From Polyangiaceae bacterium (lineage in GTDB: Bacteria > Myxococcota_A > Polyangia > Polyangiales > Polyangiaceae), in assembly GCA_025353725.1 (NCBI GenBank), contig JANXOF010000081.1, forward strand, positions 1 to 64,000: 64,000 nt of DNA, given 5' to 3'. A program made the position numbers and the translations under genes. The number at the start of each line of letters is the position of its first letter. Position 1 is the first letter of the stretch. This document shows, in pieces, positions 1 to 64,000 of this stretch. The notes below the pieces were generated by a model. The model was not told the origin of the DNA, searched no databases, and saw only the letters and a list, made by a program, of their open reading frames with translations.

Positions 1-48
1 GATCGCGGCAACGAGCGACAAGGTAACGGTTTTAGAAATCTGGACCAT
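1..48 (-). CDS. 5' end of an exported protein gene, cut by window edge
   Basis: Only the first 16 codons lie in the window: MVQISKTVTLSLVAAI. The start ATG (complement of 46-48) is preceded by a perfect AGGAG Shine-Dalgarno (complement of 56-60) at 7-nt spacing, one of the strongest ribosome sites here. A short polar stretch with one Lys followed by a hydrophobic run looks like the beginning of a signal peptide or membrane anchor. A short GC-rich hairpin (GGCCC/GGGCC, about 70-88) lies in the probable leader. The ORF track misses it because it is too short. Product unknown. Confidence 0.6.
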   Translation of the reverse strand, partial: MVQISKTVTLSLVAAI

Positions 49-526
49 ATCGGGTCTCCTAACAGAGCTGGCCCTAGTTCCGGGGGCCGATGTGGTGGCA
101 GCTGTAACGCAAGCAGACACTTGGACTGATGCTTACCTAGGCGAATGTTATGATAACGAAAATACGCAGTTTCGCAGTGCAGCATTGCGTTCGCGACAGC
201 GCTCACCCGTCACAGCTCATGCGGGTAGGTATTGCAAAAACACCAAACCTCACAAAACGTCCGAAATTGGTAGCAATCCCCTTGCCCGACTGGCCATCGC
301 ACCTACCCACCACCTCTAAAAAGACCGCCCCTTTGAGAGTTCATAGCCGCTTCTATAAACTGCTAGAAACTGCGTTATGTTGCTCAAGGCCGCAGATAGA
401 CGGCGTAAACGCGCCTAAAACTGCGGAGCGCAAGGTTACCTTTCCGCATGCAAAAACCAGCGGAAGCGTAATCGATGCAAGGCAGCAGGACAAACCTCAG
501 GGGTATCGCTATAAGCGGCCCAACCG
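49..526. other. Gene-poor divergent intergenic region
   Basis: This is 478 bases between the left-edge gene and purL, visibly more AT-rich than the flanking coding DNA. The ORFs at 92-319 and 150-530 have no recognisable product, no ribosome site and unlikely composition, and are taken as chance. It contains a small dyad GTTATgATAAC at 147-157, three copies of AAACTGC (near 356, 367 and 418) and one plausible sigma-70 promoter (listed separately). No tRNA or strong terminator was seen. Confidence 0.5.
333..359 (+). promoter_or_regulatory. Candidate sigma-70 promoter for purL
   Basis: TTGAGA at 333-338 and TATAAA at 354-359 are separated by 15 bases, slightly short of the optimum 17. They lie about 170 bases upstream of the purL start in AT-richer DNA. 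Position and match make it a reasonable promoter, but spacing is suboptimal and there is no independent support. Confidence 0.3.
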
Positions 527-2917
527 ATGACGACGAAGGACAGAGCCCTGCCGATGAATGCGCCCGTACTCACCCCTATCACGCCAGAAGTTGTTGCCGG
601 ACACGGCTTGAAGCCCGATGAATATCAGCGGCTGCTCAAAATTCTAGCCCGAACGCCGTCCATGACGGAACTGGGCATCTTTTCGGTCATGTGGAGCGAG
701 CATTGCTCGTACAAGTCGTCGCGCGTCCACTTGCGCCGCCTCCCGACGACGGGGCCGCGCGTCATTCAAGGCCCCGGAGAGAACGCCGGCGTCGTCGACA
801 TCGGCGACGGCTTCGCGGCCGTCTTTAAGATGGAGTCACACAACCATCCGAGCTTCATCGATCCGTACCAAGGCGCGGCGACAGGCGTAGGCGGAATTTT
901 GCGCGACGTGTTCACGATGGGCGCACGGCCGATTGCGGGGCTCAACTCACTGCGCTTTGGCCGCCCCGAACACCCTCGCACGGCAGAACTTTTGCGCGGC
1001 GTCGTCGCGGGCATCGGTGGCTACGGAAATGCGATAGGCGTCCCGACTGTGGGAGGCGAAGTGCAGTTCGACGCCTCGTACGACGGCAATATCCTTGTCA
1101 ACGCGTTCACGTGCGGCGTGGCTCGCACGGACCGCATCTTTTATGGGCGCGCCGCCGGCATCGGCAATCCGATTCTCTATATTGGCACGCGCACCGGACG
1201 CGACGGCATTCACGGCGCGACGATGGCGTCCGACGAATTTGGCACTGCCAAAGAGGGAACCGGCGAGCTGGCTACGGCGAGCAGCATCAAAAAAGGCGTT
1301 CGCTCGACGATGCAAGTCGGCGATCCGTTCATGGGCAAACTGCTGCTCGAAGCGTGTCTCGAGCTCATGTCGACCGATCTCCTCGAGGGCATCCAAGACA
1401 TGGGCGCTGCGGGCCTGACGTCGTCGAGTGTCGAGATGGCGGGGCGCGCGGAAAACGGCATCGAAATCGACCTCGACGCCGTCCCGAGGCGCGCGAAAGC
1501 GATGACGCCTTACGAGATTCTCCTCAGCGAATCGCAAGAGCGAATGCTGCTCGTCGCCAAAAAGGGGAAGGAAAACGAGGTACTCGCCCTGTGCGCAAAG
1601 TGGGAGCTCGACGCGGCGATCATCGGGCGTGTCACCGACACGAAGCGCTGGGTCGTCACCGCGACGCCCGGCTACGACCCGCTGGAAGGGCTCGAGCCGA
1701 CGGGCGAAAAGCGGGTCGTCGCCGACATCCCGGTCGGCGTTCTGACGGACGACGCCCCGGTCTACGACCGGCCTCGGAAGCCCGCGCCCGTGCCCGCCGA
1801 CGTCGCCGTGCCCGAGTGTGTCGACCCAAAGGCTGCACTCCTCGGCCTTCTCGCGTCGCCAAACATTGGCTCACGCGCTTGGATTTGGCGGCAATACGAT
1901 CACATCGTGCGCGGCGGCACCGTTGTGCGACCCGGGTCGGACGCCGGCGTCGTCCGCGTTCCGTGCGAACGCGACGGCACCACGATCATGAAGCACCTCG
2001 CGTTCTCCGTCGATTGCAACGGCCGATTCGTCGCGCTTTCGCCTGAGGAGGGGGCGAAAATGGCCATCGCCGAAGTATGCCGCAACCTCGTGTGCGCGGG
2101 CGCCGAGCCTCTTGGGATTACCGATTGCCTCAACTTCGCGAGTCCCGAAGAGCCGACAACGATGGATATCTTCGCGCGCGCGGTCGACGGCCTCGCGGCG
2201 GCGTGCCTCGCGCTCGAGGTGCCTATCGTTAGCGGCAACGTGAGCCTCTACAACGAGACGAGTGACGCGACGGGGCGACACCCGATTCTTCCCACGCCAG
2301 GCGTCGCGGCCGTGGGTCTCGTCGCGCGCGAAGACGACATTGTCACGCAGTCGTTCCGAGCCGAGGGCGACGTTATCGTTCTTCTCGGCGATACCGAATG
2401 TGCACGTTCTGGCCTTGGCGGAAGCGAGTACCAGGCGCAGACGGCGGGGCGCCTCGGTGGGCCGCCACCGCGCATCGATCTCGAACTCGAAAAACGCCTT
2501 CAGCGATTCGTTCTCAGCGCGGCGCGATCACAGCTCCTTTCGAGCGCACACGACGTCTCCGATGGTGGCATGGCGGTCGCTCTCGCCGAGTGTTGCACGA
2601 CTTCAGGCGACAGCGTCATGTTCGGCGCACACGTGACGGTGCTGAATTCTGGCGGCGACACGCCGGTCGCGGCGACTCTTTTTGGCGAAGCTCCGAGCCG
2701 AATTCTCGTCTCCGTGCACAAGGAGCAAGCGAACGAGCTCCTGCGGCGTGCGGCGGAGGCCGGCGTGCTCGCACTCACCATCGGGTACACGACCGTCAGC
2801 GGCCCGAAGGCAACGCTTCGCGTCGACGTCTCAAACGGTCCGAGCTTCGAGGTCCTGACGGCAGACCTTCGAACCGCACGTGAGTCGTGCCTCGAGAGCA
2901 TCGTCGGGCGCGCGTAG
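527..2917 (+). CDS. purL: Phosphoribosylformylglycinamidine synthase subunit PurL (small form)
   Basis: Catalyses the ATP- and ammonia-dependent conversion of FGAR to FGAM, step 4 of purine synthesis, in the cytoplasm. The protein has 796 residues, near the 720-760 of the small PurL that works with PurQ and PurS, and lacks the glutaminase domain of large PurL. The signature [10 protein letters not shown] is at residues 57-66 (catalytic His59). A MESHNHPS nucleotide-binding motif is at 102-109 and [11 protein letters not shown] lies mid-protein, followed by the second AIRS-like half. The ATG at 527 is not preceded by a good ribosome site; an ATG at 554 is an alternative. purQ and purS are not in the window. 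The next gene on this strand follows 36 bases later. Confidence 0.96.
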
Positions 2918-2953
2918 CTGAGAGCGTGATATCGTTCTTTCTGAGCTCTATTC

Positions 2954-3613
2954 ATGGCTAAGTTTCAGTCGCCGCTCCTCGGCAACAACAACAACGTTCG
3001 CCACAAGAATCGGATGTTCCACGTCCAGACGGAGGACTCGGGCGTCAACCACCCGCACATCATCACGCACCTTTTTATGGACGGTGGGCGAATCCTGAAG
3101 AGCGTGAAAAAGTCGTACGCCGAGCACGTCGGCGCCGACGGTATGAGAGTCACGGTGCAAGGACTCATGAAAGAGCAGCACCAAGCGATGATCACCGCGT
3201 TACGCGAGGGTCAATTCGACGCGATCGTCGAGGGCGGGCGCGGAGTTGCGGCCCCCGCACTCGCAAGCCTTTCCGTAGCGCCATCTGCGCACGCTTCGGA
3301 CCCTACAACAGACAAGACGGCGCTTTCGCCTGCTCCTCCACCGGCTTCCCCACTACCTTCCCTGATACCGCGAGCCAACGCGAGCGAACCGGCTGCGGAG
3401 CTGACGCTCGATTTCGATGCGTTCGAGAACTCAACTCCTCTCGCGGGGCCCGCGGAGCCTCGGTTTCCAGTGCTTTCACCGGCGCCGTTCGGACGTTCGC
3501 TGAGGCCTACGCAGACCTCTATTTTCAGCGACAAACTCGTGAGTGACAAGTCGCTCGACGAAGTGATTCTTAGCTATCTCGCAGAAGACCTCGACGCGTC
3601 ACCTCGTGAGTGA
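2954..3613 (+). CDS. Conserved myxobacterial protein of unknown function
   Basis: A 219-residue protein with two parts. Residues 1-95 are a compact basic domain (starting MAKFQSPLLG, with QTEDSGVNHPHIITHLF) of a type I associate with many Myxococcota genomes. From about 100 to 200 it is a Pro/Ala/Ser-rich, probably disordered linker, ending in an acidic, Leu-rich tail (SLDEVILSYLAEDL) that could be a docking segment. There is no signal peptide or membrane segment, so it is likely cytoplasmic. It follows purL by 36 bases and converges on the kinase gene with 6 bases between stops. No function is assigned. Confidence 0.8.
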   Translation: MAKFQSPLLGNNNNVRHKNRMFHVQTEDSGVNHPHIITHLFMDGGRILKSVKKSYAEHVGADGMRVTVQGLMKEQHQAMITALREGQFDAIVEGGRGVAAPALASLSVAPSAHASDPTTDKTALSPAPPPASPLPSLIPRANASEPAAELTLDFDAFENSTPLAGPAEPRFPVLSPAPFGRSLRPTQTSIFSDKLVSDKSLDEVILSYLAEDLDASPRE

Positions 3614-3619
3614 CGAGCC

Positions 3620-5599
3620 CTACTCGCAGGCGAACGTTACTGCGATATCGAACGCCGGATCCGCCATAGCTTCCCGGTTTCGCGTCTTCAACGCTACCGT
3701 TCGACCGGTGCTTGTCGCGACACACTGAGCGAGCGCAGACGGGCAATCGGCGCACGTCGCATGGCGGAATGCGCCGCGTTCGCCAAAAAGCAGATGAACG
3801 TTCGCGACGATCGGCGTCGACGGCATTTCGTGAAGGAATCGCTGCGCACACGATGTCCACGCGCCCGCAGTTCCGTTGAGCGTGACATCCTTTGCACTGG
3901 CGGTGCCTGAGGCCCGCGGCGCGCCAACCTGAGCTCGGCACGACGCGGAGTTGAAGGTCGACGCGGACGGTACCTCGCCAGCCGCAGCCGTCGGCACGGC
4001 AGACGAAGCATCGGGCGACAGCGGCAACGACGCCCCCGAAGTCTCGGCTGCCGGCGCGGTCGCCGACGCTGAATCGACCCCCGCTGTCACGGTCGGCAAT
4101 GAGCGACCGGCCACCGTTAGCGGCCCACGTTTTGAGGTCTTTGACTCTGACGGCGGAACGGCGCTCACAGGCTGAAGCGGATCGAGGTTTGGAACGGCAG
4201 GCGCGAGCGAAGACGGAGGCGGAGAGGCGGCGAAGGAAGACACGGATGCGCCGGGCGGTAGGCCGACGTGCAGCGGCGTATCCGTCTCGAACCCACGCAC
4301 TTTTAGGCCACGCGCCAGTTCGCGAAGCCTTGGGACACCGAGAACGACGCCCGAGACAAGCCCCCCCATCACGGCAAGACTCAACGCGGCTCGTACGTAG
4401 CGAGGTCGGGCGCGTCGCCTCGATGTCGAGGCGCTCGAGAGCGCGGTCGTCACCAACGCGGCGGTAGCGACCGGCGTGATGTGGCTGCTCGTGGACAAGC
4501 CGGAAGCCACGGTAGGAGCCGACTCCACGGGCAGCACCCTCGAGCCACCCGCGAGAGCGGCGGCCGAACGCATACGCGTCGACGTGACTTCAGCGGGCGC
4601 GGCAGACGCGTGCCGCGCAGAGGCCGCGATGGCGTCGCGGATCGTGTTTCGCATCGCGCGGGCGGTCTGAAAGCGATCGTTGCGGTCCTTGGCAATGGCC
4701 CGCATCGCGACGGCCTCGAGCCCTTTGTGAACACATGCATAGTGCACCGAAGGCGCCGCAGGCGCCTCGGTAATATGCTTGAGAACAACCGCGAGCGCCG
4801 TGTCCGCCGTGAATGGCGTGCGGCCTGTAAGCAGTTGGTAGAGGATAATGCCCATCGCATAGATGTCCGAGCGCGTGTCGAGCTTCTCACCACGCGCCTG
4901 CTCCGGCGACATGTACTCGGGCGTGCCCACCACAAGCCCCTGGGTAGTCAGTCTCTGGCCATCACGGTCGCGACTCGCGTTCGGGTCGTCGTCATTTTCG
5001 GTAAGTTTCGCGATACCGAAGTCGCACACTTTGACGACATAAGCGTCTTGGTCTTCATCATTTTTCGCGCGGAGAATCATGAGATTCTCGGGCTTCAAGT
5101 CTCTGTGAATGACGCCCATCTCGTGAGCCACGGCAAGCGCCGCAAGCGCCTGCATCAAGATGTCTGCGATGTCGTCGTTCGCGAGCGGCCAGTCTTCGTG
5201 AATGACGCGGTAGAGATCGCGGCCCTCGACGTACTCCATCGCGATGTAGAGCAGCCCGTCGGGCTCTTCGCCAAAGTCGATGACCCGCATCGAATTCGGA
5301 TGATCAAGCCGACTCGCGGCTTTGGCCTCGCGATGAAATCGCCCTACAAAGCTAGGGTCGACGGCGATCGCGCGGTGCATCACCTTGACCGCGACGTTCT
5401 TCTCGAGAGCTTTGAAGTGCGCTTTGTAGACTGCACCCATCGCCCCGCCACCAAGAAAAGACTCAATCTTGTACTTCCCGGAAACGGTGCGCCCGATCAA
5501 GCTCGGATCACCGAGTTCGTGAGGCGAGCCCGCGACCGAAGCACGCGACCCTCGCGTCGGGCGCGCGGGCGGTGTGCTTCGATCGGGCTCCTGGCTCAT
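3620..5599 (-). CDS. Transmembrane Ser/Thr protein kinase (PknB type)
   Basis: A Hanks-type kinase of 659 residues. Glycine loop near 49-55, catalytic Lys72 (VAVKVMH), HRDLKPEN at 165-172, DFG at 193-195, and GTPEYMSPEQ in the activation segment. All catalytic elements are present, so it should be active. A Ser/Ala-rich juxtamembrane stretch leads to one membrane helix at about 401-422. The roughly 235-residue exterior part is Pro/Ser/Ala-rich and ends in a Cys-containing domain (CADC and three other Cys), perhaps disulfide-bonded outside the cytoplasm. The ORF extends to 5812, but the ATG at 5599 (MSQEPDRS) starts just before the kinase domain and leaves an 80-bp divergent promoter region with the E1 gene, so it is preferred. 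Ligand and substrates are unknown. Confidence 0.9.
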   Translation of the reverse strand: MSQEPDRSTPPARPTRGSRASVAGSPHELGDPSLIGRTVSGKYKIESFLGGGAMGAVYKAHFKALEKNVAVKVMHRAIAVDPSFVGRFHREAKAASRLDHPNSMRVIDFGEEPDGLLYIAMEYVEGRDLYRVIHEDWPLANDDIADILMQALAALAVAHEMGVIHRDLKPENLMILRAKNDEDQDAYVVKVCDFGIAKLTENDDDPNASRDRDGQRLTTQGLVVGTPEYMSPEQARGEKLDTRSDIYAMGIILYQLLTGRTPFTADTALAVVLKHITEAPAAPSVHYACVHKGLEAVAMRAIAKDRNDRFQTARAMRNTIRDAIAASARHASAAPAEVTSTRMRSAAALAGGSRVLPVESAPTVASGLSTSSHITPVATAALVTTALSSASTSRRRARPRYVRAALSLAVMGGLVSGVVLGVPRLRELARGLKVRGFETDTPLHVGLPPGASVSSFAASPPPSSLAPAVPNLDPLQPVSAVPPSESKTSKRGPLTVAGRSLPTVTAGVDSASATAPAAETSGASLPLSPDASSAVPTAAAGEVPSASTFNSASCRAQVGAPRASGTASAKDVTLNGTAGAWTSCAQRFLHEMPSTPIVANVHLLFGERGAFRHATCADCPSALAQCVATSTGRTVALKTRNREAMADPAFDIAVTFACE

Positions 5600-5678
5600 C
5601 GCGACGAGTCTACCCAACCGCCAGGGCGTACCGCCACCCCTGCCGATGCGAGGTTCGGGGTAGCTGTTCGGGGCGCGC

Positions 5679-8000
5679 ATGATACATCCGCACACCATGC
5701 CCCTTGAACGCGCACGACGTTCCATCGAAAGGCTGCGGCGGGTAGCCGAAGGCAGCCTCCACCCGACGCTGAATGCACCAAAGCTCCTCCTCGAGCCAGG
5801 TCTGGCGCGCACGCTGTTCGCGTCGCAGCTCTATTGCAGGGTCACCGACGTCGAGGCCCACGAGCTCCGAGCACGCGGCGAGGGCTACTACACGATTTGC
5901 AGTGCAGGCCACGAAGGCAACGTCGCGCTGGGTCACCTGACTCGGGCCACCGATCCAGCGCTTCTGCACTATCGAAGCGGCGCGTTTTTCCTCGCGCGCG
6001 CACGCGCGTCTTGCACACACGAGGCGGCGAGCCCTCCGCCCGGTGTTCTCGAGATTTTGCTGTCCCTGGCGGCATCCGCCGACGACCCCATTTCCGGAGG
6101 TAGGCACAAGGTGTTCGGAAGCGTCCGGTGGGGCGTTCCCCCGCAGACAAGCACGATAGCGTCACACCTTCCGAAGGCCGTGGGCATGGCCGTCGCCATC
6201 GAGCGCGCACCTCGCTTGCGCGCGCGACAGAACGCGCCGGCGCGCGCTGAAGCGCACCCGGGAATCGTCGCGACCGAGCGAGATTCCATCGTCGTTTGCT
6301 CGTTTGGCGACGCTTCACTCAACCATTCAACGGCGCAAGGAGCCATCAACGCCGCCGCGTGGGCGTCGTTCCAAAACCTCCCGGTGCCGGTGGTCTTCGT
6401 GTGCGAGGACAACGGCATCGGTGTCTCGGTGCGTACGCCCACCGGGTGGGTCGAAGCGCGCATGCGCGCGATGCCGGGCATCACCTACGTGCCCGCGGAC
6501 GGCCGCTCTCTTTCGGACGCCTACGAGGCGACCCGCTACGCCGTCGAGACATGCCGAGCGACGCGCATGCCTATCTTCCTGCATCTTCGGTGCGAGCGCG
6601 TTTGGGGCCACGCCGGGAGCGACGCCGACAGCGACTATCGGTCGACCTCCGAAATCGTAAACGCGGAAGACGCCGACCCCGTGCTTCTCACGGCCTGCTC
6701 ACTTTTGGAGGCGGGAGCGATGCGCCACGCCGAGCTCGCGGAGGAGATCGACCGCGCCGTCGACGCCGTGCGTGCACTTTCACGCGAGGCCGTCGCGAGA
6801 CCCAAACTGCGGACCCGCCACGACGTCATGAAGGCGGTCGCTCCTGAGAGCAGCGACCGTGCGTGGGCAGAGGCTCGCCGGTCCGGCTACGCGTTGATGC
6901 CCGCGGACGCGGACAAGCGAAGGCCCCTCGCCCACGGGATCCGAGCCGCGCTTGGCGACCTGATGCACAAGTACCCCGAGATGATCGTCTTCGGCGAAGA
7001 CGTCGCTGAAAAGGGCGGCGTGTACGGCATCACCGTAGGCCTGTGGAAGACGTTCGGCCCCGCGCGGGTGTTCAATACGCTCCTCGACGAGCAAGCGATC
7101 TTCGGAATGGCCATCGGCGCCGGACAGGTCGGGCTCCTTCCCGTCCCGGAGATTCAATTCCTCGCTTACGTGCACAATGCAGAAGACCAGCTGCGCGGAG
7201 AGGCGGCGACGCTGTCGTTTTTTTCGTCGGGACAGCTCGCGAATCCGATGGTGGTCCGTATCGCAGGCCTCGGTTACCAAAAGGGTTTCGGCGGGCACTT
7301 TCACAACGATAACAGTCTCGCGGTCCTTCGCGACTTGCCGGGCGTGCTCGTCGCGGTACCGTCGCGCGCCGACGACGCCGCGAAGATGCTCCGCACGCTC
7401 GTCGCGGCGGCTCGTGTGGACGGCCGCGTTTGCGTCTTCGTGGAGCCGATTGCGCTCTATCATGCGCGCGACCTGTTTCCCGGCGACGGTCGGTGGTCGT
7501 TCGCGCTACCCGCCCAGGGCGAAGCCATCGCGTTGGGCGACGTCGGGGTCTACGAGAGCTCGGTCCTCGTAGAAACGTGGGCTCAAACGATAGACATTGT
7601 TGTTTTCACGTATGGAAACGGCGTTCCCATGGCGCTCCGAGCGGCAGCAAAACTCGAAACGGAACGCGCCACGAAGGTGCGTGTCATCGATTTGCGGTGG
7701 CTCGCTCCGTTGCCCGAACGCGCGATGGTTCATCATGCGGGACAAGCTTCTTCTATCCTCATCGTCGACGAATGTAGGCGTTCAGGAAACGTGTCCGAGG
7801 CCATCTCCGCGGTGCTGGCCCAGACATACGAGCTTCGCGCCAAGCCGTTCGCGCGCGTGACCTCGGCCGACTCGTTCATCCCGCTCGCCGAGGCCGCGAA
7901 TCTCGTGCTCCTGCAAGAGACCGAAATTTTCGATGCGTTGAGCGTTTTGGCGCGCGCGCTCGAGCCTCGCTTTGAAAGCGCGGAAGGAGCCGCGTCGTGA
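5679..8000 (+). CDS. 2-oxoacid dehydrogenase E1, fused alpha and beta subunits
   Basis: Thiamine-diphosphate E1 enzyme that decarboxylates a 2-oxoacid and reductively acylates a lipoyl E2. Residues about 30-390 are the alpha part, with GDASLNHSTAQGA followed by CEDNG forming the ThDP/Mg site (GDG-to-NN motif, here GDA). Residues about 405-770 are the beta part, with VFGEDVAEKGGVYG, DEQAIFGMAIGAG and GLGYQKGFGGHFHND. At 773 residues it matches fused branched-chain or acetoin-type E1 proteins. No E2 gene is nearby, and an E3-like gene lies 22 kb away. The substrate cannot be fixed from sequence; branched-chain oxoacids are the best guess, as iso-branched primers matter in myxobacteria. ATG at 5697 is an alternative start. 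Confidence 0.88.
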   Translation: MIHPHTMPLERARRSIERLRRVAEGSLHPTLNAPKLLLEPGLARTLFASQLYCRVTDVEAHELRARGEGYYTICSAGHEGNVALGHLTRATDPALLHYRSGAFFLARARASCTHEAASPPPGVLEILLSLAASADDPISGGRHKVFGSVRWGVPPQTSTIASHLPKAVGMAVAIERAPRLRARQNAPARAEAHPGIVATERDSIVVCSFGDASLNHSTAQGAINAAAWASFQNLPVPVVFVCEDNGIGVSVRTPTGWVEARMRAMPGITYVPADGRSLSDAYEATRYAVETCRATRMPIFLHLRCERVWGHAGSDADSDYRSTSEIVNAEDADPVLLTACSLLEAGAMRHAELAEEIDRAVDAVRALSREAVARPKLRTRHDVMKAVAPESSDRAWAEARRSGYALMPADADKRRPLAHGIRAALGDLMHKYPEMIVFGEDVAEKGGVYGITVGLWKTFGPARVFNTLLDEQAIFGMAIGAGQVGLLPVPEIQFLAYVHNAEDQLRGEAATLSFFSSGQLANPMVVRIAGLGYQKGFGGHFHNDNSLAVLRDLPGVLVAVPSRADDAAKMLRTLVAAARVDGRVCVFVEPIALYHARDLFPGDGRWSFALPAQGEAIALGDVGVYESSVLVETWAQTIDIVVFTYGNGVPMALRAAAKLETERATKVRVIDLRWLAPLPERAMVHHAGQASSILIVDECRRSGNVSEAISAVLAQTYELRAKPFARVTSADSFIPLAEAANLVLLQETEIFDALSVLARALEPRFESAEGAAS

Positions 8001-8674
8001 CGAACTGCCTGGCGCTCTCCCCCACGTCGGACCCGAACCGCTTCGTCACATCCGACGGCACGTTCCTCGTTCCGCCCGAGGGGTGGGTCTGTCTGCCACC
8101 CGGAGATGCAGGGCTCACCCGGCGCGTAAAGCTCGCAGGACCCTCGTGGGCGGTCGTCGAAAAGCGCGGTCGAAAGCTGTTTTCGAAAGGCCTATGGGCT
8201 CCCCGCGAAATCATCGCTTCGGAGCGTGTGAAGCTCGAGGAAGAACGAGCGACCGAGGGATACGCGAAGAAGCGACAGGCTGACGCCGCGCGCCGCGAGC
8301 GAACGCAAGCGGACTACGTCGTCACGTTCGAACGCGAGGTGTTGACCTTCCTCAATTTCTCCAAAGAATGGCGGCTCCTCGGCGAGGTGATGGCGCGAAA
8401 AGTCGCCGCTCACGCAACACCGGTAGGCAGCGGTACAGTCGCGCGAACCAAACGTATCGAGGTAGGCGAACGCGCAGAAGCTGCGGTCATCGCGTGGATG
8501 CGTCACCAAACGACGGCGTACGACAGCCTCCAGATTCCGCGCATCAAGGGCAAGCGACGGGAGGTTCGGCGCGAGCTCGCACGCGTTTCCCGCGGCGTCC
8601 TCGAGCAGCATCGACGAGACGTACCCCACGCGATTCACGGATGCCCCCTTTGCTCGGCGATCGTGCCCGTTTAG
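7997..8674 (+). CDS. DUF2293 domain protein
   Basis: A 225-residue basic protein. The C-terminal part (about 155-205: RAEAAVIAWMRHQTTAYDSL, then an Arg/Lys-rich helix) matches my recollection of the DUF2293 family. The central region is charged and helical, and the end carries a CPLC pair (GCPLCSAIV) that could bind zinc. Its GTG start overlaps the E1 stop by 4 bases (GTGA), so it is probably translated by coupling and belongs to the same operon. The family has no established function. There is no signal peptide; the strong positive charge would fit nucleic-acid binding, but that is inference. Confidence 0.8.
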   Translation: MTNCLALSPTSDPNRFVTSDGTFLVPPEGWVCLPPGDAGLTRRVKLAGPSWAVVEKRGRKLFSKGLWAPREIIASERVKLEEERATEGYAKKRQADAARRERTQADYVVTFEREVLTFLNFSKEWRLLGEVMARKVAAHATPVGSGTVARTKRIEVGERAEAAVIAWMRHQTTAYDSLQIPRIKGKRREVRRELARVSRGVLEQHRRDVPHAIHGCPLCSAIVPV

Positions 8675-8792
8675 CCTTAGAGGCTTACGGATTCTCCCCA
8701 AGCTGATACCGTTGGAGGGAGTGCCTGAGTCGCCGCAGTCAGCTCAAAACAAAGGGGTATCGTCCGGCCGTGGGCGAATGCAAAGGCGGTCG

Positions 8793-9644
8793 ATGTCGAT
8801 ATCCCGCGCGGCCGCGTGGGTGACCTACTTCGCGTGCAGCTCGCTGTGCGCTTCGACTACGGCAATGGCCGCGGGTCAAGCAAGTCGGATGTGTGCAGCT
8901 CGCGCAGAGAGCGCACAAACGGAGCGGAAAGAATCGCATCTTCTCCGAGCGCGCGAATCACTCATCTCGTGCGCTGACGAATCGTGTCCTAAAGCAATTC
9001 GCACGGATTGCGTGCGATGGCTCGCTGAAGTCGACGGAGATATTCCCTCTATCGTCGTTAAGACCACTACCGGAAACGGGGTCGAGGTCACCGATGTCAG
9101 AGTCTATATCGACAGCGTGCTCGTCGAGCAGCGCATCGACGGTGCCGCGATTCGCGTCGACCCGGGCAAGCGGGTCGTGCGGATGGAGCGCGGCTCCGCA
9201 TCCGTGTCGCAAGAGATCGTCGCTCACGTGGGCGATCGAAATCGTCCCGTGCGGCTTTCCTTCCCGGCCGCAGTCGACGGCAAGAAGCCAGGCGAACCAG
9301 TTGCGAAAACCGCGGTCCAGCTGAAGCCAACCGACGCGCCGCACAAAAGCGTTGCTCCCTGGGTCGTCGGGGCCCTTGGACTCGCCGCGTTGGGCGGTGG
9401 TGCATTCCTAACCGCCACGGGGTGGAAGACGAGGGGATACTTAGCGAACAGCTGCGCGCCGACGCATAGCTGCTCCAACGCAGACGTCAGCGCCGCAAAA
9501 ACCAAGATCCTTGCGGGCGACCTCACGATGGCAGGCGGCGCCGTGGTTCTCGCTATCGCGTTATACCTAGCGCTTACCGCAACCAGCGTGCAGGCAGACA
9601 CGCCAAAAGCCAATGCATCGAGCTTTGGCATCCTCCGCTTTTGA
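8793..9644 (+). CDS. Exported membrane-anchored protein, unknown function
   Basis: About 283 residues from the ATG at 8793 (MSISRAAAWVTYF), chosen because it directly opens a signal peptide (ending near ASTTAMA) and has AGGCGG upstream; the ORF itself reaches back to a TTG at 8712. After the signal comes a Cys-containing segment resembling the CADESCPKAIRTDC pattern of many myxobacterial exported proteins, then a beta-rich PEGA-like domain (VYIDSVLVEQRIDGAAIRVD) and two hydrophobic helices (APWVVGALGLAALGG and the AGGAVVLAIALYLALT region). It is probably an envelope protein. It converges on the next gene with 6 bases between stops. Confidence 0.75.
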   Translation: MSISRAAAWVTYFACSSLCASTTAMAAGQASRMCAARAESAQTERKESHLLRARESLISCADESCPKAIRTDCVRWLAEVDGDIPSIVVKTTTGNGVEVTDVRVYIDSVLVEQRIDGAAIRVDPGKRVVRMERGSASVSQEIVAHVGDRNRPVRLSFPAAVDGKKPGEPVAKTAVQLKPTDAPHKSVAPWVVGALGLAALGGGAFLTATGWKTRGYLANSCAPTHSCSNADVSAAKTKILAGDLTMAGGAVVLAIALYLALTATSVQADTPKANASSFGILRF

Positions 9645-9650
9645 CAGCAC

Positions 9651-10496
9651 TTACTCCGTCATTTTCAAAAGCACGTCATCCACCTGAACATGAAACTCGG
9701 GATGCCCTCGGTCAGCGTCGTAGTACGGAAGGCCTACGGCAACGGTCACCATTCCGGGCGCGACGTCGTGAAGTGTAATCGTTGTTGCGGCCTGCCCGTC
9801 AACTTTCAACGATGCGGTTAACAACGACAAGTCTACCGTCAATTCAAGAAGCGACCAAACATCGACGGGCCAAGGTTCCGTTTTCGCGTTGGAGAAGACC
9901 GGCATGCCCGCGTCAGGTGGCGAAGAGCTAAAATTCAGAATAGTCGTCCCGGCCGTCATGGCGACACCGACTAAGCCTGTGTCACGCATTCCGTCGTTCA
10001 CGACAACGCTCAGGATTTGTCCGTACTCACCGCTCGACGGACGGCGATCTAGCCGAACGCGACTGCGATAATAGACCTGTCGACTCGAGCGCTTTTCGTA
10101 ATAGAGGTACGTGTTGGCTTTCGTACCGGCATCTTCAATCGGCTGGGCCGCAATTGAAAATTCGGCGAAGCGCAGACCTTCAGGCGGTGGCGGACTCGAC
10201 ACGATACTGTTCGAACCGCTACCAGTCGACGTCGTCCCCGACCATCTCCCGACGGGGTTCGTGCGCTCGAAGCCATCGCAAAAAACGCCCGGCTGATTGC
10301 ATTCCGCAACGGTTACGCCCGACTCCAACGGTTCGAAACCAGAATCACTGCCGGATTTCACTTTGGTAGGCGGCCGCGGTCCTTCGATTCCACCTTCGGC
10401 GCCGACGTTTGGGTCGTCGGTGAAGCCGTCGAATCCTCCCGCGAGGCTGCAGGCGGTGACAGCGAAGACTCCGCCGAAGGTCATCCATCTCCTCAT
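9651..10496 (-). CDS. Lipoprotein with predicted beta-sandwich domain
   Basis: A 281-residue protein whose N-terminus is a lipoprotein signal: hydrophobic FGGVFAV followed by lipobox VTAC, so Cys16 should be lipidated. A Gly/Pro/Asp-rich linker follows, then the motif CDGFERTNPVGRW and a beta-rich domain ending in FHVQVDDVLLKM. This resembles laminin-G/concanavalin-like jelly rolls common in myxobacterial lipoproteins, based on pattern only. It is probably at the cell surface or in the periplasm. Ligand unknown. An inverted repeat lies 34 bases upstream of the start. Confidence 0.75.
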   Translation of the reverse strand: MRRWMTFGGVFAVTACSLAGGFDGFTDDPNVGAEGGIEGPRPPTKVKSGSDSGFEPLESGVTVAECNQPGVFCDGFERTNPVGRWSGTTSTGSGSNSIVSSPPPPEGLRFAEFSIAAQPIEDAGTKANTYLYYEKRSSRQVYYRSRVRLDRRPSSGEYGQILSVVVNDGMRDTGLVGVAMTAGTTILNFSSSPPDAGMPVFSNAKTEPWPVDVWSLLELTVDLSLLTASLKVDGQAATTITLHDVAPGMVTVAVGLPYYDADRGHPEFHVQVDDVLLKMTE

Positions 10497-10529
10497 ACGC
10501 CTAAACGTAACTGCGTAACGGCGGCTCAG

Positions 10530-10564
10530 CCAGGCGATTTAGTCGACTTTCTAAACGCGCCTGG
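10530..10564. terminator. Inverted repeat, possible terminator or operator
   Basis: CCAGGCG at 10530-10536 pairs with CGCCTGG at 10558-10564, and TTTAG at 10538-10542 pairs with CTAAA at 10551-10555, with a small bulge and an 8-nt loop. It lies between the end of the muramidase gene and the start of the lipoprotein gene, both on the minus strand. It has no T-tract, so it may be a non-canonical terminator or a protein-binding site. Confidence 0.4.
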
Positions 10565-10619
10565 TGCGACCTCGCCTTCGTTACTCGGGGTGGCCTACGT
10601 GACTCGCGCGTGCCTAAAG

Positions 10620-11819
10620 TCAAAGAGCGAGAGGGTGGATGAGTGCCGCTCGCGCTTCCGCACACACGGCGGTTTCTTCGTTACCCACGAGCGCCACGGC
10701 ATCGGCGACGGCGCGCGGGTCGTCACCTGACGTGATGCGCTCACGCGCCTCCGCACTGCCGGTAAGCAAATCGAACGCAGGAATGTGGTCCACGAATTCG
10801 TAGCGCTCTGTACGGAAGCGAAAGTCACGTGGGCTCGCGTGATGCGCGAGCGCGCACAGCGCTACGTACGTCGCGACGGGTCGAAAACTCGCGCGACAGG
10901 TCACGTGGATTTGCACGCCGCCGCAAGCTTGCTTCGCGTGCTTGTGAAAGGTCGGCTCGAAGACGAGCGGGCGAGCGACGAATCCTGGCAGGCCCGTCGC
11001 GAGAAGACCGTCCGCAAGCTTCTTTCCACTGACCCATGGCGCGCCGGTCATCTCGAACGGACGCGTCGTTCCTCGGCCGTCGGAGAGGTTCGTCCCCTCG
11101 AGAAGGCAACCGCCGGGGTACACAAGTGCGGTGTCACGTGTCGGCATGTTGGGTGACGTGAGGACGAAGTCGCGATCCCACGCACTCGCGTCAGCACCGC
11201 GGTCGAGACCTGTCACGACCAGCACCTGAACTAGGTCCGCGTAGCCTTCTTGCCGAGCACGCCATGCGACGATTTCTCCAAGCGTGAGCCCGTGGCGAAT
11301 CGGAATGCGCTCGAGACCCACGAACGAAAGAAAGCCATCGCACTGTAGCCTTCCTTCGATTTCACAACCGCCGATGGGGTTCGGCCGATCGAGCACGAGC
11401 ACGCGAATGCCATGGTCACGACACGCGCGCGCCATGAGGACAGCCGTCCACGCGAAGGTGTAATACCGCGCGCCAACGTCCTGCAGATCGATCACAACGA
11501 CATCGAGTCCGTCGAGATCGGCGTGCCTCGGCGACAAGTCTTCGACGGTATCGCCGTAGAGGCTCACCACACGCGCACCGCGAGGCGCGTCGGGCTCGTT
11601 CCCTGCGCAAACACCTATCATGTCCTGCGCGTTACCCGCCCATCCGTGCTCGGGGCCAAAAAGAACGCGCGGCACAATCCCGAGCTCCGCAAACACGTCG
11701 ACTACGTGCGTGAGTCTCTTCGAGACAGACGCCGGGTGCGCGAGCAGCCCGACGCGCTCCGTGCGAAGGCGGTGGAGCAGGGTGGAATGTTGAGCGAGAC
11801 GATCGAGGCCCGTAAGCAA
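10620..11819 (-). CDS. NamZ-type exo-beta-N-acetylmuramidase (DUF1343)
   Basis: A 399-residue member of the DUF1343 family, whose characterised member NamZ releases terminal MurNAc from muropeptides. Family motifs are clear: LFGPEHGWAGNAQD near the N-terminus, VVIDLQDVGARYYTF, LDRPNPIGG and EGTNLSDGRGTTRPFE. No signal peptide is visible, so this copy may act on imported fragments in the cytoplasm. The start is a TTG at 11819 with GGAG 12-13 bases upstream. It begins 10 bases after the stop of the preceding kinase gene, so the two probably form an operon. No mur-recycling partner (nagZ, murQ) is seen in the window. Confidence 0.88.
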   Translation of the reverse strand: MLTGLDRLAQHSTLLHRLRTERVGLLAHPASVSKRLTHVVDVFAELGIVPRVLFGPEHGWAGNAQDMIGVCAGNEPDAPRGARVVSLYGDTVEDLSPRHADLDGLDVVVIDLQDVGARYYTFAWTAVLMARACRDHGIRVLVLDRPNPIGGCEIEGRLQCDGFLSFVGLERIPIRHGLTLGEIVAWRARQEGYADLVQVLVVTGLDRGADASAWDRDFVLTSPNMPTRDTALVYPGGCLLEGTNLSDGRGTTRPFEMTGAPWVSGKKLADGLLATGLPGFVARPLVFEPTFHKHAKQACGGVQIHVTCRASFRPVATYVALCALAHHASPRDFRFRTERYEFVDHIPAFDLLTGSAEARERITSGDDPRAVADAVALVGNEETAVCAEARAALIHPLAL

Positions 11820-11829
11820 GACGCGGAGG

Positions 11830-13320
11830 TTACTCCGAAGGCGCTGCGGGCGAGAGGAGATCGCGAAGGTCGAGAGGAGCCACTAGCGGAGAGGCGACAC
11901 TGGCGGAAGGCGCAGGAGACGGCGCCATCGGGACCGAAGCCACAGCCTTCGCGGGCGAAGGCGTCGTGTGTGACGCCTGCGGAGCCACGACGGCTGGCGG
12001 CGGCACACGAGTTGAAAAAACGGCTTTCGGGGCAGCCCGCGGCGCGCTGGAGACCGCCAAGGGCGCGTTCAGAAGCGGAACGGAAAGCGACGCGCCAGAA
12101 ACCGACACGAACGGCGACTTGGAAGCCGTGGAGGCCAGCTCCCTTGCCTTGGGAAGTTCACCTGACGGTGCGAGCTGCGGCTCTGGCGAGGCCGTTGCCT
12201 TCAGCTCTTGGAGAGGAACCACAGCTGGCGACGGGTCTGCGTGCGTGAGAAGCGCCACCATGGTAGCGACCGTTGCGAGACCGACGGCGCTCGCGATCCA
12301 CATCACCGTGCGGCGACCCGTTTGCGCAGATGTGAGCGTCGCCGAGAGAGACGTCGCGACCATGCCGGAAGGCGTCTGCGTCGTGTCTTTGCTGGACACT
12401 TCGAGAGGCAATGCGGCGTTCGGCGTGAGGTCGAACATCGGCGCCGAACCTGTGACCATCGAGTCGGGCGGTGCATAGCCAAAGACTGCGCGGGCGAACG
12501 CGTCTGCGGCCCCGCGTGCCGTCTGAAACCGCGCGGCCGGATCCCGAGCGCACGCCCGCGCGAACCAATCATTGAGTTCGGCGGGAACCCCGGGTGCTAC
12601 CAAAGTTAGGAGAGGCGTGGTCGTGTGGATAGCGAGCGTGATCGCGCCTACCGTAGCTCCCTCAAACGGACGCTTCCCCGTTAGAGCCTCGAATGCGAGC
12701 ACCCCGAGCGACCAAATGTCTGACCGCGAATCGACTTTTTCGCCGACGATTTGCTCTGGACTCATGTAGTAGGGCGTGCCGAGGAGCTCGCCTACGGTAG
12801 TCGCTTTGGTCGCCAACGCCTCGTCTTTCGCCGTACCGAAATCGAGGAGCTTCAAAAACGGCTCGCCTCCTTCGACGTCGCACAAGAACACGTTGTCTGG
12901 CTTGATGTCGCGGTGCACCACGCCGACGCGATGCGCCTTGGCGAGCGCCTTGGCGAGCTGCGTAAGCAACACGGAAACGGTTTGCGCCGACAGAGGACCT
13001 CGCGAAAGTTCCACGCCGAGATCGTGGCCCTCGAGCAACTCCATCACGATAAACGCGACGCCCAAGTCCGTGACGCCAGAGTCAAACACCTGGACCACGT
13101 GCGGGCTCTTCACGGAAGAGGCAACCGCGGCCTCGCGCGCGAAGCGAGCTACGGCGCCGGCCACGCCGTCAAACCGCTTCGCCATGATCTTCACGGCGAC
13201 TTGGGTGTTGAGGACCAAATGCTCGGCGAGCCACACGGTGCCCATGCCGCCGACCGCGAGCTGACGCACCAACCTCACGGAAGGGGTCACGTACGCGCCG
13301 GGTTCGAGCTCAATCGCCAT
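11830..13320 (-). CDS. Transmembrane Ser/Thr protein kinase
   Basis: A 496-residue kinase from the ATG at 13320 (MAIELEPGAYV); the ORF extends upstream to 13650, but that part has no kinase or signal character. Lys44 (VAVKIMAK), HRDIKPDN at 136-143, DFG at 160-162 and GTPYYMSPEQ indicate an active kinase. One membrane helix is at about 338-358, after which a Pro/Ala/Ser-rich tail of about 130 residues has no recognised sensor domain. It sits directly before the NamZ gene (10-base gap) and is divergent from the NtrC-type regulator. The shared transcript suggests a link to cell-wall turnover, but this is context only. Confidence 0.9.
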   Translation of the reverse strand: MAIELEPGAYVTPSVRLVRQLAVGGMGTVWLAEHLVLNTQVAVKIMAKRFDGVAGAVARFAREAAVASSVKSPHVVQVFDSGVTDLGVAFIVMELLEGHDLGVELSRGPLSAQTVSVLLTQLAKALAKAHRVGVVHRDIKPDNVFLCDVEGGEPFLKLLDFGTAKDEALATKATTVGELLGTPYYMSPEQIVGEKVDSRSDIWSLGVLAFEALTGKRPFEGATVGAITLAIHTTTPLLTLVAPGVPAELNDWFARACARDPAARFQTARGAADAFARAVFGYAPPDSMVTGSAPMFDLTPNAALPLEVSSKDTTQTPSGMVATSLSATLTSAQTGRRTVMWIASAVGLATVATMVALLTHADPSPAVVPLQELKATASPEPQLAPSGELPKARELASTASKSPFVSVSGASLSVPLLNAPLAVSSAPRAAPKAVFSTRVPPPAVVAPQASHTTPSPAKAVASVPMAPSPAPSASVASPLVAPLDLRDLLSPAAPSE

Positions 13321-13652
13321 GGTGGTCAAGAGGCGCCTGTCGCAAACCCCAGAGGTGTGCGTAGCACACGCATCGGACGGATCGAGCGACGTCGCACCTC
13401 CGCGCCTTCGCGCTTTCCTAGGACGCAACAAAGGCAGCAGCCTAGAGCCAAAAATAAGCCAAAGAAGTGGCAAGCGCGACCACGCCAACGCGGACGAGTC
13501 ATCCAACGACAAGTGCTGCGCGGTGACCTCATTTGGGGGCTCCGCGAGGCGTACAATGTCGCCCGCGCAAAGAATGCGCGACGTCCACGCTTCAATTTGA
13601 ACCCATCGGTAACACCGTCGGTTAGCTTTGACCTTTTTGCAGAGAGGCACCC
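13321..13652. other. Divergent intergenic region, kinase and NtrC-type regulator
   Basis: A 332-base region between two divergent starts. No credible gene: the ORFs running through it have no domain or ribosome site. It contains the palindrome listed at 13355-13369, a TACAAT hexamer at 13552-13557 that could be a -10 for the regulator gene but has no good -35 partner, and an AGAGAGG ribosome site just before the regulator ATG. No sigma-54 -24/-12 element was found. Confidence 0.5.
13355..13369. promoter_or_regulatory. Perfect 15-bp palindrome, candidate operator
   Basis: GTGTGC-GTA-GCACAC is a perfect 6-bp inverted repeat with a 3-bp centre, 35 bases upstream of the kinase start. The short centre and position suit a dimeric regulator site, for example NtrC-type autoregulation. 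No second copy was noticed nearby. Confidence 0.35.
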
Positions 13653-15020
13653 ATGCGCCGCGTCCTAGTCGTCGATGACGAAGAGAACATCCGCCTCGTC
13701 CTGAAGACGCTCCTAAAGCGTCACGGGTACGAGGTCGAGACGGCCGATGGTGGAGAGAGTGCGCTTGCGCTCGTCGATTCGTTCGGGCCCGACGTCATTC
13801 TCACCGACGTACGCATGCCGAAAATCAGCGGGCTCGACTTACTCGCGACGCTCAAGGCAAAGCAAAACACGGCGACGGTTATCGTGATGAGTGCCTATGG
13901 GTCGATCGATCTCGCGATCGAGGCGATGAAAGCCGGCGCTTACGATTACGTGGGCAAACCGTTTAAGCCCGACGAGATTGTCCTCGCACTACGGAAGGCC
14001 GAAGAAAGGGAAACACTTCGTCGCGAAAACAAAGTTCTCAAAGAGCAAATCCAAAAAGAGAATCAGTTCGAGTCCATCCTTGCCAAGAGCGCGTCGATGA
14101 CGCTCATCTTTCGGACGATTACGAAAATTGCAGACTACAAAACAACCGTTCTCGTCCAAGGTGAGAGCGGCGTCGGCAAGGAGCTCGTAGCGCGGGCGCT
14201 CCACGCTCGCTCGACGCGCAAAGACCAAGCTTTCGTTACCGTCAACTGCGGCGCAATTCCGGAAAACCTGCTCGAGAGCGAGCTCTTTGGCCACAAGAAG
14301 GGCGCGTTTACCGACGCGAACGCCGACCGTCGCGGTCTCTTCGAGGAGGCGGACCGCGGCACGCTTTTTCTCGATGAGATAGGCGAGCTTCCTCTTAGTC
14401 TCCAGGTCAAAATCCTGCGCGCGTTGCAGGAGGAAACGATCCGAAAGCTCGGTGACTCCAAAGATATCAAAATCGATGTTCGCATCATCACGGCGACGCA
14501 TCGCGACCTTGCCGCCGAGGTGAAGGCCGGTCGGTTCCGCGAAGACCTTTTCTACCGGATTAACGTGCTGCCGATTGTCATTCCTCCACTCCGCGCACGC
14601 AAAGAAGACGTCAACCTCCTCGTCGATCACTTCCTCGTACGCAACAACGCTCGCCTCGGCATGCAGCGGAACGCCATTACACCCGAGGCTCGGAAGCTCC
14701 TCCTCGAGTACGCATGGCCGGGCAACGTGCGCGAGCTCGAAAACACCATCGAACGCGCCATGGTGCTCTGCGAAAGCGATACCATAGGAGTCGTCGACCT
14801 CCCGGATCGCCTGCGCGAGGCGCTCGACCCGATTCACGCGCAGCTCGCGAGCGGAGAGATGTCGATAAAAAAGACCTCAGCGGCCATTGAGGAGATCCTC
14901 ATCCGGCGCGCGCTCGTGAAGACGCGCGGCAATCGAACGCGAGCCGCTGAACTGCTCGAGATTAGCCACCGGGCCCTGCTATACAAAATCAAGGACTACA
15001 GGATTACGTCGCTCTCGTGA
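13653..15020 (+). CDS. NtrC-family sigma-54-dependent response regulator
   Basis: A 455-residue transcription activator. Receiver domain 1-120 with acidic pair D8/D9, phospho-acceptor Asp52 (LTDVRMP), Ser80 and Lys102. AAA+ domain about 140-375 with Walker A GESGVGKE at 170-177, sigma-54 contact loop GAFTDA at 217-222 (a frequent variant of GAFTGA) and Walker B FLDEIGE at 239-245. A Fis-type helix-turn-helix closes the protein (NRTRAAELLEISHRALLYKI). All catalytic parts are present, so it should be a phosphorylation-controlled activator at sigma-54 promoters. No histidine kinase is adjacent, making it an orphan; the divergent Ser/Thr kinase is a possible but unproven partner. AGAGAGG precedes the start. 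Confidence 0.95.
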   Translation: MRRVLVVDDEENIRLVLKTLLKRHGYEVETADGGESALALVDSFGPDVILTDVRMPKISGLDLLATLKAKQNTATVIVMSAYGSIDLAIEAMKAGAYDYVGKPFKPDEIVLALRKAEERETLRRENKVLKEQIQKENQFESILAKSASMTLIFRTITKIADYKTTVLVQGESGVGKELVARALHARSTRKDQAFVTVNCGAIPENLLESELFGHKKGAFTDANADRRGLFEEADRGTLFLDEIGELPLSLQVKILRALQEETIRKLGDSKDIKIDVRIITATHRDLAAEVKAGRFREDLFYRINVLPIVIPPLRARKEDVNLLVDHFLVRNNARLGMQRNAITPEARKLLLEYAWPGNVRELENTIERAMVLCESDTIGVVDLPDRLREALDPIHAQLASGEMSIKKTSAAIEEILIRRALVKTRGNRTRAAELLEISHRALLYKIKDYRITSLS

Positions 15021-15063
15021 GCGTGCTCGTCCGAAGTCGAGAAGCGAGTGCTAGGCTTTGAGG

Positions 15064-15621
15064 ATGCGTGTTGCGTCCTTTGCGTGCGTTGCTTCGTTTT
15101 CTTTCGCGCTCCTGTCGTTCGTGTCACTCGTGCCACTGATTGGCTGCCCAGCGCCGCCCAAGCAGGTGGGCGACGTTTCATCCGAGAACGCGCCCTCGAG
15201 AAATGACGAGACGCCGAAGTGGGAGGGAGCCGTATCGCCCGAACCCCCGAAGCCCAGCGCGGCGGGCGGGAGCTCGGGGACAAGCGAGGCACCTGCCCGC
15301 CGAAGCGACCAGTACGATCGCGAGGGAACCGAGGTCGTTCTGAAGCGCGCGGCCCGGCAGGCAAAAGACAACTGCGGCGCGGCCAAAGGCGATGACGGTA
15401 AAGCGAGTGGACCGTGGGGTAAGCTCACCGTTCAAGTCCAGCTCGGAAGCAACGGTCACTCGAAAGGGATCACAGTGCCGTCTCCGTTTCAGGGAAAACC
15501 GTCCGGAAACTGCGTCGAAAAAGCGTTTGCGAGCCTCACCTATCCGCCGTGGGGTGGCGCCGATGCCCAAGTCGACTGGGAAGTCGAACTCGTGCAGCCC
15601 CGCGACACGCATAAGAAGTAG
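15064..15621 (+). CDS. Lipoprotein with TonB-like C-terminal domain
   Basis: About 185 residues from the ATG at 15064; the ORF could begin at a TTG two codons earlier. The N-terminus is a lipoprotein signal with lipobox LIGC. A Pro/Ser-rich linker of about 60 residues follows, then a domain with two Cys (DNCGAAKG and GNCVEKAF) and the pattern ASLTYPPWGGADAQVDWEVEL. This resembles the C-terminal fold of AgmX/PglI- and TonB-like myxobacterial proteins, in which two Cys flank the domain. It is likely periplasmic and outer-membrane anchored. Function unknown. It converges on the HD-GYP gene with 9 bases between stops. Confidence 0.7.
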   Translation: MRVASFACVASFSFALLSFVSLVPLIGCPAPPKQVGDVSSENAPSRNDETPKWEGAVSPEPPKPSAAGGSSGTSEAPARRSDQYDREGTEVVLKRAARQAKDNCGAAKGDDGKASGPWGKLTVQVQLGSNGHSKGITVPSPFQGKPSGNCVEKAFASLTYPPWGGADAQVDWEVELVQPRDTHKK

Positions 15622-15630
15622 CGAGCTTGA

Positions 15631-17907
15631 TTAGCTCTCGTCCATACGGCGCATGCCCTCGAGGAGGAGCGCTTCGCTCGAGTCGACGATCACGCGTTTA
15701 GGCGGGGCAAAACCTGGGTCGAGCTCGAACTCGCCGTCCTGAACCTTGAGCAGTGAGTAGAACGCGGACGTACCCGAGAGATCACCGAGAAGGGCGTTGG
15801 CAACGTTGCCCTCGAGAAAGTGGATCTCGCCGCTCTGTCCACCAAAACGAACCTTTAGCTTTCCGGTCTTTCGTCCGTGAAAGAGCACCTGCACAATGTC
15901 CGGGAGCCCCATGTCGCGAAGGCTTCCACTGACTCCTTTCGCGCGACGACGCGTCGTGCGCTGGTCGAGCATCGCCTTCAGCTTCGCCACGAAGACGTCG
16001 GCTTGAACGGGCTTCGCCACAAAGTCCATCGCACCAAGTTCGAAGGCGCGATTCGCTTCGGCCCTACCTTGCTTTTGTGTGTGAACGACCCAAGGGATGT
16101 CGCGCCCCCATGATTCGCCGCGCGCCTCCGCGAGGAATGCGAGACCGTCGGCGTCAGGCAGCTCGAGCTCGCAAATCACGACGTCAAACTCGGCGCCTTC
16201 GGACGCCGCCAGCTTTCGAGCGGCCGCGACGCTTCGTGCCATTTTCACGTCGAAGCCCTGCTCCACCATACGCAGCTCGAGGACGGTCGACTCCTCCGGG
16301 TCGGCATCGACGAGGAGCACGCGATAGTGGCTTGCGAGCAACTTCGCTTTCATGTCCTCGCCGAGCACGAGGGACTTGAACAGATCCAACGTACTCGGGT
16401 CGAAGATAGTCCCTTTATGCTTTAAAAGAACGGTCATGGCCTCGGCAGGAGTGAGCACCTTGCGAAGCGGATTTCGCGAGTTTTGAGTCAAATCTGCGTA
16501 GCTGTCGGCCACGGCAAGCAGCCGCGCGCCGAGCGGAATTTCTTTACCTACGAGCTTATCTGGAAACCCATTCCCATCGACACGCTCGTACATATGAAAC
16601 ACTGCGCTTTTTACGGACTTGACAAGTCGGACGGATTCCAAAAGTCGCTGAGGCGTATCGCAAACCTTGAGCGCCGCGACGCGATGCCCCTCGTACTCCG
16701 CGCAGTTCATCGCCGTGAGGTGAAATTGACCCATCTTGCCGAGGTCGTGAATGTGGCCCGCAATGATCAGCGCTTGGGTCTCCGCGCGGCCTAGGTTCAT
16801 GCGTTCCGCCACACGCCGAAGCAACCGGGCGACTTGTGACGAGTGCCCGCGCAACTCCTGCCGCGAGCTTTCGAGCAAACTCACGAGCACCGTAAGAAGC
16901 TCAATCGTCGTTTCGTTTTGGTCCGCCGTCTGTCTGGCGACGTCGTTGAGCGGTGGCCTCGTGCCGATTTGCGTGTTCGCGCGCAGCGCACCCGCCGACG
17001 CAGAGGAGGCACTCGGCCCGCCGCGGTCGAAAACGGGCGTTGTCGGAGGACGTGTGGGCAGCGCCGGAGACGACGGGGGGAAACGTGATGGCGGAGATGG
17101 CGCAGGACGAGGCCTACGCGCCGGCTTCGGCGAGGCAAGTCCGTCGTCGTTCCCCGGAACGCGTGGACCCCTTGCCGACGCCGGAAGTGGCGGCGGTGGA
17201 CGCAGCACGGGTGCCGCGACGACGGGCACGGCGGGTGGCGGAGCCGCAGGTGGTGGTGGAGCCGCGACAGGGGTGGGCGCGACGAGAGGACCAGGCATTT
17301 GCGTGGGCGGGCCGAAATCGGGCATCGAGCCCAGCGACTGACGGTACGTGTCTTTCGCGCCCATCACACGACCGTCGGCCAACACCTGCTGGCCGAAATT
17401 GTAGGTCATGCCCGCTCTTTCGAGGAGGTCGAACGCGCGGAGATCGCCCCCATGATGCTTGCGAATCGCGGCCGCTATGGCGGCTGGACGCGCGACGAAC
17501 GCCTTCACAGACTGCGCGCCGGAAACGAGCGTGATGTCGCGTAGAACGTCTTTGAGATCGGGATCCGCCGTCACCACACTCAGCACATTTTTGTCACGGT
17601 CAAAGACCACCGGGAACACACCGAGGGTCTCCGCCACGCGACGCGGAATCATTTGGACCGTGCCGCGAGGGATGTCGACCTTCGCAAGCTTGTCGGTGGA
17701 GACGAAGTGCGTTTGATACACACCTGAGAGCGCTTGGAGGAGCTCCCCCTCGCTCATGAAGTCGTTCTCGATGAGGACGTCTTCCGCGCGCTCGCCGGTC
17801 TGCATGATGAGCGCAACGACGCAGTCGAACTGCTCTTTCGACAGAACGCGCGCGCGCAGCAGCAACTCAGCTGCCTTCGTTTTGCTTGCGGAGGTGGGGA
17901 CACTCAA
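15631..17907 (-). CDS. Multidomain signalling protein: MshEN, HD-GYP, receiver-like, PATAN
   Basis: A 758-residue cytoplasmic protein. Residues about 10-155 resemble the MshEN/T2SSE N-terminal domain, which binds cyclic-di-GMP in several pilus ATPases. A long Pro-rich linker spans about 200-300. Residues about 330-515 are an HD-GYP-like phosphodiesterase domain with HDLGK (His387, Asp388), but the GYP motif reads GFP (447-449, in ERVDGNGFPDKL). Residues about 528-640 are receiver-like, with Glu580 where the phospho-acceptor Asp is expected (CELELPDADGL). Residues about 655-755 match the PATAN/DUF4388 pattern. It could sense and degrade cyclic-di-GMP, perhaps in motility. The Asp-to-Glu change may lock the receiver in an activated-like state (inference). 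Confidence 0.85.
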   Translation of the reverse strand: MSVPTSASKTKAAELLLRARVLSKEQFDCVVALIMQTGERAEDVLIENDFMSEGELLQALSGVYQTHFVSTDKLAKVDIPRGTVQMIPRRVAETLGVFPVVFDRDKNVLSVVTADPDLKDVLRDITLVSGAQSVKAFVARPAAIAAAIRKHHGGDLRAFDLLERAGMTYNFGQQVLADGRVMGAKDTYRQSLGSMPDFGPPTQMPGPLVAPTPVAAPPPPAAPPPAVPVVAAPVLRPPPPLPASARGPRVPGNDDGLASPKPARRPRPAPSPPSRFPPSSPALPTRPPTTPVFDRGGPSASSASAGALRANTQIGTRPPLNDVARQTADQNETTIELLTVLVSLLESSRQELRGHSSQVARLLRRVAERMNLGRAETQALIIAGHIHDLGKMGQFHLTAMNCAEYEGHRVAALKVCDTPQRLLESVRLVKSVKSAVFHMYERVDGNGFPDKLVGKEIPLGARLLAVADSYADLTQNSRNPLRKVLTPAEAMTVLLKHKGTIFDPSTLDLFKSLVLGEDMKAKLLASHYRVLLVDADPEESTVLELRMVEQGFDVKMARSVAAARKLAASEGAEFDVVICELELPDADGLAFLAEARGESWGRDIPWVVHTQKQGRAEANRAFELGAMDFVAKPVQADVFVAKLKAMLDQRTTRRRAKGVSGSLRDMGLPDIVQVLFHGRKTGKLKVRFGGQSGEIHFLEGNVANALLGDLSGTSAFYSLLKVQDGEFELDPGFAPPKRVIVDSSEALLLEGMRRMDES

Positions 17908-17924
17908 GGGTGTGCCCCCGTAGC

Positions 17925-18569
17925 CTAACCCCCTGCCGCGCGTTGACGCACAAAACTGAGCAGAAAATCGAGCGCAACTCGGTTTTGACCGCCTTCGGGG
18001 ATAATGACGTCGGCGAAACGCTTCGAAGGCTCGACGAACGCGAGGTGCATCGGCCGAACGCTTTCGTAGTATTGCTTTCGTACCTGCGCGAACGTCCGAC
18101 CGCGCTGTTCGAGGTCCCGTCGGATGCGCCGCATCAATCGAATATCCGAGTCGGTGTCAACGAAGAGCTTGACCTCGAAGCGCGAGCGTAAACGCTCATC
18201 CGCGAGGACGAGGATGCCCTCGACCACGATGACAGGTGCCGGCGCGATGCGCAGCCCTTCTTTCGCGCGATCGTGCGTCGTGAAATCGTAGGTAGGCCGG
18301 TCAATCGGCTCTCCGGTTCGCAGCTGGTCGAGGTGCAGCGAGAGCAAGTCGAGCTCAAGCGCGTCGGGATGATCGTAGTTAACGCTCGCCCGCTCGACGA
18401 GCGGCAGGTGCGACTGCGAGCGGTAGTAGTGGTCTTGTTGAAGGAGAATCCCCTCTCCCGCCGGCAGCGCGTCAATCACGGAACGCGCGATGGTGCTCTT
18501 TCCGGAACCAGATCCGCCCGCAATGCCGAGGATAAGTGGTGGCTTTCGGGTCGAGGGGGGCTGCGTCAC
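17925..18569 (-). CDS. udk: Uridine kinase
   Basis: Phosphorylates uridine and cytidine in pyrimidine salvage. Walker A GGSGSGKST near the N-terminus, QQDHYYRS and NYDHPDALE substrate motifs, VVEGILVL, RRIRRDLEQRGR lid region and a C-terminal PSKRFADVIIP all match Udk/URK. From the GTG at 18569 (VTQPPSTR) the protein is about 214 residues, the usual size. The ORF track start at 18635 would overlap the upstream gene and add a non-conserved tail. AGG sits 6 bases upstream of the GTG. It is probably co-transcribed with the esterase-like gene 49 bases upstream. Confidence 0.93.
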   Translation of the reverse strand: MTQPPSTRKPPLILGIAGGSGSGKSTIARSVIDALPAGEGILLQQDHYYRSQSHLPLVERASVNYDHPDALELDLLSLHLDQLRTGEPIDRPTYDFTTHDRAKEGLRIAPAPVIVVEGILVLADERLRSRFEVKLFVDTDSDIRLMRRIRRDLEQRGRTFAQVRKQYYESVRPMHLAFVEPSKRFADVIIPEGGQNRVALDFLLSFVRQRAAGG

Positions 18570-18618
18570 GCGCGCCTGAGTAGCACAGCGTTCGTTGAAG
18601 ACTATCGCGTTCTCAGAG

Positions 18619-19422
18619 CTACTGCGCCGCGGCAAGCCACGCGAGTGGCCGACGGTACGTACTCACCATTCGATCGCTCGGTACCTCGTGGCCCATCCCG
18701 GGGACGAGGCGGACTTTGACCGGGACCTTGTTCTTTTTGAGTGTGTCGCCCACCTTGACGGTGTTTTGAGCCACGCCATCATTCTCGCCCGTCAGGAGGT
18801 AGACACGACGCAACTTTCGTTTCTCCGCATCGAGCGCTTGCGTCACGTCGGTTCCCCAGTACTGCTCGCACGCGCCCAAGATGAGCCATCGCGTCCAGGT
18901 GGTCTGATCCTTCAGACCGACTTGCATCGCGATAAACGCGCCTTCGCTGAATCCGATGAGAATGTTGCCGCGGCGCTGCACTTTGTTTTTGTACTTTGCA
19001 CGCAACGCCGTCACCGTACCGTCAATCACGCGCTGAGCGTCGCCAGCGCCGCTTGACCACGTGCGCCCGCCGCTCCCATTGTCACCGGGCCCAGCTGGGC
19101 ACACGACCCAGCCGAACTGGCTCGCGACTTTTGCCCACTTCCGACAATCGTCGGACGGGTTCCCGCCGCGGCCGTGCAAGTACATCAAGATAGGTTTTGG
19201 GCCGCTGGCGCGAGGCTTGAAATAGAACGCCTCCGGCTGCCCAGGAATCTCGAGACGGAGAGGATCACCGGTCGACGCCCCCGTCTTGGCCTGCGCCAGA
19301 CTTGGCCATCCGAGGAGGGCAAGAAAGAAGGCCACCGCAACGACCCCAAGCACCTCGGCCGACGAGACGCGTGAGACGCGTGAGGCAAGTTCGCGACGAC
19401 AAGAGCGGGAGGGCATCGTCAT
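18619..19422 (-). CDS. Exported alpha/beta-hydrolase, esterase-like
   Basis: About 267 residues from ATG 19422 (alternative 19416). A basic stretch and a hydrophobic segment (LGVVAVAFFLALLGWPSLAQA) form a signal peptide with a likely AQA cleavage site. The mature part has an oxyanion-loop HGRGGN, nucleophile elbow GFSEG, a late Asp (TGENDGVA) and catalytic His (PGMGHEV), so the triad appears complete. The pattern resembles phospholipase/carboxylesterase and PHB-depolymerase-like proteins. Substrate cannot be predicted. It is likely periplasmic or secreted and lies directly upstream of udk. Confidence 0.82.
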   Translation of the reverse strand: MTMPSRSCRRELASRVSRVSSAEVLGVVAVAFFLALLGWPSLAQAKTGASTGDPLRLEIPGQPEAFYFKPRASGPKPILMYLHGRGGNPSDDCRKWAKVASQFGWVVCPAGPGDNGSGGRTWSSGAGDAQRVIDGTVTALRAKYKNKVQRRGNILIGFSEGAFIAMQVGLKDQTTWTRWLILGACEQYWGTDVTQALDAEKRKLRRVYLLTGENDGVAQNTVKVGDTLKKNKVPVKVRLVPGMGHEVPSDRMVSTYRRPLAWLAAAQ

Positions 19423-19517
19423 AGCGGTGATGGCCGAAGGTAGTCGACCGTCTCGAGCACGCAAGACCTCGTTCGCTCTTGACACCGACCAGCTGTTCGC
19501 GGGTGCGACTTCGGGCC

Positions 19518-20426
19518 TTACGCCCGGATTTGGCGGCCGAGAGTTTCGCCTACGAGCCTCGCGAGATCGTCGGATTCAGGCCACGGAACGGTAACTTCGG
19601 CCGACCGTACGTTTCGCCCGTCAGGATCACTGAGGAAGGCGCGAAGATAGAGCTCGGTTGCTCCGAGCGGGCCTTCCCTCCGCAACCCGAACGCCCCGAG
19701 CGGCGTTTTGCAATCGCCCTCCAACGCTACCATGACACCTCGCTCCGCGGCGACGCAACGACTTGTCGGCTCGTGGTGAAGAGCGCTTAGGAGAGAACGA
19801 GTCGTCGCATCGTCTTCGCGGCATTCGATGCCAAGCGCGCCTTGTCCAACGGCGGGGAGCGAAACTTCCGGCGCAAGGTTTTGAGTCACGCGACCTGCGA
19901 GCCCTAGCCGAACGAGACCCGCCCGCGCGAGCACGATAGCGTCGCACTCGCGGTCGTCGACTTTTCGAAGCCGTGTATCCACGTTGCCGCGCATTGGGAC
20001 GATGACGAGGTCTGGGCGAACGGCACGCAAGCTCACGGCACGACGAAGGCTGCTGGTACCGACCCGCGCGCCACGAGGAAGACTGGCAAGGTCTCCGTGA
20101 TGAGGCGAGACAAGAACATCGCGAGGGTCTTCGCGCTCCGGAATGCAGGCGATTAAAAGGCCTTTAGGTAAAACTCCAGGTACGTCTTTTATGGAATGCA
20201 CCGCGAGATGCGCACGACCTTCGAGGAGTGCTTCTTCAATCTCTTTGACGAAGAGGCCTTTTCCGCCGATCTCGGAAAGCGGTCGATCTTGAATCCTGTC
20301 TCCTGTCGTGACGACCTGCTCCTCGATCCACGCAACCTCGGGGTGCGCCGATTGTAGACGCGCGACGAAGGCTCTGCACTGCGCGAGCGCGAGCGCCGAG
20401 CGGCGGGTGGCGTAAGTGAGGTTCAT
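19518..20426 (-). CDS. hemC: Hydroxymethylbilane synthase (porphobilinogen deaminase)
   Basis: Polymerises four porphobilinogens to hydroxymethylbilane in heme synthesis. The 302-residue protein has ATRRSALALAQ at the N-terminus, HSIKDVPG with catalytic Asp81, GTSSLRRA, RGNVDTRLRK, and EGDCKTPLGAF with Cys239 positioned to carry the dipyrromethane cofactor. Length is typical. It lies 36 bases downstream of hemA on the same strand, so hemA-hemC are likely co-transcribed, as is common in bacteria making heme by the C5 pathway. Confidence 0.96.
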   Translation of the reverse strand: MNLTYATRRSALALAQCRAFVARLQSAHPEVAWIEEQVVTTGDRIQDRPLSEIGGKGLFVKEIEEALLEGRAHLAVHSIKDVPGVLPKGLLIACIPEREDPRDVLVSPHHGDLASLPRGARVGTSSLRRAVSLRAVRPDLVIVPMRGNVDTRLRKVDDRECDAIVLARAGLVRLGLAGRVTQNLAPEVSLPAVGQGALGIECREDDATTRSLLSALHHEPTSRCVAAERGVMVALEGDCKTPLGAFGLRREGPLGATELYLRAFLSDPDGRNVRSAEVTVPWPESDDLARLVGETLGRQIRA

Positions 20427-20462
20427 ACAAACCTCGGGGCCAGAGGCTCAGTCTCAATGCAC

Positions 20463-21866
20463 TCAATGCGCGAGGCGCTTGTCATGGCTGTCATCACTCT
20501 CATCACCCGTAGGGTCTTCGTTCTTGATGGACGACCGCGAATCGCGCTCGCTTTCACCAGGTTCTTCGGCAGGCTTTGGCAAGTCGAAGAGATGGTGCAG
20601 CGCGTCGACGAGATCGCCCGCGTCACTTGACGATGCCGCAAGCTTTAGACGCGTCGTCGGCGCGTGAAGAAGCTTATTTGTGGCGCTTTCGACCATCTGC
20701 GCCAGCGCCGCTCGATCGCCTTCCGTCAGGTGTTTCAGGCGACCCCCGAGGCTGCGTTCGAGCTCAGAGACGAGTACGCCGCGCGTACGCGCGCGAAGGG
20801 CGATGACCGTCGGGTTCACATTGAGCCCGCGCGCCCAAGCGGTCCAGGCCTCGAGCTCGGCGGCTACGATGACTTCGGCTGCCGCGAGCTCGCCTTGCCT
20901 CGCTTTCATATTCTCTCGAACCTCCTGTTCGAGGTCGTCGACATTGTACACGTACACGTTATCGAGGTTATGAACGTCGGGTTCGACGTTGCGCGGCACG
21001 GCGATGTCGATCAGAAAAAGGGTTTTCCCCTTTCGCTGCTTCATCACGCGCTTCATGAGATCGCGCGTAATGACAAACGTTTTGCTCGAGGTGCTGGCCA
21101 CGACAACGTCGGAGGCGACGAGTTCGGCCTCGAGCTTATCGAGCGGAGCCGCCGTGCCGCCGAACGTCGCGGCGAGGATAGCCGCGCGCTCAAAGCTGCG
21201 ATTGCAGACGCGAATGGCTTGCGCGTTTTTTCCCAAGCTTTTGGCGGCTTGTTCCGCCATCTCTCCGGCGCCGACAAGCAATACGGTGCGGCCCGCGAGG
21301 TCACCGAAGATGCGCGTAGCGAGGTCGACCGCGACGCTCGAAATGCTCACGATCCCGGCGCCGAGCTGCGTCTCGCTCCGTACGCGCTTGGCCACGGTAA
21401 ACGCGCGATGTACGCACCGAGCGAGGTGATTCCGGAGCGCTCCCGCGGCGACGGCCGCGTCGTAGGCGAACTTCACCTGACCCAGAATTTGCGGTTCTCC
21501 GAGCACCATCGAGTCGAGGCTCGCGGCTACGCGAAAGATATGACGAACCGCGTCGTCGCCGCTTTTTTCGTAGACCCAACTTCCGAGCGCCTCAACGCTC
21601 GAGGCGCCGACGTGGTCGCGAAGCGCCTCGCGGATCGCGCGACCGGCAAGGCGCGTCGAGTCTTCGAGTGTCTTACCGACTTTGGATAACCCAATGACCT
21701 CGACGCGGTTGCACGTGGAGAGGAACATGGCCTCCTCGAGTTCCGGTTTTGCCATCAAGCGAGCGAGGACTTCGGGGAGTGTCTCCGCGCCTGCCGCAAA
21801 GCGTTCGCGGACGTCGAGCGGTGCCGTCTTGTGTGAAACGCCGATGACGACAACGGGCAAACTCAC
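20463..21866 (-). CDS. hemA: Glutamyl-tRNA reductase
   Basis: Reduces glutamyl-tRNA to glutamate-1-semialdehyde, the first committed step of C5 tetrapyrrole synthesis. The N-terminal signature GVSHKTAPLDVRERF, catalytic Cys52 in FLSTCNRVEV, NADPH-binding LLVGAGEMAEQAAKSL, and DIAVPRNVEP are all present. The 467 residues exceed the usual 420-440 because of a charged C-terminal tail (ESERDSRSSIKNEDPTGDE). Its ATG overlaps the stop of the CcsA/HemX-like gene by 4 bases (ATGA), indicating translational coupling. Confidence 0.96.
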   Translation of the reverse strand: MSLPVVVIGVSHKTAPLDVRERFAAGAETLPEVLARLMAKPELEEAMFLSTCNRVEVIGLSKVGKTLEDSTRLAGRAIREALRDHVGASSVEALGSWVYEKSGDDAVRHIFRVAASLDSMVLGEPQILGQVKFAYDAAVAAGALRNHLARCVHRAFTVAKRVRSETQLGAGIVSISSVAVDLATRIFGDLAGRTVLLVGAGEMAEQAAKSLGKNAQAIRVCNRSFERAAILAATFGGTAAPLDKLEAELVASDVVVASTSSKTFVITRDLMKRVMKQRKGKTLFLIDIAVPRNVEPDVHNLDNVYVYNVDDLEQEVRENMKARQGELAAAEVIVAAELEAWTAWARGLNVNPTVIALRARTRGVLVSELERSLGGRLKHLTEGDRAALAQMVESATNKLLHAPTTRLKLAASSSDAGDLVDALHHLFDLPKPAEEPGESERDSRSSIKNEDPTGDESDDSHDKRLAH

Positions 21867-22759
21867 GGTCGCACCGTGCTCGAAACGACGTGCCCACGCG
21901 GCCCATAGGCGTCGTCAGATGAGGCACGGTTCCCGGTCACGACGTCGCGCGGCGCGTCTTTGCGAAGAAGATAGATGAGCAGCACAACGACGGAAAAACC
22001 GAATCCCGCGATGGTTCCGTAAGCAGCACGCCGACCACGCCAACCCGCCGCCGCGCGCAAAAAAAGCACCCCCGCGATCACGAGCCAGGTCACATACCCG
22101 AACACCGCGCGGAGGATTTCGCTCGTGCCGCCCATCTCGACGCGACGCGCCCACACTGTACCCGTGAGGATGCCAAACGTAAGCAACGGAAAGCCCGCAA
22201 GCAGGAAACGGTGCTCCGCGCGGTCGAGCGCGTCGAGCGGCGGAAGGCGGCGCGACATGCCGTCGATGCGCTTCGCTTTCACGAATCTTTCCTGAACGAG
22301 ATAAAGAGCGGCCGCCGAAAACGCGAGGCCAAAAAGCGCGACACCGAAGAGGTTCAGCGTGACGTGAAGCGGTAAAAGAAGGCTCTTCACTCCGTCTCCC
22401 GGTTCGGCGCCTCCCCCAACGAAGCGCGAGGCCATCAACGAAGTGAGCGCGAGCGGTGCGATGAAAGCTCCTGCGACCTCGACGCGCCATCGTTTGCCGG
22501 CGACCACGTACGCGACCGCCATGAGCATGGTGGCCACGCTCATGGGAAAGTGGATGCCACCCACGGGGCAAACGCGAAGCAAGAGGGAGGCTACGCAAAT
22601 GTGCGTAGCGTGGAGCACCGCCGCGAACGCCATCAACCGCGGTCCCACTTTTCCGACGTTCCCCTTGCCCCGCACGAGAAAGCGCAAGAACAGCACGAAC
22701 GCCGCGACGTAGGCCGCCGCCGTCGAGGCAAAGAGAACGTTGGCCAGATGCTCGTTCAA
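21863..22759 (-). CDS. CcsA/HemX-type cytochrome c assembly membrane protein
   Basis: A 298-residue polytopic inner-membrane protein with about eight hydrophobic helices. Its order of helices and scattered His residues (AVLHATHICVAS, LPLHVTLNLFG, EHRFLLAGFPLLTFGILTGTVWA) match the CcsA/HemX family, members of which bind heme for cytochrome c maturation or affect HemA level. The GTVWARRVEMG segment after a helix is family-typical. It precedes hemA with a 4-base overlap, a gene order known for hemX-hemA in many bacteria. I cannot distinguish a heme-delivery role from a HemA-modulating role. Confidence 0.87.
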   Translation of the reverse strand: MNEHLANVLFASTAAAYVAAFVLFLRFLVRGKGNVGKVGPRLMAFAAVLHATHICVASLLLRVCPVGGIHFPMSVATMLMAVAYVVAGKRWRVEVAGAFIAPLALTSLMASRFVGGGAEPGDGVKSLLLPLHVTLNLFGVALFGLAFSAAALYLVQERFVKAKRIDGMSRRLPPLDALDRAEHRFLLAGFPLLTFGILTGTVWARRVEMGGTSEILRAVFGYVTWLVIAGVLFLRAAAGWRGRRAAYGTIAGFGFSVVVLLIYLLRKDAPRDVVTGNRASSDDAYGPRGHVVSSTVRP

Positions 22760-22773
22760 CGTCGACCCACTGC

Positions 22774-23202
22774 TCAGCGTTCGACGGATTCGCGTTGAAC
22801 AAAGCTTTGAAGCAGCGCCTCGTCGGTCGGGGGGTTGGAGGCAAGTGCAGGATTCCGGCCGAGGGCTTCTGCGCGCTCGGGGGAGGCGACGAACTCATTG
22901 AGGGGCGTCGAGGGCGTACCGAACCACCCCGGAACGACGTCGTACGCGTTGTCCCCAAGGATCATCGAGTTCTCCAGAATTTCAGCCCCAAGCTCGCTAA
23001 GCGCGCGCTTGGACTTCACCTTCCCCAGCACCGCGTGCGCATCGGGAGCTCCGCTGACCTCAACGACCACGCGAATGCATTCCTCGACCTTGTACCGCCG
23101 AGCGTCGGCAAGCAGGATAAGCTCGCCGTTCAGCAAGTCGATCTTGCCGTCGATACCCCACTGGTCCACGGCGGATTGAGGAAAGAAGACTCGGTTTTGC
23201 AT
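22774..23202 (-). CDS. Conserved protein of the heme gene cluster, unknown function
   Basis: A 142-residue protein from the ATG at 23202 (MQNRVFFPQSAVDQW); the ORF reaches to 23235 but the extra 11 codons would run further into the divergent gene. It has a beta-rich first half (GKIDLLNGELILLADARRY) and a conserved-looking core GAEILENSMILGDNAYDVVPGWFG, then a polar tail. I recognise it as a family repeatedly seen next to heme and cytochrome assembly genes in Myxococcota, from memory and not checked. No signal peptide. It ends 14 bases before the CcsA/HemX-like gene, so it probably heads that operon. Confidence 0.72.
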   Translation of the reverse strand: MQNRVFFPQSAVDQWGIDGKIDLLNGELILLADARRYKVEECIRVVVEVSGAPDAHAVLGKVKSKRALSELGAEILENSMILGDNAYDVVPGWFGTPSTPLNEFVASPERAEALGRNPALASNPPTDEALLQSFVQRESVER

Positions 23203-23875
23203 GGCGCGCCCCGACGAAGGTATCACGGCCCACACGCCAACTCCGGCTCTCGTTCTCGCCGACTACGAAGCTGTCGTCGCGCATGCGACAGACGTTCCCC
23301 GTAGGCGTGAGGTGTTCCAAAAACGCACGGGGTCTTTTGGCCCGGAAGACCCGTGGTTCGAGACCCGCACCCGCGCGTTTTGGGACGACGCTCTCACGAC
23401 GCAAAGGCTCGCTTTGAGCGGAGGGCCTGCGTTGGACGACGCTGTTCGAGTGCGCGTTTCACGCTGGCATCGCGCGCATCGCGGCCTTTTCCTCGTGCGC
23501 TCACTGAGCGCGGAAGGGGCTCACCTCGTCGATCGCTGGTCGGGCGCCGAGCTCCTCGTCACTGTTCTCGACGAAGCTCAAGCGACTTCGCTAAGGCATG
23601 CGGAGGGTCTCGTGGACGCGCGGGTCGTGGCCTCAACCGTGCGACGCGCCGCTTCGCCGCGCCCTGCGCTCTTCATGTTGCCCGGTGCGCTTCATCACGC
23701 ACCCGACGCCCGCGAGCCCATTGAAGCCGTACTGACCGCCGCACGCGCGGGAGCGATGGAGACGGGTGACGTACTCGATGCCTTGCTCCGCATGGAGCAC
23801 GTGATGAGGAGCTCATCGCGGGTGAAAACGTCCTTCGCGTACCGCGTCGAGAGCCTGCGAAGCGCGCGCGTGTAG
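23201..23875 (+). CDS. Conserved hypothetical protein
   Basis: A 224-residue soluble protein with good codon bias and no recognised domain. Segments such as KRTGSFGPEDPWFETRTRAFWDDALT and RWHRAHRGLFLVRS look like a conserved globular core. The start ATG at 23201 overlaps the divergent start at 23202 by two bases and has no ribosome site, but no better in-frame start lies nearby. It is followed by the flavoenzyme gene after 22 bases and is probably in the same transcript. Function unknown. Confidence 0.65.
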   Translation: MARPDEGITAHTPTPALVLADYEAVVAHATDVPRRREVFQKRTGSFGPEDPWFETRTRAFWDDALTTQRLALSGGPALDDAVRVRVSRWHRAHRGLFLVRSLSAEGAHLVDRWSGAELLVTVLDEAQATSLRHAEGLVDARVVASTVRRAASPRPALFMLPGALHHAPDAREPIEAVLTAARAGAMETGDVLDALLRMEHVMRSSSRVKTSFAYRVESLRSARV

Positions 23876-23897
23876 TGGTACGCTGAGGCGCAAGACG

Positions 23898-24671
23898 ATG
23901 CCGCCGCCGCCTACGTTTGACGTTCGCTTGGTTCGGGCGCGAAAGCTCTCGCCGCAGGTCCGTGAGCTCGGCTTCGAACGCGCCGATGGGACACCGGTCG
24001 AGTTTCAGGCGGGGCAATGGGTGAGCCTCGTTCTCCCACTGCCAGAGGGTGAGGGCCGGCGCGCCTACTCCATCGCCTCCCATCCCGACGGTTCTTCGGG
24101 CTTCGAGCTGGCGGTAACGAAAGTCGACGGCGGTCCGGGGTCGACGTACCTCCATGAGCTCCCGGTCGGCGCCGTGGTCCGGGCGTTAGGGCCACAAGGT
24201 TTTTTCACGAGGCCGCGCATGGCTGGGCACGCTGGGCCCGCCGCTTACCCCGCGCTCTTCGTGGGTACCGGAACGGGCGTTACGCCCCTGCGCAGCATGA
24301 TCAAAGACGCGCTCCTCGCGGGCGAGACCGCGCCTATCGTGCTGCTCTTCGGCGTGCGCTACGAAAGCGACAGACTCTATCGCGAGGAGCTCGAGGAGCT
24401 CTCGCGCACGTACGCCAACTTTCGTGCAGTCTACACCGTGTCGCGTCCGGATGCCAGCTGGTCAGGCGCCACGGGATACGTGCAAACGCACGTCGAATCT
24501 CTTTGGAGAGAACTCGCGCACGAACGCGCGTCATCCGCCTCAGAGGAAGCTCCCGTGGCTCCTCACGTCTATATTTGCGGGCTTGAGCGGATGGTGAGTG
24601 CGGTCCGGGATCTGCTTCGAAAGCAGATGGGCATCGACCGCAAGCAAGTTCACAGCGAACGCTACGACTGA
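23898..24671 (+). CDS. Ferredoxin-NADP reductase-like flavoenzyme
   Basis: A 257-residue FAD/NAD(P)H oxidoreductase. The flavin domain has RAYSIAS (the RxYS(S/T) motif) at about 58-64. The nucleotide domain has VGTGTGVTPLRSM and a late CGLERMV. The Tyr near the C-terminus (HSERYD) is in the position of the terminal aromatic residue that stacks on FAD in FNR proteins. No iron-sulfur domain is fused. It may shuttle electrons between NAD(P)H and ferredoxin or an oxygenase; the partner is not in the window. It converges on the LysM gene with 4 bases between stops. Confidence 0.88.
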   Translation: MPPPPTFDVRLVRARKLSPQVRELGFERADGTPVEFQAGQWVSLVLPLPEGEGRRAYSIASHPDGSSGFELAVTKVDGGPGSTYLHELPVGAVVRALGPQGFFTRPRMAGHAGPAAYPALFVGTGTGVTPLRSMIKDALLAGETAPIVLLFGVRYESDRLYREELEELSRTYANFRAVYTVSRPDASWSGATGYVQTHVESLWRELAHERASSASEEAPVAPHVYICGLERMVSAVRDLLRKQMGIDRKQVHSERYD

Positions 24672-24675
24672 GCAG

Positions 24676-26076
24676 TCAGTAGCCTTTGCGGGCGACGGCT
24701 TGGTCTCCGGCCTCGATTTCATGCTTCGAGGTGATGACAAGCGCCATCGACGTACGTTTACGAACGTTGATCACACGAAGCTCGGCCTGAACCTCTTCGG
24801 GAAGGCTTCCGATGTCGCGTGGTTTTGGCACGTTCTCGGTGGCCGCCGGGGAGTCGTCCTCGAGCGCAATGCGCTTTGCCGACGAGGTCGTGGTTTGCGT
24901 CCCGTGCCACGCATCGCCCTTGCGAATGACAAAGAGGCGGTTGCCCGGCCGAAGGCCCGCGTCCTCACCTTTATTAAGAAAGACGACTTGGTTTTGACCC
25001 AACAGCTGATGCGGTTGGATGCTCGTGAGAATGGTCGCCGAAACGTCTTTTTCGTTTCGAAGGGGAGAGACGACCTCGAAGCGACGAACCACGGGCCCGA
25101 CGCGCGCGCCGCGCTCGATAGCGTCGAGCGCCTCGACGATCTTCGCGCGAGCGACGCCATCTTTCGAGTTCCACTGATCGACTTTGGCCGTGCCTTGAAT
25201 CTCGATGAGCTTGCCGCCACCGACGCTGCGGATCGGCCGGTAAAGGGTGAGCTCCTGGCCTACGTTGATCTCGTGATTCGTTCCGATATGGAGGTAGATC
25301 TCATCGTTGTCGGTGAGAATCATTTTCTCTTCTGGCGACCCCGAAACCTCACCCCAGTTGCTCGTATCGTCGTCGATGTATCCCTCATTCCTGAGGAAGA
25401 TGGTTTCCGGTGCCACTTGGCGACGACGCTCGACAAGTCCGCCGGCGGCCGTTGCCTGAGGATCGGATGCGAGCGCCGTGGCTGTCGAGCCGCGAAGACG
25501 AACCTGGTCACCGGGGAAAATCCAATGCGGATTTTGGATTTGCGGATTGAATGCCCATATCCGCGGCCACTGGTAGGGATTTTGGAAGTAGTGATCGCAA
25601 ATATCCCAGAGCGTGTCGCCCTTGCGAACAAGGTGCTGGGCTGCATTCGAAGGACCATTGCTCGCGCTACCCCCGCCGAGAACGAACGAGCTATTTTCGT
25701 TGCCGTGCGCCGTACCACCGGCGCCACCGCCGCGCTGAAAGTCAAACGAATCGCGCTGGTCGCCGGTGAGCGGCTTCGACGAGGAAAATTGCGTGTTTCC
25801 CCCACCGAGTGTGCCGCCGGGCGGGACCGGAGCGACGCCGCCAGGAAAGAAGTTCGTCGTGGTGGTCGACGTTGACGGAGCACTCTGCGCACCTCCGCCT
25901 TGTGTGGCGCTGCCCCCACCGCCGGAAGCCGGCGCGTTCCCACCTGCCGACGCAGGCGCTGGACCACCCGCGGCCTGCGCGTGCGCGTGCGAAGCCACGG
26001 AAGAGAGAGCCAGAAGCGCCAGCAACGAGCCAACGAAGGCTACACGATGATTGTTTGCATAATACACGAAACTCAT
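24676..26076 (-). CDS. Exported LysM domain protein
   Basis: A 466-residue protein with a signal peptide (LLALLALSSVASHAHAQA). A Gly/Ala/Pro/Ser-rich low-complexity segment runs to about 150. It is followed by one LysM domain (LVRKGDTLWDICDHYFQNPYQWPRIWAFN, ending WIFPGDQVRLR). The longer C-terminal part is beta-rich, with repeated patterns such as EINVGQELTLYRPI and AGLRPGNRLFVIRKGD that look like a duplicated small barrel. It is likely a peptidoglycan-bound periplasmic protein. Its start overlaps the YbgF-like gene by 4 bases (ATGA), so the two form an envelope operon. Confidence 0.88.
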   Translation of the reverse strand: MSFVYYANNHRVAFVGSLLALLALSSVASHAHAQAAGGPAPASAGGNAPASGGGGSATQGGGAQSAPSTSTTTTNFFPGGVAPVPPGGTLGGGNTQFSSSKPLTGDQRDSFDFQRGGGAGGTAHGNENSSFVLGGGSASNGPSNAAQHLVRKGDTLWDICDHYFQNPYQWPRIWAFNPQIQNPHWIFPGDQVRLRGSTATALASDPQATAAGGLVERRRQVAPETIFLRNEGYIDDDTSNWGEVSGSPEEKMILTDNDEIYLHIGTNHEINVGQELTLYRPIRSVGGGKLIEIQGTAKVDQWNSKDGVARAKIVEALDAIERGARVGPVVRRFEVVSPLRNEKDVSATILTSIQPHQLLGQNQVVFLNKGEDAGLRPGNRLFVIRKGDAWHGTQTTTSSAKRIALEDDSPAATENVPKPRDIGSLPEEVQAELRVINVRKRTSMALVITSKHEIEAGDQAVARKGY

Positions 26077-27005
26077 CGGTTTCCCTTTTTTGGTTCGCGA
26101 CCACTTGTGGCCGGAACCTTCTTCGCAGCATCACTGCGCGGATACGCGTTCAATAATCTTTCCCAGGACTCGCGAGCACGCACAGTATCTCCGAGGCGAT
26201 CGTGGCACATTCCGAGTTTCAAGAGCGCGTCGGGCGCCTTGTTCCCGGTTCCGAAGCGCGAGAGAACGCCCTCGAACTGCGGAATCGCGCGCACGTATTC
26301 CGCCTGCGCGAAGTATGCCTCGCCTCGCCAATAGAGCGCATTTTCAACGTAAGGGTGGTCGGGCCACCGCACGACAAAAGCTTGCAGCGCGTCGAGACCT
26401 CGGTCGTATTGCTTTGCCTGAACCTGCGAAAGCGCAGTCTCGTACGACCGTTTCGCCTCGGGATCGAGGGCGCTTGGGCGCGCGCCCGCGACTCGCGAAG
26501 CCTCTGCGTCGAGGTTGCTGTCGGACGCGGGGCTCACGCTTTCTACGCGCGCGCGGCTCGATGTTTTGGAGGATCGCACACGCAAAGGCGACGCGCCCGC
26601 GGCTCCCTGCAATCGAACTTCAGGTCGCGCGCTGGGGTCGGACGGATCCGCCGATTCGTCGTCCGACGGGCCGCCAAGTTGGACGGCAAGCGACGCCGGC
26701 CCAGCGCGCTCTGTCGACGGCCGAGCATCGGCACGCGAACCCTTTAACTGTGAGGATTCCGCCTCGAGGCCGTCGGTCGTGTCTCGACCGCTCAAACGGC
26801 GATCGAAGCTGTCGTGATCGTCTTGCACGCTCGTGACTTGTTCGCTCATTTCCGCAAACTGCCGGTCCGAGGCTGTTTCGGGGCGCCCACACGCCGTCGC
26901 GAATAGGGTCAACCCGACGTATCCACCGTAGCCCGCAAAGAGCGCAAGCGCCCGCACGTCTCCCGCGAGGCGGCACGGAAGATACAGCTTTCGCGACGGC
27001 ATCAA
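26073..27005 (-). CDS. YbgF/CpoB-like TPR lipoprotein
   Basis: 310 residues. The N-terminal hydrophobic stretch ends in lipobox ATAC (Cys39), predicting lipidation. A polar linker with a coiled-coil-like start (FAEMSEQVTSVQDDHDSFDRRL) leads to a C-terminal TPR block (about 195-295: SYETALSQVQAKQYDRGLDAL, YVENALYWRGEAYFAQAEY, DALLKLGMCHDRLGDTVRA). This is the YbgF/CpoB layout, a protein that coordinates Tol-Pal and peptidoglycan synthesis. It lacks the usual tolB-pal neighbours; here the partner is the LysM gene coupled by a 4-base overlap. ATG 27002 is an equal alternative start. Confidence 0.82.
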   Translation of the reverse strand: MMPSRKLYLPCRLAGDVRALALFAGYGGYVGLTLFATACGRPETASDRQFAEMSEQVTSVQDDHDSFDRRLSGRDTTDGLEAESSQLKGSRADARPSTERAGPASLAVQLGGPSDDESADPSDPSARPEVRLQGAAGASPLRVRSSKTSSRARVESVSPASDSNLDAEASRVAGARPSALDPEAKRSYETALSQVQAKQYDRGLDALQAFVVRWPDHPYVENALYWRGEAYFAQAEYVRAIPQFEGVLSRFGTGNKAPDALLKLGMCHDRLGDTVRARESWERLLNAYPRSDAAKKVPATSGREPKKGNR

Positions 27006-27117
27006 AAGGAGAGTAAGCTCGCGGGCTGCGCCTAGGCCAATTTATGGCGAACTCGCGGTTTTTTCCTCCCACGCGAACCGCTCGCTCTAGCTTTTGGTAC
27101 GGTTCGGTACGCCAGCC

Positions 27118-28959
27118 ATGCTCGACGATCTCTATCAGCTGCGCGAGCGCGCGCGCGCCGCCCTCGCACGCGGCGATCTCGACGACGCGACCCACTCGTT
27201 AGTGACTGCCGCCTCGCAGACGCACGTGGCCGAGCACGACTATGTCTCGGTCCTGCAGCCTCTCGCGGAGGTCCTCTGGCGCCGCAACGACCCACGCAGC
27301 GCCCTTACGGTCCTTTGGTATCTTAGCGCTTCCGCGAACGACGGCTGGAAGCGCGCGCTGGCGATGCTTTCCACCGTCCCCGCCGTCGATCGCGCGCGTA
27401 CGCTCGCCGCGGCCTCCGACCTGTCCGGAGCGGCCCGCGAAATGGAAGCCGCGGGGGCCCTGGCGGCGGCCGCAATCTACCGGGAAAAGGCTGAAGATTG
27501 GCAAGCCGCACGGAACCTATGGTCGCGCCTTGCGCACCGATTGAACGGAGCTGAAGGCGCCTACAGTGGCGCGCTCGTGCAGTTCAATCTGGCGCGGTGT
27601 GCGAAGAAGTGTGGCGACGCAAAGCAAGCGCGTGAGGCTAACGTTTCTGCCGTTCGACTGGTCGAGGAGGCCGCCGATCACTTCGAGACTGTGGGCCAGC
27701 GAGAGCGCGCGTTCGACTGCTTTCAGGTCCTCATTCAACTCGGTCGCGAGAGCGGCATGTTCGAGGACGTGCTCGAGGGCTTCGTCAATTCCATTCGAAT
27801 TTTGCGTGAAGATCACCTTAAATACTTCGCACTTCAATACTTTGAAGATGCACTGCAGGCTGCGAAAGACCGCAAAGAGTTGTCGGCCGCCGCGACCCTC
27901 GCGCGCGAGGCCGCGGAGTACGCGCGAACACTTGGCATGACCCGCGCGTCCGCCCATTACACGCTGGTCCAGGCGGCCCTATGGGGCGACGTGGCGAAGC
28001 AGCATCTCAGTCGTGGAGCGGCACCGGAGATCGCGGAGAACGCGTTGCTGGCCGCGATTCTTGCCTTTGGCGAAGTAGGTCATTACGCGCGCGTGGGTCA
28101 CCTTTACGAGGATCTCGCGCAGATGGACCTCGAACAAGCGCGGCGCAACCATTACGCTCGCGCCGCAAAGCGCTACGTGGGCGTTCGCGACGAGATCATC
28201 GACTCGGAGCCCCTCCCGTCGCACCTACGCCAGGACAATCACTTTCCAGACGTATGGCACGTCGATCTCCTCGAATGGGAGCAACAAGGAAGCGCCGCCG
28301 AGGCCTGCGCCGACGTACTCCTCGACAGGCGGTGGCCCGACCTCATTCGCCGCAAAGCGATGCTCGCGCGCCTTACGGCCTTCGCCGTCGAGAGCCGCCC
28401 CGACGACGCGAGCGACCCAGCTACGTCGGCACGAATGCGCCTCGCCGACCAGCTCGCACAACTTCAGCTTTATGCCGTGCTGTCGCCGCTCGAAAAGCTC
28501 TTCACGAGTCCGTCGCGACAGGTGAAGGTCGCGGTCCTCGCGGCGATGCAACAGCTCTTTTTTAAACGAAGCTTCGTGACCGTGCGCGCGGGCCTTCGTG
28601 AGGCCGACCCGGCCGTGGTGGACCAAGCCGCGAAAGCGGTCGAATCGCTCTATTTTCAGCATGCCTTCGACCCGCTCGCGCGGATCGTTCGCGAAGCCCC
28701 AGAGGCGCGTGTGCGCGCGGCAGCCCTCCGAGCCCTCGCGCGCGTCGACACCATCGAAGCCGCGGAATTTCTCCTTGGCGTCCTCGAGCACGGCGCCCCC
28801 GCCGACCGCGGAGCGGCACTCGAGGGCCTAAAACGCTCACGCGGCGCACGCTTCGTGGATCTTGCGCGCAGCGCTCTCCAAGCGAGTTCACCCGAGGTGC
28901 GAGCGGCGCTTCGAGACGTGCTCCGCGCACGAGGCGTAAGCGTGGGCGCAGCGGCTTAA
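27118..28959 (+). CDS. TPR and HEAT-repeat scaffold protein
   Basis: About 613 residues from the ATG at 27118 (MLDDLYQLRERA); the ORF begins at a TTG eight codons upstream. The first 400 residues are helical TPR-like repeats (e.g. ALARGDLDDATHSLVTAA, RERAFDCFQVLIQLGRESG). The last 200 are HEAT/PBS-lyase-type repeats (VKVAVLAAMQQLFF, ARVRAAALRALARVDTIEAAEFL, PADRGAALEGLKRSRG). There is no signal peptide or enzyme motif. Proteins of this make-up act as interaction scaffolds; the partner is unknown. It is divergent from the YbgF-like operon. Confidence 0.82.
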   Translation: MLDDLYQLRERARAALARGDLDDATHSLVTAASQTHVAEHDYVSVLQPLAEVLWRRNDPRSALTVLWYLSASANDGWKRALAMLSTVPAVDRARTLAAASDLSGAAREMEAAGALAAAAIYREKAEDWQAARNLWSRLAHRLNGAEGAYSGALVQFNLARCAKKCGDAKQAREANVSAVRLVEEAADHFETVGQRERAFDCFQVLIQLGRESGMFEDVLEGFVNSIRILREDHLKYFALQYFEDALQAAKDRKELSAAATLAREAAEYARTLGMTRASAHYTLVQAALWGDVAKQHLSRGAAPEIAENALLAAILAFGEVGHYARVGHLYEDLAQMDLEQARRNHYARAAKRYVGVRDEIIDSEPLPSHLRQDNHFPDVWHVDLLEWEQQGSAAEACADVLLDRRWPDLIRRKAMLARLTAFAVESRPDDASDPATSARMRLADQLAQLQLYAVLSPLEKLFTSPSRQVKVAVLAAMQQLFFKRSFVTVRAGLREADPAVVDQAAKAVESLYFQHAFDPLARIVREAPEARVRAAALRALARVDTIEAAEFLLGVLEHGAPADRGAALEGLKRSRGARFVDLARSALQASSPEVRAALRDVLRARGVSVGAAA

Positions 28960-28977
28960 ACGCGAGGGAGTTCGACT

Positions 28978-29685
28978 CTAATCAATTTTTTGAACTTCGA
29001 TATCATCGATAAGAAAGCAAGGAGTGGGGCCCACTCGCTGCTGACTATAGATAACAACGTTGAGCGCCCCCCCGGGTTGCGTGACCGCGAGCGTGACGTC
29101 GAGTCGACGCCATTCCGCGTCGACCGCGAGCGGTGGCGTCTCCTTGGCTTCCAGAATCGCGTAGGGCGTCGCCGTTCGGAGGAGCAGCGAAACGGGCGTT
29201 GAGGCTCCCGTGCCGTCGGTACGGACCCAAGCCACGGCTCGATAACCTGCATTCGCTTGGGCGGGCCCCGCAGCACGGTTGTCGTCAGCCGTGAAATTAG
29301 AGCCGGCGGCCGCGCTTGGTCGCGCACATACGCGACACGAGGCCGTTCCTGAATGCGCGCTATCACTCTTCGAGAGCGTCCCCTGAAACGCGTCCCATGG
29401 GAGGCCGCAGCCATCCTCGAACGTCCCCACCGGGTGAAGGTTGGGTCCCGCATCCGCACGTTCGGCCAGGGCGTCCGCGTCCGAGCCCGCGTCTTTTTGC
29501 CTCACTCCCGCGTCGTCACGCGACAGGTCCGGGACATTTTCGAGGGCGCTGTCGGCCACGGCGTCCGCGCGAACCAACGGTGCGTCGTTAGGGCTACCGG
29601 TCGAGAGGCCCTCGACTGACACGAGCCATGAGCACGCCCCAGAGAGCGCCGCAGCGCAACCGGTGACGACGATAAACCCGCGCAC
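28978..29685 (-). CDS. Lipoprotein with carbohydrate-binding-like domain
   Basis: The ORF runs to 29844, but a GTG at 29685 opens directly onto a lipoprotein signal (VRGFIVVTGCAAALSGAC), giving about 235 residues; ribosome site weak. After an Asp/Ala-rich linker (DAGSDADALAERADAG), a beta-rich domain begins at GTFEDGCGLPWDAFQG, contains two further Cys (CRVCARPSAA) and ends CFLIDDIEVQ. The feature order (Cys-bounded jelly roll ending in a D-D-I/V strand) resembles CBM4/9-like modules of myxobacterial surface lipoproteins. It is similar in plan to the lipoprotein at 9651-10496. Confidence 0.65.
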   Translation of the reverse strand: MRGFIVVTGCAAALSGACSWLVSVEGLSTGSPNDAPLVRADAVADSALENVPDLSRDDAGVRQKDAGSDADALAERADAGPNLHPVGTFEDGCGLPWDAFQGTLSKSDSAHSGTASCRVCARPSAAAGSNFTADDNRAAGPAQANAGYRAVAWVRTDGTGASTPVSLLLRTATPYAILEAKETPPLAVDAEWRRLDVTLAVTQPGGALNVVIYSQQRVGPTPCFLIDDIEVQKID

Positions 29686-29867
29686 CGAGGAAAGGTACAG
29701 GTGAACCGACGCTCCCGCCAGCCCACGCAAACCGCGTTCCTGCACCTGGTCACGGCGGTCGAGAAGGGAGTGAAACTTGTGTCTGGTCGGGTAACCGCGG
29801 TGCGGGAACGAACTTACCTTTCGCTGTGGAGATATGAGCGACATAGACGCATGATGGAAACCATCTC

Positions 29868-31301
29868 ATGGATAATCAGAAGTTAGCCGTTGACGTTGCC
29901 GTCATTGGTGCGGGAACGGCCGGGCTTGCCGCTTACCGCGCCGCCCGTGCGAAAACAGAGCGCGTTGTCATGATTGAGTCGGGTCATCACGGCACGACGT
30001 GCGCGCGCGTCGGATGCATGCCAAGCAAGCTCCTCATTGCCGCGGGAGACGCCGCACATCACGCGCGGCATGCGGGCGCATTCGGTGTCGCAACCACGGT
30101 AAACGTCGACGGACGTGAAGTCATGGGCCGCGTACGGCGGGAGCGCGACCGCTTCGTTGGCTTCGTCGTTCAGAGCGTTGAGGCGATACCGGACGACCAT
30201 AAGCTCCACGGCCGCGCGCACTTTTTAGCGCCCGGGGTTCTCCAGGTCGCGCATGTCGACGGAACGCCGCTAGCGCATGTCGAGGCGCGCGCGGTAGTCG
30301 TCGCTACGGGCTCCTCGGCATTCCTTCCACCGATGTTCCAGCCCATCCGCGAACGCGTGATCATCAACGACGATGTTTTCATGTGGGAGACTCTTCCGCA
30401 CTCGGTCGCCGTCTTCGGAGGGGGCGTGATCGGCCTCGAACTAAGCCAAGCGCTCACCCGCCTAGGGGTGCGCGTTCGCGTGTTCGGACGAAGCGGTACG
30501 GTCGGTCCGCTCACAGACCCCATCGTGCGGGCGTCGGCGCTCAAGGCGTTTCGCGAGGAAATGTCGTTTCACCCGGACTGCACGGTGCGTCAGCTTCGCC
30601 TCGTCGACAAAAGCGTCGAGGTGACATTCGACGACGAAACGGGCGCACCGCACACCGAGACCTTCGAGTACGCCCTTGTCGCGGCGGGCCGGAAGCCCAA
30701 CCTCAACGGGCTCGGTCTCGAGCATTCCGGCATTCGCTTCGACCCGCGAGGCGTACCGATTCACGATCGCACGACGCTCCAATGCGACAGTACGTCGGTC
30801 TTTGTCGCGGGCGACGCGAACGACGACGTGCCCCTTCTCCACGAGGCCGCGGACGAGGGTAAAATCGCGGGCGAAAACGCGGCGCTCTACCCCAACGTCG
30901 TTCCCGGTGCGCGGCGGTCGCTGCTCGCGATTACGTTCACCGAACCACAAATCGCGGTCGCCGGCGCCACGCTTGCGTCGCTTATTGCTCGCCCGGGTGA
31001 CGGCTCAACCTCGCGCGAGATCGTAACCGGGGAGATTGATTTCGCCGATCAGGGACGTAGCCGCGTGATGCTTCAAAACCGAGGCGTAGGCCACGTTTAT
31101 GCAGACAAGCAGACGGGGCGCTTTCTAGGCGCGGAACTTGTCGGGCCACGCGTCGAGCATCTCGGGCATCTCCTTGCGTGGGCGCACCAACAAGGGCTCA
31201 CGGTCGACCAAATGCTCGCGATGCCGTTTTATCATCCCGTCGTCGAAGAGGGGCTTCGGACGGCCCTCCGCGACGTGGTCTCGAAGCTCTCGAAACGCTA
31301 A
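29868..31301 (+). CDS. lpd: Dihydrolipoyl dehydrogenase-like disulfide oxidoreductase
   Basis: A 477-residue FAD/NAD flavoprotein. FAD-binding [13 protein letters not shown] at about 14-26, redox-active disulfide CARVGC (Cys45, Cys50), NAD-binding [10 protein letters not shown], and second FAD motif VFVAGDAND. The C-terminal His-Glu dyad appears as His456 and Glu461 in [11 protein letters not shown], where classic lipoamide dehydrogenases have HAHPTxxE; here a Tyr replaces the first His. The family normally reoxidises dihydrolipoyl groups. A peroxiredoxin-glutaredoxin gene follows after 26 bases, so it may instead feed electrons to a peroxidase. A small hairpin (GATGG/CCATC, 29853-29865) sits just before the start. 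Confidence 0.88.
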
Positions 31302-31327
31302 CCCAACCAAAGAAGGAAAGTACGCGA

Positions 31328-32053
31328 ATGGCTCTGAAGAATATCGAAGGACAAAGAGTACCGGAAGTCACGTTTCGCACGCGGCAAGATGGAACTTGGA
31401 AAGACGTGACGTCGACAGACCTCTTTAAGGGGAAAAAGGTCGTCGTTTTCGCTCTCCCAGGCGCGTTTACGCCGACGTGTTCGAGCGCGCATGTCCCGCG
31501 TTATAACGAGCTTTTGCCGGCGTTCAAAGCGCGGGGCATCAGTGACATCGTATGCCTCTCGGTCAATGACGCGTTCGTCATGTCGGAGTGGTCTGCGAAC
31601 CAGCACGCGAGCGGGCTCAAGTTCATCCCCGACGGCAATGGCGAGTTCAGCGAGAAGATGGGGCTACTCGTCGATAAAACGAATCTCGGTTTCGGAAAGC
31701 GCTCTTGGCGCTACTCGATGCTCGTCGACGACGGCGTCATCAAAAAAATGTTCATCGAGCCCGAAAAAGATGGGGACCCCTTCGAGGTCTCGGACGCCGA
31801 TACGATGCTGAAGTACCTGGACCCCAACGCGAAGGCGCCGCACGACGTGCTGCTCTTCACGAAGCCCGGATGCAGCTTCTGCACGAAGGCGAAGAAGCTT
31901 CTCTCGGACAAGGGAATGCTCTTCGAGGAGGTCGCTTCGTCGCCGCGGAACCTGCGCGCCGTGAGCGGCAAGTCGACGACGCCCCAAGTGTTCATCGACG
32001 GCCACTATGTCGGTGGGTCAGAGGAGCTGGAGAAGTTTCTCGCGAAAGCCTGA
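31328..32053 (+). CDS. Peroxiredoxin-5/glutaredoxin hybrid peroxidase
   Basis: 241 residues. Residues 1-165 are a Prx5-type peroxiredoxin with peroxidatic Cys51 in [10 protein letters not shown]. Residues 170-241 are a glutaredoxin with redox motif CSFC (182-185) and TTPQVFIDG plus GG(S/D)xEL for glutathione binding. Hybrids of this plan (first described in Haemophilus and related bacteria) reduce peroxides with glutathione via the attached glutaredoxin. The ATG at 31328 has AAGGAAAG upstream; the ORF track start at 31178 lies inside lpd and is not used. It forms a probable operon with lpd and ends before a strong hairpin at 32074-32105. Confidence 0.94.
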
Positions 32054-32073
32054 ACCAGAAGCCGCGTGAATGC

Positions 32074-32105
32074 GCAGTCGCGTCGAGTCTACTCTTCGCG
32101 ACTGC
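32074..32105. terminator. Strong hairpin, likely bidirectional terminator
   Basis: GCAGTCGCG (32074-32082) and CGCGACTGC (32097-32105) form a perfect 9-bp stem around a 14-nt loop. It lies 20 bases after the peroxiredoxin-glutaredoxin stop and 71 bases after the end of the convergent TPR lipoprotein gene, the expected place for a shared terminator. It lacks a long T-tract. The remaining bases to 32176 show no gene. Confidence 0.6.
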
Positions 32106-32176
32106 CACGGCCTGATCACGACTGAACGGTGGCGTACGGTACGACCAAACGCAAGCGCAGTTGCAGTACGACGAGC

Positions 32177-33454
32177 TTACGGCGTCGGGGCCGACGAGCC
32201 TGGGCAACCACTCGACGTTGCGGCGGCCATGCGTTTGCGAAGAACCGAGGCGTAGACAAGGCGCTGCATGACACTCGCGGACGCGCAGAGTTGGCCCTTG
32301 TCGACGGCTGCCGCGGCCGCGGTCATCCAGAGGTCGAGGGCCTCTTCGGTAGGGCGAACTTTCGCGTTCTGCACCGCGAGCGCCAAGGCTCGTTTCGGAT
32401 CATTGCCGAGCGTCAGGTAAAATCGCGCGGCGTGGTCGGCGTAGGCTTCCGGATGCTGCGCAACGCGCGCCTCGTAAAGCATGCGCGCGTCTTCCAGGGT
32501 GCGCGCCGCGTCTTCGTCTCGCTTGTCGCGTCGGTAAGCCGTCGCGAGCGCCGCCACGACGTCCGCGTCCGTGCTTTTTTTGCGCAGCGCTTCGAGGCGC
32601 GCAATCGCTAGGCTCGGCGACTCGAGCGACGCAAGGTGCACCGCTGCGTGGGCGAAGTCGGGGATCGCTTCGACAGCGACGGTGAAGTACCGCAGAGCCT
32701 CGTTCGCTTTGCCGTTCGCCTCGAGCGACGTCCCGCGCTGAAACTCCATCCACGCGACGGGGAACGGCGAAACGTCGACGATAGCCGCGCGTGCACGCTC
32801 GAAGAGACGCTCGGCTTCGTCGGGCTTTTGCATATGGCCAAGCAAGACGGCGCGCGTCACGAGTTGCGCGGGCCGAAGCGCCTGCGTGAGTGGCGGATAG
32901 AGTTTGTCGGCCTCGTCATAGCGACCGGTCGCAACGAACACGGCAGCGCGCGCGGACGCGATGCGGTCATCGACCGCGCCCAGCGCTTTGGCCTCGTCGA
33001 GCTCTTTCAGCTCGGCCTCGAAGCGGTGAAGTGCGCCGTGGGTCAGCGCGCGGGCGAAGTGCGCCTCGTGGCTGCCGGGAAGCGCCTTGACGGCCTTGCT
33101 CGCGACGGCGTCGGCGAGCTCATAATCTGCGATATTGGCGACAAATTGGCCGCGCTCGAGAAGAAACTCGACCAAAGCAAGCCGGCTCGGACCGTCGGCC
33201 GCGTCGCGGCGCAAGCGCTCGTCGATCTCGGCATTGAGGTTATGGCTGGCGATGCTCCAACTCGTCGTTCGAAGACGGGCGAAGGGCGCGCTCACGGCCG
33301 TGGCATCGCTCAGTTCGGTAAACCCGCCAGAGTCCGTGGGGGCCTCGGTGAGTGCGTTTTTCTTTGCGCAAGACAGCGAAAAAAGCAGCCCGAAAGCGAG
33401 CGCACAACGTCGGACACCCGACCCCGACGCTCGCTCTCGGACGCGCAGCATCAC
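32177..33454 (-). CDS. TPR lipoprotein of the DUF4331 operon
   Basis: 425 residues. Signal with lipobox SLSC predicts outer-membrane lipidation. The rest is helical TPR-like repeats (e.g. DAVASKAVKALPGSHEAHFARA, EANGKANEALRYFTVAVEAIP, ARTLEDARMLYEARVAQHP). Its ATG overlaps the stop of the upstream DUF4331-like gene by 4 bases, placing it last of three coupled genes. DUF4331 genes near TPR genes are a pairing I recall from other Proteobacteria-like genomes; function unknown. Confidence 0.82.
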   Translation of the reverse strand: MMLRVRERASGSGVRRCALAFGLLFSLSCAKKNALTEAPTDSGGFTELSDATAVSAPFARLRTTSWSIASHNLNAEIDERLRRDAADGPSRLALVEFLLERGQFVANIADYELADAVASKAVKALPGSHEAHFARALTHGALHRFEAELKELDEAKALGAVDDRIASARAAVFVATGRYDEADKLYPPLTQALRPAQLVTRAVLLGHMQKPDEAERLFERARAAIVDVSPFPVAWMEFQRGTSLEANGKANEALRYFTVAVEAIPDFAHAAVHLASLESPSLAIARLEALRKKSTDADVVAALATAYRRDKRDEDAARTLEDARMLYEARVAQHPEAYADHAARFYLTLGNDPKRALALAVQNAKVRPTEEALDLWMTAAAAAVDKGQLCASASVMQRLVYASVLRKRMAAATSSGCPGSSAPTP

Positions 33455-34173
33455 TTCGGGGGCGCGAGGTACGGAAACGTCGTTCCGCCCGTTTTAGCGG
33501 GATCCGCTGCAATTCCGTCGGAAATGACAGGATCGAGGCCGTCGACCAACGCCGTGAACGTGGTGTCGATGACGTCCATCGGCAACGTCCTCCCACCCCG
33601 GTCCGTGTTCACGACGAGCTTCGTCGCGTTGAGTTCGACCGCAAGGTATTGCGCCGCGGTCGTTCCGGCCGTGTTGAGCCAGAGGCGGTCGTCGGCGAGA
33701 ACGCCGCCGAGCGCGCCGTACTTTGCCTTGCTCGTGACGGCGCCGGCATCCTGGTCCGACAGGGGCTGGTTGGAACAGTTGCGGTCAAGGCCGTCGTAGA
33801 TCGCAAGGTTCTTCGAGACCTCCTCGGCATACGCCGCAGACCAACCGGACGGCGTCGCGTTCGCGTTCCATCCGTCTTTTGCGGTTCCGGCGGTCGCTTC
33901 AACGGCCTCGAACGTATTGTTGAGTGCCGTGTTGACCGCTGGACGACCCATTCGGTCGATCTGCGCTCCGAGTGTCGGCGGCGCGTTGCCTTCAGATCCG
34001 CCGTCAGGCGTCGTCGTGCTGCCGTCAGGCTTGGGAGTGGTGCCGGTGTCAGCCTTGTTAATGGCCGCTACGTCGTCATCGCCGCAGCCGTAGCCGGCGA
34101 CAGACATAACCACGACAGCGACGAGAGCAGAGCCAATCGAAAAAAGAGTGGTGCGGTTCATAGCGTTCCTCAC
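33451..34173 (-). CDS. Lipoprotein resembling the C-terminal half of DUF4331
   Basis: 240 residues. Signal sequence with lipobox-like GYGC, an Asp/Thr/Pro-rich linker, then RMGRPAVNTALNNTF, the motif that in full-length DUF4331 proteins lies in the second half (compare R(M/L)GxPxVN). The rest includes DDRLWLNT and a conserved-looking VELNA end. The N-terminal SADHLDAP-type half is missing and is instead in the adjacent gene. The start overlaps that gene's stop by 4 bases, so the two half-proteins are translated together. Confidence 0.75.
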   Translation of the reverse strand: MRNAMNRTTLFSIGSALVAVVVMSVAGYGCGDDDVAAINKADTGTTPKPDGSTTTPDGGSEGNAPPTLGAQIDRMGRPAVNTALNNTFEAVEATAGTAKDGWNANATPSGWSAAYAEEVSKNLAIYDGLDRNCSNQPLSDQDAGAVTSKAKYGALGGVLADDRLWLNTAGTTAAQYLAVELNATKLVVNTDRGGRTLPMDVIDTTFTALVDGLDPVISDGIAADPAKTGGTTFPYLAPPK

Positions 34174-34880
34174 GGCTTCCTGTTCGTGCTGGCCCAGACG
34201 CTGACCACGGGGCCGCCCTTGGTGACGAGCGCTAGGTCAATCTGAGCGACGATCGCGAGAGTGTTGAGGTTCTTGAAGAAGTCCTCCGGAGCTCCACCGC
34301 CGTCGGGATTGGTCTTCAATTGGTTCGCCAACACAGTCGCGGTCTCTCCCGTGAGCTGCGGACAGCCGGCGTCAAACTTGAGACTTGAGGCAGCCCCTTT
34401 CACGGTGCTGACGGCATTTTTGAAGCCCGCGAGGTTGAAGAAGAACGGGTCTGCACGAAGGCCTGCGAAGACCTTGAGCTTGCCGCTCGCGCTCGAAATG
34501 CCCGTCGCCGACGAGGCGTCGCCCGTGGCGTACTCGCCGCCGGCCCAACACTGCGCGACTTGCGCCGCGTTGAAGGTGCAGATGACGTTGACGTCGTTCG
34601 AACCGCCGCCAAACGCCGCGGCGCTTTGCGTGTGAAGCACATACTGCACGGCATCGGAGAACTTGGCGCCTGCGGCCGCGGCAGGCGAAACCGTCATCGC
34701 GAAGACGGCGTTGGTTGAGTCGGTAAACGTGTAGACATCATTGATGTCCGCAGCGGCTTCGGCCTTCGTGGCCGGCGCGTCAAGATGGTCGGCCGAGTGA
34801 GCGAGTCGCGGGTGAATCACGGCCGTCGCGAGGCACGCGCCCCCGACCACGGCGATCCACTTTAAAAGTGTAGTTTTCAC
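34170..34880 (-). CDS. Exported DUF4331-like protein (N-terminal half)
   Basis: 236 residues starting with GTG (34880), with GGAG 8 bases upstream. A signal peptide (WIAVVGGACLATAVIHPRLAHS) is followed by ADHLDAPATKAEAAADINDVYTF, the typical DUF4331 opening (S-H-x-(D/E)-A-P, D-N/I-x-D-V-Y). The protein stops after about half the usual family length of 450-500. Two Cys (NVICTF and AQCWAGG) could form a disulfide. It is the first gene of a three-gene coupled operon. Role unknown; periplasmic or secreted. Confidence 0.8.
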   Translation of the reverse strand: MKTTLLKWIAVVGGACLATAVIHPRLAHSADHLDAPATKAEAAADINDVYTFTDSTNAVFAMTVSPAAAAGAKFSDAVQYVLHTQSAAAFGGGSNDVNVICTFNAAQVAQCWAGGEYATGDASSATGISSASGKLKVFAGLRADPFFFNLAGFKNAVSTVKGAASSLKFDAGCPQLTGETATVLANQLKTNPDGGGAPEDFFKNLNTLAIVAQIDLALVTKGGPVVSVWASTNRKP

Positions 34881-35000
34881 TAGATTTTCTCCGTTTCAAA
34901 GATACGAAAACAGGTTGCGCACGGCAGTAGACGCGATGCCGTCGGTAAAGTCACCTTCCAACGAAGCTTAACGGCGGATGCGGTTTTACGAACAAGGCTG

Positions 35001-35020
35001 CCTCAGGGTGGACCCCGAGG
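35001..35020. promoter_or_regulatory. Imperfect 20-bp dyad, candidate operator
   Basis: CCTCaGGGT-gg-ACCCcGAGG has 8 of 9 paired positions around a 2-bp centre. It lies in the 267-base region between the divergent DUF4331 operon (start 34880) and the aryl-CoA oxygenase gene (start 35148). Size and symmetry suit a dimeric repressor of the TetR or MarR kind. No regulator gene is adjacent. Nothing else was recognised in this intergenic region. Confidence 0.35.
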
Positions 35021-35147
35021 TAAGGGACACAAAGACGCAGCGAAACCGCCCTTCGTTCCCGAGCTAACCCTACCGAGAAGTGCAGCGCGTCGATCGCTAA
35101 ACCCGACGACCCGCAACGCCCGAGTGGTACGAAGCTACGAATCTGCT

Positions 35148-37424
35148 ATGAAGCTCGTTTGTATCGGCGGTGGACCCGCAGGCCTTTATTTCGCCCTCCT
35201 CTACAAGAAGGCACGCCCGAACGCGGACGTTACGGTCGTGGAGCGCAACGCGGCGGGCATCACCTTCGGTTGGGGGGTTGTGTTTTCCGACGAGACGCTC
35301 TCCTACCTCGAGGAAAGCGACCGCCCGACGCACGAAGCTATCACCGCCGCGTTCGAGCATTGGACCGCGATCGACGTGCATTTCAAGGGCGAATGCTTGC
35401 GGTCCGGAGGCCACGGTTTTTCGGGAATCGCGCGCAAAGAGCTCCTTCGCATCTTGACCGAGCGCGCCGTATCGCTGGGCGTCAAGCTCGTCTTTAACGT
35501 CGAGGTCGACGACTACGAAAAGTACGCGGCGGGCGCCGACCTCGTCGTTGCGTGCGACGGCGTGAAAAGCAAGATTCGAGACCGCCACGTGAGCACGTTC
35601 AAGCCGTCGCTCGACGTTCGGTCGGCGCGCTACATTTGGCTCGGCACGAAGAAGCGATTCGACGCGTTCACGTTCGCCTTCGAGTCGAACGCCGACGGAC
35701 TATTTCAAGCGCACGCGTATCGCTTTGAGCCTTCGATGAGCACGTTCATCGTCGAGTGCGACGAGGCGTCGTTCCTCAAAGCCGGGCTCGACACGGCGAC
35801 CACGGAGGAGAGTCTTGCGTACGTCGAAGCGCTTTTTAGCAAGCCTCTTGGCGGCGAGAAGCTCGTCGCCAACAAGTCGACCTGGGGCACGTTTGTCACC
35901 GTCAAGAACGAGACGTGGCACCACGCGAACGTCGTCTTGCTGGGCGACGCGGCGCACACGGCGCACTTCTCGATTGGCTCCGGAACGAAGCTCGCGATGG
36001 AGGACGCGATAGCCCTCACGAAAGCGCTCACGTCGCACGAAGCGGACGCAAGCTCCGTCCAAGACGCTCTTGTCGCGTACGAAGCCGAGCGGCGCCCCAT
36101 CGTCGAACGCACGCAAAAAGCTGCACAAGATAGCCTTCTTTGGTTCGAAAACGTCAAACGCTACCAAGCGATGTCGCCGACGCAGTTCGCGTTCAGTCTG
36201 CTCACACGGAGCAAACGGATTACCTACGACAACCTGAAGGAGCGTGACGCGTCGTTCGCCTCGCGCGTGGCTTCGTGGTTCGCAGGCTCGCAGGGAGCGA
36301 GCGCTTCGGTATCCGCCTCAACCTCAACGCCGACGTCGACGTCTGCGATGTTTACGCCGTTCAAGCTTCGCGACCTCGTGGTTCCGAACCGCGTCGTCGT
36401 CTCGCCCATGTGCATGTATTCCGCAGTCGACGGAACACCGAACGATTTTCACTTCGCGCACCTTGTCGCGCGGGCTGCGGGAGGCGCGGGCCTCGTCATG
36501 GCGGAGATGACCGACGTCTCGCGCGAGGCGCGAATCTCTCCCGGTTGTGCGGGTATGTACCTTCCGGAGCACGTGGCGGCGTGGAAGCGTATCGTCTCTC
36601 ATGTCCACGCGACGACCGCGTCGAAGATGGGACTTCAGTTAGGGCACGCCGGGCGCAAAGGCTCGACGAAGGTGATGTGGGAGGGAAGCGATAGGCCGCT
36701 CGAATCAGGCAATTGGCCACTCATGAGTGCCTCGCCGCTCCCCTACTACCCCGATAGTCAAATACCGCGCGAAATGGACCGAGCGGATATGGACCGCGTG
36801 AAAGCCGAATACGAGCGCGCGGCGACATGGGCGCACGAGGCCGCGTTTGACTTGCTGGAGGTCCACATGGCCCACGGGTACCTCCTCGCGAGTTTTCTCT
36901 CGCCGCTCACCAACGTTAGGGCGGATGCGTACGGCGGCACGCGCGAGGGCCGCATGCGGTTTCCGCTCGAAGTCTTCGAGGCCGTGCGCGCGGCGTGGCC
37001 CCCGAAAAAGCCAATGAGCGTCCGTATTTCGGCGACGGATTGGCTCCCGGGCGGCGTCGAAGACGCGGACGTCCTTGCGCTCGCACGAGCGCTGAAAGAG
37101 CGCGGCGCCGACATCATCGATTGCTCGGCGGGGATGACCTCTCCGGCATCAAAACCGAAATTTTACGGGCGCATGTACCAAGCCTACTGGGCTGACATGG
37201 TGCGTAACGAAGTGGCGATTCCGACCATGACCGTGGGGAATATCTCGAGCGCCGACCAGATCAATACGCTCCTTCTTTCGGGTCGTGCAGACCTTTGCGC
37301 GCTCGCGCGCCCACACCTTTCCCATCCGAGCTTCACGTTGAGCGCCGCCATCGAGCAGGGCTATACTGACATTTTCTTACCCAAGCCGTACGGCATCGTT
37401 CGGCCCCGCGCCGTCGCGCGCTAG
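35148..37424 (+). CDS. Bifunctional salicylyl-CoA 5-hydroxylase/oxidoreductase-type enzyme
   Basis: 758 residues from ATG 35148. The first half (1-400) is a class A flavin monooxygenase with CIGGGPAGLYFALL and GDAAHTAHFSIGSG. After a Ser/Thr/Ala linker, the second half (about 405-755) is an Old Yellow Enzyme-type reductase with VSPMCMYSA, GHAGRKGS and AHGYLLASFLSPLTN. This fusion is the layout of salicylyl-CoA 5-hydroxylase and of 2-aminobenzoyl-CoA monooxygenase/reductase, which hydroxylate (and in the latter case reduce) an aromatic CoA thioester. The two cannot be separated by eye. No aryl-CoA ligase or ring-cleavage gene is adjacent, so the pathway context is missing. The ORF track start (GTG 35124) is an alternative. 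Confidence 0.87.
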   Translation: MKLVCIGGGPAGLYFALLYKKARPNADVTVVERNAAGITFGWGVVFSDETLSYLEESDRPTHEAITAAFEHWTAIDVHFKGECLRSGGHGFSGIARKELLRILTERAVSLGVKLVFNVEVDDYEKYAAGADLVVACDGVKSKIRDRHVSTFKPSLDVRSARYIWLGTKKRFDAFTFAFESNADGLFQAHAYRFEPSMSTFIVECDEASFLKAGLDTATTEESLAYVEALFSKPLGGEKLVANKSTWGTFVTVKNETWHHANVVLLGDAAHTAHFSIGSGTKLAMEDAIALTKALTSHEADASSVQDALVAYEAERRPIVERTQKAAQDSLLWFENVKRYQAMSPTQFAFSLLTRSKRITYDNLKERDASFASRVASWFAGSQGASASVSASTSTPTSTSAMFTPFKLRDLVVPNRVVVSPMCMYSAVDGTPNDFHFAHLVARAAGGAGLVMAEMTDVSREARISPGCAGMYLPEHVAAWKRIVSHVHATTASKMGLQLGHAGRKGSTKVMWEGSDRPLESGNWPLMSASPLPYYPDSQIPREMDRADMDRVKAEYERAATWAHEAAFDLLEVHMAHGYLLASFLSPLTNVRADAYGGTREGRMRFPLEVFEAVRAAWPPKKPMSVRISATDWLPGGVEDADVLALARALKERGADIIDCSAGMTSPASKPKFYGRMYQAYWADMVRNEVAIPTMTVGNISSADQINTLLLSGRADLCALARPHLSHPSFTLSAAIEQGYTDIFLPKPYGIVRPRAVAR

Positions 37425-37455
37425 TCGCATGCGCGATGACCAGGCCTCTAAAAGG

Positions 37456-38112
37456 CTACTTCGCGCGTCCGCTGTCGTAGTCCGCGGCGGCGGCGGACAC
37501 AGCGTCGAGATCACGGGTCGCTTTCGAAGCTTCGGCGAGCAGTTCCGCGGTGAAAAGCGTGATTCCCCAAATCCCGTTGTCACGCACACGGAACGCCCAC
37601 CGCGTCCCTTGCGCCGTCACCACACTCGCGCGGTCGCCTTCGACTTCGACTTTCGCGACACCCGACAGGTCTTTTCGCAAGCGACGCGCCCACCCTCGTT
37701 GAGCGTAGAGGCGCGCAAACAGTTCGGCCCCGTCAGAGGCTCCTGCCGCGAGCTTGTAAGGCTCAAGCATCTCGGTGCGTTGCGGTTCGGGGTAGCTTTC
37801 TGAGATGCGCTTGCTCGCTTTCGCGCGCATCTCGCGAATCGTGAAAGAGGCCCACTGCGCGTCGGTCTCTAAGTAGGCAAAGAAGGCCCGTGGGTCGTCC
37901 TGATTCACGCCGAGCGCGATGCGCATGTAAGCCCCCTCGGGCGTGTGATCCGAAGGAAACGGCCGCCTTACTTTGCTCGAGACCGCGTAGGCCGCGACCG
38001 CGAGAAGCACAGAGCAGGCAACGGTGCCGATCACCCTGCGCGCAGTTCGTTTGGGTATCAACGGTGTCCTCGAGGTGGGCTGCGAGCGATGCGGCTCGGT
38101 ACGGACGACCAT
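37456..38112 (-). CDS. Membrane-anchored protein of unknown function
   Basis: 218 residues with a basic N-terminus and one membrane helix (RVIGTVACSVLLAVAAYAVS, about 26-45), then a soluble exterior domain. The domain starts with TPEGAYMRIALGVNQDDPRAFFAYLE, reminiscent of NTF2-like or DUF4878-like folds in which a helix pair precedes a curved sheet, and ends with VEVEGDRASVVTAQGTRWAFRVRDNGIWG. The fold suggestion is weak. It converges on the aryl-CoA enzyme gene with 31 bases between stops and is divergent from egtB. Confidence 0.7.
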   Translation of the reverse strand: MVVRTEPHRSQPTSRTPLIPKRTARRVIGTVACSVLLAVAAYAVSSKVRRPFPSDHTPEGAYMRIALGVNQDDPRAFFAYLETDAQWASFTIREMRAKASKRISESYPEPQRTEMLEPYKLAAGASDGAELFARLYAQRGWARRLRKDLSGVAKVEVEGDRASVVTAQGTRWAFRVRDNGIWGITLFTAELLAEASKATRDLDAVSAAAADYDSGRAK

Positions 38113-38153
38113 GCGTCATTTTGAGCCTTGTCGCTACGTCTTCGGGCGCCTAT

Positions 38154-39371
38154 GTGGCAGAGGTGGGAGATCTGGCGTCGCTTGTTGCGCGCGTGCTTCG
38201 TGCGCGACGCGCCACCGTAAGTCTCACTTCGCGGCTGAGCGCAGAGGACATGGTCGTGCAGTCGATGCCCGACGCGAGCCCGACCAAATGGCATCTCGCC
38301 CACACGACGTGGTTTTTTGATCGATTTGTCCTGCAGCCCCTCGGGCTCCCGGCTCAACGTCCCGCCTACGATTACCTCTTCAATTCATACTACGACGCCG
38401 TGGGTAAACGTCACCCGCGGAGCGCGCGTGGCTTATTGACAAGGCCATCGACGGATGAGGTTTTCTCTTACCGAAGCGAAGTCGACGCGCGCCTAGCTGA
38501 CCTCGAGGGCTCGAAGCCGAGCCTGCGAGCTGGCTTGGCAGCAGGGCTCGAACTTGGGTTGCATCACGAGGAGCAGCATCAAGAACTCATCGTCACGGAC
38601 ATCAAACACCTCTTCGGTGAAAACCCGCTTCTTCCGGCTTATGACACGGAGGTCGCCGCACGGTTCAGCCGCTCGCGCGCGCGCCCGGCAACGCTCACGT
38701 GGCACGCCGACGCCGGCGGCATCAAGGAGATGGGGCACGCCGCGGAACCCGAATTCGCGTTCGACAACGAGTGCCCACGCCACAAAGTGTATCTTGCACC
38801 TTTTGCCATGGCGTCGCGCCTGGTTACGTGCGGGGAGTACCTCGCGTTCATGCGCGAGGGCGGGTACGTGCGTCCCGAGCTCTGGCTCTCCGAGGGCTTC
38901 GCGTGGGCGCAGGCGAACGGCAAGCATGCGCCGCGTTATTGGCTTCAGGAACCGAGCGCCGAAGCGTGCCAAGCCAGTGAGCCTCGTGTGTTCACACTTC
39001 AAGGGGCTCAGGCTTTCGACCCCGATTCGCCCGTGCTTCACGTTTCGTATTACGAAGCCGACGCCTACGCTCGGTGGGCGAGCGCGCGACTTCCCACGGA
39101 GGCCGAGTGGGAGTCCGCGGCGAACCACGTCGACCAAGCCTTTGGCGTAGCGTGGCAGTGGACCCAAAGCGCTTACGCGCCTTTTCCTGGGTTTCGTCCG
39201 CTCGGGGGAGCGTTTGGCGAGTACAACGGCAAGTTTATGGTGAGCCAGATAGTCCTCCGCGGAAGTTCATGCGCAACGCCCGAGGGTCACTCGCGAGTGA
39301 CGTACCGCAACTTTTTTCCGCCCAGCGCCGAATGGCAATTTACCGGCATTCGGCTCGCGAGGGACGCATGA
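38154..39371 (+). CDS. egtB: Ergothioneine synthase EgtB (sulfoxide synthase)
   Basis: Iron- and oxygen-dependent enzyme that joins a thiol (gamma-glutamylcysteine or cysteine) to hercynine. The N-terminal DinB-like domain carries WHLAHTTWFFD and the iron-binding HHEEQHQE (H-x3-H-x-E). The C-terminal formylglycine-generating-like domain carries PTEAEWESAA, WQWTQSAY and VLRGSSCATPEGHSR. Length of about 405 residues is normal. The ORF extends back to 37890 but no ATG lies at the domain border; GTG 38154 is my choice, with GTG 38163 and TTG 38121 possible. The stop overlaps the egtD ATG by 4 bases. Confidence 0.93.
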   Translation: MAEVGDLASLVARVLRARRATVSLTSRLSAEDMVVQSMPDASPTKWHLAHTTWFFDRFVLQPLGLPAQRPAYDYLFNSYYDAVGKRHPRSARGLLTRPSTDEVFSYRSEVDARLADLEGSKPSLRAGLAAGLELGLHHEEQHQELIVTDIKHLFGENPLLPAYDTEVAARFSRSRARPATLTWHADAGGIKEMGHAAEPEFAFDNECPRHKVYLAPFAMASRLVTCGEYLAFMREGGYVRPELWLSEGFAWAQANGKHAPRYWLQEPSAEACQASEPRVFTLQGAQAFDPDSPVLHVSYYEADAYARWASARLPTEAEWESAANHVDQAFGVAWQWTQSAYAPFPGFRPLGGAFGEYNGKFMVSQIVLRGSSCATPEGHSRVTYRNFFPPSAEWQFTGIRLARDA

Positions 39372-40333
39372 CCGAGGCGGTCAATCTCGATGCCGCGCGC
39401 GAGACATTTCGCTCGGATGCGTGCGCCGGTCTCGCTCGTTCTCCGAAGCACCTCTCGCCGAAGTACTTTTATGATCGCGCCGGCTCAGAGCTCTTCGACG
39501 CCATCTGCGGGCTTCCCGAGTACTACGTTACGCGAGCAGAGACGCAGATCATGCAAGCCCACGTCAGTGAGATCGTCGCGCCGTGGGGACCTGCGGTGCG
39601 CTTGGTCGAGCCAGGTGCCGGGAGCAGCACGAAGACTCGACTGCTCCTCGAGGCGCTCGGCCCGACACGCTGCGCGGAGTACATTCCGGTCGACATTTCG
39701 GGGGACTACCTCGAGAGCGTCGCCGAGCGACTCCGAGGCGACTATCCATGGCTGCGCGTGACCCCCCTCGCGGCAGACTTCGCCGTTGATATGCACCTTC
39801 CGCACGTTGCCGACTCGGATACGGCACGGACGGTCATCTACTTTCCGGGGTCGACAATTGGCAACTTCGACCCGCCCGAAGCCGAGCGCGTTCTCGCGCG
39901 GTTTCGTCGTGCCGCCGGGATAGGCGGAACGGTGATTCTTGGCCTTGACCTAAAAAAAGAGCCGACCGTGCTTCATGCGGCCTACAACGATTCGCAGGGC
40001 GTAACCGCAGCCTTCAACCGGAATGTATTGACGCGCATGAACCGCGAGCTCGGGGCGACGTTCGACGTCGAGGCGTTCGCGCACTACGCGTTTTTCGAGC
40101 CTGCGCTCGGGCGAATCGAAATGCACCTTGTGAGTCTTCGGCGCCAAACGGTCACGTTGGCAGGGGAGATGTTTCGCTTCGCGGAGGGCGAGTCGATTCG
40201 TACGGAGTGCTCCTATAAGTACGACCTTCCTCGTGCTGAACGGCTGGCGCGGCGCGCCGGTCTTCGCCTGAGCGACGCCTGGCTCGACAAGGACCGACGC
40301 TTCGCAGTGCTCGAATTGCGGCCCTTTTTCTAA
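39368..40333 (+). CDS. egtD: L-histidine N(alpha)-methyltransferase EgtD
   Basis: SAM-dependent enzyme that trimethylates histidine to hercynine, the first step of ergothioneine synthesis. The 321-residue protein shows LSPKYFYDRAGSELFDAIC, LPEYYVTRAE, SAM-site LVEPGAGSSTKTRLLL, YIPVDISGDYLE, YFPGSTIGNFDP and LGLDLKKEP, all family hallmarks. Start ATG 39368 overlaps the egtB stop (ATGA); the ORF track start at 39074 is inside egtB. Only B and D are here; egtA, egtC and egtE are absent from the window. Confidence 0.95.
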   Translation: MTEAVNLDAARETFRSDACAGLARSPKHLSPKYFYDRAGSELFDAICGLPEYYVTRAETQIMQAHVSEIVAPWGPAVRLVEPGAGSSTKTRLLLEALGPTRCAEYIPVDISGDYLESVAERLRGDYPWLRVTPLAADFAVDMHLPHVADSDTARTVIYFPGSTIGNFDPPEAERVLARFRRAAGIGGTVILGLDLKKEPTVLHAAYNDSQGVTAAFNRNVLTRMNRELGATFDVEAFAHYAFFEPALGRIEMHLVSLRRQTVTLAGEMFRFAEGESIRTECSYKYDLPRAERLARRAGLRLSDAWLDKDRRFAVLELRPFF

Positions 40334-40358
40334 CATCGGCGGAACACTCCGAAGGATC

Positions 40359-41303
40359 ATGGTCCGAACGCGGTTCGCTCCGTCTCCCACTGGCGATCTC
40401 CACGTCGGCGGCGCGTGGACGGCCCTTGCGTCGTGGGCCTTTGCGCGTGCGGCAGGGGGGACGACGGTCCTTCGCATCGAGGATATCGATACCCCGCGCG
40501 TCGTGCACGAATCGCACGCGCGGATCGCAGAGGATCTCGCATGGCTCGGCCTCTCTTGGGACGAAGGAGCCGCGCGCACTGGACTGCATGCGCCTTACAC
40601 ACAATCAGCGCGAACGACGATCTACGCCGAGCGGCTCGACTACCTCGAACGCGCGGGGTTGACCTACCGCTGCGACTGCTCGCGCGCCGATATCGCGCGG
40701 GTCGCGAGCGCGCCGCACCACGCGGAAGAATCCGTCTATCCCGGTACGTGTCGTGACGCACGACAGGATCGTCCCATGAAACGCTCACCCGCTATCCGAC
40801 TGCGCGTGCCGGAGGGTACGACCGTAGCGGTTGACGACCTGGTGCACGGAATTTCAGAACAGCGTGTCGACATGAGCGTCGGCGACTTCGTGATCCGGCG
40901 CGGCGATGGCGTTTACGCCTACCAATTCGTGGTCGCTATCGACGACGCCGCCATGCGAATCTCCCACGTCATACGCGGTGATGACTTGCGGGCGTCGACT
41001 GCGCGTCAAATCCAACTCATGCGCGTGTTGGGCACGACTGAAGCCGAGATTCCACGCTACGCCCATGTCCCTATGGTGGTGGCGCAACGCGGAGAGCGCC
41101 TCGCGAAGCGCATCGGGTCCGTCACCCTCCGCGACCTTCGCGCGCGCGGAGTGACGCCCGCCGAAATCGTCCGTACACTCGCAGATGGCCTTGGTCTCAG
41201 CTACGCCGCGAACGCCTCGTCTCCAAACGATGTGGCCGCGAATCTGAATCCGCCTTCACTCTGGCGGAAGGCGGAATGGCCTATTCCGGACCGCTGGCGA
41301 TGA
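40359..41303 (+). CDS. gluQ: Glutamyl-Q tRNA(Asp) synthetase
   Basis: A truncated glutamyl-tRNA synthetase paralog that attaches glutamate to queuosine in tRNA(Asp). RFAPSPTGDLHVGGA carries the HIGH-like element, RIEDIDTPR follows, and the zinc site is formed by YRCDCSR with Y-x-GTC further on. KRIGS replaces the KMSKS loop. The protein ends at 314 residues without the anticodon-binding domain, typical for GluQRS. It follows egtD after 25 bases and converges on a LysM gene. Confidence 0.93.
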   Translation: MVRTRFAPSPTGDLHVGGAWTALASWAFARAAGGTTVLRIEDIDTPRVVHESHARIAEDLAWLGLSWDEGAARTGLHAPYTQSARTTIYAERLDYLERAGLTYRCDCSRADIARVASAPHHAEESVYPGTCRDARQDRPMKRSPAIRLRVPEGTTVAVDDLVHGISEQRVDMSVGDFVIRRGDGVYAYQFVVAIDDAAMRISHVIRGDDLRASTARQIQLMRVLGTTEAEIPRYAHVPMVVAQRGERLAKRIGSVTLRDLRARGVTPAEIVRTLADGLGLSYAANASSPNDVAANLNPPSLWRKAEWPIPDRWR

Positions 41304-41323
41304 CTCTCTAAGCCATCTCTCGT

Positions 41324-42247
41324 TTACTTTACGCCGCATGCCGCCCGAATCTTTGGCGATACCTCACGCGGGCCGAGCCGCGTCTCCGACGGATTCGCGT
41401 TTGCACGCCACGAGGCGCACGCACTCACGGCGAGCGCATGTGCCTCGAGCGCTACGTAGGTCTCCACCATCGCTCGGTAGAGAACGGCGAGCTGCGGCCT
41501 TGGCAACTCCCCCGCTCCGAGCATCTGGTTGCCTTTCGACATTGCCTCGAGGTAACGGCCCGCGCGCACGTCCGCGAGCAACGGGGGAAGGTTCGCCTCG
41601 GTCTTTCGTCGCACATCGTAAGCTTGACCCCCACCCTGCGTGCAGGCCCGCTCGGCCGACAGCCTAGCCGCGTTTTTCCCTTCGTCGGTCAGCTTAATCT
41701 CGAGAAGCGGGATGAGCACGACGTCGCCTCGCGCGAGTTTCTGGTCACCCTTCCGGCCGTTGTAGAGATCGAGCTCCCACGCCGCATTTTGCTCACCAAG
41801 GTACCGCTGGGCGAGCTGCCACATCGTCTCGCCGTCGGCCGCGATATGGGCAACGACGGCCGGCACGCCGATCTCTTGCCCGGTCGAGGGCTGCACCCAA
41901 GAGACGCCACCGTTCGCTCGCGCGAGTACGTCCGCGCGCTTCGCATCTCCCAGGTGAATGCGCGCGAGCTCGGCCCACGTCTCATTCTGCACGACACGCT
42001 GATACGACGGTGCCGGAATATCAAGCGACTGACCTGCGACAATCGCACTTCCGCCGTGCGCGTCGAGGCCATTCGCGCCGACCAGGGCTGTCTCGAATCG
42101 CGGAGTGCCGTAGAACTTTATGCCAATCTGCGCGAGCGTCTCGCCCTGCGCCACGACGTGCGTGAATGCCGCAGCATCGTGCGCGACGGTCACGATCGCC
42201 ATCGCTACAAAAGCCGTGAGCACCGAAAATTGCGCGCTTTTTCTCAT
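41324..42247 (-). CDS. Exported protein with three LysM domains
   Basis: 307 residues. Signal peptide FSVLTAFVAMAIVTVAHDAAA, then three LysM repeats: about 28-77 (HVVAQGETLAQIGIKFYGT), 82-130 (QRVVQNETWAELARIHLGD) and 133-185 (AHIAADGETMWQLAQRYLG). A C-terminal helical part with three Cys follows. It probably binds peptidoglycan in the periplasm. It lies 57 bases downstream of the PEGA kinase gene on the same strand and may be transcribed with it. Confidence 0.88.
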   Translation of the reverse strand: MRKSAQFSVLTAFVAMAIVTVAHDAAAFTHVVAQGETLAQIGIKFYGTPRFETALVGANGLDAHGGSAIVAGQSLDIPAPSYQRVVQNETWAELARIHLGDAKRADVLARANGGVSWVQPSTGQEIGVPAVVAHIAADGETMWQLAQRYLGEQNAAWELDLYNGRKGDQKLARGDVVLIPLLEIKLTDEGKNAARLSAERACTQGGGQAYDVRRKTEANLPPLLADVRAGRYLEAMSKGNQMLGAGELPRPQLAVLYRAMVETYVALEAHALAVSACASWRANANPSETRLGPREVSPKIRAACGVK

Positions 42248-42304
42248 GATTTTCGCTTTCTCCCGAGTGTCAATGTCGCGCGCTCACGGCTTGGCAATCC
42301 GTGA

Positions 42305-43738
42305 TTAATGCGCGTCCGTTTCGGTTCCGGCGTCGACGGCGAAGCCCACGGCCATCGTCACGTCGAGCCTCAGCGTCTCGTTGAGCGCGACCTCGATCTC
42401 GCGTTCGATCGGAGGCGCATCGGGGTGCGCGAGCGTTACCCAATGCTTTCCTTTCGCGAGCGGGATCGGACGCGCAAACGGCGTCGTCTCCACGTGCTGC
42501 CCGTCTACACGAACGTCGGCCCAAGGCACGGCGTTCACAAGGAGCCCGCCCGCGTACTCGGGATTCAGAGGAAGGGGCTTACTGCCCGCCTCGAGAGCAC
42601 TTCGCGCCGACGAGCCGCTCTCGATCGCGAGCACGCCCAGGAGGAAGAAAACGAGCACGCACGCTTGGCCTAGAAAGCCTCGCCGCACGTCGTGACCCGG
42701 CCTCGAAACGAACGGGCGCGCGACCTCGCTGACCTTCGAATCTGTCGCGAAGCCGGCAGCCGCAAGAGCCGTGCGCACCACCCACGCAGGGTCGTCGCGC
42801 GTCAGCGTCCGTAGCTCGCGCTCGAGTCGCTCGAGCACGTCGGAAGCGTTGGCATAGCGCTCGGAAGGCGACTTCTCGAGGAGGCGCATCACCAGGCGGT
42901 CGACCGAACGCGGTACGTAAGGCGCTCGTTCACGAAGCGGCGTAGGCGTTTCTCGGCGCATGCGCTGACCGGCGGTTCGGTCCGCAAACGGCGACGGGCG
43001 TGACGACAACGCGGGCGTAACGGGCGCTTCCGTCTCAAACGGCCGCGTGCCGCTCAGCGTCTCGTAGAGCACCACCCCGAGCGAGAACAGATCGCTCCGC
43101 GCATCCACGAAATCGCCGAGAATTTGCTCAGGCGACATGTAGGCAGGGGTTCCGAACGCGTCTTTGACCACCGAAGGGGCAGGCCGCCCCGCAGGCATCA
43201 GGCCCTCACCGCCAAGCGCATCGCTCAACGTAAGCGTGCGCGCGCGATGGGCAATTCCAAAGTCTACCAGCTTGACGACTCCGCTCCGCGTGACGAGCAC
43301 ATTACTCGGCTTGATGTCACGGTGAACCACGCCTCGCTCATGAACGTGTACGAGCGCGGCGCAGATTCCAACGGCGAGTGCGAGCGCGGGTTCGACAGGC
43401 AAAACCCGGGCTTTGGCAAGCCATTGCAGGAGCGACGGACCCTCGAGGTTTTCGAGGACGAGATACGGTCGCCCCGAATCCGTGCGCGCCAAATCGAGTA
43501 GGAGAACGACATTCGGGTGCGCGAGGTCGCGCAGAATCATGGCCTCGCGTTCGAGCTGCTCTCCAAACGATGAGTGAGGAGATATTTGTGAATTCAATGC
43601 TTTTAGCACGACGACACGACCGAGTGGGTCTTGCACCGCTCGGTAAATGCTGGAGCTCGCTCCCGAGCCTATCGTTTCGACGACGCGATACGGACCGAAA
43701 CGAGCCTCGTTCACGTCCACGTCGCCCGCGAGACTCAT
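42305..43738 (-). CDS. Transmembrane Ser/Thr kinase with PEGA domain
   Basis: 477 residues. Glycine loop ETIGSGASSS, Lys46 (VVVLKAL), HRDIKPSN at 139-146, DFG at 159-161, and AYMSPEQ. A single membrane helix (QACVLVFFLLGVLAIES) precedes an exterior PEGA domain (VNAVPWADVRVDGQHVETTPF...KHWVTLAHP), a beta-sandwich module common on surface proteins. Its start overlaps the gpmI stop by 4 bases (ATGA), an unusual coupling of a kinase with a glycolytic enzyme. The kinase should be active. Confidence 0.9.
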   Translation of the reverse strand: MSLAGDVDVNEARFGPYRVVETIGSGASSSIYRAVQDPLGRVVVLKALNSQISPHSSFGEQLEREAMILRDLAHPNVVLLLDLARTDSGRPYLVLENLEGPSLLQWLAKARVLPVEPALALAVGICAALVHVHERGVVHRDIKPSNVLVTRSGVVKLVDFGIAHRARTLTLSDALGGEGLMPAGRPAPSVVKDAFGTPAYMSPEQILGDFVDARSDLFSLGVVLYETLSGTRPFETEAPVTPALSSRPSPFADRTAGQRMRRETPTPLRERAPYVPRSVDRLVMRLLEKSPSERYANASDVLERLERELRTLTRDDPAWVVRTALAAAGFATDSKVSEVARPFVSRPGHDVRRGFLGQACVLVFFLLGVLAIESGSSARSALEAGSKPLPLNPEYAGGLLVNAVPWADVRVDGQHVETTPFARPIPLAKGKHWVTLAHPDAPPIEREIEVALNETLRLDVTMAVGFAVDAGTETDAH

Positions 43739-45336
43739 GCTGAGCTGGATGGCTCGCGTGCGTACGTTTTGCTTGGGTCGAGCAGCGATTGGCCCGTCAT
43801 CGCTGCCGGTTGCGCAATCCCCATGAGTTGGAGCATCGTCGGAGCGACGTCACAAATGCGGCCCCCCGTTCGGAGGTGCGCGTCGGAATCAGCCCCGTTC
43901 ATATAGATAAGCGGAACAGGATTCAACGTGTGCGAAGTGTGAGGCTGCCCTGTTTTCGGGTCGACCATCTGCTCGCAATTGCCGTGGTCGGCGGTGACGA
44001 GCAGCGCGCCGCGTTGCTTGCGCACGGCCTCGGCGATGCGACCTATACCGATGTCGACGGCCTCGACGGCTCGGATGGCCGCTGGGAGTACGCCGGTATG
44101 GCCGACCATGTCTGGATTCGCGAAGTTGACTAAAATAAAGTCAAACGCGGCACTTTCGACCGCTTTCACCACGGCGTCAGCGACGCCAGCCGCGGACATT
44201 TCCGGCTTATGATCGTAGGTGTCGACGTCTTTCGGAGACGGAATCATCGCGCGCTCTTCCCCCTCGAACGCCGCTTCGCGACCGCCGTTGAAAAAGTAAG
44301 TGACGTGCGCATATTTCTCCGTTTCGGCGCACCGAAACTGCGTCAGCCCTTCGCGCGCTAGAATTTCCGGAAAGATATCCGGATACGTTTCTCTCGCGAA
44401 CGCCACGGGGAGCTTGAGCGAAGCGTCGTAGGTCGTCATGCACGCATACCGCGCGGTCAGCGGTCCGAGTCCGCCCGTACGCGCGAACTCTTGAAAGTCG
44501 CTCGGGGCAGCCGTGAGAGCTCGGGTGAGCTCCCGGGCGCGATCGGGCCGAAAGTTGAAGTGCAACCCGGCGTCGGTTCCGGCCACGATTCCGGCGTAGT
44601 CACCCACGACGAACGGCTCGACAAATTCGTCGGTTTTCCCTGCTTTTTGACTTGCTTCGAACCCAGCAGCGGCACTCGCAAAGCGATGACCCTTCGCCTC
44701 GACCACCGCGCGGTAGGCCTTTTCAACGCGCTCCCAGCGGGAGTCGCGATCCATCCCCCAGAAGCGGCCGCTGACCGTACCGATGACGCCTTTGCCTACG
44801 AGGTGCGTCTCGAGCGCACGCAGGTACGCTGTCGCCGTTCCAGGTTGAACGTCGCGACCATCGAGGAACGCGTGCACGACGACATCGACCTGACGCGCTT
44901 TCGACGCATCGATAAGCGAGAAGAGCTGCAGAATATGACTGTGAACGCCGCCGTCGGACACGAGTCCGAAAAGATGAAGTCGACCTCCGGCTTGCCGCGC
45001 TTTTTCGATAACGTCGTGGATAATCGGATTCTTCCCGAGCGTGCCGTCGGCCACACTCGCGTCGATACGCATGATGTCCATCAACGCTATACGACCCGCG
45101 CCGAAGTTTAGGTGACCGACTTCGCTGTTACCCATTTGTCCGACCGGGAGCCCGACGTCGGGCCCGCTCGTCCCAATGACGCCGTGTGGAAACTCGCGCT
45201 CGAGGCGGTCAAGGTTCGGAGTGACCGCGAGCTTCACGGCATTATCCGCTTTCGGCTCGCGATCCCCGAGGCCATCGAGGATCATGAGGACGACAGGGCG
45301 AGGGCGGCTCATCGCGACAGGCTTACCGGATACCAT
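43735..45336 (-). CDS. gpmI: Cofactor-independent phosphoglycerate mutase
   Basis: Interconverts 3- and 2-phosphoglycerate in glycolysis using two Mn ions and a phosphoserine. The metal-binding LDGLGDRE, nucleophile Ser71 in QMGNSEVGHLNFGAGR, HAFLDGRDVQPG, ADHGNCEQM and HTSHTLNPVP motifs are intact. 533 residues from the ATG at 45336, which has AGGG about 7 bases upstream; ATG 45312 (MSRPRPVV) is an alternative nearer to family lengths. It heads an operon with the PEGA kinase. Confidence 0.95.
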   Translation of the reverse strand: MVSGKPVAMSRPRPVVLMILDGLGDREPKADNAVKLAVTPNLDRLEREFPHGVIGTSGPDVGLPVGQMGNSEVGHLNFGAGRIALMDIMRIDASVADGTLGKNPIIHDVIEKARQAGGRLHLFGLVSDGGVHSHILQLFSLIDASKARQVDVVVHAFLDGRDVQPGTATAYLRALETHLVGKGVIGTVSGRFWGMDRDSRWERVEKAYRAVVEAKGHRFASAAAGFEASQKAGKTDEFVEPFVVGDYAGIVAGTDAGLHFNFRPDRARELTRALTAAPSDFQEFARTGGLGPLTARYACMTTYDASLKLPVAFARETYPDIFPEILAREGLTQFRCAETEKYAHVTYFFNGGREAAFEGEERAMIPSPKDVDTYDHKPEMSAAGVADAVVKAVESAAFDFILVNFANPDMVGHTGVLPAAIRAVEAVDIGIGRIAEAVRKQRGALLVTADHGNCEQMVDPKTGQPHTSHTLNPVPLIYMNGADSDAHLRTGGRICDVAPTMLQLMGIAQPAAMTGQSLLDPSKTYAREPSSSA

Positions 45337-45580
45337 CGCGCGACCCTACTCCAGCTGCTCGTTTGTTGCACCCGCGGAAGGCAGCGCGCAGGAATGGTCT
45401 CTTGAAAAAACATACGTTAGGCAATTGCTCGGGAGTGCCCCGTACGAGCTCATTCAGCGGTCGTCGGAGTCGCTCGCAGGCCGCCTACGCTTTATCGCAA
45501 TGAGCGGTTTCTGCGCCTGAGCGCTAGCCGCATAAGCGCTTCCTCTTGAGGCGGCCGCTCGGTTGCCGTATCTCGCACGA

Positions 45581-46291
45581 ATGGCTTGGATTCGCGCTCT
45601 TCTTCGGGGTCAGAAAGTGCTCGCACGCGCGAAGGCCGACGGAACGCTCGACGACCAGGGGGGCCGCGTCGAAGTTCGGTACAAGCCGAACGATGGGCGC
45701 GCTTATCACGCTGCGGCGCGTAACATAGAGCCCGTCGCCGGAGAGCCGATTCTCCCGGATGACGCGTGCGCGCCTGCCGAGGCCGCGCCCACGAAGGCAG
45801 AGGCCTCCGCCGAACGAAAAACAGCGGCCGCGGCGAAAGCGCTCGCGCCAGGTGCGGTGCCGACGGACGCATGGACGGTCTACGCCGATGGAGCGTGTTC
45901 GGGCAATCCTGGTCCCGCAGGACTCGGGATCGTCCTCGTGGGCCCGGACGGCACGGTCGCCGAGGGATTCGAATACCTCGGTGTCGGCACCAACAATATC
46001 GCAGAGCTTACAGGCATCTTGCGCGCCGCGGAGATCGTGCCTTCCGGGGCCGCGGCGGTGGTCCACACCGACAGTCAGTACGCCATCGGCGTTCTCACGA
46101 AAGGCTGGAAGGCAAAGGCCAACCAAGAGCTGATTGCCGGCATTAAGAGCGCCCTTTCGAAGCGCGTAGGCTGGCGCGTGGTCTACGTTCCGGGGCATGC
46201 AGGCGTACCGTTGAACGAGCGCGCCGACGAGCTTGCACGCGAGGCCGTACGCTCGCGGTCGTCGAAGCTTCCGGCGCGACCTGGTTCGTGA
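45581..46291 (+). CDS. rnhA: Ribonuclease HI with N-terminal extension
   Basis: Degrades RNA in RNA-DNA hybrids. From ATG 45581 it has 236 residues. The RNase H domain (about 95-225) has the four acidic residues in YADGACSGNP, NNIAELTG, HTDSQYAIG and ERADELAR. The first 50 residues (MAWIRALLRGQKV...PNDGRAYHAA) form a small basic domain unlike the usual hybrid-binding domain; an Ala/Glu-rich linker follows. The GTG start of the next gene overlaps the stop (GTGA). The ORF track start at 45563 is a TTG. Confidence 0.93.
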   Translation: MAWIRALLRGQKVLARAKADGTLDDQGGRVEVRYKPNDGRAYHAAARNIEPVAGEPILPDDACAPAEAAPTKAEASAERKTAAAAKALAPGAVPTDAWTVYADGACSGNPGPAGLGIVLVGPDGTVAEGFEYLGVGTNNIAELTGILRAAEIVPSGAAAVVHTDSQYAIGVLTKGWKAKANQELIAGIKSALSKRVGWRVVYVPGHAGVPLNERADELAREAVRSRSSKLPARPGS

Positions 46292-46923
46292 GTATGCTGA
46301 GGGCCCTCATGCCTGCGATTGCCCCCCGTATTCACCCGACGTCAGACGTCTCCCCGAAAGCCACCATCGGTGACGGAACGCAGATTTGGCTCTTTTGCCA
46401 AGTTCGCGAAAACGCGACGATCGGCAAAGACTGCATTTTCGGCAAAGGCATTTACGTTGACAGCGATGTCGTTATCGGCGACCGAGTCAAAATTCAGAAC
46501 AATGTATCGATCTACGTCGGAGCGACCATTGAGGATGGCGTGTTCGTCGGTCCTCACGTCTGTTTCACGAACGACAAGGTGCCGCGCGCGGTGAATCCCG
46601 ACCAGACCCCGAAGGCCGCGCACGACTGGGTCGTCACCCCGACACGGGTAAAAAACGGGGCCTCGTTGGGGGCGAACGCGACCATTGTATGCGGCGTCAC
46701 CATAGGCTCCTGGGCGATGGTAGGCGCGGGAGCCGTGGTTACGAAAGACGTTCCCGACCACGCGCTTGTGCTAGGAAATCCAGCGCGATTCGCGGGTTGG
46801 GTGTGCTCCTGCGGCGAGCGCGTAACGGTCGACGATAGCTCGAACGAGGGCGCCTGCACGTGCGGGCGAGTCCTCGCGAAACGCGACGGACGGATACGCC
46901 TCGTCGAACGCACCAAGGAGTGA
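46288..46923 (+). CDS. WbpD-like nucleotide-sugar N-acetyltransferase
   Basis: A 211-residue left-handed beta-helix acyltransferase with hexapeptide repeats from IHPTSDVSPKATIGDGTQIW to GSWAMVGAGAVVTKDVPDHALVLGNPA. IQNNVSIYVGATIEDGVFVGPHVCFTND is characteristic of WbpD/WlbB, which acetylates the 3-amino group of UDP-2-acetamido-3-amino-2,3-dideoxyglucuronate. The C-terminus carries four Cys (CSCGE...CTCGR) that look like a small zinc ribbon. The GTG start at 46288 overlaps rnhA; ATGs at 46294 and 46309 are alternatives. The cognate dehydrogenase and aminotransferase are 9 kb downstream. Confidence 0.87.
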   Translation: MSMLRALMPAIAPRIHPTSDVSPKATIGDGTQIWLFCQVRENATIGKDCIFGKGIYVDSDVVIGDRVKIQNNVSIYVGATIEDGVFVGPHVCFTNDKVPRAVNPDQTPKAAHDWVVTPTRVKNGASLGANATIVCGVTIGSWAMVGAGAVVTKDVPDHALVLGNPARFAGWVCSCGERVTVDDSSNEGACTCGRVLAKRDGRIRLVERTKE

Positions 46924-46929
46924 TACCGA

Positions 46930-47769
46930 ATGGCTACTATCTTTCGTGAAGGGTTGTTCGCGGATCACGTCGCCATCGTCACGGGGGGTGGTAGCGGAAT
47001 CGGACTCGCGACCGCGACCGCACTCGGCGAGCTCGGCGCAAAAATCGCCATCTGCGGGCGCAAGAAGGAGAAACTCGACAGCGCCGAGCAAACGCTTCGC
47101 GCGCGAGGAATCGACGTCTTCGCCGCCGCGTGCGACATCCGCGAAGTCGAACAGATTCAAGCCTTTGTCGACGCCGTCAAAACGAACCTCGGCACGGCAA
47201 CGATCCTCGTCAACAACGCAGGCGGTCAGTTCCCGACCACCGCGGAGACCGTGACCCCACGAGGCTGGGAGGCTGTCGTACGGAACAACCTGAACGGGAC
47301 GTTCTTCATGACGCAAGCGGTCGCGGTGAAGCACTTCATTCCGTCGCGCCGCGGCCGGATCGTCAACGTCATTGCCAATGTCGCGCGTGGGTTCCCTGGG
47401 ATGATTCATACCGGCGCGGCCCGCGCGGGCGTTGAAAACATGACGAAAACACTCGCCATCGAGTGGGCAATGCACAACATTCAAGTCAACGCGATAGCCC
47501 CCGGGATCATCCGAACGAGCGGCACGGACCAGTATCCCCCGGAGCTCGTCGAGGCAAGTCGCACGAAAACCCCAATGAAGCGCCTCGGGACCCCGGGCGA
47601 AGTCGCGCAGCTCATCGTTTATCTAGCTTCGGAGGCCGCGTGGTTCGTCACGGGTGAGTGCTGGTACATCGATGGCGGCGCTCACCTTTGGGGTGACAAC
47701 TGGATCATCGACGACGACCACGCGCCGAAGACGCCGCCCATCATCGAAGAGCTTGCGAAATCGGAATAG
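46930..47769 (+). CDS. SDR oxidoreductase, trans-2-enoyl-CoA reductase (PECR)-like
   Basis: 279 residues. Rossmann motif GGGSGIG at about 19-25, NNAGG, and the PECR-like segment HTGAARAGVENMTKTLAIEW. At the canonical YxxxK site the sequence reads TGAAR, so Tyr and Lys are replaced as in PECR-type enzymes, which use other residues. WYIDGGAHLWGDNW and the extended C-terminus also fit that subfamily. The likely reaction is reduction of an unsaturated acyl-CoA by NADPH. It is 6 bases after the acetyltransferase gene and 5 before the TMTC-like gene, so it is part of the glycan operon, an unexpected setting for fatty-acid enzymology. Confidence 0.82.
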   Translation: MATIFREGLFADHVAIVTGGGSGIGLATATALGELGAKIAICGRKKEKLDSAEQTLRARGIDVFAAACDIREVEQIQAFVDAVKTNLGTATILVNNAGGQFPTTAETVTPRGWEAVVRNNLNGTFFMTQAVAVKHFIPSRRGRIVNVIANVARGFPGMIHTGAARAGVENMTKTLAIEWAMHNIQVNAIAPGIIRTSGTDQYPPELVEASRTKTPMKRLGTPGEVAQLIVYLASEAAWFVTGECWYIDGGAHLWGDNWIIDDDHAPKTPPIIEELAKSE

Positions 47770-47774
47770 CCGGC

Positions 47775-49742
47775 GTGGGGAGCGACGGAGACCAAAGCAA
47801 CTCGAGCGATTCGCAAGAGGCGGGTGCGGGCTACGATACCGGAGTTCACCCGAAGTTCGCGGCGGGCCTCCGGCGATGGCTTCGCGACTACCTGTTTGGC
47901 GACATTCCGACCTTCGGTGTCGCGCTCGTTCCGTATTGTTTTCTGTCGATGCTTCTCTTTACTCGGCATCCCCGAACGAACTTTATCTTCGACGAGCAAG
48001 AGGCGCTTCTCGCCAATCCTTACGTGCGAAGTATCGCCGATGCTCAGCCAAAGTTTCGCTGGGTCGATGCGTTCTACAGAGATTTTTGGGGACTCGGGCC
48101 TGACCGAAGTATCGGCTCTTACAGGCCCATCCCGGACCTCGTGTGGCGTGCGCTCTGGGGTCTCGGTGCCCGCGAGCAGACTCCATTTCTCCACCATTGG
48201 ATCAACGTCCTCTTCCACGGAATGAACGGCGCGCTCGTCTGCGTCGTCGCGTTTCAGCTCACGCGAAACCGCAGGACGGCATGGCTTGCCGGGGCATGCT
48301 TTACGGCGAGCGCTGTCCTCACGGAGGCCGTCAGCGGCGTCGTCGGGATCTCCGACGTGCTCGGCGCGACCGGCGCGCTTCTCGGGCTTCTTGCGCTCTC
48401 CCTGCGTCTGCCGTGGATGGCACTCGGAGTCTTCTTCGCGACACTGTTTGGCCTTTATTCGAAAGAGAGCGCGCTGTGCTGCGTGCCACTTTTGCCATTC
48501 ACGGCACTCCTGGCGGCGCAAATTCATCATCCCGAAAAGCCTCGACGTTGGCTCCGTGCGACGTTTGCGTTCGTCGGCGCAGCGGGCGCGTTCGTGCTCT
48601 ACGTCGAGGCACGCAGGCGCATGTTTCCGACGCCGCTACCCGCCGAACTCGAGATCGAAGCCAACACGGGAAAGCCGCTTACAGCGCGTGTTTTTGCGAC
48701 TCTTTTACGTTGGTACGCGCAGCCAAACTTACCGAAAGACCCGCTCAACAACCCGCTGGTCAACGCTCATGGTCCACTCCGCATCGCGGGTGCGTTGCGC
48801 GTTTACTTTCGCGGACTCGAACAGCTCGTGTTTCCCTATCCACTCGCAGGCGACTACTCCGCGCCGCAGGAGCCGGTTCCGGACGGCGTCGTGTTCCCGG
48901 CGAGCCTTGTCGGCGCGGTGCTCTTCGTTGTGCCGGCGCCGCTCGCAGCCTGGCTCGGGGTTCGTGCGTACCGACGCTGGAGCCCGTACGCATGGGCAAT
49001 CGACATGTCGCCCGTCGTCGGGCTTGCGTGCGTATGGGTCGTGCTTTCGTACTTTCCGGTCTCGAATATCCCCGTGCTCCTTCCGACCGTCCGCGCGGAG
49101 CGTTTTTGGTACCTTCCGGCGATAGGCTCCAGCCTCCTCCTCGCGATCGCGTTTTCAGCGGCTCTGGATAAATTCGTTCGTGGTTCTCTCGCGCGTACCG
49201 TCGTGGTTTTGCTCATCGGTCTTTTTTTCATGGGTCAAGGCTTGGCGGCGAGGCTCCACGCCAACGATTACACTGACGATTTGAGCTTTTGGGACGCCAC
49301 GCGAAAAGCTGTCCCGCGAAGTGCGAAGGCTCATCTCAATTACTCGGTGATGAAGGGCGCGCGCGGCGATCTTGAAGAGCGGCGTGCGGCCAACGTAGTG
49401 GCGCTCGAGCTGGCTCCACAATGGCCGATGGCGAGCGTATATTTAGGAGACACGCTTTGCAGGCTTCATCGGGCCCCTGAGGCGTGGCCGCACTACCTAC
49501 GAGGGTTCGAGCTGGCGCCGAGCGACGTCAACCTCGTGGCACTCGCTATGCAATGCCTGTGGGACGAAAAAATGCTAGCCCCGGACTCCGCAATCCGCGC
49601 CGAGCTCGACGCAAGGAAGAGCGACCATCCGGGTTCGTGGGTCGAGTACTTAGCCAAAGATATTCTCGAGCACGGCGAGGAGCACAACGGCGTCGAGCCG
49701 AAGTATCGCCCTCGCGGATATAACGAGGGACCGAAGGAGTAG
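47775..49742 (+). CDS. TMTC-like GT-C membrane protein with TPR tail
   Basis: 655 residues, GTG start. About eleven hydrophobic helices follow the acidic first-loop motif FIFDEQEALLANPYV, which parallels the FDDxxxIxxNPxV of O-mannosyltransferase TMTC proteins. YRPI and ERFWYLPAIG resemble other TMTC landmarks. The last 130 residues are TPR-like (KAHLNYSVMKGARGDLEERRAANVVALEL). It likely glycosylates exported proteins or lipids using a polyprenyl-linked sugar. It belongs to the same operon as the SDR gene. Confidence 0.78.
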   Translation: MGSDGDQSNSSDSQEAGAGYDTGVHPKFAAGLRRWLRDYLFGDIPTFGVALVPYCFLSMLLFTRHPRTNFIFDEQEALLANPYVRSIADAQPKFRWVDAFYRDFWGLGPDRSIGSYRPIPDLVWRALWGLGAREQTPFLHHWINVLFHGMNGALVCVVAFQLTRNRRTAWLAGACFTASAVLTEAVSGVVGISDVLGATGALLGLLALSLRLPWMALGVFFATLFGLYSKESALCCVPLLPFTALLAAQIHHPEKPRRWLRATFAFVGAAGAFVLYVEARRRMFPTPLPAELEIEANTGKPLTARVFATLLRWYAQPNLPKDPLNNPLVNAHGPLRIAGALRVYFRGLEQLVFPYPLAGDYSAPQEPVPDGVVFPASLVGAVLFVVPAPLAAWLGVRAYRRWSPYAWAIDMSPVVGLACVWVVLSYFPVSNIPVLLPTVRAERFWYLPAIGSSLLLAIAFSAALDKFVRGSLARTVVVLLIGLFFMGQGLAARLHANDYTDDLSFWDATRKAVPRSAKAHLNYSVMKGARGDLEERRAANVVALELAPQWPMASVYLGDTLCRLHRAPEAWPHYLRGFELAPSDVNLVALAMQCLWDEKMLAPDSAIRAELDARKSDHPGSWVEYLAKDILEHGEEHNGVEPKYRPRGYNEGPKE

Positions 49743-49829
49743 GCGCGAAGCGAGACATCGCATGCTTTTCTATGCTGTCAAAACGAACCTGGGGGACGAA
49801 AGCCCGGCGCCATCGTAAAGTCTCGCGCA

Positions 49830-51632
49830 GTGGCTTACGTAGATTCGTTTCGGCGCGCACTTCGGGATTTTAAGGTTTTTTCTAACCGTGCCATAGTTGG
49901 CGCGCGAGGCGCCAAAGTGACCACTCTTGCGCTGCTCGCGGGGATAGTCATCGCGGGCCGGATCGCGCTTCTCCAACTCGCGTGCCTCGCGCACCCGATC
50001 TTCGCCGGAGAGGGTCACAGTTGGCGCCAATCGTTCACGTACGGTGTGGCTTGGAACTTCGCGCACACGACGCACGACTTCTTCAAGCCACGAATGTTTC
50101 CAGAGCTGGTCAAAAATAACATTATTGCAATGGAGGCTCCGATCTACCCCTATCTGGGTGGAGCGCTAATTTCGCTTTTTGGAGATGGTGTGGGCCCGCT
50201 CCGCGTAGTCTCTTGGCTTTCGCTCGTCGTGATTGTCGTCGTCGTGTTCGTGTGGCTCGGCCAAGGTCGAGCGACGCGGAAGGAGGCATGGTGTGATCGA
50301 GCTGGATTTCTAATCGCGCTCGGAGTTTCTCCTGCAGTCGCTGTCGAGTTCCGGTCTGTCCAGCCCGATCCGATGGCCGCGGGTCTCGCGGCGGCGGCCG
50401 CGTTTTTCCTCTCGCGGTATGCGAGCCGCGAGCGGCGACGCGACCTCGCGATAGGCGCTTTTTTAGCATCGCTCGCGGTCCTCACGAAGCCCGTCGTGCT
50501 CGGCGTCATTCCCTCGCTCGCGCTCCTCGGAATCTACGGCAAGGGATGGCCGCGTCGCGTTCTTCAAGTCGCACTCGCACTCGCATTGGCACTCGCCCCA
50601 CATGTCCTATGGGACCGCTGGGCGCATCATTTGCTCAGTGACGAGATGGGTGGCTTGGTGGTCATCTCGATTGATCACAACCCAACGTTGATGCTCCAAA
50701 ACCTTACCAACGCAAGTTACATAAGAGAGGCCGTTCTCCACTTTATTCCAGACTATGCAGGCTCCTGGTGGCTGGTTCCTTCGATGCTGGCGGGCGTCTA
50801 CCGAGGGCTCGCAGACGCGCGCCTTCGGCGGCTCGGACTCGCGATGCTTCTCTGGATGCTTGTCTATACGATCGAGCTACTCGCGTTTGGCGATCGTCTC
50901 CACTCAAACGCCTATTATTTCGTACTTGCCCCTATGCCGGTACTGCTTTTTAGTGCATTCGGGATAGGAGCGCTCGTCCAAGCTCTCGACAGCGCCACAA
51001 AGCGAATGACTCCCGTGGCCTCACGGGCTGCGCTGGTGACGCTTTTGCTTCCCGTCGGACTCGTATTTTCTAGCAAAGTCGACTGGTCCATCGTCGACCA
51101 CCCCGGACTCGCGCTTGAACTGAATAGAGCCGTTTGGACAAGCGACCTACGTCTCGCACTGCTTCTGTTTGCTTTGGCTATTGCTTTCGGACTATCTACG
51201 AATGTTCGAGCTCGACGGGTACCACTCTGGGTAGGTCTACCGGTCCTCTCAGGCGTTCTCATCTCTGCGTTCTGGGCATCGCAGGATGCGGCTCAGTACT
51301 TTCGCTATTACGAGGCTAGCCGGACGCGGGGTCCTTTTAGCGGCGAACTCAAAGAGATGAGACACGCTATCAACCTGCATTCAACACCGGACGACCGCGT
51401 GATATTCGACCCCTCCGACATGGTGTTTTTCTCTTATGCCGCTCGGAATGGCTTTGCAGCTACGGAAGCAAAGAGCGCAGAGCAAGTAAGCCGCCTCCGT
51501 TCGCGCGGCGCACGTCTTTACCTTCAAAACATCCAAGCAGGAGCGACCAGCAGCGTCGTGCCACATGGTCGCCTGCTGGAGAGCAGCCCGCGTTTTAACC
51601 TGTATTGCGTTGCCGCGGACGACTGCCTCTAG
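49830..51632 (+). CDS. ArnT-like GT-C glycosyltransferase
   Basis: 600 residues, GTG start. Multi-helix membrane protein. The first exterior loop has the PMT/ArnT-like sequence FAGEGHSWRQSFTYGVAWNF, with acidic Glu and WRQ residues typical of the family's catalytic loop, and MEAPIYPYLGGALISLFG follows. The C-terminal soluble part is short. It is expected to use a lipid-linked sugar donor in the periplasm. It follows the TMTC-like gene by 87 bases and converges on the YfhO-like gene with 6 bases between stops. Confidence 0.75.
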   Translation: MAYVDSFRRALRDFKVFSNRAIVGARGAKVTTLALLAGIVIAGRIALLQLACLAHPIFAGEGHSWRQSFTYGVAWNFAHTTHDFFKPRMFPELVKNNIIAMEAPIYPYLGGALISLFGDGVGPLRVVSWLSLVVIVVVVFVWLGQGRATRKEAWCDRAGFLIALGVSPAVAVEFRSVQPDPMAAGLAAAAAFFLSRYASRERRRDLAIGAFLASLAVLTKPVVLGVIPSLALLGIYGKGWPRRVLQVALALALALAPHVLWDRWAHHLLSDEMGGLVVISIDHNPTLMLQNLTNASYIREAVLHFIPDYAGSWWLVPSMLAGVYRGLADARLRRLGLAMLLWMLVYTIELLAFGDRLHSNAYYFVLAPMPVLLFSAFGIGALVQALDSATKRMTPVASRAALVTLLLPVGLVFSSKVDWSIVDHPGLALELNRAVWTSDLRLALLLFALAIAFGLSTNVRARRVPLWVGLPVLSGVLISAFWASQDAAQYFRYYEASRTRGPFSGELKEMRHAINLHSTPDDRVIFDPSDMVFFSYAARNGFAATEAKSAEQVSRLRSRGARLYLQNIQAGATSSVVPHGRLLESSPRFNLYCVAADDCL

Positions 51633-51638
51633 AATTCG

Positions 51639-53543
51639 CTAGTCTCGTCGCGAGGTTGGCCACGTAGGGAGCGACGCCCAGCGGCGACGCGCGGATTTCA
51701 CCCCGTACCAAGTGTCGCGTACGAGGACTCCCAACAGTGCCAGCACCGCGAGAAGAGAGACCAACAGACATAGGAGAAGGAGTCGATTCTGGTAAGCAAG
51801 CGTTATCCTATGCTTACCCGCGGGTACATCCACGGCGAGCAGCTTCTCGTCACTGCGCACAGTACCGACGTTCGATCGCCATTCGGGCGCCCAGTTCTGA
51901 TTGATGCGAATCGTCGTCGACTCACTCGCGTCGACCTCGAGCTCGATGACGTTTGGAGACCATGCGATCCGTCTCACCGTCGCCTTCGAAGCGTCGACAG
52001 GATATTCCTCCGCAGGTAAGTCTCCGCGCAAGAGAGCTGATTCCGGTAGAGGATTGCCCGCGACACAATTGATGCTTCCCATATTGATGGAGGGGAAGAT
52101 GTGCGCGTCGCGCCGGTTTCCGCGGTGCTGGCGAAACGGTTGCTCAAAACTGCGCGGGCCCTCTTGCACGTAAATCTGCGCCGGCTTAATCCGCACTCGA
52201 GTGAGTAGGTCGTCGAGTGCTGGTCGTGTAACGCGGTAGGCGCAGTAAGTCGCGACAGCGACAGCCGCCCAGATAAGCGGACGAGGAATCTCACTATCAC
52301 CTCGGTTCATCCATGCGCGTGACCGTCGCCAAAGGCCACGTGCGAGCGTTGGCACTAGGTCCTCCATCCGCGTGATGCCGCGCGCGGCGCACACTACCGT
52401 GAAGAACAAAACCATGACCATGTAGCGGTCAGGAAACCGAAGCTGGGAGAAAATCGGGAGCGTTTTGAGAATATGAAACGGTGACCAAGGTCCGGTGTCC
52501 CCGCTGGCAAGTGCGAAGAAAAAGACCATCCCGCCCGCGAAAATTCCGGCTGCGACGTCCGCCAAAATGAGTCCGACGAACGCGAAGAGCAAAACCGCGC
52601 CATAGGTATCGTAGAAAGCCGAAAAGAGCGGCGGGATCTCTAGCCGTTCAATCGGCGTGAAGACGCGAGGGAATTGCCGCACGAAAGCGAGCGTTGGAAT
52701 CAGTTTGCCGCAAGAGACGAAAAGTCCGACGGCTCCAATCGTAGCGGCAGACAGGATCGGAGTGAGCCATGCGTTGGGCTCGCGCCGACGCAGTCCTCGG
52801 AGGCAGAAAGCAACCGTGAGGTACGCGAGCGTGAGCAATGCAAAAGGCGCTGGGTACGTCCCGGCCGAGAGAACAATCCAACCAAAAAAGAACCCACCCA
52901 GCAGTCTGTAACGCCATGATTCGAGGCCGCTCAAAAAGCAAAAAGCAACCCACGGTATGAGTTCGAATCCGAGAAAGTTTATCCAGCCATCGTGAATGAA
53001 GGCGACGTAGCGATCACACGTCGCAAACACGATAGCCGCGAAGCCTGACGCGATTACTGAGGCGTCGAGCCGTCGGCAAAGGCGATACATGCCCTCCATC
53101 CCCATGACGACGAGAAGTAGAATCGCTAAACGCCTTCCGTGCGCGACTCCGAACACGAGGCGCAAGAGGAAGTCCGGGCCAAGGAACGGGTCTTCGGGCG
53201 CGCCGATGCCCACCGTGCCTCCACACCAATAAGGGTTCCAAGCCGGGAGCTGTCCCCATCGGAGGAGAGTCATGCGGTCGGCCTCCTCCCATGCGTAGAA
53301 CTGGTGGTCGTCCATCCACTCGGCGAGTTTCCAGGCGTCGGTGGTGATACCTCGATAGACAACCGCGGCTATCGCCATCCAAACCGCGAAGCGAAGGAGC
53401 ACGAGCGCCGTACACTTGTCCGTCCACCGTGACGTACGCTCAGCGACAGGCAAACCGTCTTTGTCTTCGGTGGCAACCTTCGGGTCCTCGAGGGAGACAA
53501 CACGCTTGAGCCGCTCAAAAACGCTTCGGAACTCGGTTACCAT
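51639..53543 (-). CDS. YfhO-like polytopic membrane protein
   Basis: About 634 residues from ATG 53543 (MVTEFRSVF); the ORF runs back to 53606. Ten or more hydrophobic helices. The first exterior loop DDHQFYAWEEADRM...GQLPAWNPYWCGGTVG matches the YfhO family pattern (LPLWNPY..GG). The C-terminal 110 residues form a soluble beta-rich domain. YfhO proteins are GT-C-related and implicated in glycosylation of lipids or teichoic acids. The start overlaps the upstream 171-residue gene by 7 bases. Confidence 0.75.
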   Translation of the reverse strand: MVTEFRSVFERLKRVVSLEDPKVATEDKDGLPVAERTSRWTDKCTALVLLRFAVWMAIAAVVYRGITTDAWKLAEWMDDHQFYAWEEADRMTLLRWGQLPAWNPYWCGGTVGIGAPEDPFLGPDFLLRLVFGVAHGRRLAILLLVVMGMEGMYRLCRRLDASVIASGFAAIVFATCDRYVAFIHDGWINFLGFELIPWVAFCFLSGLESWRYRLLGGFFFGWIVLSAGTYPAPFALLTLAYLTVAFCLRGLRRREPNAWLTPILSAATIGAVGLFVSCGKLIPTLAFVRQFPRVFTPIERLEIPPLFSAFYDTYGAVLLFAFVGLILADVAAGIFAGGMVFFFALASGDTGPWSPFHILKTLPIFSQLRFPDRYMVMVLFFTVVCAARGITRMEDLVPTLARGLWRRSRAWMNRGDSEIPRPLIWAAVAVATYCAYRVTRPALDDLLTRVRIKPAQIYVQEGPRSFEQPFRQHRGNRRDAHIFPSINMGSINCVAGNPLPESALLRGDLPAEEYPVDASKATVRRIAWSPNVIELEVDASESTTIRINQNWAPEWRSNVGTVRSDEKLLAVDVPAGKHRITLAYQNRLLLLCLLVSLLAVLALLGVLVRDTWYGVKSARRRWASLPTWPTSRRD

Positions 53544-54052
53544 GTCGTTCTCGGGTTCAGTGGAGGCGTCGTTGCGGGGAGTGGATGGCCGTCGGGGCCG
53601 GGCCAATGACCGCGCAGCCCTTCGTCGAGAACCAGATATACTTGCGTAAGGCTAATCTTATATTGCGCGGCAAGGCGTCTAAACTCCACACGCTCGTAGT
53701 GACCGCGGTCGTCTTCGCGCGACCAAAGGTGTCCAGCCCACGTGTCTTGCTGAATGGCGCGTTTGCGCTCGGCCAGCTCCGCAACGGCAATTAACCCAAA
53801 AATTTCCCGGCGCGTGGGCTCGGCCAAGCGATACCGATACTCTTCTAACTCTTCGTTCGGAAGTGTCGGAAGTGGCTTTGAACCTAGAAGCGGCGTCGTC
53901 AACGCGTATCCGCTAAGTCCGAGAGCGACAGCCGTAATACCTAGGAACAAGGCGCGCGCCGTCCAGGTGGCTTTCGACTCAGGATGCCGGTCGAAGTCCA
54001 AGCGTGAGAAAAAAAATTCCAGTGTTGCCCACTCGCTTTTGTACGACGCCAC
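53537..54052 (-). CDS. Small membrane protein of unknown function
   Basis: 171 residues with one membrane helix (ARALFLGITAVALGLSGYALTTPLL, about 33-57). The exterior part contains NEELEEYRYRLAEPTRREIFGLIAVAELAERKRA and a helix ending in LRGHWPGPDGHPLP. No match is recognised. Overlap with the YfhO-like gene (7 bases) suggests a dedicated partner. No clear ribosome site is visible at the ATG. Confidence 0.65.
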   Translation of the reverse strand: MASYKSEWATLEFFFSRLDFDRHPESKATWTARALFLGITAVALGLSGYALTTPLLGSKPLPTLPNEELEEYRYRLAEPTRREIFGLIAVAELAERKRAIQQDTWAGHLWSREDDRGHYERVEFRRLAAQYKISLTQVYLVLDEGLRGHWPGPDGHPLPATTPPLNPRTTW

Positions 54053-54194
54053 TGGCTATCTCTATCGGTAAACCAAGGTTCTGAACACCCACGGAACGGA
54101 TCTCGCGGACGCCCTCGGGTTGACCGTCGTTAGGCGTCGTCGCGCAAGTCGCCCCGTTGACATTCGCCGATGGGATGACGTGGCAAAGAGAGTT

Positions 54195-54277
54195 TGTCGT
54201 GTTACGACAGTCTTGATGCGGCCTGGCAACCGTGTGAACGTTAGAAATTGTTTGTCGACACGCGGCCAGGCATCAAG
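54195..54277. repeat. Two consecutive stem-loops, possible structured RNA
   Basis: First, TGTCGT-gtt-ACGACA (54195-54209), a perfect 6-bp stem. Two bases later, a longer structure: CTTGATGC (54212-54219) pairs with GCATCAAG (54270-54277), CTGGC (54223-54227) with GCCAG (54265-54269), and CGTGT (54231-54235) with ACACG (54258-54262). Together 18 bp in three helices with small asymmetric internal loops and a 22-nt loop. The pattern looks like a folded RNA or a miniature inverted-repeat element. Confidence 0.5.
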
Positions 54278-54302
54278 GCGCACCAGATTTCTTTCTGCGT
54301 TT

Positions 54303-54324
54303 GTTTCCGTTTCCGTTTCCGTTT
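54303..54324. repeat. Short tandem hexamer repeat
   Basis: Three copies of GTTTCC plus a partial fourth (GTTT). A simple-sequence tract in non-coding DNA about 120 bases before the flippase-like gene; slippage could change its length. Confidence 0.7.
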
Positions 54325-54441
54325 TTGCTTCGGCACGGCATGGCTTGGGAGCCTCGCGCGAGGCCTTCACCGTGATCCGGAGGCTCGAGGCACAAGGCGC
54401 AGCAGATTGAGCGGTTCACCGGTCGTCGACGCAGGTACCGC

Positions 54442-55422
54442 GTGACGCCCCGTTCGCGAGGTGCGCTCGTGTTCGCGGCGAAAGTGACCGTGGCGACGGT
54501 TCTCATCGGGTGGCTCCTACGATCGGGCGTGCTCGACTTCAGAGCACTGAGACTTTTTGGCGACCGCCCGCTACTGCTGGTCGCAAACCTCGCGGTGTTT
54601 ATGCTCGGCGTCGGATTGGGCGCCTTAAGGTGGCGGATTCTGCTTCGACTCGCAGACGTCAAAATGCCATTTTTTCGCGCGCTTCAACTTCAACTGACGG
54701 CGGTATTCTTCAACGCTGTGGTTCCCGGAAACGTCGGCGGTGACGTCGTTAAATCCGCCTATGCCGCGCGATCGGCCTCGCCGGATAGACGGCCCACGGT
54801 GTTCCTAGTCGTCTTCGTGGAGCGGCTCTTGGGGCTCGGAGGCCTCGTGCTCGTCGCCGGTATAACAACCGTCTTGCGCGGCAATGAGCTGTGGCGAAAC
54901 CCTCGTTTACGTGAACTTGCGTTCGGCGTCGGGCTACTTGGCGTCGTGACGCTGCTCGGCCCCGCGGTCGTCGTTTTCGTAGTGCGCCGAGCTGGCGACC
55001 GACTGGACTTCTGGACAGGCGGAACCTCCAAGCTTGCAGGGCTGCTACGTCACTTGGTCGCGGCTGCTCGACTCGTGTCGGCCGGCCCGCAAAATTTAGC
55101 GCTAGCGCTAGCGCTCTCGATGGGTATGCACACGGCCGCGATACTCTTTTTCACGAGCCTTACCAATGCCATCACGCACCAGGGTGTCGCCCTCTCAGCT
55201 ATGGCGACTATCTTCCCGCTCGGTATTATCACGATGGTCGTACCTGTATCGCCAGCAGGCCTTGGCGTCGGGCACGTAGCGTTCGACAGGCTCTTCGCGC
55301 TTATAGGCCTCGAGGGCGGCGCTACCGTCTTCAATGTCTATGTCATTGGCCAGATGACCCCGTGCCTTCTCGGCGTTATCCCGTACCTAGCGCTGAAACG
55401 TGAAGGTTCGCTCCCGACCTAG
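54442..55422 (+). CDS. Flippase-like membrane protein (LPG synthase TM family, UPF0104)
   Basis: 326 residues, GTG start. About eight membrane helices. The region PGNVGGDVVKSAYAAR, followed by VFVERLLGLGGLVLVA, is the signature of the lysylphosphatidylglycerol synthase membrane domain family (also AglD-like). The catalytic C-terminal domain of MprF is absent, so lysine transfer is unlikely; stand-alone members are linked to glycan or lipid export. Context in the glycan region fits. It converges on the Gfo/Idh gene. Confidence 0.82.
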   Translation: MTPRSRGALVFAAKVTVATVLIGWLLRSGVLDFRALRLFGDRPLLLVANLAVFMLGVGLGALRWRILLRLADVKMPFFRALQLQLTAVFFNAVVPGNVGGDVVKSAYAARSASPDRRPTVFLVVFVERLLGLGGLVLVAGITTVLRGNELWRNPRLRELAFGVGLLGVVTLLGPAVVVFVVRRAGDRLDFWTGGTSKLAGLLRHLVAAARLVSAGPQNLALALALSMGMHTAAILFFTSLTNAITHQGVALSAMATIFPLGIITMVVPVSPAGLGVGHVAFDRLFALIGLEGGATVFNVYVIGQMTPCLLGVIPYLALKREGSLPT

Positions 55423-55456
55423 GCGTCGAATTGGCTCGTTAGACCGATATCCCTCC

Positions 55457-56497
55457 TCAAATCCACTCGTCATTGAACGCCGGCAGCGCTTGGTGGGGGG
55501 GTACACTTTTCGACCGTGACGCGGCCTTGTCGGCCGCCATGGCGCGCTCGGCAATGAGAACGGCGGCGAGCGCGTCACCTCCCGTCGCGAGCTCGCCCGC
55601 GTCGCCATCAGAGAGGAACCGACGAAATTGAACCGCCTGGGCCCGAAGCGGTTCCACTTTGAGCACGCCGAACTGAATTCGGTCCGTCGTGCGGTAAAGT
55701 TCCTGCAAACCCTCAAAACTTGTGTCAACCGGCTCATTCGCCTTGAGCAAGCTGCCACCGAACAGCTCGCACGTCTGGAGCATGTAGTCGACGAAGCAGA
55801 CCCCACGCGTGCCGGTGACGCGCGCGCTCCGTATCTTTGTGGGCGTAACCCAATTGACGTGGACAGTGGCGCTCGCGCCGGTCGCAGCCACGAGGAAGAT
55901 TTCCGCCGTGTCGAAGACTCCGTCACGCCACGTCACGTGACACGTGGAATGTTCGAGCTTCACGGGTCCGACCATGCTGCGGAGAATATCGATATCGTGA
56001 ACGGCAAGGTCGAGGAGTACGTTGTTTCCCGCAAGCACCGTATTGGGATAACCGCCGACGCGCGTAAAAGCGAAGTGAATGACCGTACCGAGAAACCCCT
56101 CACGGATAATCTCTCGTAACTTGAGCACGGCGGGGTTGAATCGCTCGACGTGACCCACCGCGAGCCGCGTGCCCTTCGCGTGCGCGGCCGCAAGAAGCTC
56201 GCGCCCCTGTACGAAAGTGCTGGCGATCGGCTTCTCGATCAAAAGGTGCTTGCCCATGGCGATGAGTTCGAGTGCAAGCTTGTGGTGCGTGCTGGTGGGC
56301 GTCGCGATGACAGCAGCCTCGAAGTCTGTGTCTGCGAGTTCGGAAACGCTCCTGAAAAGCGGTACGCCCAAATCTGGTTTGACCGCTTGGGCATCGACGA
56401 CGGCGACAAGGTCGAAGCCAGGCGTCTCCTTGAGCACACGAAAGTGGTTGGAGCCCATCCGACCCAACCCAATGAGCACTACCTTGATCTTGGTCAT
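55457..56497 (-). CDS. Gfo/Idh/MocA dehydrogenase, WlbA/WbpB-like
   Basis: 346 residues. NAD-binding GLGRMGSNHFRVL, EKPIAST, and GHVERFNPAVLKLREII. The last is shared with WlbA/WbpB, which oxidise C3 of UDP-N-acetylglucosaminuronic acid. With the downstream-coded aminotransferase (12 bases apart, transcribed first) and the WbpD-like acetyltransferase, it completes a route to UDP-2,3-diacetamido-2,3-dideoxyglucuronate. The WbpA-type UDP-GlcNAc 6-dehydrogenase and WbpI-type epimerase are not in the window. Confidence 0.85.
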   Translation of the reverse strand: MTKIKVVLIGLGRMGSNHFRVLKETPGFDLVAVVDAQAVKPDLGVPLFRSVSELADTDFEAAVIATPTSTHHKLALELIAMGKHLLIEKPIASTFVQGRELLAAAHAKGTRLAVGHVERFNPAVLKLREIIREGFLGTVIHFAFTRVGGYPNTVLAGNNVLLDLAVHDIDILRSMVGPVKLEHSTCHVTWRDGVFDTAEIFLVAATGASATVHVNWVTPTKIRSARVTGTRGVCFVDYMLQTCELFGGSLLKANEPVDTSFEGLQELYRTTDRIQFGVLKVEPLRAQAVQFRRFLSDGDAGELATGGDALAAVLIAERAMAADKAASRSKSVPPHQALPAFNDEWI

Positions 56498-56509
56498 GAA
56501 TCCTCGACG

Positions 56510-57652
56510 TCAGGCTGTGGCCACAATGGAAGAAAGCGCCGCGACGGCAGCCTCGCGCTCGTCGACGCGCATGTCGAAAAAGAGCGGCAAGTTCACGACC
56601 TTCTCACAGAAAGCCCTGGATCGAAGAAGTGCGCCATGACTGACAGCGCCCGCAGCCCGCGCTGGCGGCTGCGCATCCATAGTCTCGGGGTAAGTACGTG
56701 CCGCGCCGATGCCTGCCGCCTTTAGAGCGTCGACAACTTCCTGCCCGCGCTTGCCCTCGACCGTGAGGACGTTCAGGTACCCGTTCTCGGTGACGCCCGA
56801 CGGCGGACCGTAAACGCGGACCTTCTTGCTCAGTGCAACATCTCCCGAAAGTCGCTCGCGGTACCATGCGGCGGAAGCCCTACGTGACTCGAGGATGGCC
56901 GGGACCTCGTCAAGCACTCGCGAGATAAACGCGGCCTGCAAACCGCCCATACGCGAGTTCCAACCCACGTGAGCATAGGAGTAGTGATCGGAGCGGCCGT
57001 GGTTGCAGAGCGAGCGTAGAAAGACCTCGTGCTCCTTCGTTTGCACCGTCACGGCGCCGCCGTCCATTGCGCCGCCGACCACTTTCGCAGGGTAGAACGA
57101 GAGGGTCGCGACGCCAGCATCGGCGAGCAACGGTTTGCCATTCACCTCGACGCCAAAGCACTGAGCGCCATCTTCAACGATCGCGATCTCCCGTTCTTTG
57201 CAGAATGCACGAATATCGCCGAGCCGCGACGACGTCCAGCCGTACAGGTGAACGAGCATAAGCGCTTCGAAACGATGCGCTTCGTGCGCGGACTTCAGCT
57301 CGTCGAAACTTACCTGCAAGTCGTCAGGGTCAATGTCAACCAGCACCGGAATAGCCCCGAGCTGGGCCACCGCTTCAAACGTCGACCAAAAGGTAAGGTT
57401 GGGGAGCGCCACCTTCATGCCTCGCTTGACGCCTTGAGCCTGTAGGGCGACCAGAAGCGCGTCGGTACCGTTCGCGCAGGATACGACGAAAGGTACGCCG
57501 AGCCCGCTGGCGAGCTTTTTTTCCACGGCGCCAACTCGCGGACCACCGACGAATTCGCACTTGTCAAGGCATTCAGTCCACGCCGAGAGGACGTCTGCTC
57601 GGATGCGCTTCACAAGTCTCGTTAGGTCGATAAACGGTACTGGACCAGACAT
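56510..57652 (-). CDS. DegT/DnrJ/EryC1 aminotransferase, WbpE-like
   Basis: PLP-dependent sugar aminotransferase of 380 residues. PLP lysine is Lys190 in LSFYPAKVVGG; IVEDGAQCFG supplies the phosphate-ring contacts, and NHGRSDHYSYAHVGWNSRMGGLQAAF is the family's substrate loop. It is expected to aminate the 3-oxo sugar made by the next gene. The ATG (57652) has GGGAG 6 bases upstream, and an extended -10 promoter is at 57679-57692. First gene of a two-gene operon. Confidence 0.9.
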   Translation of the reverse strand: MSGPVPFIDLTRLVKRIRADVLSAWTECLDKCEFVGGPRVGAVEKKLASGLGVPFVVSCANGTDALLVALQAQGVKRGMKVALPNLTFWSTFEAVAQLGAIPVLVDIDPDDLQVSFDELKSAHEAHRFEALMLVHLYGWTSSRLGDIRAFCKEREIAIVEDGAQCFGVEVNGKPLLADAGVATLSFYPAKVVGGAMDGGAVTVQTKEHEVFLRSLCNHGRSDHYSYAHVGWNSRMGGLQAAFISRVLDEVPAILESRRASAAWYRERLSGDVALSKKVRVYGPPSGVTENGYLNVLTVEGKRGQEVVDALKAAGIGAARTYPETMDAQPPARAAGAVSHGALLRSRAFCEKVVNLPLFFDMRVDEREAAVAALSSIVATA

Positions 57653-57678
57653 AAGTTACTCCCGTCGTACAGGCGAGA

Positions 57679-57692
57679 GCGGGATTATACCA
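57679..57692 (-). promoter_or_regulatory. Extended -10 promoter of the aminotransferase operon
   Basis: On the minus strand the sequence reads TGGTATAATCCCGC: a perfect TATAAT (57689-57684) with the extended TGn. No good -35 is seen at 16-18 bases. The predicted start is about 25 bases before the ATG, a normal leader. The same TGnTATAATCCCGC occurs upstream of rfbB. Confidence 0.65.
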
Positions 57693-57836
57693 GCGTTTGA
57701 AGGCGCGATAAATCGGCAAGCTCCTCTGGAGTTCATAAACCGATCTCTTCGTCGTCCACTTTGAGCTGGGCCGAACTCGTTCAACGAAGGTCTGCGCTCG
57801 GTGAAGGGCCTCAAAATCATCCGCGTGCATCGTCGA

Positions 57837-59435
57837 CTATCGCTGAAATACGCGCGCGAACACGCCCGGAGTCACGAGCTCGAGCCAGAGCAGCATCCGC
57901 GCCTCGACGGGCATCGACACGCGCCGTTGCCCATGCTGCTCAGCTCTAAAGGTCCGCCTTGCGACTTGTGCGGACGTCAACACCCTCCCCTGCGGAGCTC
58001 GTGACGCTCCTTCCTCGCCGTCGACGTTCTCGTCACGGATGCGCAACCCCTTCTTCGCGAGGTCAGAGGTAAAGGTTGCCGGCAACACCTCCATCACTTC
58101 GACCTGACTGCCGCAGACGCGCCGCAGCGAACGAGTAAATGACCAAAGAGCTCCCTTACTCGCACTGTAAGCGCCAAGATCACGCCGCCCCGCGATCGCG
58201 GTCGTCGACAGAATGTTGACTACTTTTTTAAGCGAGCCGCCACGGGAAAGACATTCCGCGGTAAGAATGACCGGACTGAAAAAGTTGACAGCGAACGTGC
58301 GTTGAAAGACCTCTTTACTGGTGTCTTTGATGCGACCTGTGACATGCGTTCCTGCATTGTTGATGAGCAGCTCGACGTCAGGAAGCTGCTTCGCGAACTG
58401 CGCGACAGCCTCCAGATCAGACAGGTCGACTGGGCACACTCGGACGCGGCAAGGGCTTCGTGATTCTATCTCGCGCTTCAAGCCGTCGAGTGCCGCGGAC
58501 GAACGCGCCGTTAAAATAAGTTCCTCTGTAACATCGGCATAGAGAAGCGCCAGTTCGCGTCCTAGACCACTCGATGCGCCAGTAATCAAACCGCAGCGAT
58601 AGCGGGTCGCAGACTTTCCTCGAAACGGGACACGCGCGGCGAGGTCGAGGATCCATGGTGCTCCGCGTTCCAAAACGTGAACCGCTCTGTAATACTGCGG
58701 TAGGTATCGTCGCCCGTAGGAGCGCTGCCGTGTCGTCGCCTTGAGGCGCTGAGTGATAGCATTGGCGACCCGTCCGGGAGCCAAACCGCGAGACGAAAGG
58801 AACTCATGCGAGGTTGCATTGACCAAGTTCGTCGGAATGACAACCTCAAGGCTCGAGCCCTGGCCCGAAAGTTCAGCCCCAATAGCGCCGCAAAGATTCT
58901 CGAGTGCCCACTTCGAGGGCGCGTAAGAATCCAAGGTCCCAGGCGCATGATGGCCGGAAGTGGACGAAAGAACCACGATTCGGCACGGAGCCACCTGATG
59001 GGTCGCGAGCCACGCCTTGATTGGCACTAAAACACCGAACACGTTACGATCAAAGTAGGCCTTGAACGATGAAAACGAAGTGAAGGGCGTGGCCTGCGAG
59101 AACCCTCCGACAGTGACGACGAATGCATCAATAGGTTCACTCCAGAGCGTATTTATCCGAATAATTTCTGCACTCATCGCATCAATGTCTGTCGCGTCCA
59201 CTGCTGCGAAAGTTGCTCCGAGTTTAACGAGCGACAAGATCTGAGCTGAGGGCTGACGGTCGACGAGGTGCAGTCGTTCGGTCTTCACAAGCCGCTCTGC
59301 GAGAGCGAACCCGACGTTGCCAATTCCTACGATAACAATATTTGAACGAACCCCGACCGCACGCGCGGTCATCGAAAAGCGGTTCACTAACTTTGTCCGT
59401 AGGACTTCCAAATCTACCGAGGATGTCGACAGCAT
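57837..59435 (-). CDS. Double short-chain dehydrogenase/reductase fusion
   Basis: About 532 residues from ATG 59435; GTG 59462 and ATG 59372 are alternatives. Two SDR modules in tandem. The first (about 35-260) has NIVIVGIGNVGFALAERL, a GxGxxG more like classical NAD domains than SDR, but VVLSSTSG and YAPSK indicate an SDR active site (Ser, Tyr, Lys). The second (about 285-500) is canonical: ITGASSGLGRELALLYA, INNAGTHVTG, YSASKGALW. Two different or successive reductions on one sugar or acyl substrate are possible. It is 184 bases upstream of the aminotransferase gene, but a separate promoter lies between. Confidence 0.8.
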   Translation of the reverse strand: MLSTSSVDLEVLRTKLVNRFSMTARAVGVRSNIVIVGIGNVGFALAERLVKTERLHLVDRQPSAQILSLVKLGATFAAVDATDIDAMSAEIIRINTLWSEPIDAFVVTVGGFSQATPFTSFSSFKAYFDRNVFGVLVPIKAWLATHQVAPCRIVVLSSTSGHHAPGTLDSYAPSKWALENLCGAIGAELSGQGSSLEVVIPTNLVNATSHEFLSSRGLAPGRVANAITQRLKATTRQRSYGRRYLPQYYRAVHVLERGAPWILDLAARVPFRGKSATRYRCGLITGASSGLGRELALLYADVTEELILTARSSAALDGLKREIESRSPCRVRVCPVDLSDLEAVAQFAKQLPDVELLINNAGTHVTGRIKDTSKEVFQRTFAVNFFSPVILTAECLSRGGSLKKVVNILSTTAIAGRRDLGAYSASKGALWSFTRSLRRVCGSQVEVMEVLPATFTSDLAKKGLRIRDENVDGEEGASRAPQGRVLTSAQVARRTFRAEQHGQRRVSMPVEARMLLWLELVTPGVFARVFQR

Positions 59436-59472
59436 AGGCGAACGGACGCTACACCAGAGCACGGCGTTCGCA

Positions 59473-59532
59473 TAACCTAGGCTTTTTCGTCGGCGTCGAG
59501 GCTACTCACCCTCGCTCCGATGTTCTAGGTTA
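59473..59532. promoter_or_regulatory. Inverted repeat spanning a divergent promoter region
   Basis: TAACCTAG (59473-59480) and CTAGGTTA (59525-59532) are perfect 8-bp inverted copies, 44 bases apart. They lie between the double-SDR gene and the LpxD-like gene. The right copy also supplies the AGG before the LpxD-like ATG. It could be a paired operator controlling both directions. Confidence 0.35.
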
Positions 59533-59538
59533 CGACCC

Positions 59539-60426
59539 ATGCGCAACCTCCTGCAAAAGCCCGTCAGGGCTTCCGTAATAGCGGCCGAACTTGGCCTAGC
59601 GTTCGAGGGTGACGATGTAGAAGTTGCGACCGTCGCTCCCATTTCGGCGCCGAGGGCTCACGCCCTCTCTTTCGCGACACACCCCATTCCGGACGAACTT
59701 CCTGCGAACGTCTGCGTTATTGCGCCAGGCCCCCTCGCTTTAGGGACTCGCACCGCGTGCCTTCGTTCTCTCCGCCCACGGCTCGACTTCGTGAAGGCGC
59801 TTCTCATCCTTGATCGCCTCGGTACTTTTGAGCGCTGGACTCGACCACCCGAAATTCACCCCAGCGCCGTAGTTGGGCCAAACGTCTCCTTTGGCAACGG
59901 AGTCGTTGTTGGAGCCGGCACGCGCATCGGTGCAAACGTGACTATCGCGAGCAACACACGCATCGGAAATGACTGCTGGCTGAAAGCGAACTGCGTGATC
60001 GGCGAGGCGGGATTCGGATTCGAGCGTGATACCGACGGAAAACCTCTGCGCATGTTGCACTTCGGCGGCGTCATTCTTGAGGACCGAGTTGAGGTCGGAT
60101 CCTCTACCACCGTCTGCCAAGGCACACTCGCGCCGACAGTGATTGAGCAAGATTCAAAAATTGACGACCACGTCCATGTCGCACATAATGTGCATATCAA
60201 AAAAAACGCATTGGTCACGGCTTGCGCTGAGCTAAGCGGCGGCGTAGTGATCGGCGAAGCCGCGTGGGTTGGCCCGAATGCGTCAGTGCTTGAAAAAGTG
60301 CACGTTGGTGACCGCGCGTTTATCGGAATTGGCGCGGTTGTCCTCCGCGACGTCGCGCCCGACACCACGGTTGTAGGAAATCCCGCGCGAGTTCTCGAGC
60401 GCAAGCGGCTCGCGGGAGGTGCGTGA
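59539..60426 (+). CDS. LpxD-like hexapeptide acyltransferase
   Basis: 295 residues. A diverged N-terminal domain (about 1-100, uridine-binding-like) precedes hexapeptide repeats beginning IHPSAVVGPNVSFGNG. GEAGFGFERDTDGKP, HFGGVILEDRVEVGSSTTV and VHVAHNVHI (the catalytic His of LpxD) follow. LpxD N-acylates UDP-3-acyl-glucosamine in lipid A synthesis; here it lies in a sugar cluster without lpxA, lpxB or fabZ, so a glycan-modifying paralog is likely. Its stop overlaps the start of the next gene by 1 base (TGATG). Confidence 0.82.
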   Translation: MRNLLQKPVRASVIAAELGLAFEGDDVEVATVAPISAPRAHALSFATHPIPDELPANVCVIAPGPLALGTRTACLRSLRPRLDFVKALLILDRLGTFERWTRPPEIHPSAVVGPNVSFGNGVVVGAGTRIGANVTIASNTRIGNDCWLKANCVIGEAGFGFERDTDGKPLRMLHFGGVILEDRVEVGSSTTVCQGTLAPTVIEQDSKIDDHVHVAHNVHIKKNALVTACAELSGGVVIGEAAWVGPNASVLEKVHVGDRAFIGIGAVVLRDVAPDTTVVGNPARVLERKRLAGGA

Positions 60427-61223
60427 TGCCGCTCACCGAAAACGTACCCAACGAACAAGGCGCGTGGGCCGAGAATTGGACGTTTGGATATCTTGAGGTG
60501 CTTTACGCCGCCTTACTTGCGCGGTTCCGCCCGGCGTTGCTCGGCGACGCCGGCGATGCTCTCCGCGATGAATCGGTGAAGACTGTCTTTGTGCGCCACG
60601 ATATCGATGTCGACCTCGTGCGCGCAGCCGAATTTTCTCGAAGGGAAGTAACGTGGGGCGTTCGATCCACGTATCACGTGATGATTGACAGTCCGTTTTA
60701 CGATCTTCGCTCTGCCCAGTCTTCGGCGAGTGTGGACAGCATACGAGCGTTGGGGCACGAAGTAGGTCTGCACTACGATGTTGTCGCGCGAAAAATGCTG
60801 AGCGCGGATGGGCCAACCCGCGAGCAGGACATTGCAGATGCATGCGACACGCTCGAACAAATTCTAGGTGAATCCGTACGATCTGTTTCCTTTCACTTGC
60901 CTGTAGCCGAGCTCATGCGAGGTCCGCTCCGCATCGCAGGACGGGTAAGCGGATACGCAGAAGATTTGTTTCGCTGGTACTTGTCGGACTCGCGAGGTCG
61001 CTGGCGGGAGGGTGAGCCTATCGCAAGTCTCGACCGACCGCGCGGACGTGTACTTCAAATTCTGATGCACCCGGTGTGGTGGGGTGAAAGGGACGAACAA
61101 CCCGACGTTCGGCTTCGTGCTCTCCTTCTTGACTTGGCAGTCGAAACGCAAACGTCCTTCGAGGCGCTACGCGACCGTATGTCGGATCATATTCTTTATC
61201 GCGCGGCAGATCCCTCGCCCTAA
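60426..61223 (+). CDS. NodB-like polysaccharide deacetylase family protein
   Basis: 265 residues from ATG 60426, which overlaps the preceding stop (the GTG at 60423 is less likely). VFVRHDIDVDLVRAAEFSR, VRSTYHVMIDSPFYDLRS and LGHEVGLHYD match the divergent NodB-homology group often found in sugar clusters, with His-Asp metal ligands. VLQILMHPVWWG near the end gives the late His. It probably removes an acyl or acetyl group from a sugar. Coupling with the LpxD-like gene suggests successive acylation and deacylation of one substrate (inference). Confidence 0.75.
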   Translation: MPLTENVPNEQGAWAENWTFGYLEVLYAALLARFRPALLGDAGDALRDESVKTVFVRHDIDVDLVRAAEFSRREVTWGVRSTYHVMIDSPFYDLRSAQSSASVDSIRALGHEVGLHYDVVARKMLSADGPTREQDIADACDTLEQILGESVRSVSFHLPVAELMRGPLRIAGRVSGYAEDLFRWYLSDSRGRWREGEPIASLDRPRGRVLQILMHPVWWGERDEQPDVRLRALLLDLAVETQTSFEALRDRMSDHILYRAADPSP

Positions 61224-61788
61224 GCTACCGATTGATTCCATGCCACAGCGATTCAGGCCGCTTGCCGGGCGGTCGACGTTCGCGACGGTAGTAAACCGAT
61301 GACGAGAAGCTCGGCTCGACGACGATGAAATGGCCTCTTGAACTGGAGTACGCGCATTTCAGGAGCGCCGTCCGCCTAGCTGGGAACACCGTGGTGGTCG
61401 CCGCGTGAAGAACTGGCGATGTAGCCCCTAATCTCAATACAATCCTACAAAGCAAGGAAAAAGTCACTGACCCTAACCACCCGCGTCTTCGATGATACGC
61501 CGGACCTAACGGTAGTGAGCCGTGACCGCACGAAGCGTTCAGGCGTGTGCTATAATCCCGCATGGTAGTGAGAGTGCAAGGTCCTCATTAACTCCGGCTC
61601 GTACAGTTCGTTCCCGGCACGACTCTGAGTCTGGTGGATGGTCGAATAATGAACCAACTATCGTATAACGTCTGCAACGATACCATTGAGTCTCTGGGTT
61701 CCGTGTTCCCAGGCAGAATCGAAAGTGCGACTACCGGCGTGGTGAAGCTAGTGCGCAACACGCGAACCTCAAGTCGCCGGGGGACCGA
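61224..61788. other. AT-richer region with possible gene remnants and rfbB leader
   Basis: 565 bases without a confident gene. A frame at 61239-61301 (MPQRFRPLAGRSTFATVVNR) and one ending at 61408 (MKWPLELEYAHFRSAVRLAG) have coding-like third positions but are separated by a frame change, so they may be remains of a decayed gene. The second half holds the promoter at 61548-61561 and the small ORF at 61649-61792. The minus-strand ORF 61225-61563 is taken as chance. Confidence 0.45.
61548..61561 (+). promoter_or_regulatory. Extended -10 promoter of the rfbBA operon
   Basis: TGCTATAATCCCGC contains a perfect TATAAT (61551-61556) and extended TGn, identical at 13 of 14 positions to the element before the aminotransferase gene at 57679-57692. 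No strong -35 at normal spacing. Transcription would start near 61563, giving a leader of about 225 bases before rfbB. Confidence 0.65.
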
Positions 61789-61792
61789 GTGA
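61649..61792 (+). CDS. Possible 47-codon leader ORF overlapping the rfbB start
   Basis: MNQLSYNVCNDTIESLGSVF and onward, 47 codons, too short for the ORF track in this frame. The stop TGA overlaps the rfbB GTG (GTGA), the same junction seen between coupled genes elsewhere in the window. About two thirds of its codons end in G or C, similar to the beginning of rfbB. It lies downstream of the extended -10 promoter. No good ribosome site and no recognised family, so it may be a regulatory leader peptide or chance. Confidence 0.3.
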   Translation: MNQLSYNVCNDTIESLGSVFPGRIESATTGVVKLVRNTRTSSRRGTE

Positions 61793-62847
61793 AAGTCCTC
61801 GTCACCGGCGGAGCAGGATTCATTGGCTCCAGGGTCGTGCGCACTCTCCTTGCTCAGTCTCATACTGTCGTCAACGTCGACAAGCTAACCTATGCGGCAG
61901 ATCTTTCATCTCTCGAGGATGTCGCAGGGCACGCGGCCTATCGTTTCGAGAGGGTCGACATTTGCAACGCCGAGGCGCTAGCTGAAGTTTTCGCGCAGTA
62001 CACGCCCGACGCCGTCATCCATCTCGCTGCCGAGTCGCACGTGGATCGGTCGATTGATGGCCCCGCCGCATTCGTCCAAACCAACCTTGTGGGTACGTAT
62101 ACGCTACTTCAAGCGGCCCGCACCCACTGGACGAGCCTTCCGTCCAATCAGCGCGACCTTTTCCGCTTCGTCAACGTTTCGACGGACGAAGTCTTTGGCT
62201 CTCTGCCTCCCGACGGATGGTTCACGCCTCAGAGCGCATATGACCCCAATTCACCGTACTCCGCTACGAAAGCTGGGGCAGACCACCTTGTCCGGGCGTG
62301 GCACGCCACGTTTAATCTGCCGACACTAACCACGAACTGTTCAAACAACTTCGGCCCGTTTCAGTTCCCAGAAAAGCTTATACCCGTGGTCATCTTAAAC
62401 GCGCTCGAAGGGAATCCGTTGCCCGTTTACGGAGCCGGGGAGAATATTCGAGACTGGCTTTACGTGGACGATCACGCGGAAGCCCTTCTTGCCACACTCA
62501 AGCGCGGTGTACCGGGCGAAACTTATCTCGTAGGTGCACGCAATCCGCGACGAAATATCGATGTCGTGCGAGCGCTGTGCGCGATTGTAGATGAGCTCGC
62601 GCCAAGTCAAGCCATCGGGAAGCGCGAAACGCTCATTCACTTCGTGTCCGACCGACCGGGCCACGACTTTCGCTATGCTATCGACGCGACGGCTACCGAG
62701 AAAGCTCTCGGTTGGCGTCCGAAGCATCCCTTCGAGGTCGCGCTCCGTGCGACGGTAGCCTGGTACCTCGAGAATCAATCCTGGTGCAAACGAATCGCTG
62801 GCCGAAGTGGCCGGGAACGAATGGGCTTGGGGGCGCCGCGCTCGTGA
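61789..62847 (+). CDS. rfbB: dTDP-glucose 4,6-dehydratase
   Basis: Makes dTDP-4-keto-6-deoxyglucose, the precursor of rhamnose and related deoxysugars. 352 residues, GTG start. NAD-binding [25 protein letters not shown], the catalytic STDEVFG and [29 protein letters not shown], and [12 protein letters not shown] are all present. Length is standard. Its stop overlaps the rfbA GTG (GTGA). rfbC and rfbD are not seen before the window ends. Confidence 0.96.
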
Positions 62848-63716
62848 AGGGGATCATCCTGGCCGGCGGCGCGGGTACTCGCCTCTACCCCGCGACGCGG
62901 ATCGTGAGCAAGCAGCTTCTGCCTGTCTATGACAAGCCGATGATCTACTATCCGCTTTCGACCCTAATGCTGGCTGGTATCCGGGAGATTCTCCTTATTT
63001 CCACGCCACAAGACCTCCCGCGATTCCAACAGTTGCTCGGCGATTGCCAGCAGTGGGGGCTTTCGATGACCTATGCCGAACAGGCGGTGCCTGATGGCTT
63101 GGCGAATGCCTTCGTCATCGGGCGGGACTTCGTCGGTAACGACTCCGTAGCGCTCATTTTAGGGGACAACATTTTTTATGGCGCAGGGTTGCATACAGCA
63201 CTAGCTGATGCGGCACGGCAGACGCATGGCGCTACAATATTTGGCTATTCCGTAAGTGACCCTGAGCGTTACGGCATCGTCGAACTTGATAAGAAAAATA
63301 ACGCATTATCTCTTGAGGAGAAGCCACAAAAACCGCGCTCCCACCAGGCCGTGGTCGGACTTTACTTTTACGACAATCAAGTTCTCGATTTCGCGACATC
63401 GCTCAAGCCTTCAGCGCGTGGCGAGTACGAGATTACAGACCTGAACCGAATTTATCTCGAGCGTAAAGCACTACGCGTAATTCGACTAGGGCGCGGAACA
63501 GCGTGGTTCGACACCGGCACTCACAAGTCACTACTCGACGCCTCGAGCTTCGTCGAGGTCATCGAGAGCCGACAAAATCAGAAGATCTCTTGCCCCGAAG
63601 AGATTGCTTGGCGCATGGGTTTCATCAACGATGGCGAACTCGCAAACCTCGCGGAGCCGCTGGCAAAGTCTTCGTATGGGCAGTACTTGTTGAAAATTCT
63701 TGAAGAAGGGCGCTAA
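62844..63716 (+). CDS. rfbA: Glucose-1-phosphate thymidylyltransferase
   Basis: Makes dTDP-glucose from dTTP and glucose-1-phosphate. 290 residues from the GTG at 62844 ([18 protein letters not shown]), overlapping the rfbB stop; the ORF track start at 62712 is inside rfbB. The nucleotidyl-transfer loop [47 protein letters not shown] and [14 protein letters not shown] are diagnostic. Length is normal. Confidence 0.96.
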
Positions 63717-63787
63717 CTTTCGCCGCGCCTCGTAAAGTTTGACACGGCGTCGTCCCGCTCATTGCTGAAAGAGGCTCACCAAATGTG

Positions 63788-64000
63788 ATGGCGCGGGAGC
63801 TCACCGCGCGGAGTATCTCCGCTGTCTTCATCGACGAGATTAACTCCGGTGAGTACTTCATCTTACGTGCCCTTGGCCTCGACCAGACGGGCGCGAAACA
63901 CGTGGCCGGAAGCGAGCGCTCAACGGACAAGGTAGACTGCATACGATGGGCGCGTCTCAGCGAGAAGGCTGAGGCTGACTATCGCTTGATTAAGGGGCAA
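63788..64000 (+). CDS. 5' end of an unidentified gene, cut by window edge
   Basis: An open frame of 71 codons to the window end (MARELTARSISAVFIDEINSG..., start ATG 63788 or GTG 63785) with roughly three quarters of codons ending in G or C, as in real genes here. AAAGAGG lies about 13 bases upstream, and a perfect TTGACA is at 63739-63744 without a good -10. No family recognised from this fragment. It is too short for the ORF track because it has no stop. The overlapping minus ORF 63625-63942 runs into rfbA and is rejected. Confidence 0.45.
   Translation, partial: MARELTARSISAVFIDEINSGEYFILRALGLDQTGAKHVAGSERSTDKVDCIRWARLSEKAEADYRLIKGQ

Follow-up and report, generated by a model that had tools for sequence, protein, structure and literature searches.

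Matching extended -10 elements upstream of two sugar operons: a well-supported promoter, a plausible promoter and an unsupported regulatory link

The sequence TGnTATAAT is known as an extended -10 element, whose TG makes promoters stronger in C. glutamicum (PMC3917453). The two 14-mers described here, S1 and S2, resemble extended -10 sigma-70 promoters in that each has a TG and, one base further on, a consensus TATAAT, with no recognisable -35. They can also be compared with promoters that have a GC-rich discriminator, i.e., those of the rRNA/tRNA type and of ppGpp-repressed Salmonella genes. In Salmonella, ppGpp repression has been linked to such discriminators, in which C is favoured (PMC3293720); they have also been tied to open-complex stability (PMC10232725). 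S1 and S2 share with these promoters a run of five G/C bases immediately following the -10, which several tRNA promoters of this genome also have, but differ in that their CCCGC is found at sugar genes. The original prediction held that this common core promoter co-regulates surface-glycan genes. Our analysis separates the striking common motif into three parts: S1, a promoter with good support; S2, a plausible one; and a regulatory link that is unsupported.

The window, i.e., the whole stretch of DNA that was analysed, covers 64,000 nucleotides of a Polyangiaceae genome of 6,617,554 bases. The relevant features are the following.

57679-57692, minus strand: S1, with the extended -10 TGG-TATAAT (57684-57692) and the discriminator CCCGC (57679-57683); read from the sequence and from the TATA of orthologs.
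57698-57701, minus strand: TTCA in the S1 spacer, starting 12 nt upstream of TATAAT; read from the sequence.
57659-57663, minus strand: GGGAG, likely the ribosome binding site of the aminotransferase gene, judging by the sequence and its position 6 nt before the ATG.
56510-57652, minus strand: DegT/DnrJ/EryC1/StrS sugar aminotransferase, first gene of the S1 operon (PF01041, E 2.8e-65).
55457-56497, minus strand: Gfo/Idh/MocA dehydrogenase, second gene of the S1 operon (PF01408, E 1.7e-23).
61548-61561, plus strand: S2, with the extended -10 TGC-TATAAT (61548-61556) and the discriminator CCCGC (61557-61561); candidate promoter of the rfbB operon, from the motif only.
61538-61541, plus strand: TTCA in the S2 spacer, starting 13 nt upstream of TATAAT; read from the sequence.
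61789-62847, plus strand: rfbB, dTDP-glucose 4,6-dehydratase (TIGR01181, above cut-off, 435.3 bits).
62712-63716, plus strand: rfbA, glucose-1-phosphate thymidylyltransferase (TIGR01207, above cut-off, 469.6 bits).

The sequence bears out the positions and strands predicted for both 14-mers, which are identical at 13 of 14 bases. Perfect matches to TGnTATAATCCCGC are found only at S1 and S2 in the whole genome, and the window's only two TATAAT hexamers are those within these sites. The hexamer had been called rare in the window, but it is no rarer than composition predicts (2 observed vs 2.4 expected from dinucleotide shuffles). With TATAAT given as the core, none of 400 dinucleotide shuffles of the window contained a TATAAT pair with at least 7 of 8 flanking bases in common, and coincidence thus fails to account for the exact agreement of CCCGC at the two sites. 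This pattern was picked post hoc, once the pair had been seen. Without a privileged core, the number of exact inverted pairs of 11-mers at most 4 kb apart is at the chance level (244 in the real sequence vs 281 in one shuffle); the match between S1 and S2 is noteworthy only because it is centred on a promoter hexamer.

We consider it probable that S1 and S2 are ordinary extended -10 promoters of the sigma-70 family, and that the CCCGC they share is most likely due to coincidence or convergence. Both would be housekeeping core promoters of the TGnTATAAT type, recognised by RNA polymerase via the TG and a -10 close to consensus. S1 would drive the aminotransferase/dehydrogenase operon as the local version of a promoter found at the same place in congeners, where a -35-like TGGC is combined with a weaker TATA box, and S2 probably drives the rfbB/rfbA operon. 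Transcription from S1 or S2, and any effect of the discriminator, are what we infer. No TTGACA-like hexamer is found at 16-18 nt for either site. A TTCA had been predicted ahead of each -10, and it is indeed present at both, but it falls inside the spacer and is therefore not a -35 element. A consensus promoter scan listed neither S1 nor S2 because it demands a -35 hexamer. Genome-wide, TGNTATAAT is found 9 times vs 12 times for the reversed control; as there is no enrichment, the motif alone is weak evidence for a promoter.

The core-promoter reading is well supported at S1, where it draws on TATA and -35-like conservation among relatives. S1 ends 26 nt before the aminotransferase ATG, with the GGGAG in between, and within the genus the aminotransferase orthologs are 70-79% identical. 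In congeners L248, L249, L251, L253 and L254, the dehydrogenase gene lies directly 3' of the aminotransferase gene. Conservation was read upstream of the starts of eight same-genus aminotransferase orthologs, with 20,000 shuffles as control. A TATA is present at most 60 nt from the ATG in six of the eight, so that the promoter position is kept ahead of the gene, and five of the eight have a TGGC-N19-TATA/TATG arrangement, i.e., a -35-like element at a constant distance; none of the 20,000 shuffles attained either count. Ortholog L064 carries TATACTCCCGC upstream of its aminotransferase start. A TATA box was not seen by eye in five aminotransferase orthologs or homologs from other genera (L238-L242). 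We regard it as very probable that S1 is a genuine core promoter of the sigma-70 type for the DegT-aminotransferase/Gfo-dehydrogenase operon. The window's aminotransferase gene is without the TGGC -35-like element while its extended -10 matches the consensus, which suggests that an improved extended -10 compensates for the missing element; S1 might thus serve as an example of promoter compensation.

At S2 the same reading is only plausible, i.e., that the site is the extended -10 promoter of the rfbB operon. The predicted start lies about 226 nt upstream of rfbB within an intergenic region of 566 nt, for which the other 107 family genomes give no match. The rfbA open reading frame as called overlaps rfbB, and its family match begins at residue 46. 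The best congener homologs of rfbB are about 50% identical, vs 62-64% in distant bacteria, which indicates horizontal acquisition; rfbB was thus probably acquired horizontally. It is possible, though we doubt it, that S2 matches the motif by chance within a non-coding scar and that rfbB is transcribed from another start. The long leader, the absence of conservation of the S2 region in relatives and the lack of genome-wide enrichment of the motif would all fit such a chance match, but S2 is a consensus extended -10 that is intergenic and points toward rfbB.

Part of this intergenic region, a stretch of about 186 bases just upstream of S2 (about 61227-61412), shows 71% identity to DNA on contig C24 of this genome, and a DDE transposase fragment (PF13751) is found near the matching DNA on C24. 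The stretch is possibly a mobile-element scar. No RNA family was found between the two operons.

Compared with the reading of S1 and S2 as ordinary promoters, it is unlikely that a shared core promoter with a GC-rich discriminator co-regulates both glycan operons via ppGpp/DksA or supercoiling. In its favour, CCCGC is identical at the two sites and occurs nowhere else in the genome with the same -10, both operons are part of a surface-glycan cluster, and GC-rich discriminators are linked to ppGpp repression (PMC3293720) and to open-complex stability (PMC10232725). Such co-regulation, if real, would couple both glycan operons to growth physiology with no need for a regulator of their own. However, the element is common to both genes in none of seven congeners: in these, no sequence upstream of the rfbB-like gene corresponds to the aminotransferase -10 region (best match 8-9 of 14 bases, reached by a fraction of 0.44-0.93 of shuffled sequences). 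The 14-mer is also absent from 97 sampled family genomes. Across 318 class genomes it occurs at seven sites in six genomes, two of which are S1 and S2, and the other five copies are at unrelated places, four in coding sequence (on either strand) and one just before a kinase-like gene (gene names read by eye). Among rfbB relatives elsewhere, one related site was found, which lies within the gene on the opposite strand. These results from the family, the class and the congeners speak against a conserved glycan regulon, and co-regulation via the core promoter, as originally predicted, is not supported. With no shared code in related genomes, what is left would be ordinary promoter anatomy together with a striking local coincidence.

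The genome-wide search for genes downstream of the 14-mer likewise gave no regulon, as the two sites were the only perfect copies of TGNTATAATCCCGC; with at most 2 mismatches it has 26 sites vs 32 for the reversed control. A regulon based on the relaxed pattern TATAATN{0,4}CCCGC was also rejected, since its three sites are all on contig C51 and the third has as neighbours a serine/threonine kinase gene and a gene for a hypothetical protein rather than glycan genes. On the minus strand at C51:135657-135669, TATAATTTCCCGC overlaps a kinase-like gene at its end and immediately precedes the following gene; this site is possibly a third promoter of similar build.

The CCCGC was predicted to be a shared GC-rich discriminator, and it is present at both sites, but it is not special to glycan genes. 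By a simple score, 13 of the 30 tRNA genes of the genome have a sigma-70-like promoter (score at least 8 of 12), vs 2.25 expected. The five discriminator bases of these promoters average 74% GC, vs 59% in shuffled hits. The CCCGC therefore fits the strong promoters of this genome, and since GC-rich discriminators are frequent at tRNA promoters, they cannot set glycan genes apart. Any stringent or supercoiling control at S1 and S2 would thus not be specific to glycan genes. We regard a recent, species-specific link, in which the neighbouring glycan operons gained the same extended -10 and CCCGC and respond jointly to growth rate or supercoiling, as very unlikely.

That the 14-mers form a 14-bp inverted repeat, i.e., a recombination or mobile-element end that flips the segment or swaps upstream promoter parts, is scarcely credible: the opposite orientation, the arms (93% complementary, 3855 nt apart and flanking 3.86 kb), the gene order unlike that of congeners and the similarity of the bases upstream of S2 to C24 DNA near a transposase remnant would fit, but S1 falls at a promoter position that congeners conserve, a recombinase was not found among the genes examined between S1 and S2, and repeats of such size are at chance level.

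Between 55457 and 61223, the order of the aminotransferase, the acyltransferase and the next gene is unlike that in congeners, and L246 has all three consecutively on one strand. A 541-residue open reading frame (57837-59462, minus strand) apparently has two short-chain-dehydrogenase-like regions fused in one protein. The gene at 60423-61223 (plus strand) has no Pfam or NCBIfam match and is a conserved gene that adjoins the acyltransferase gene in L246 and L250.
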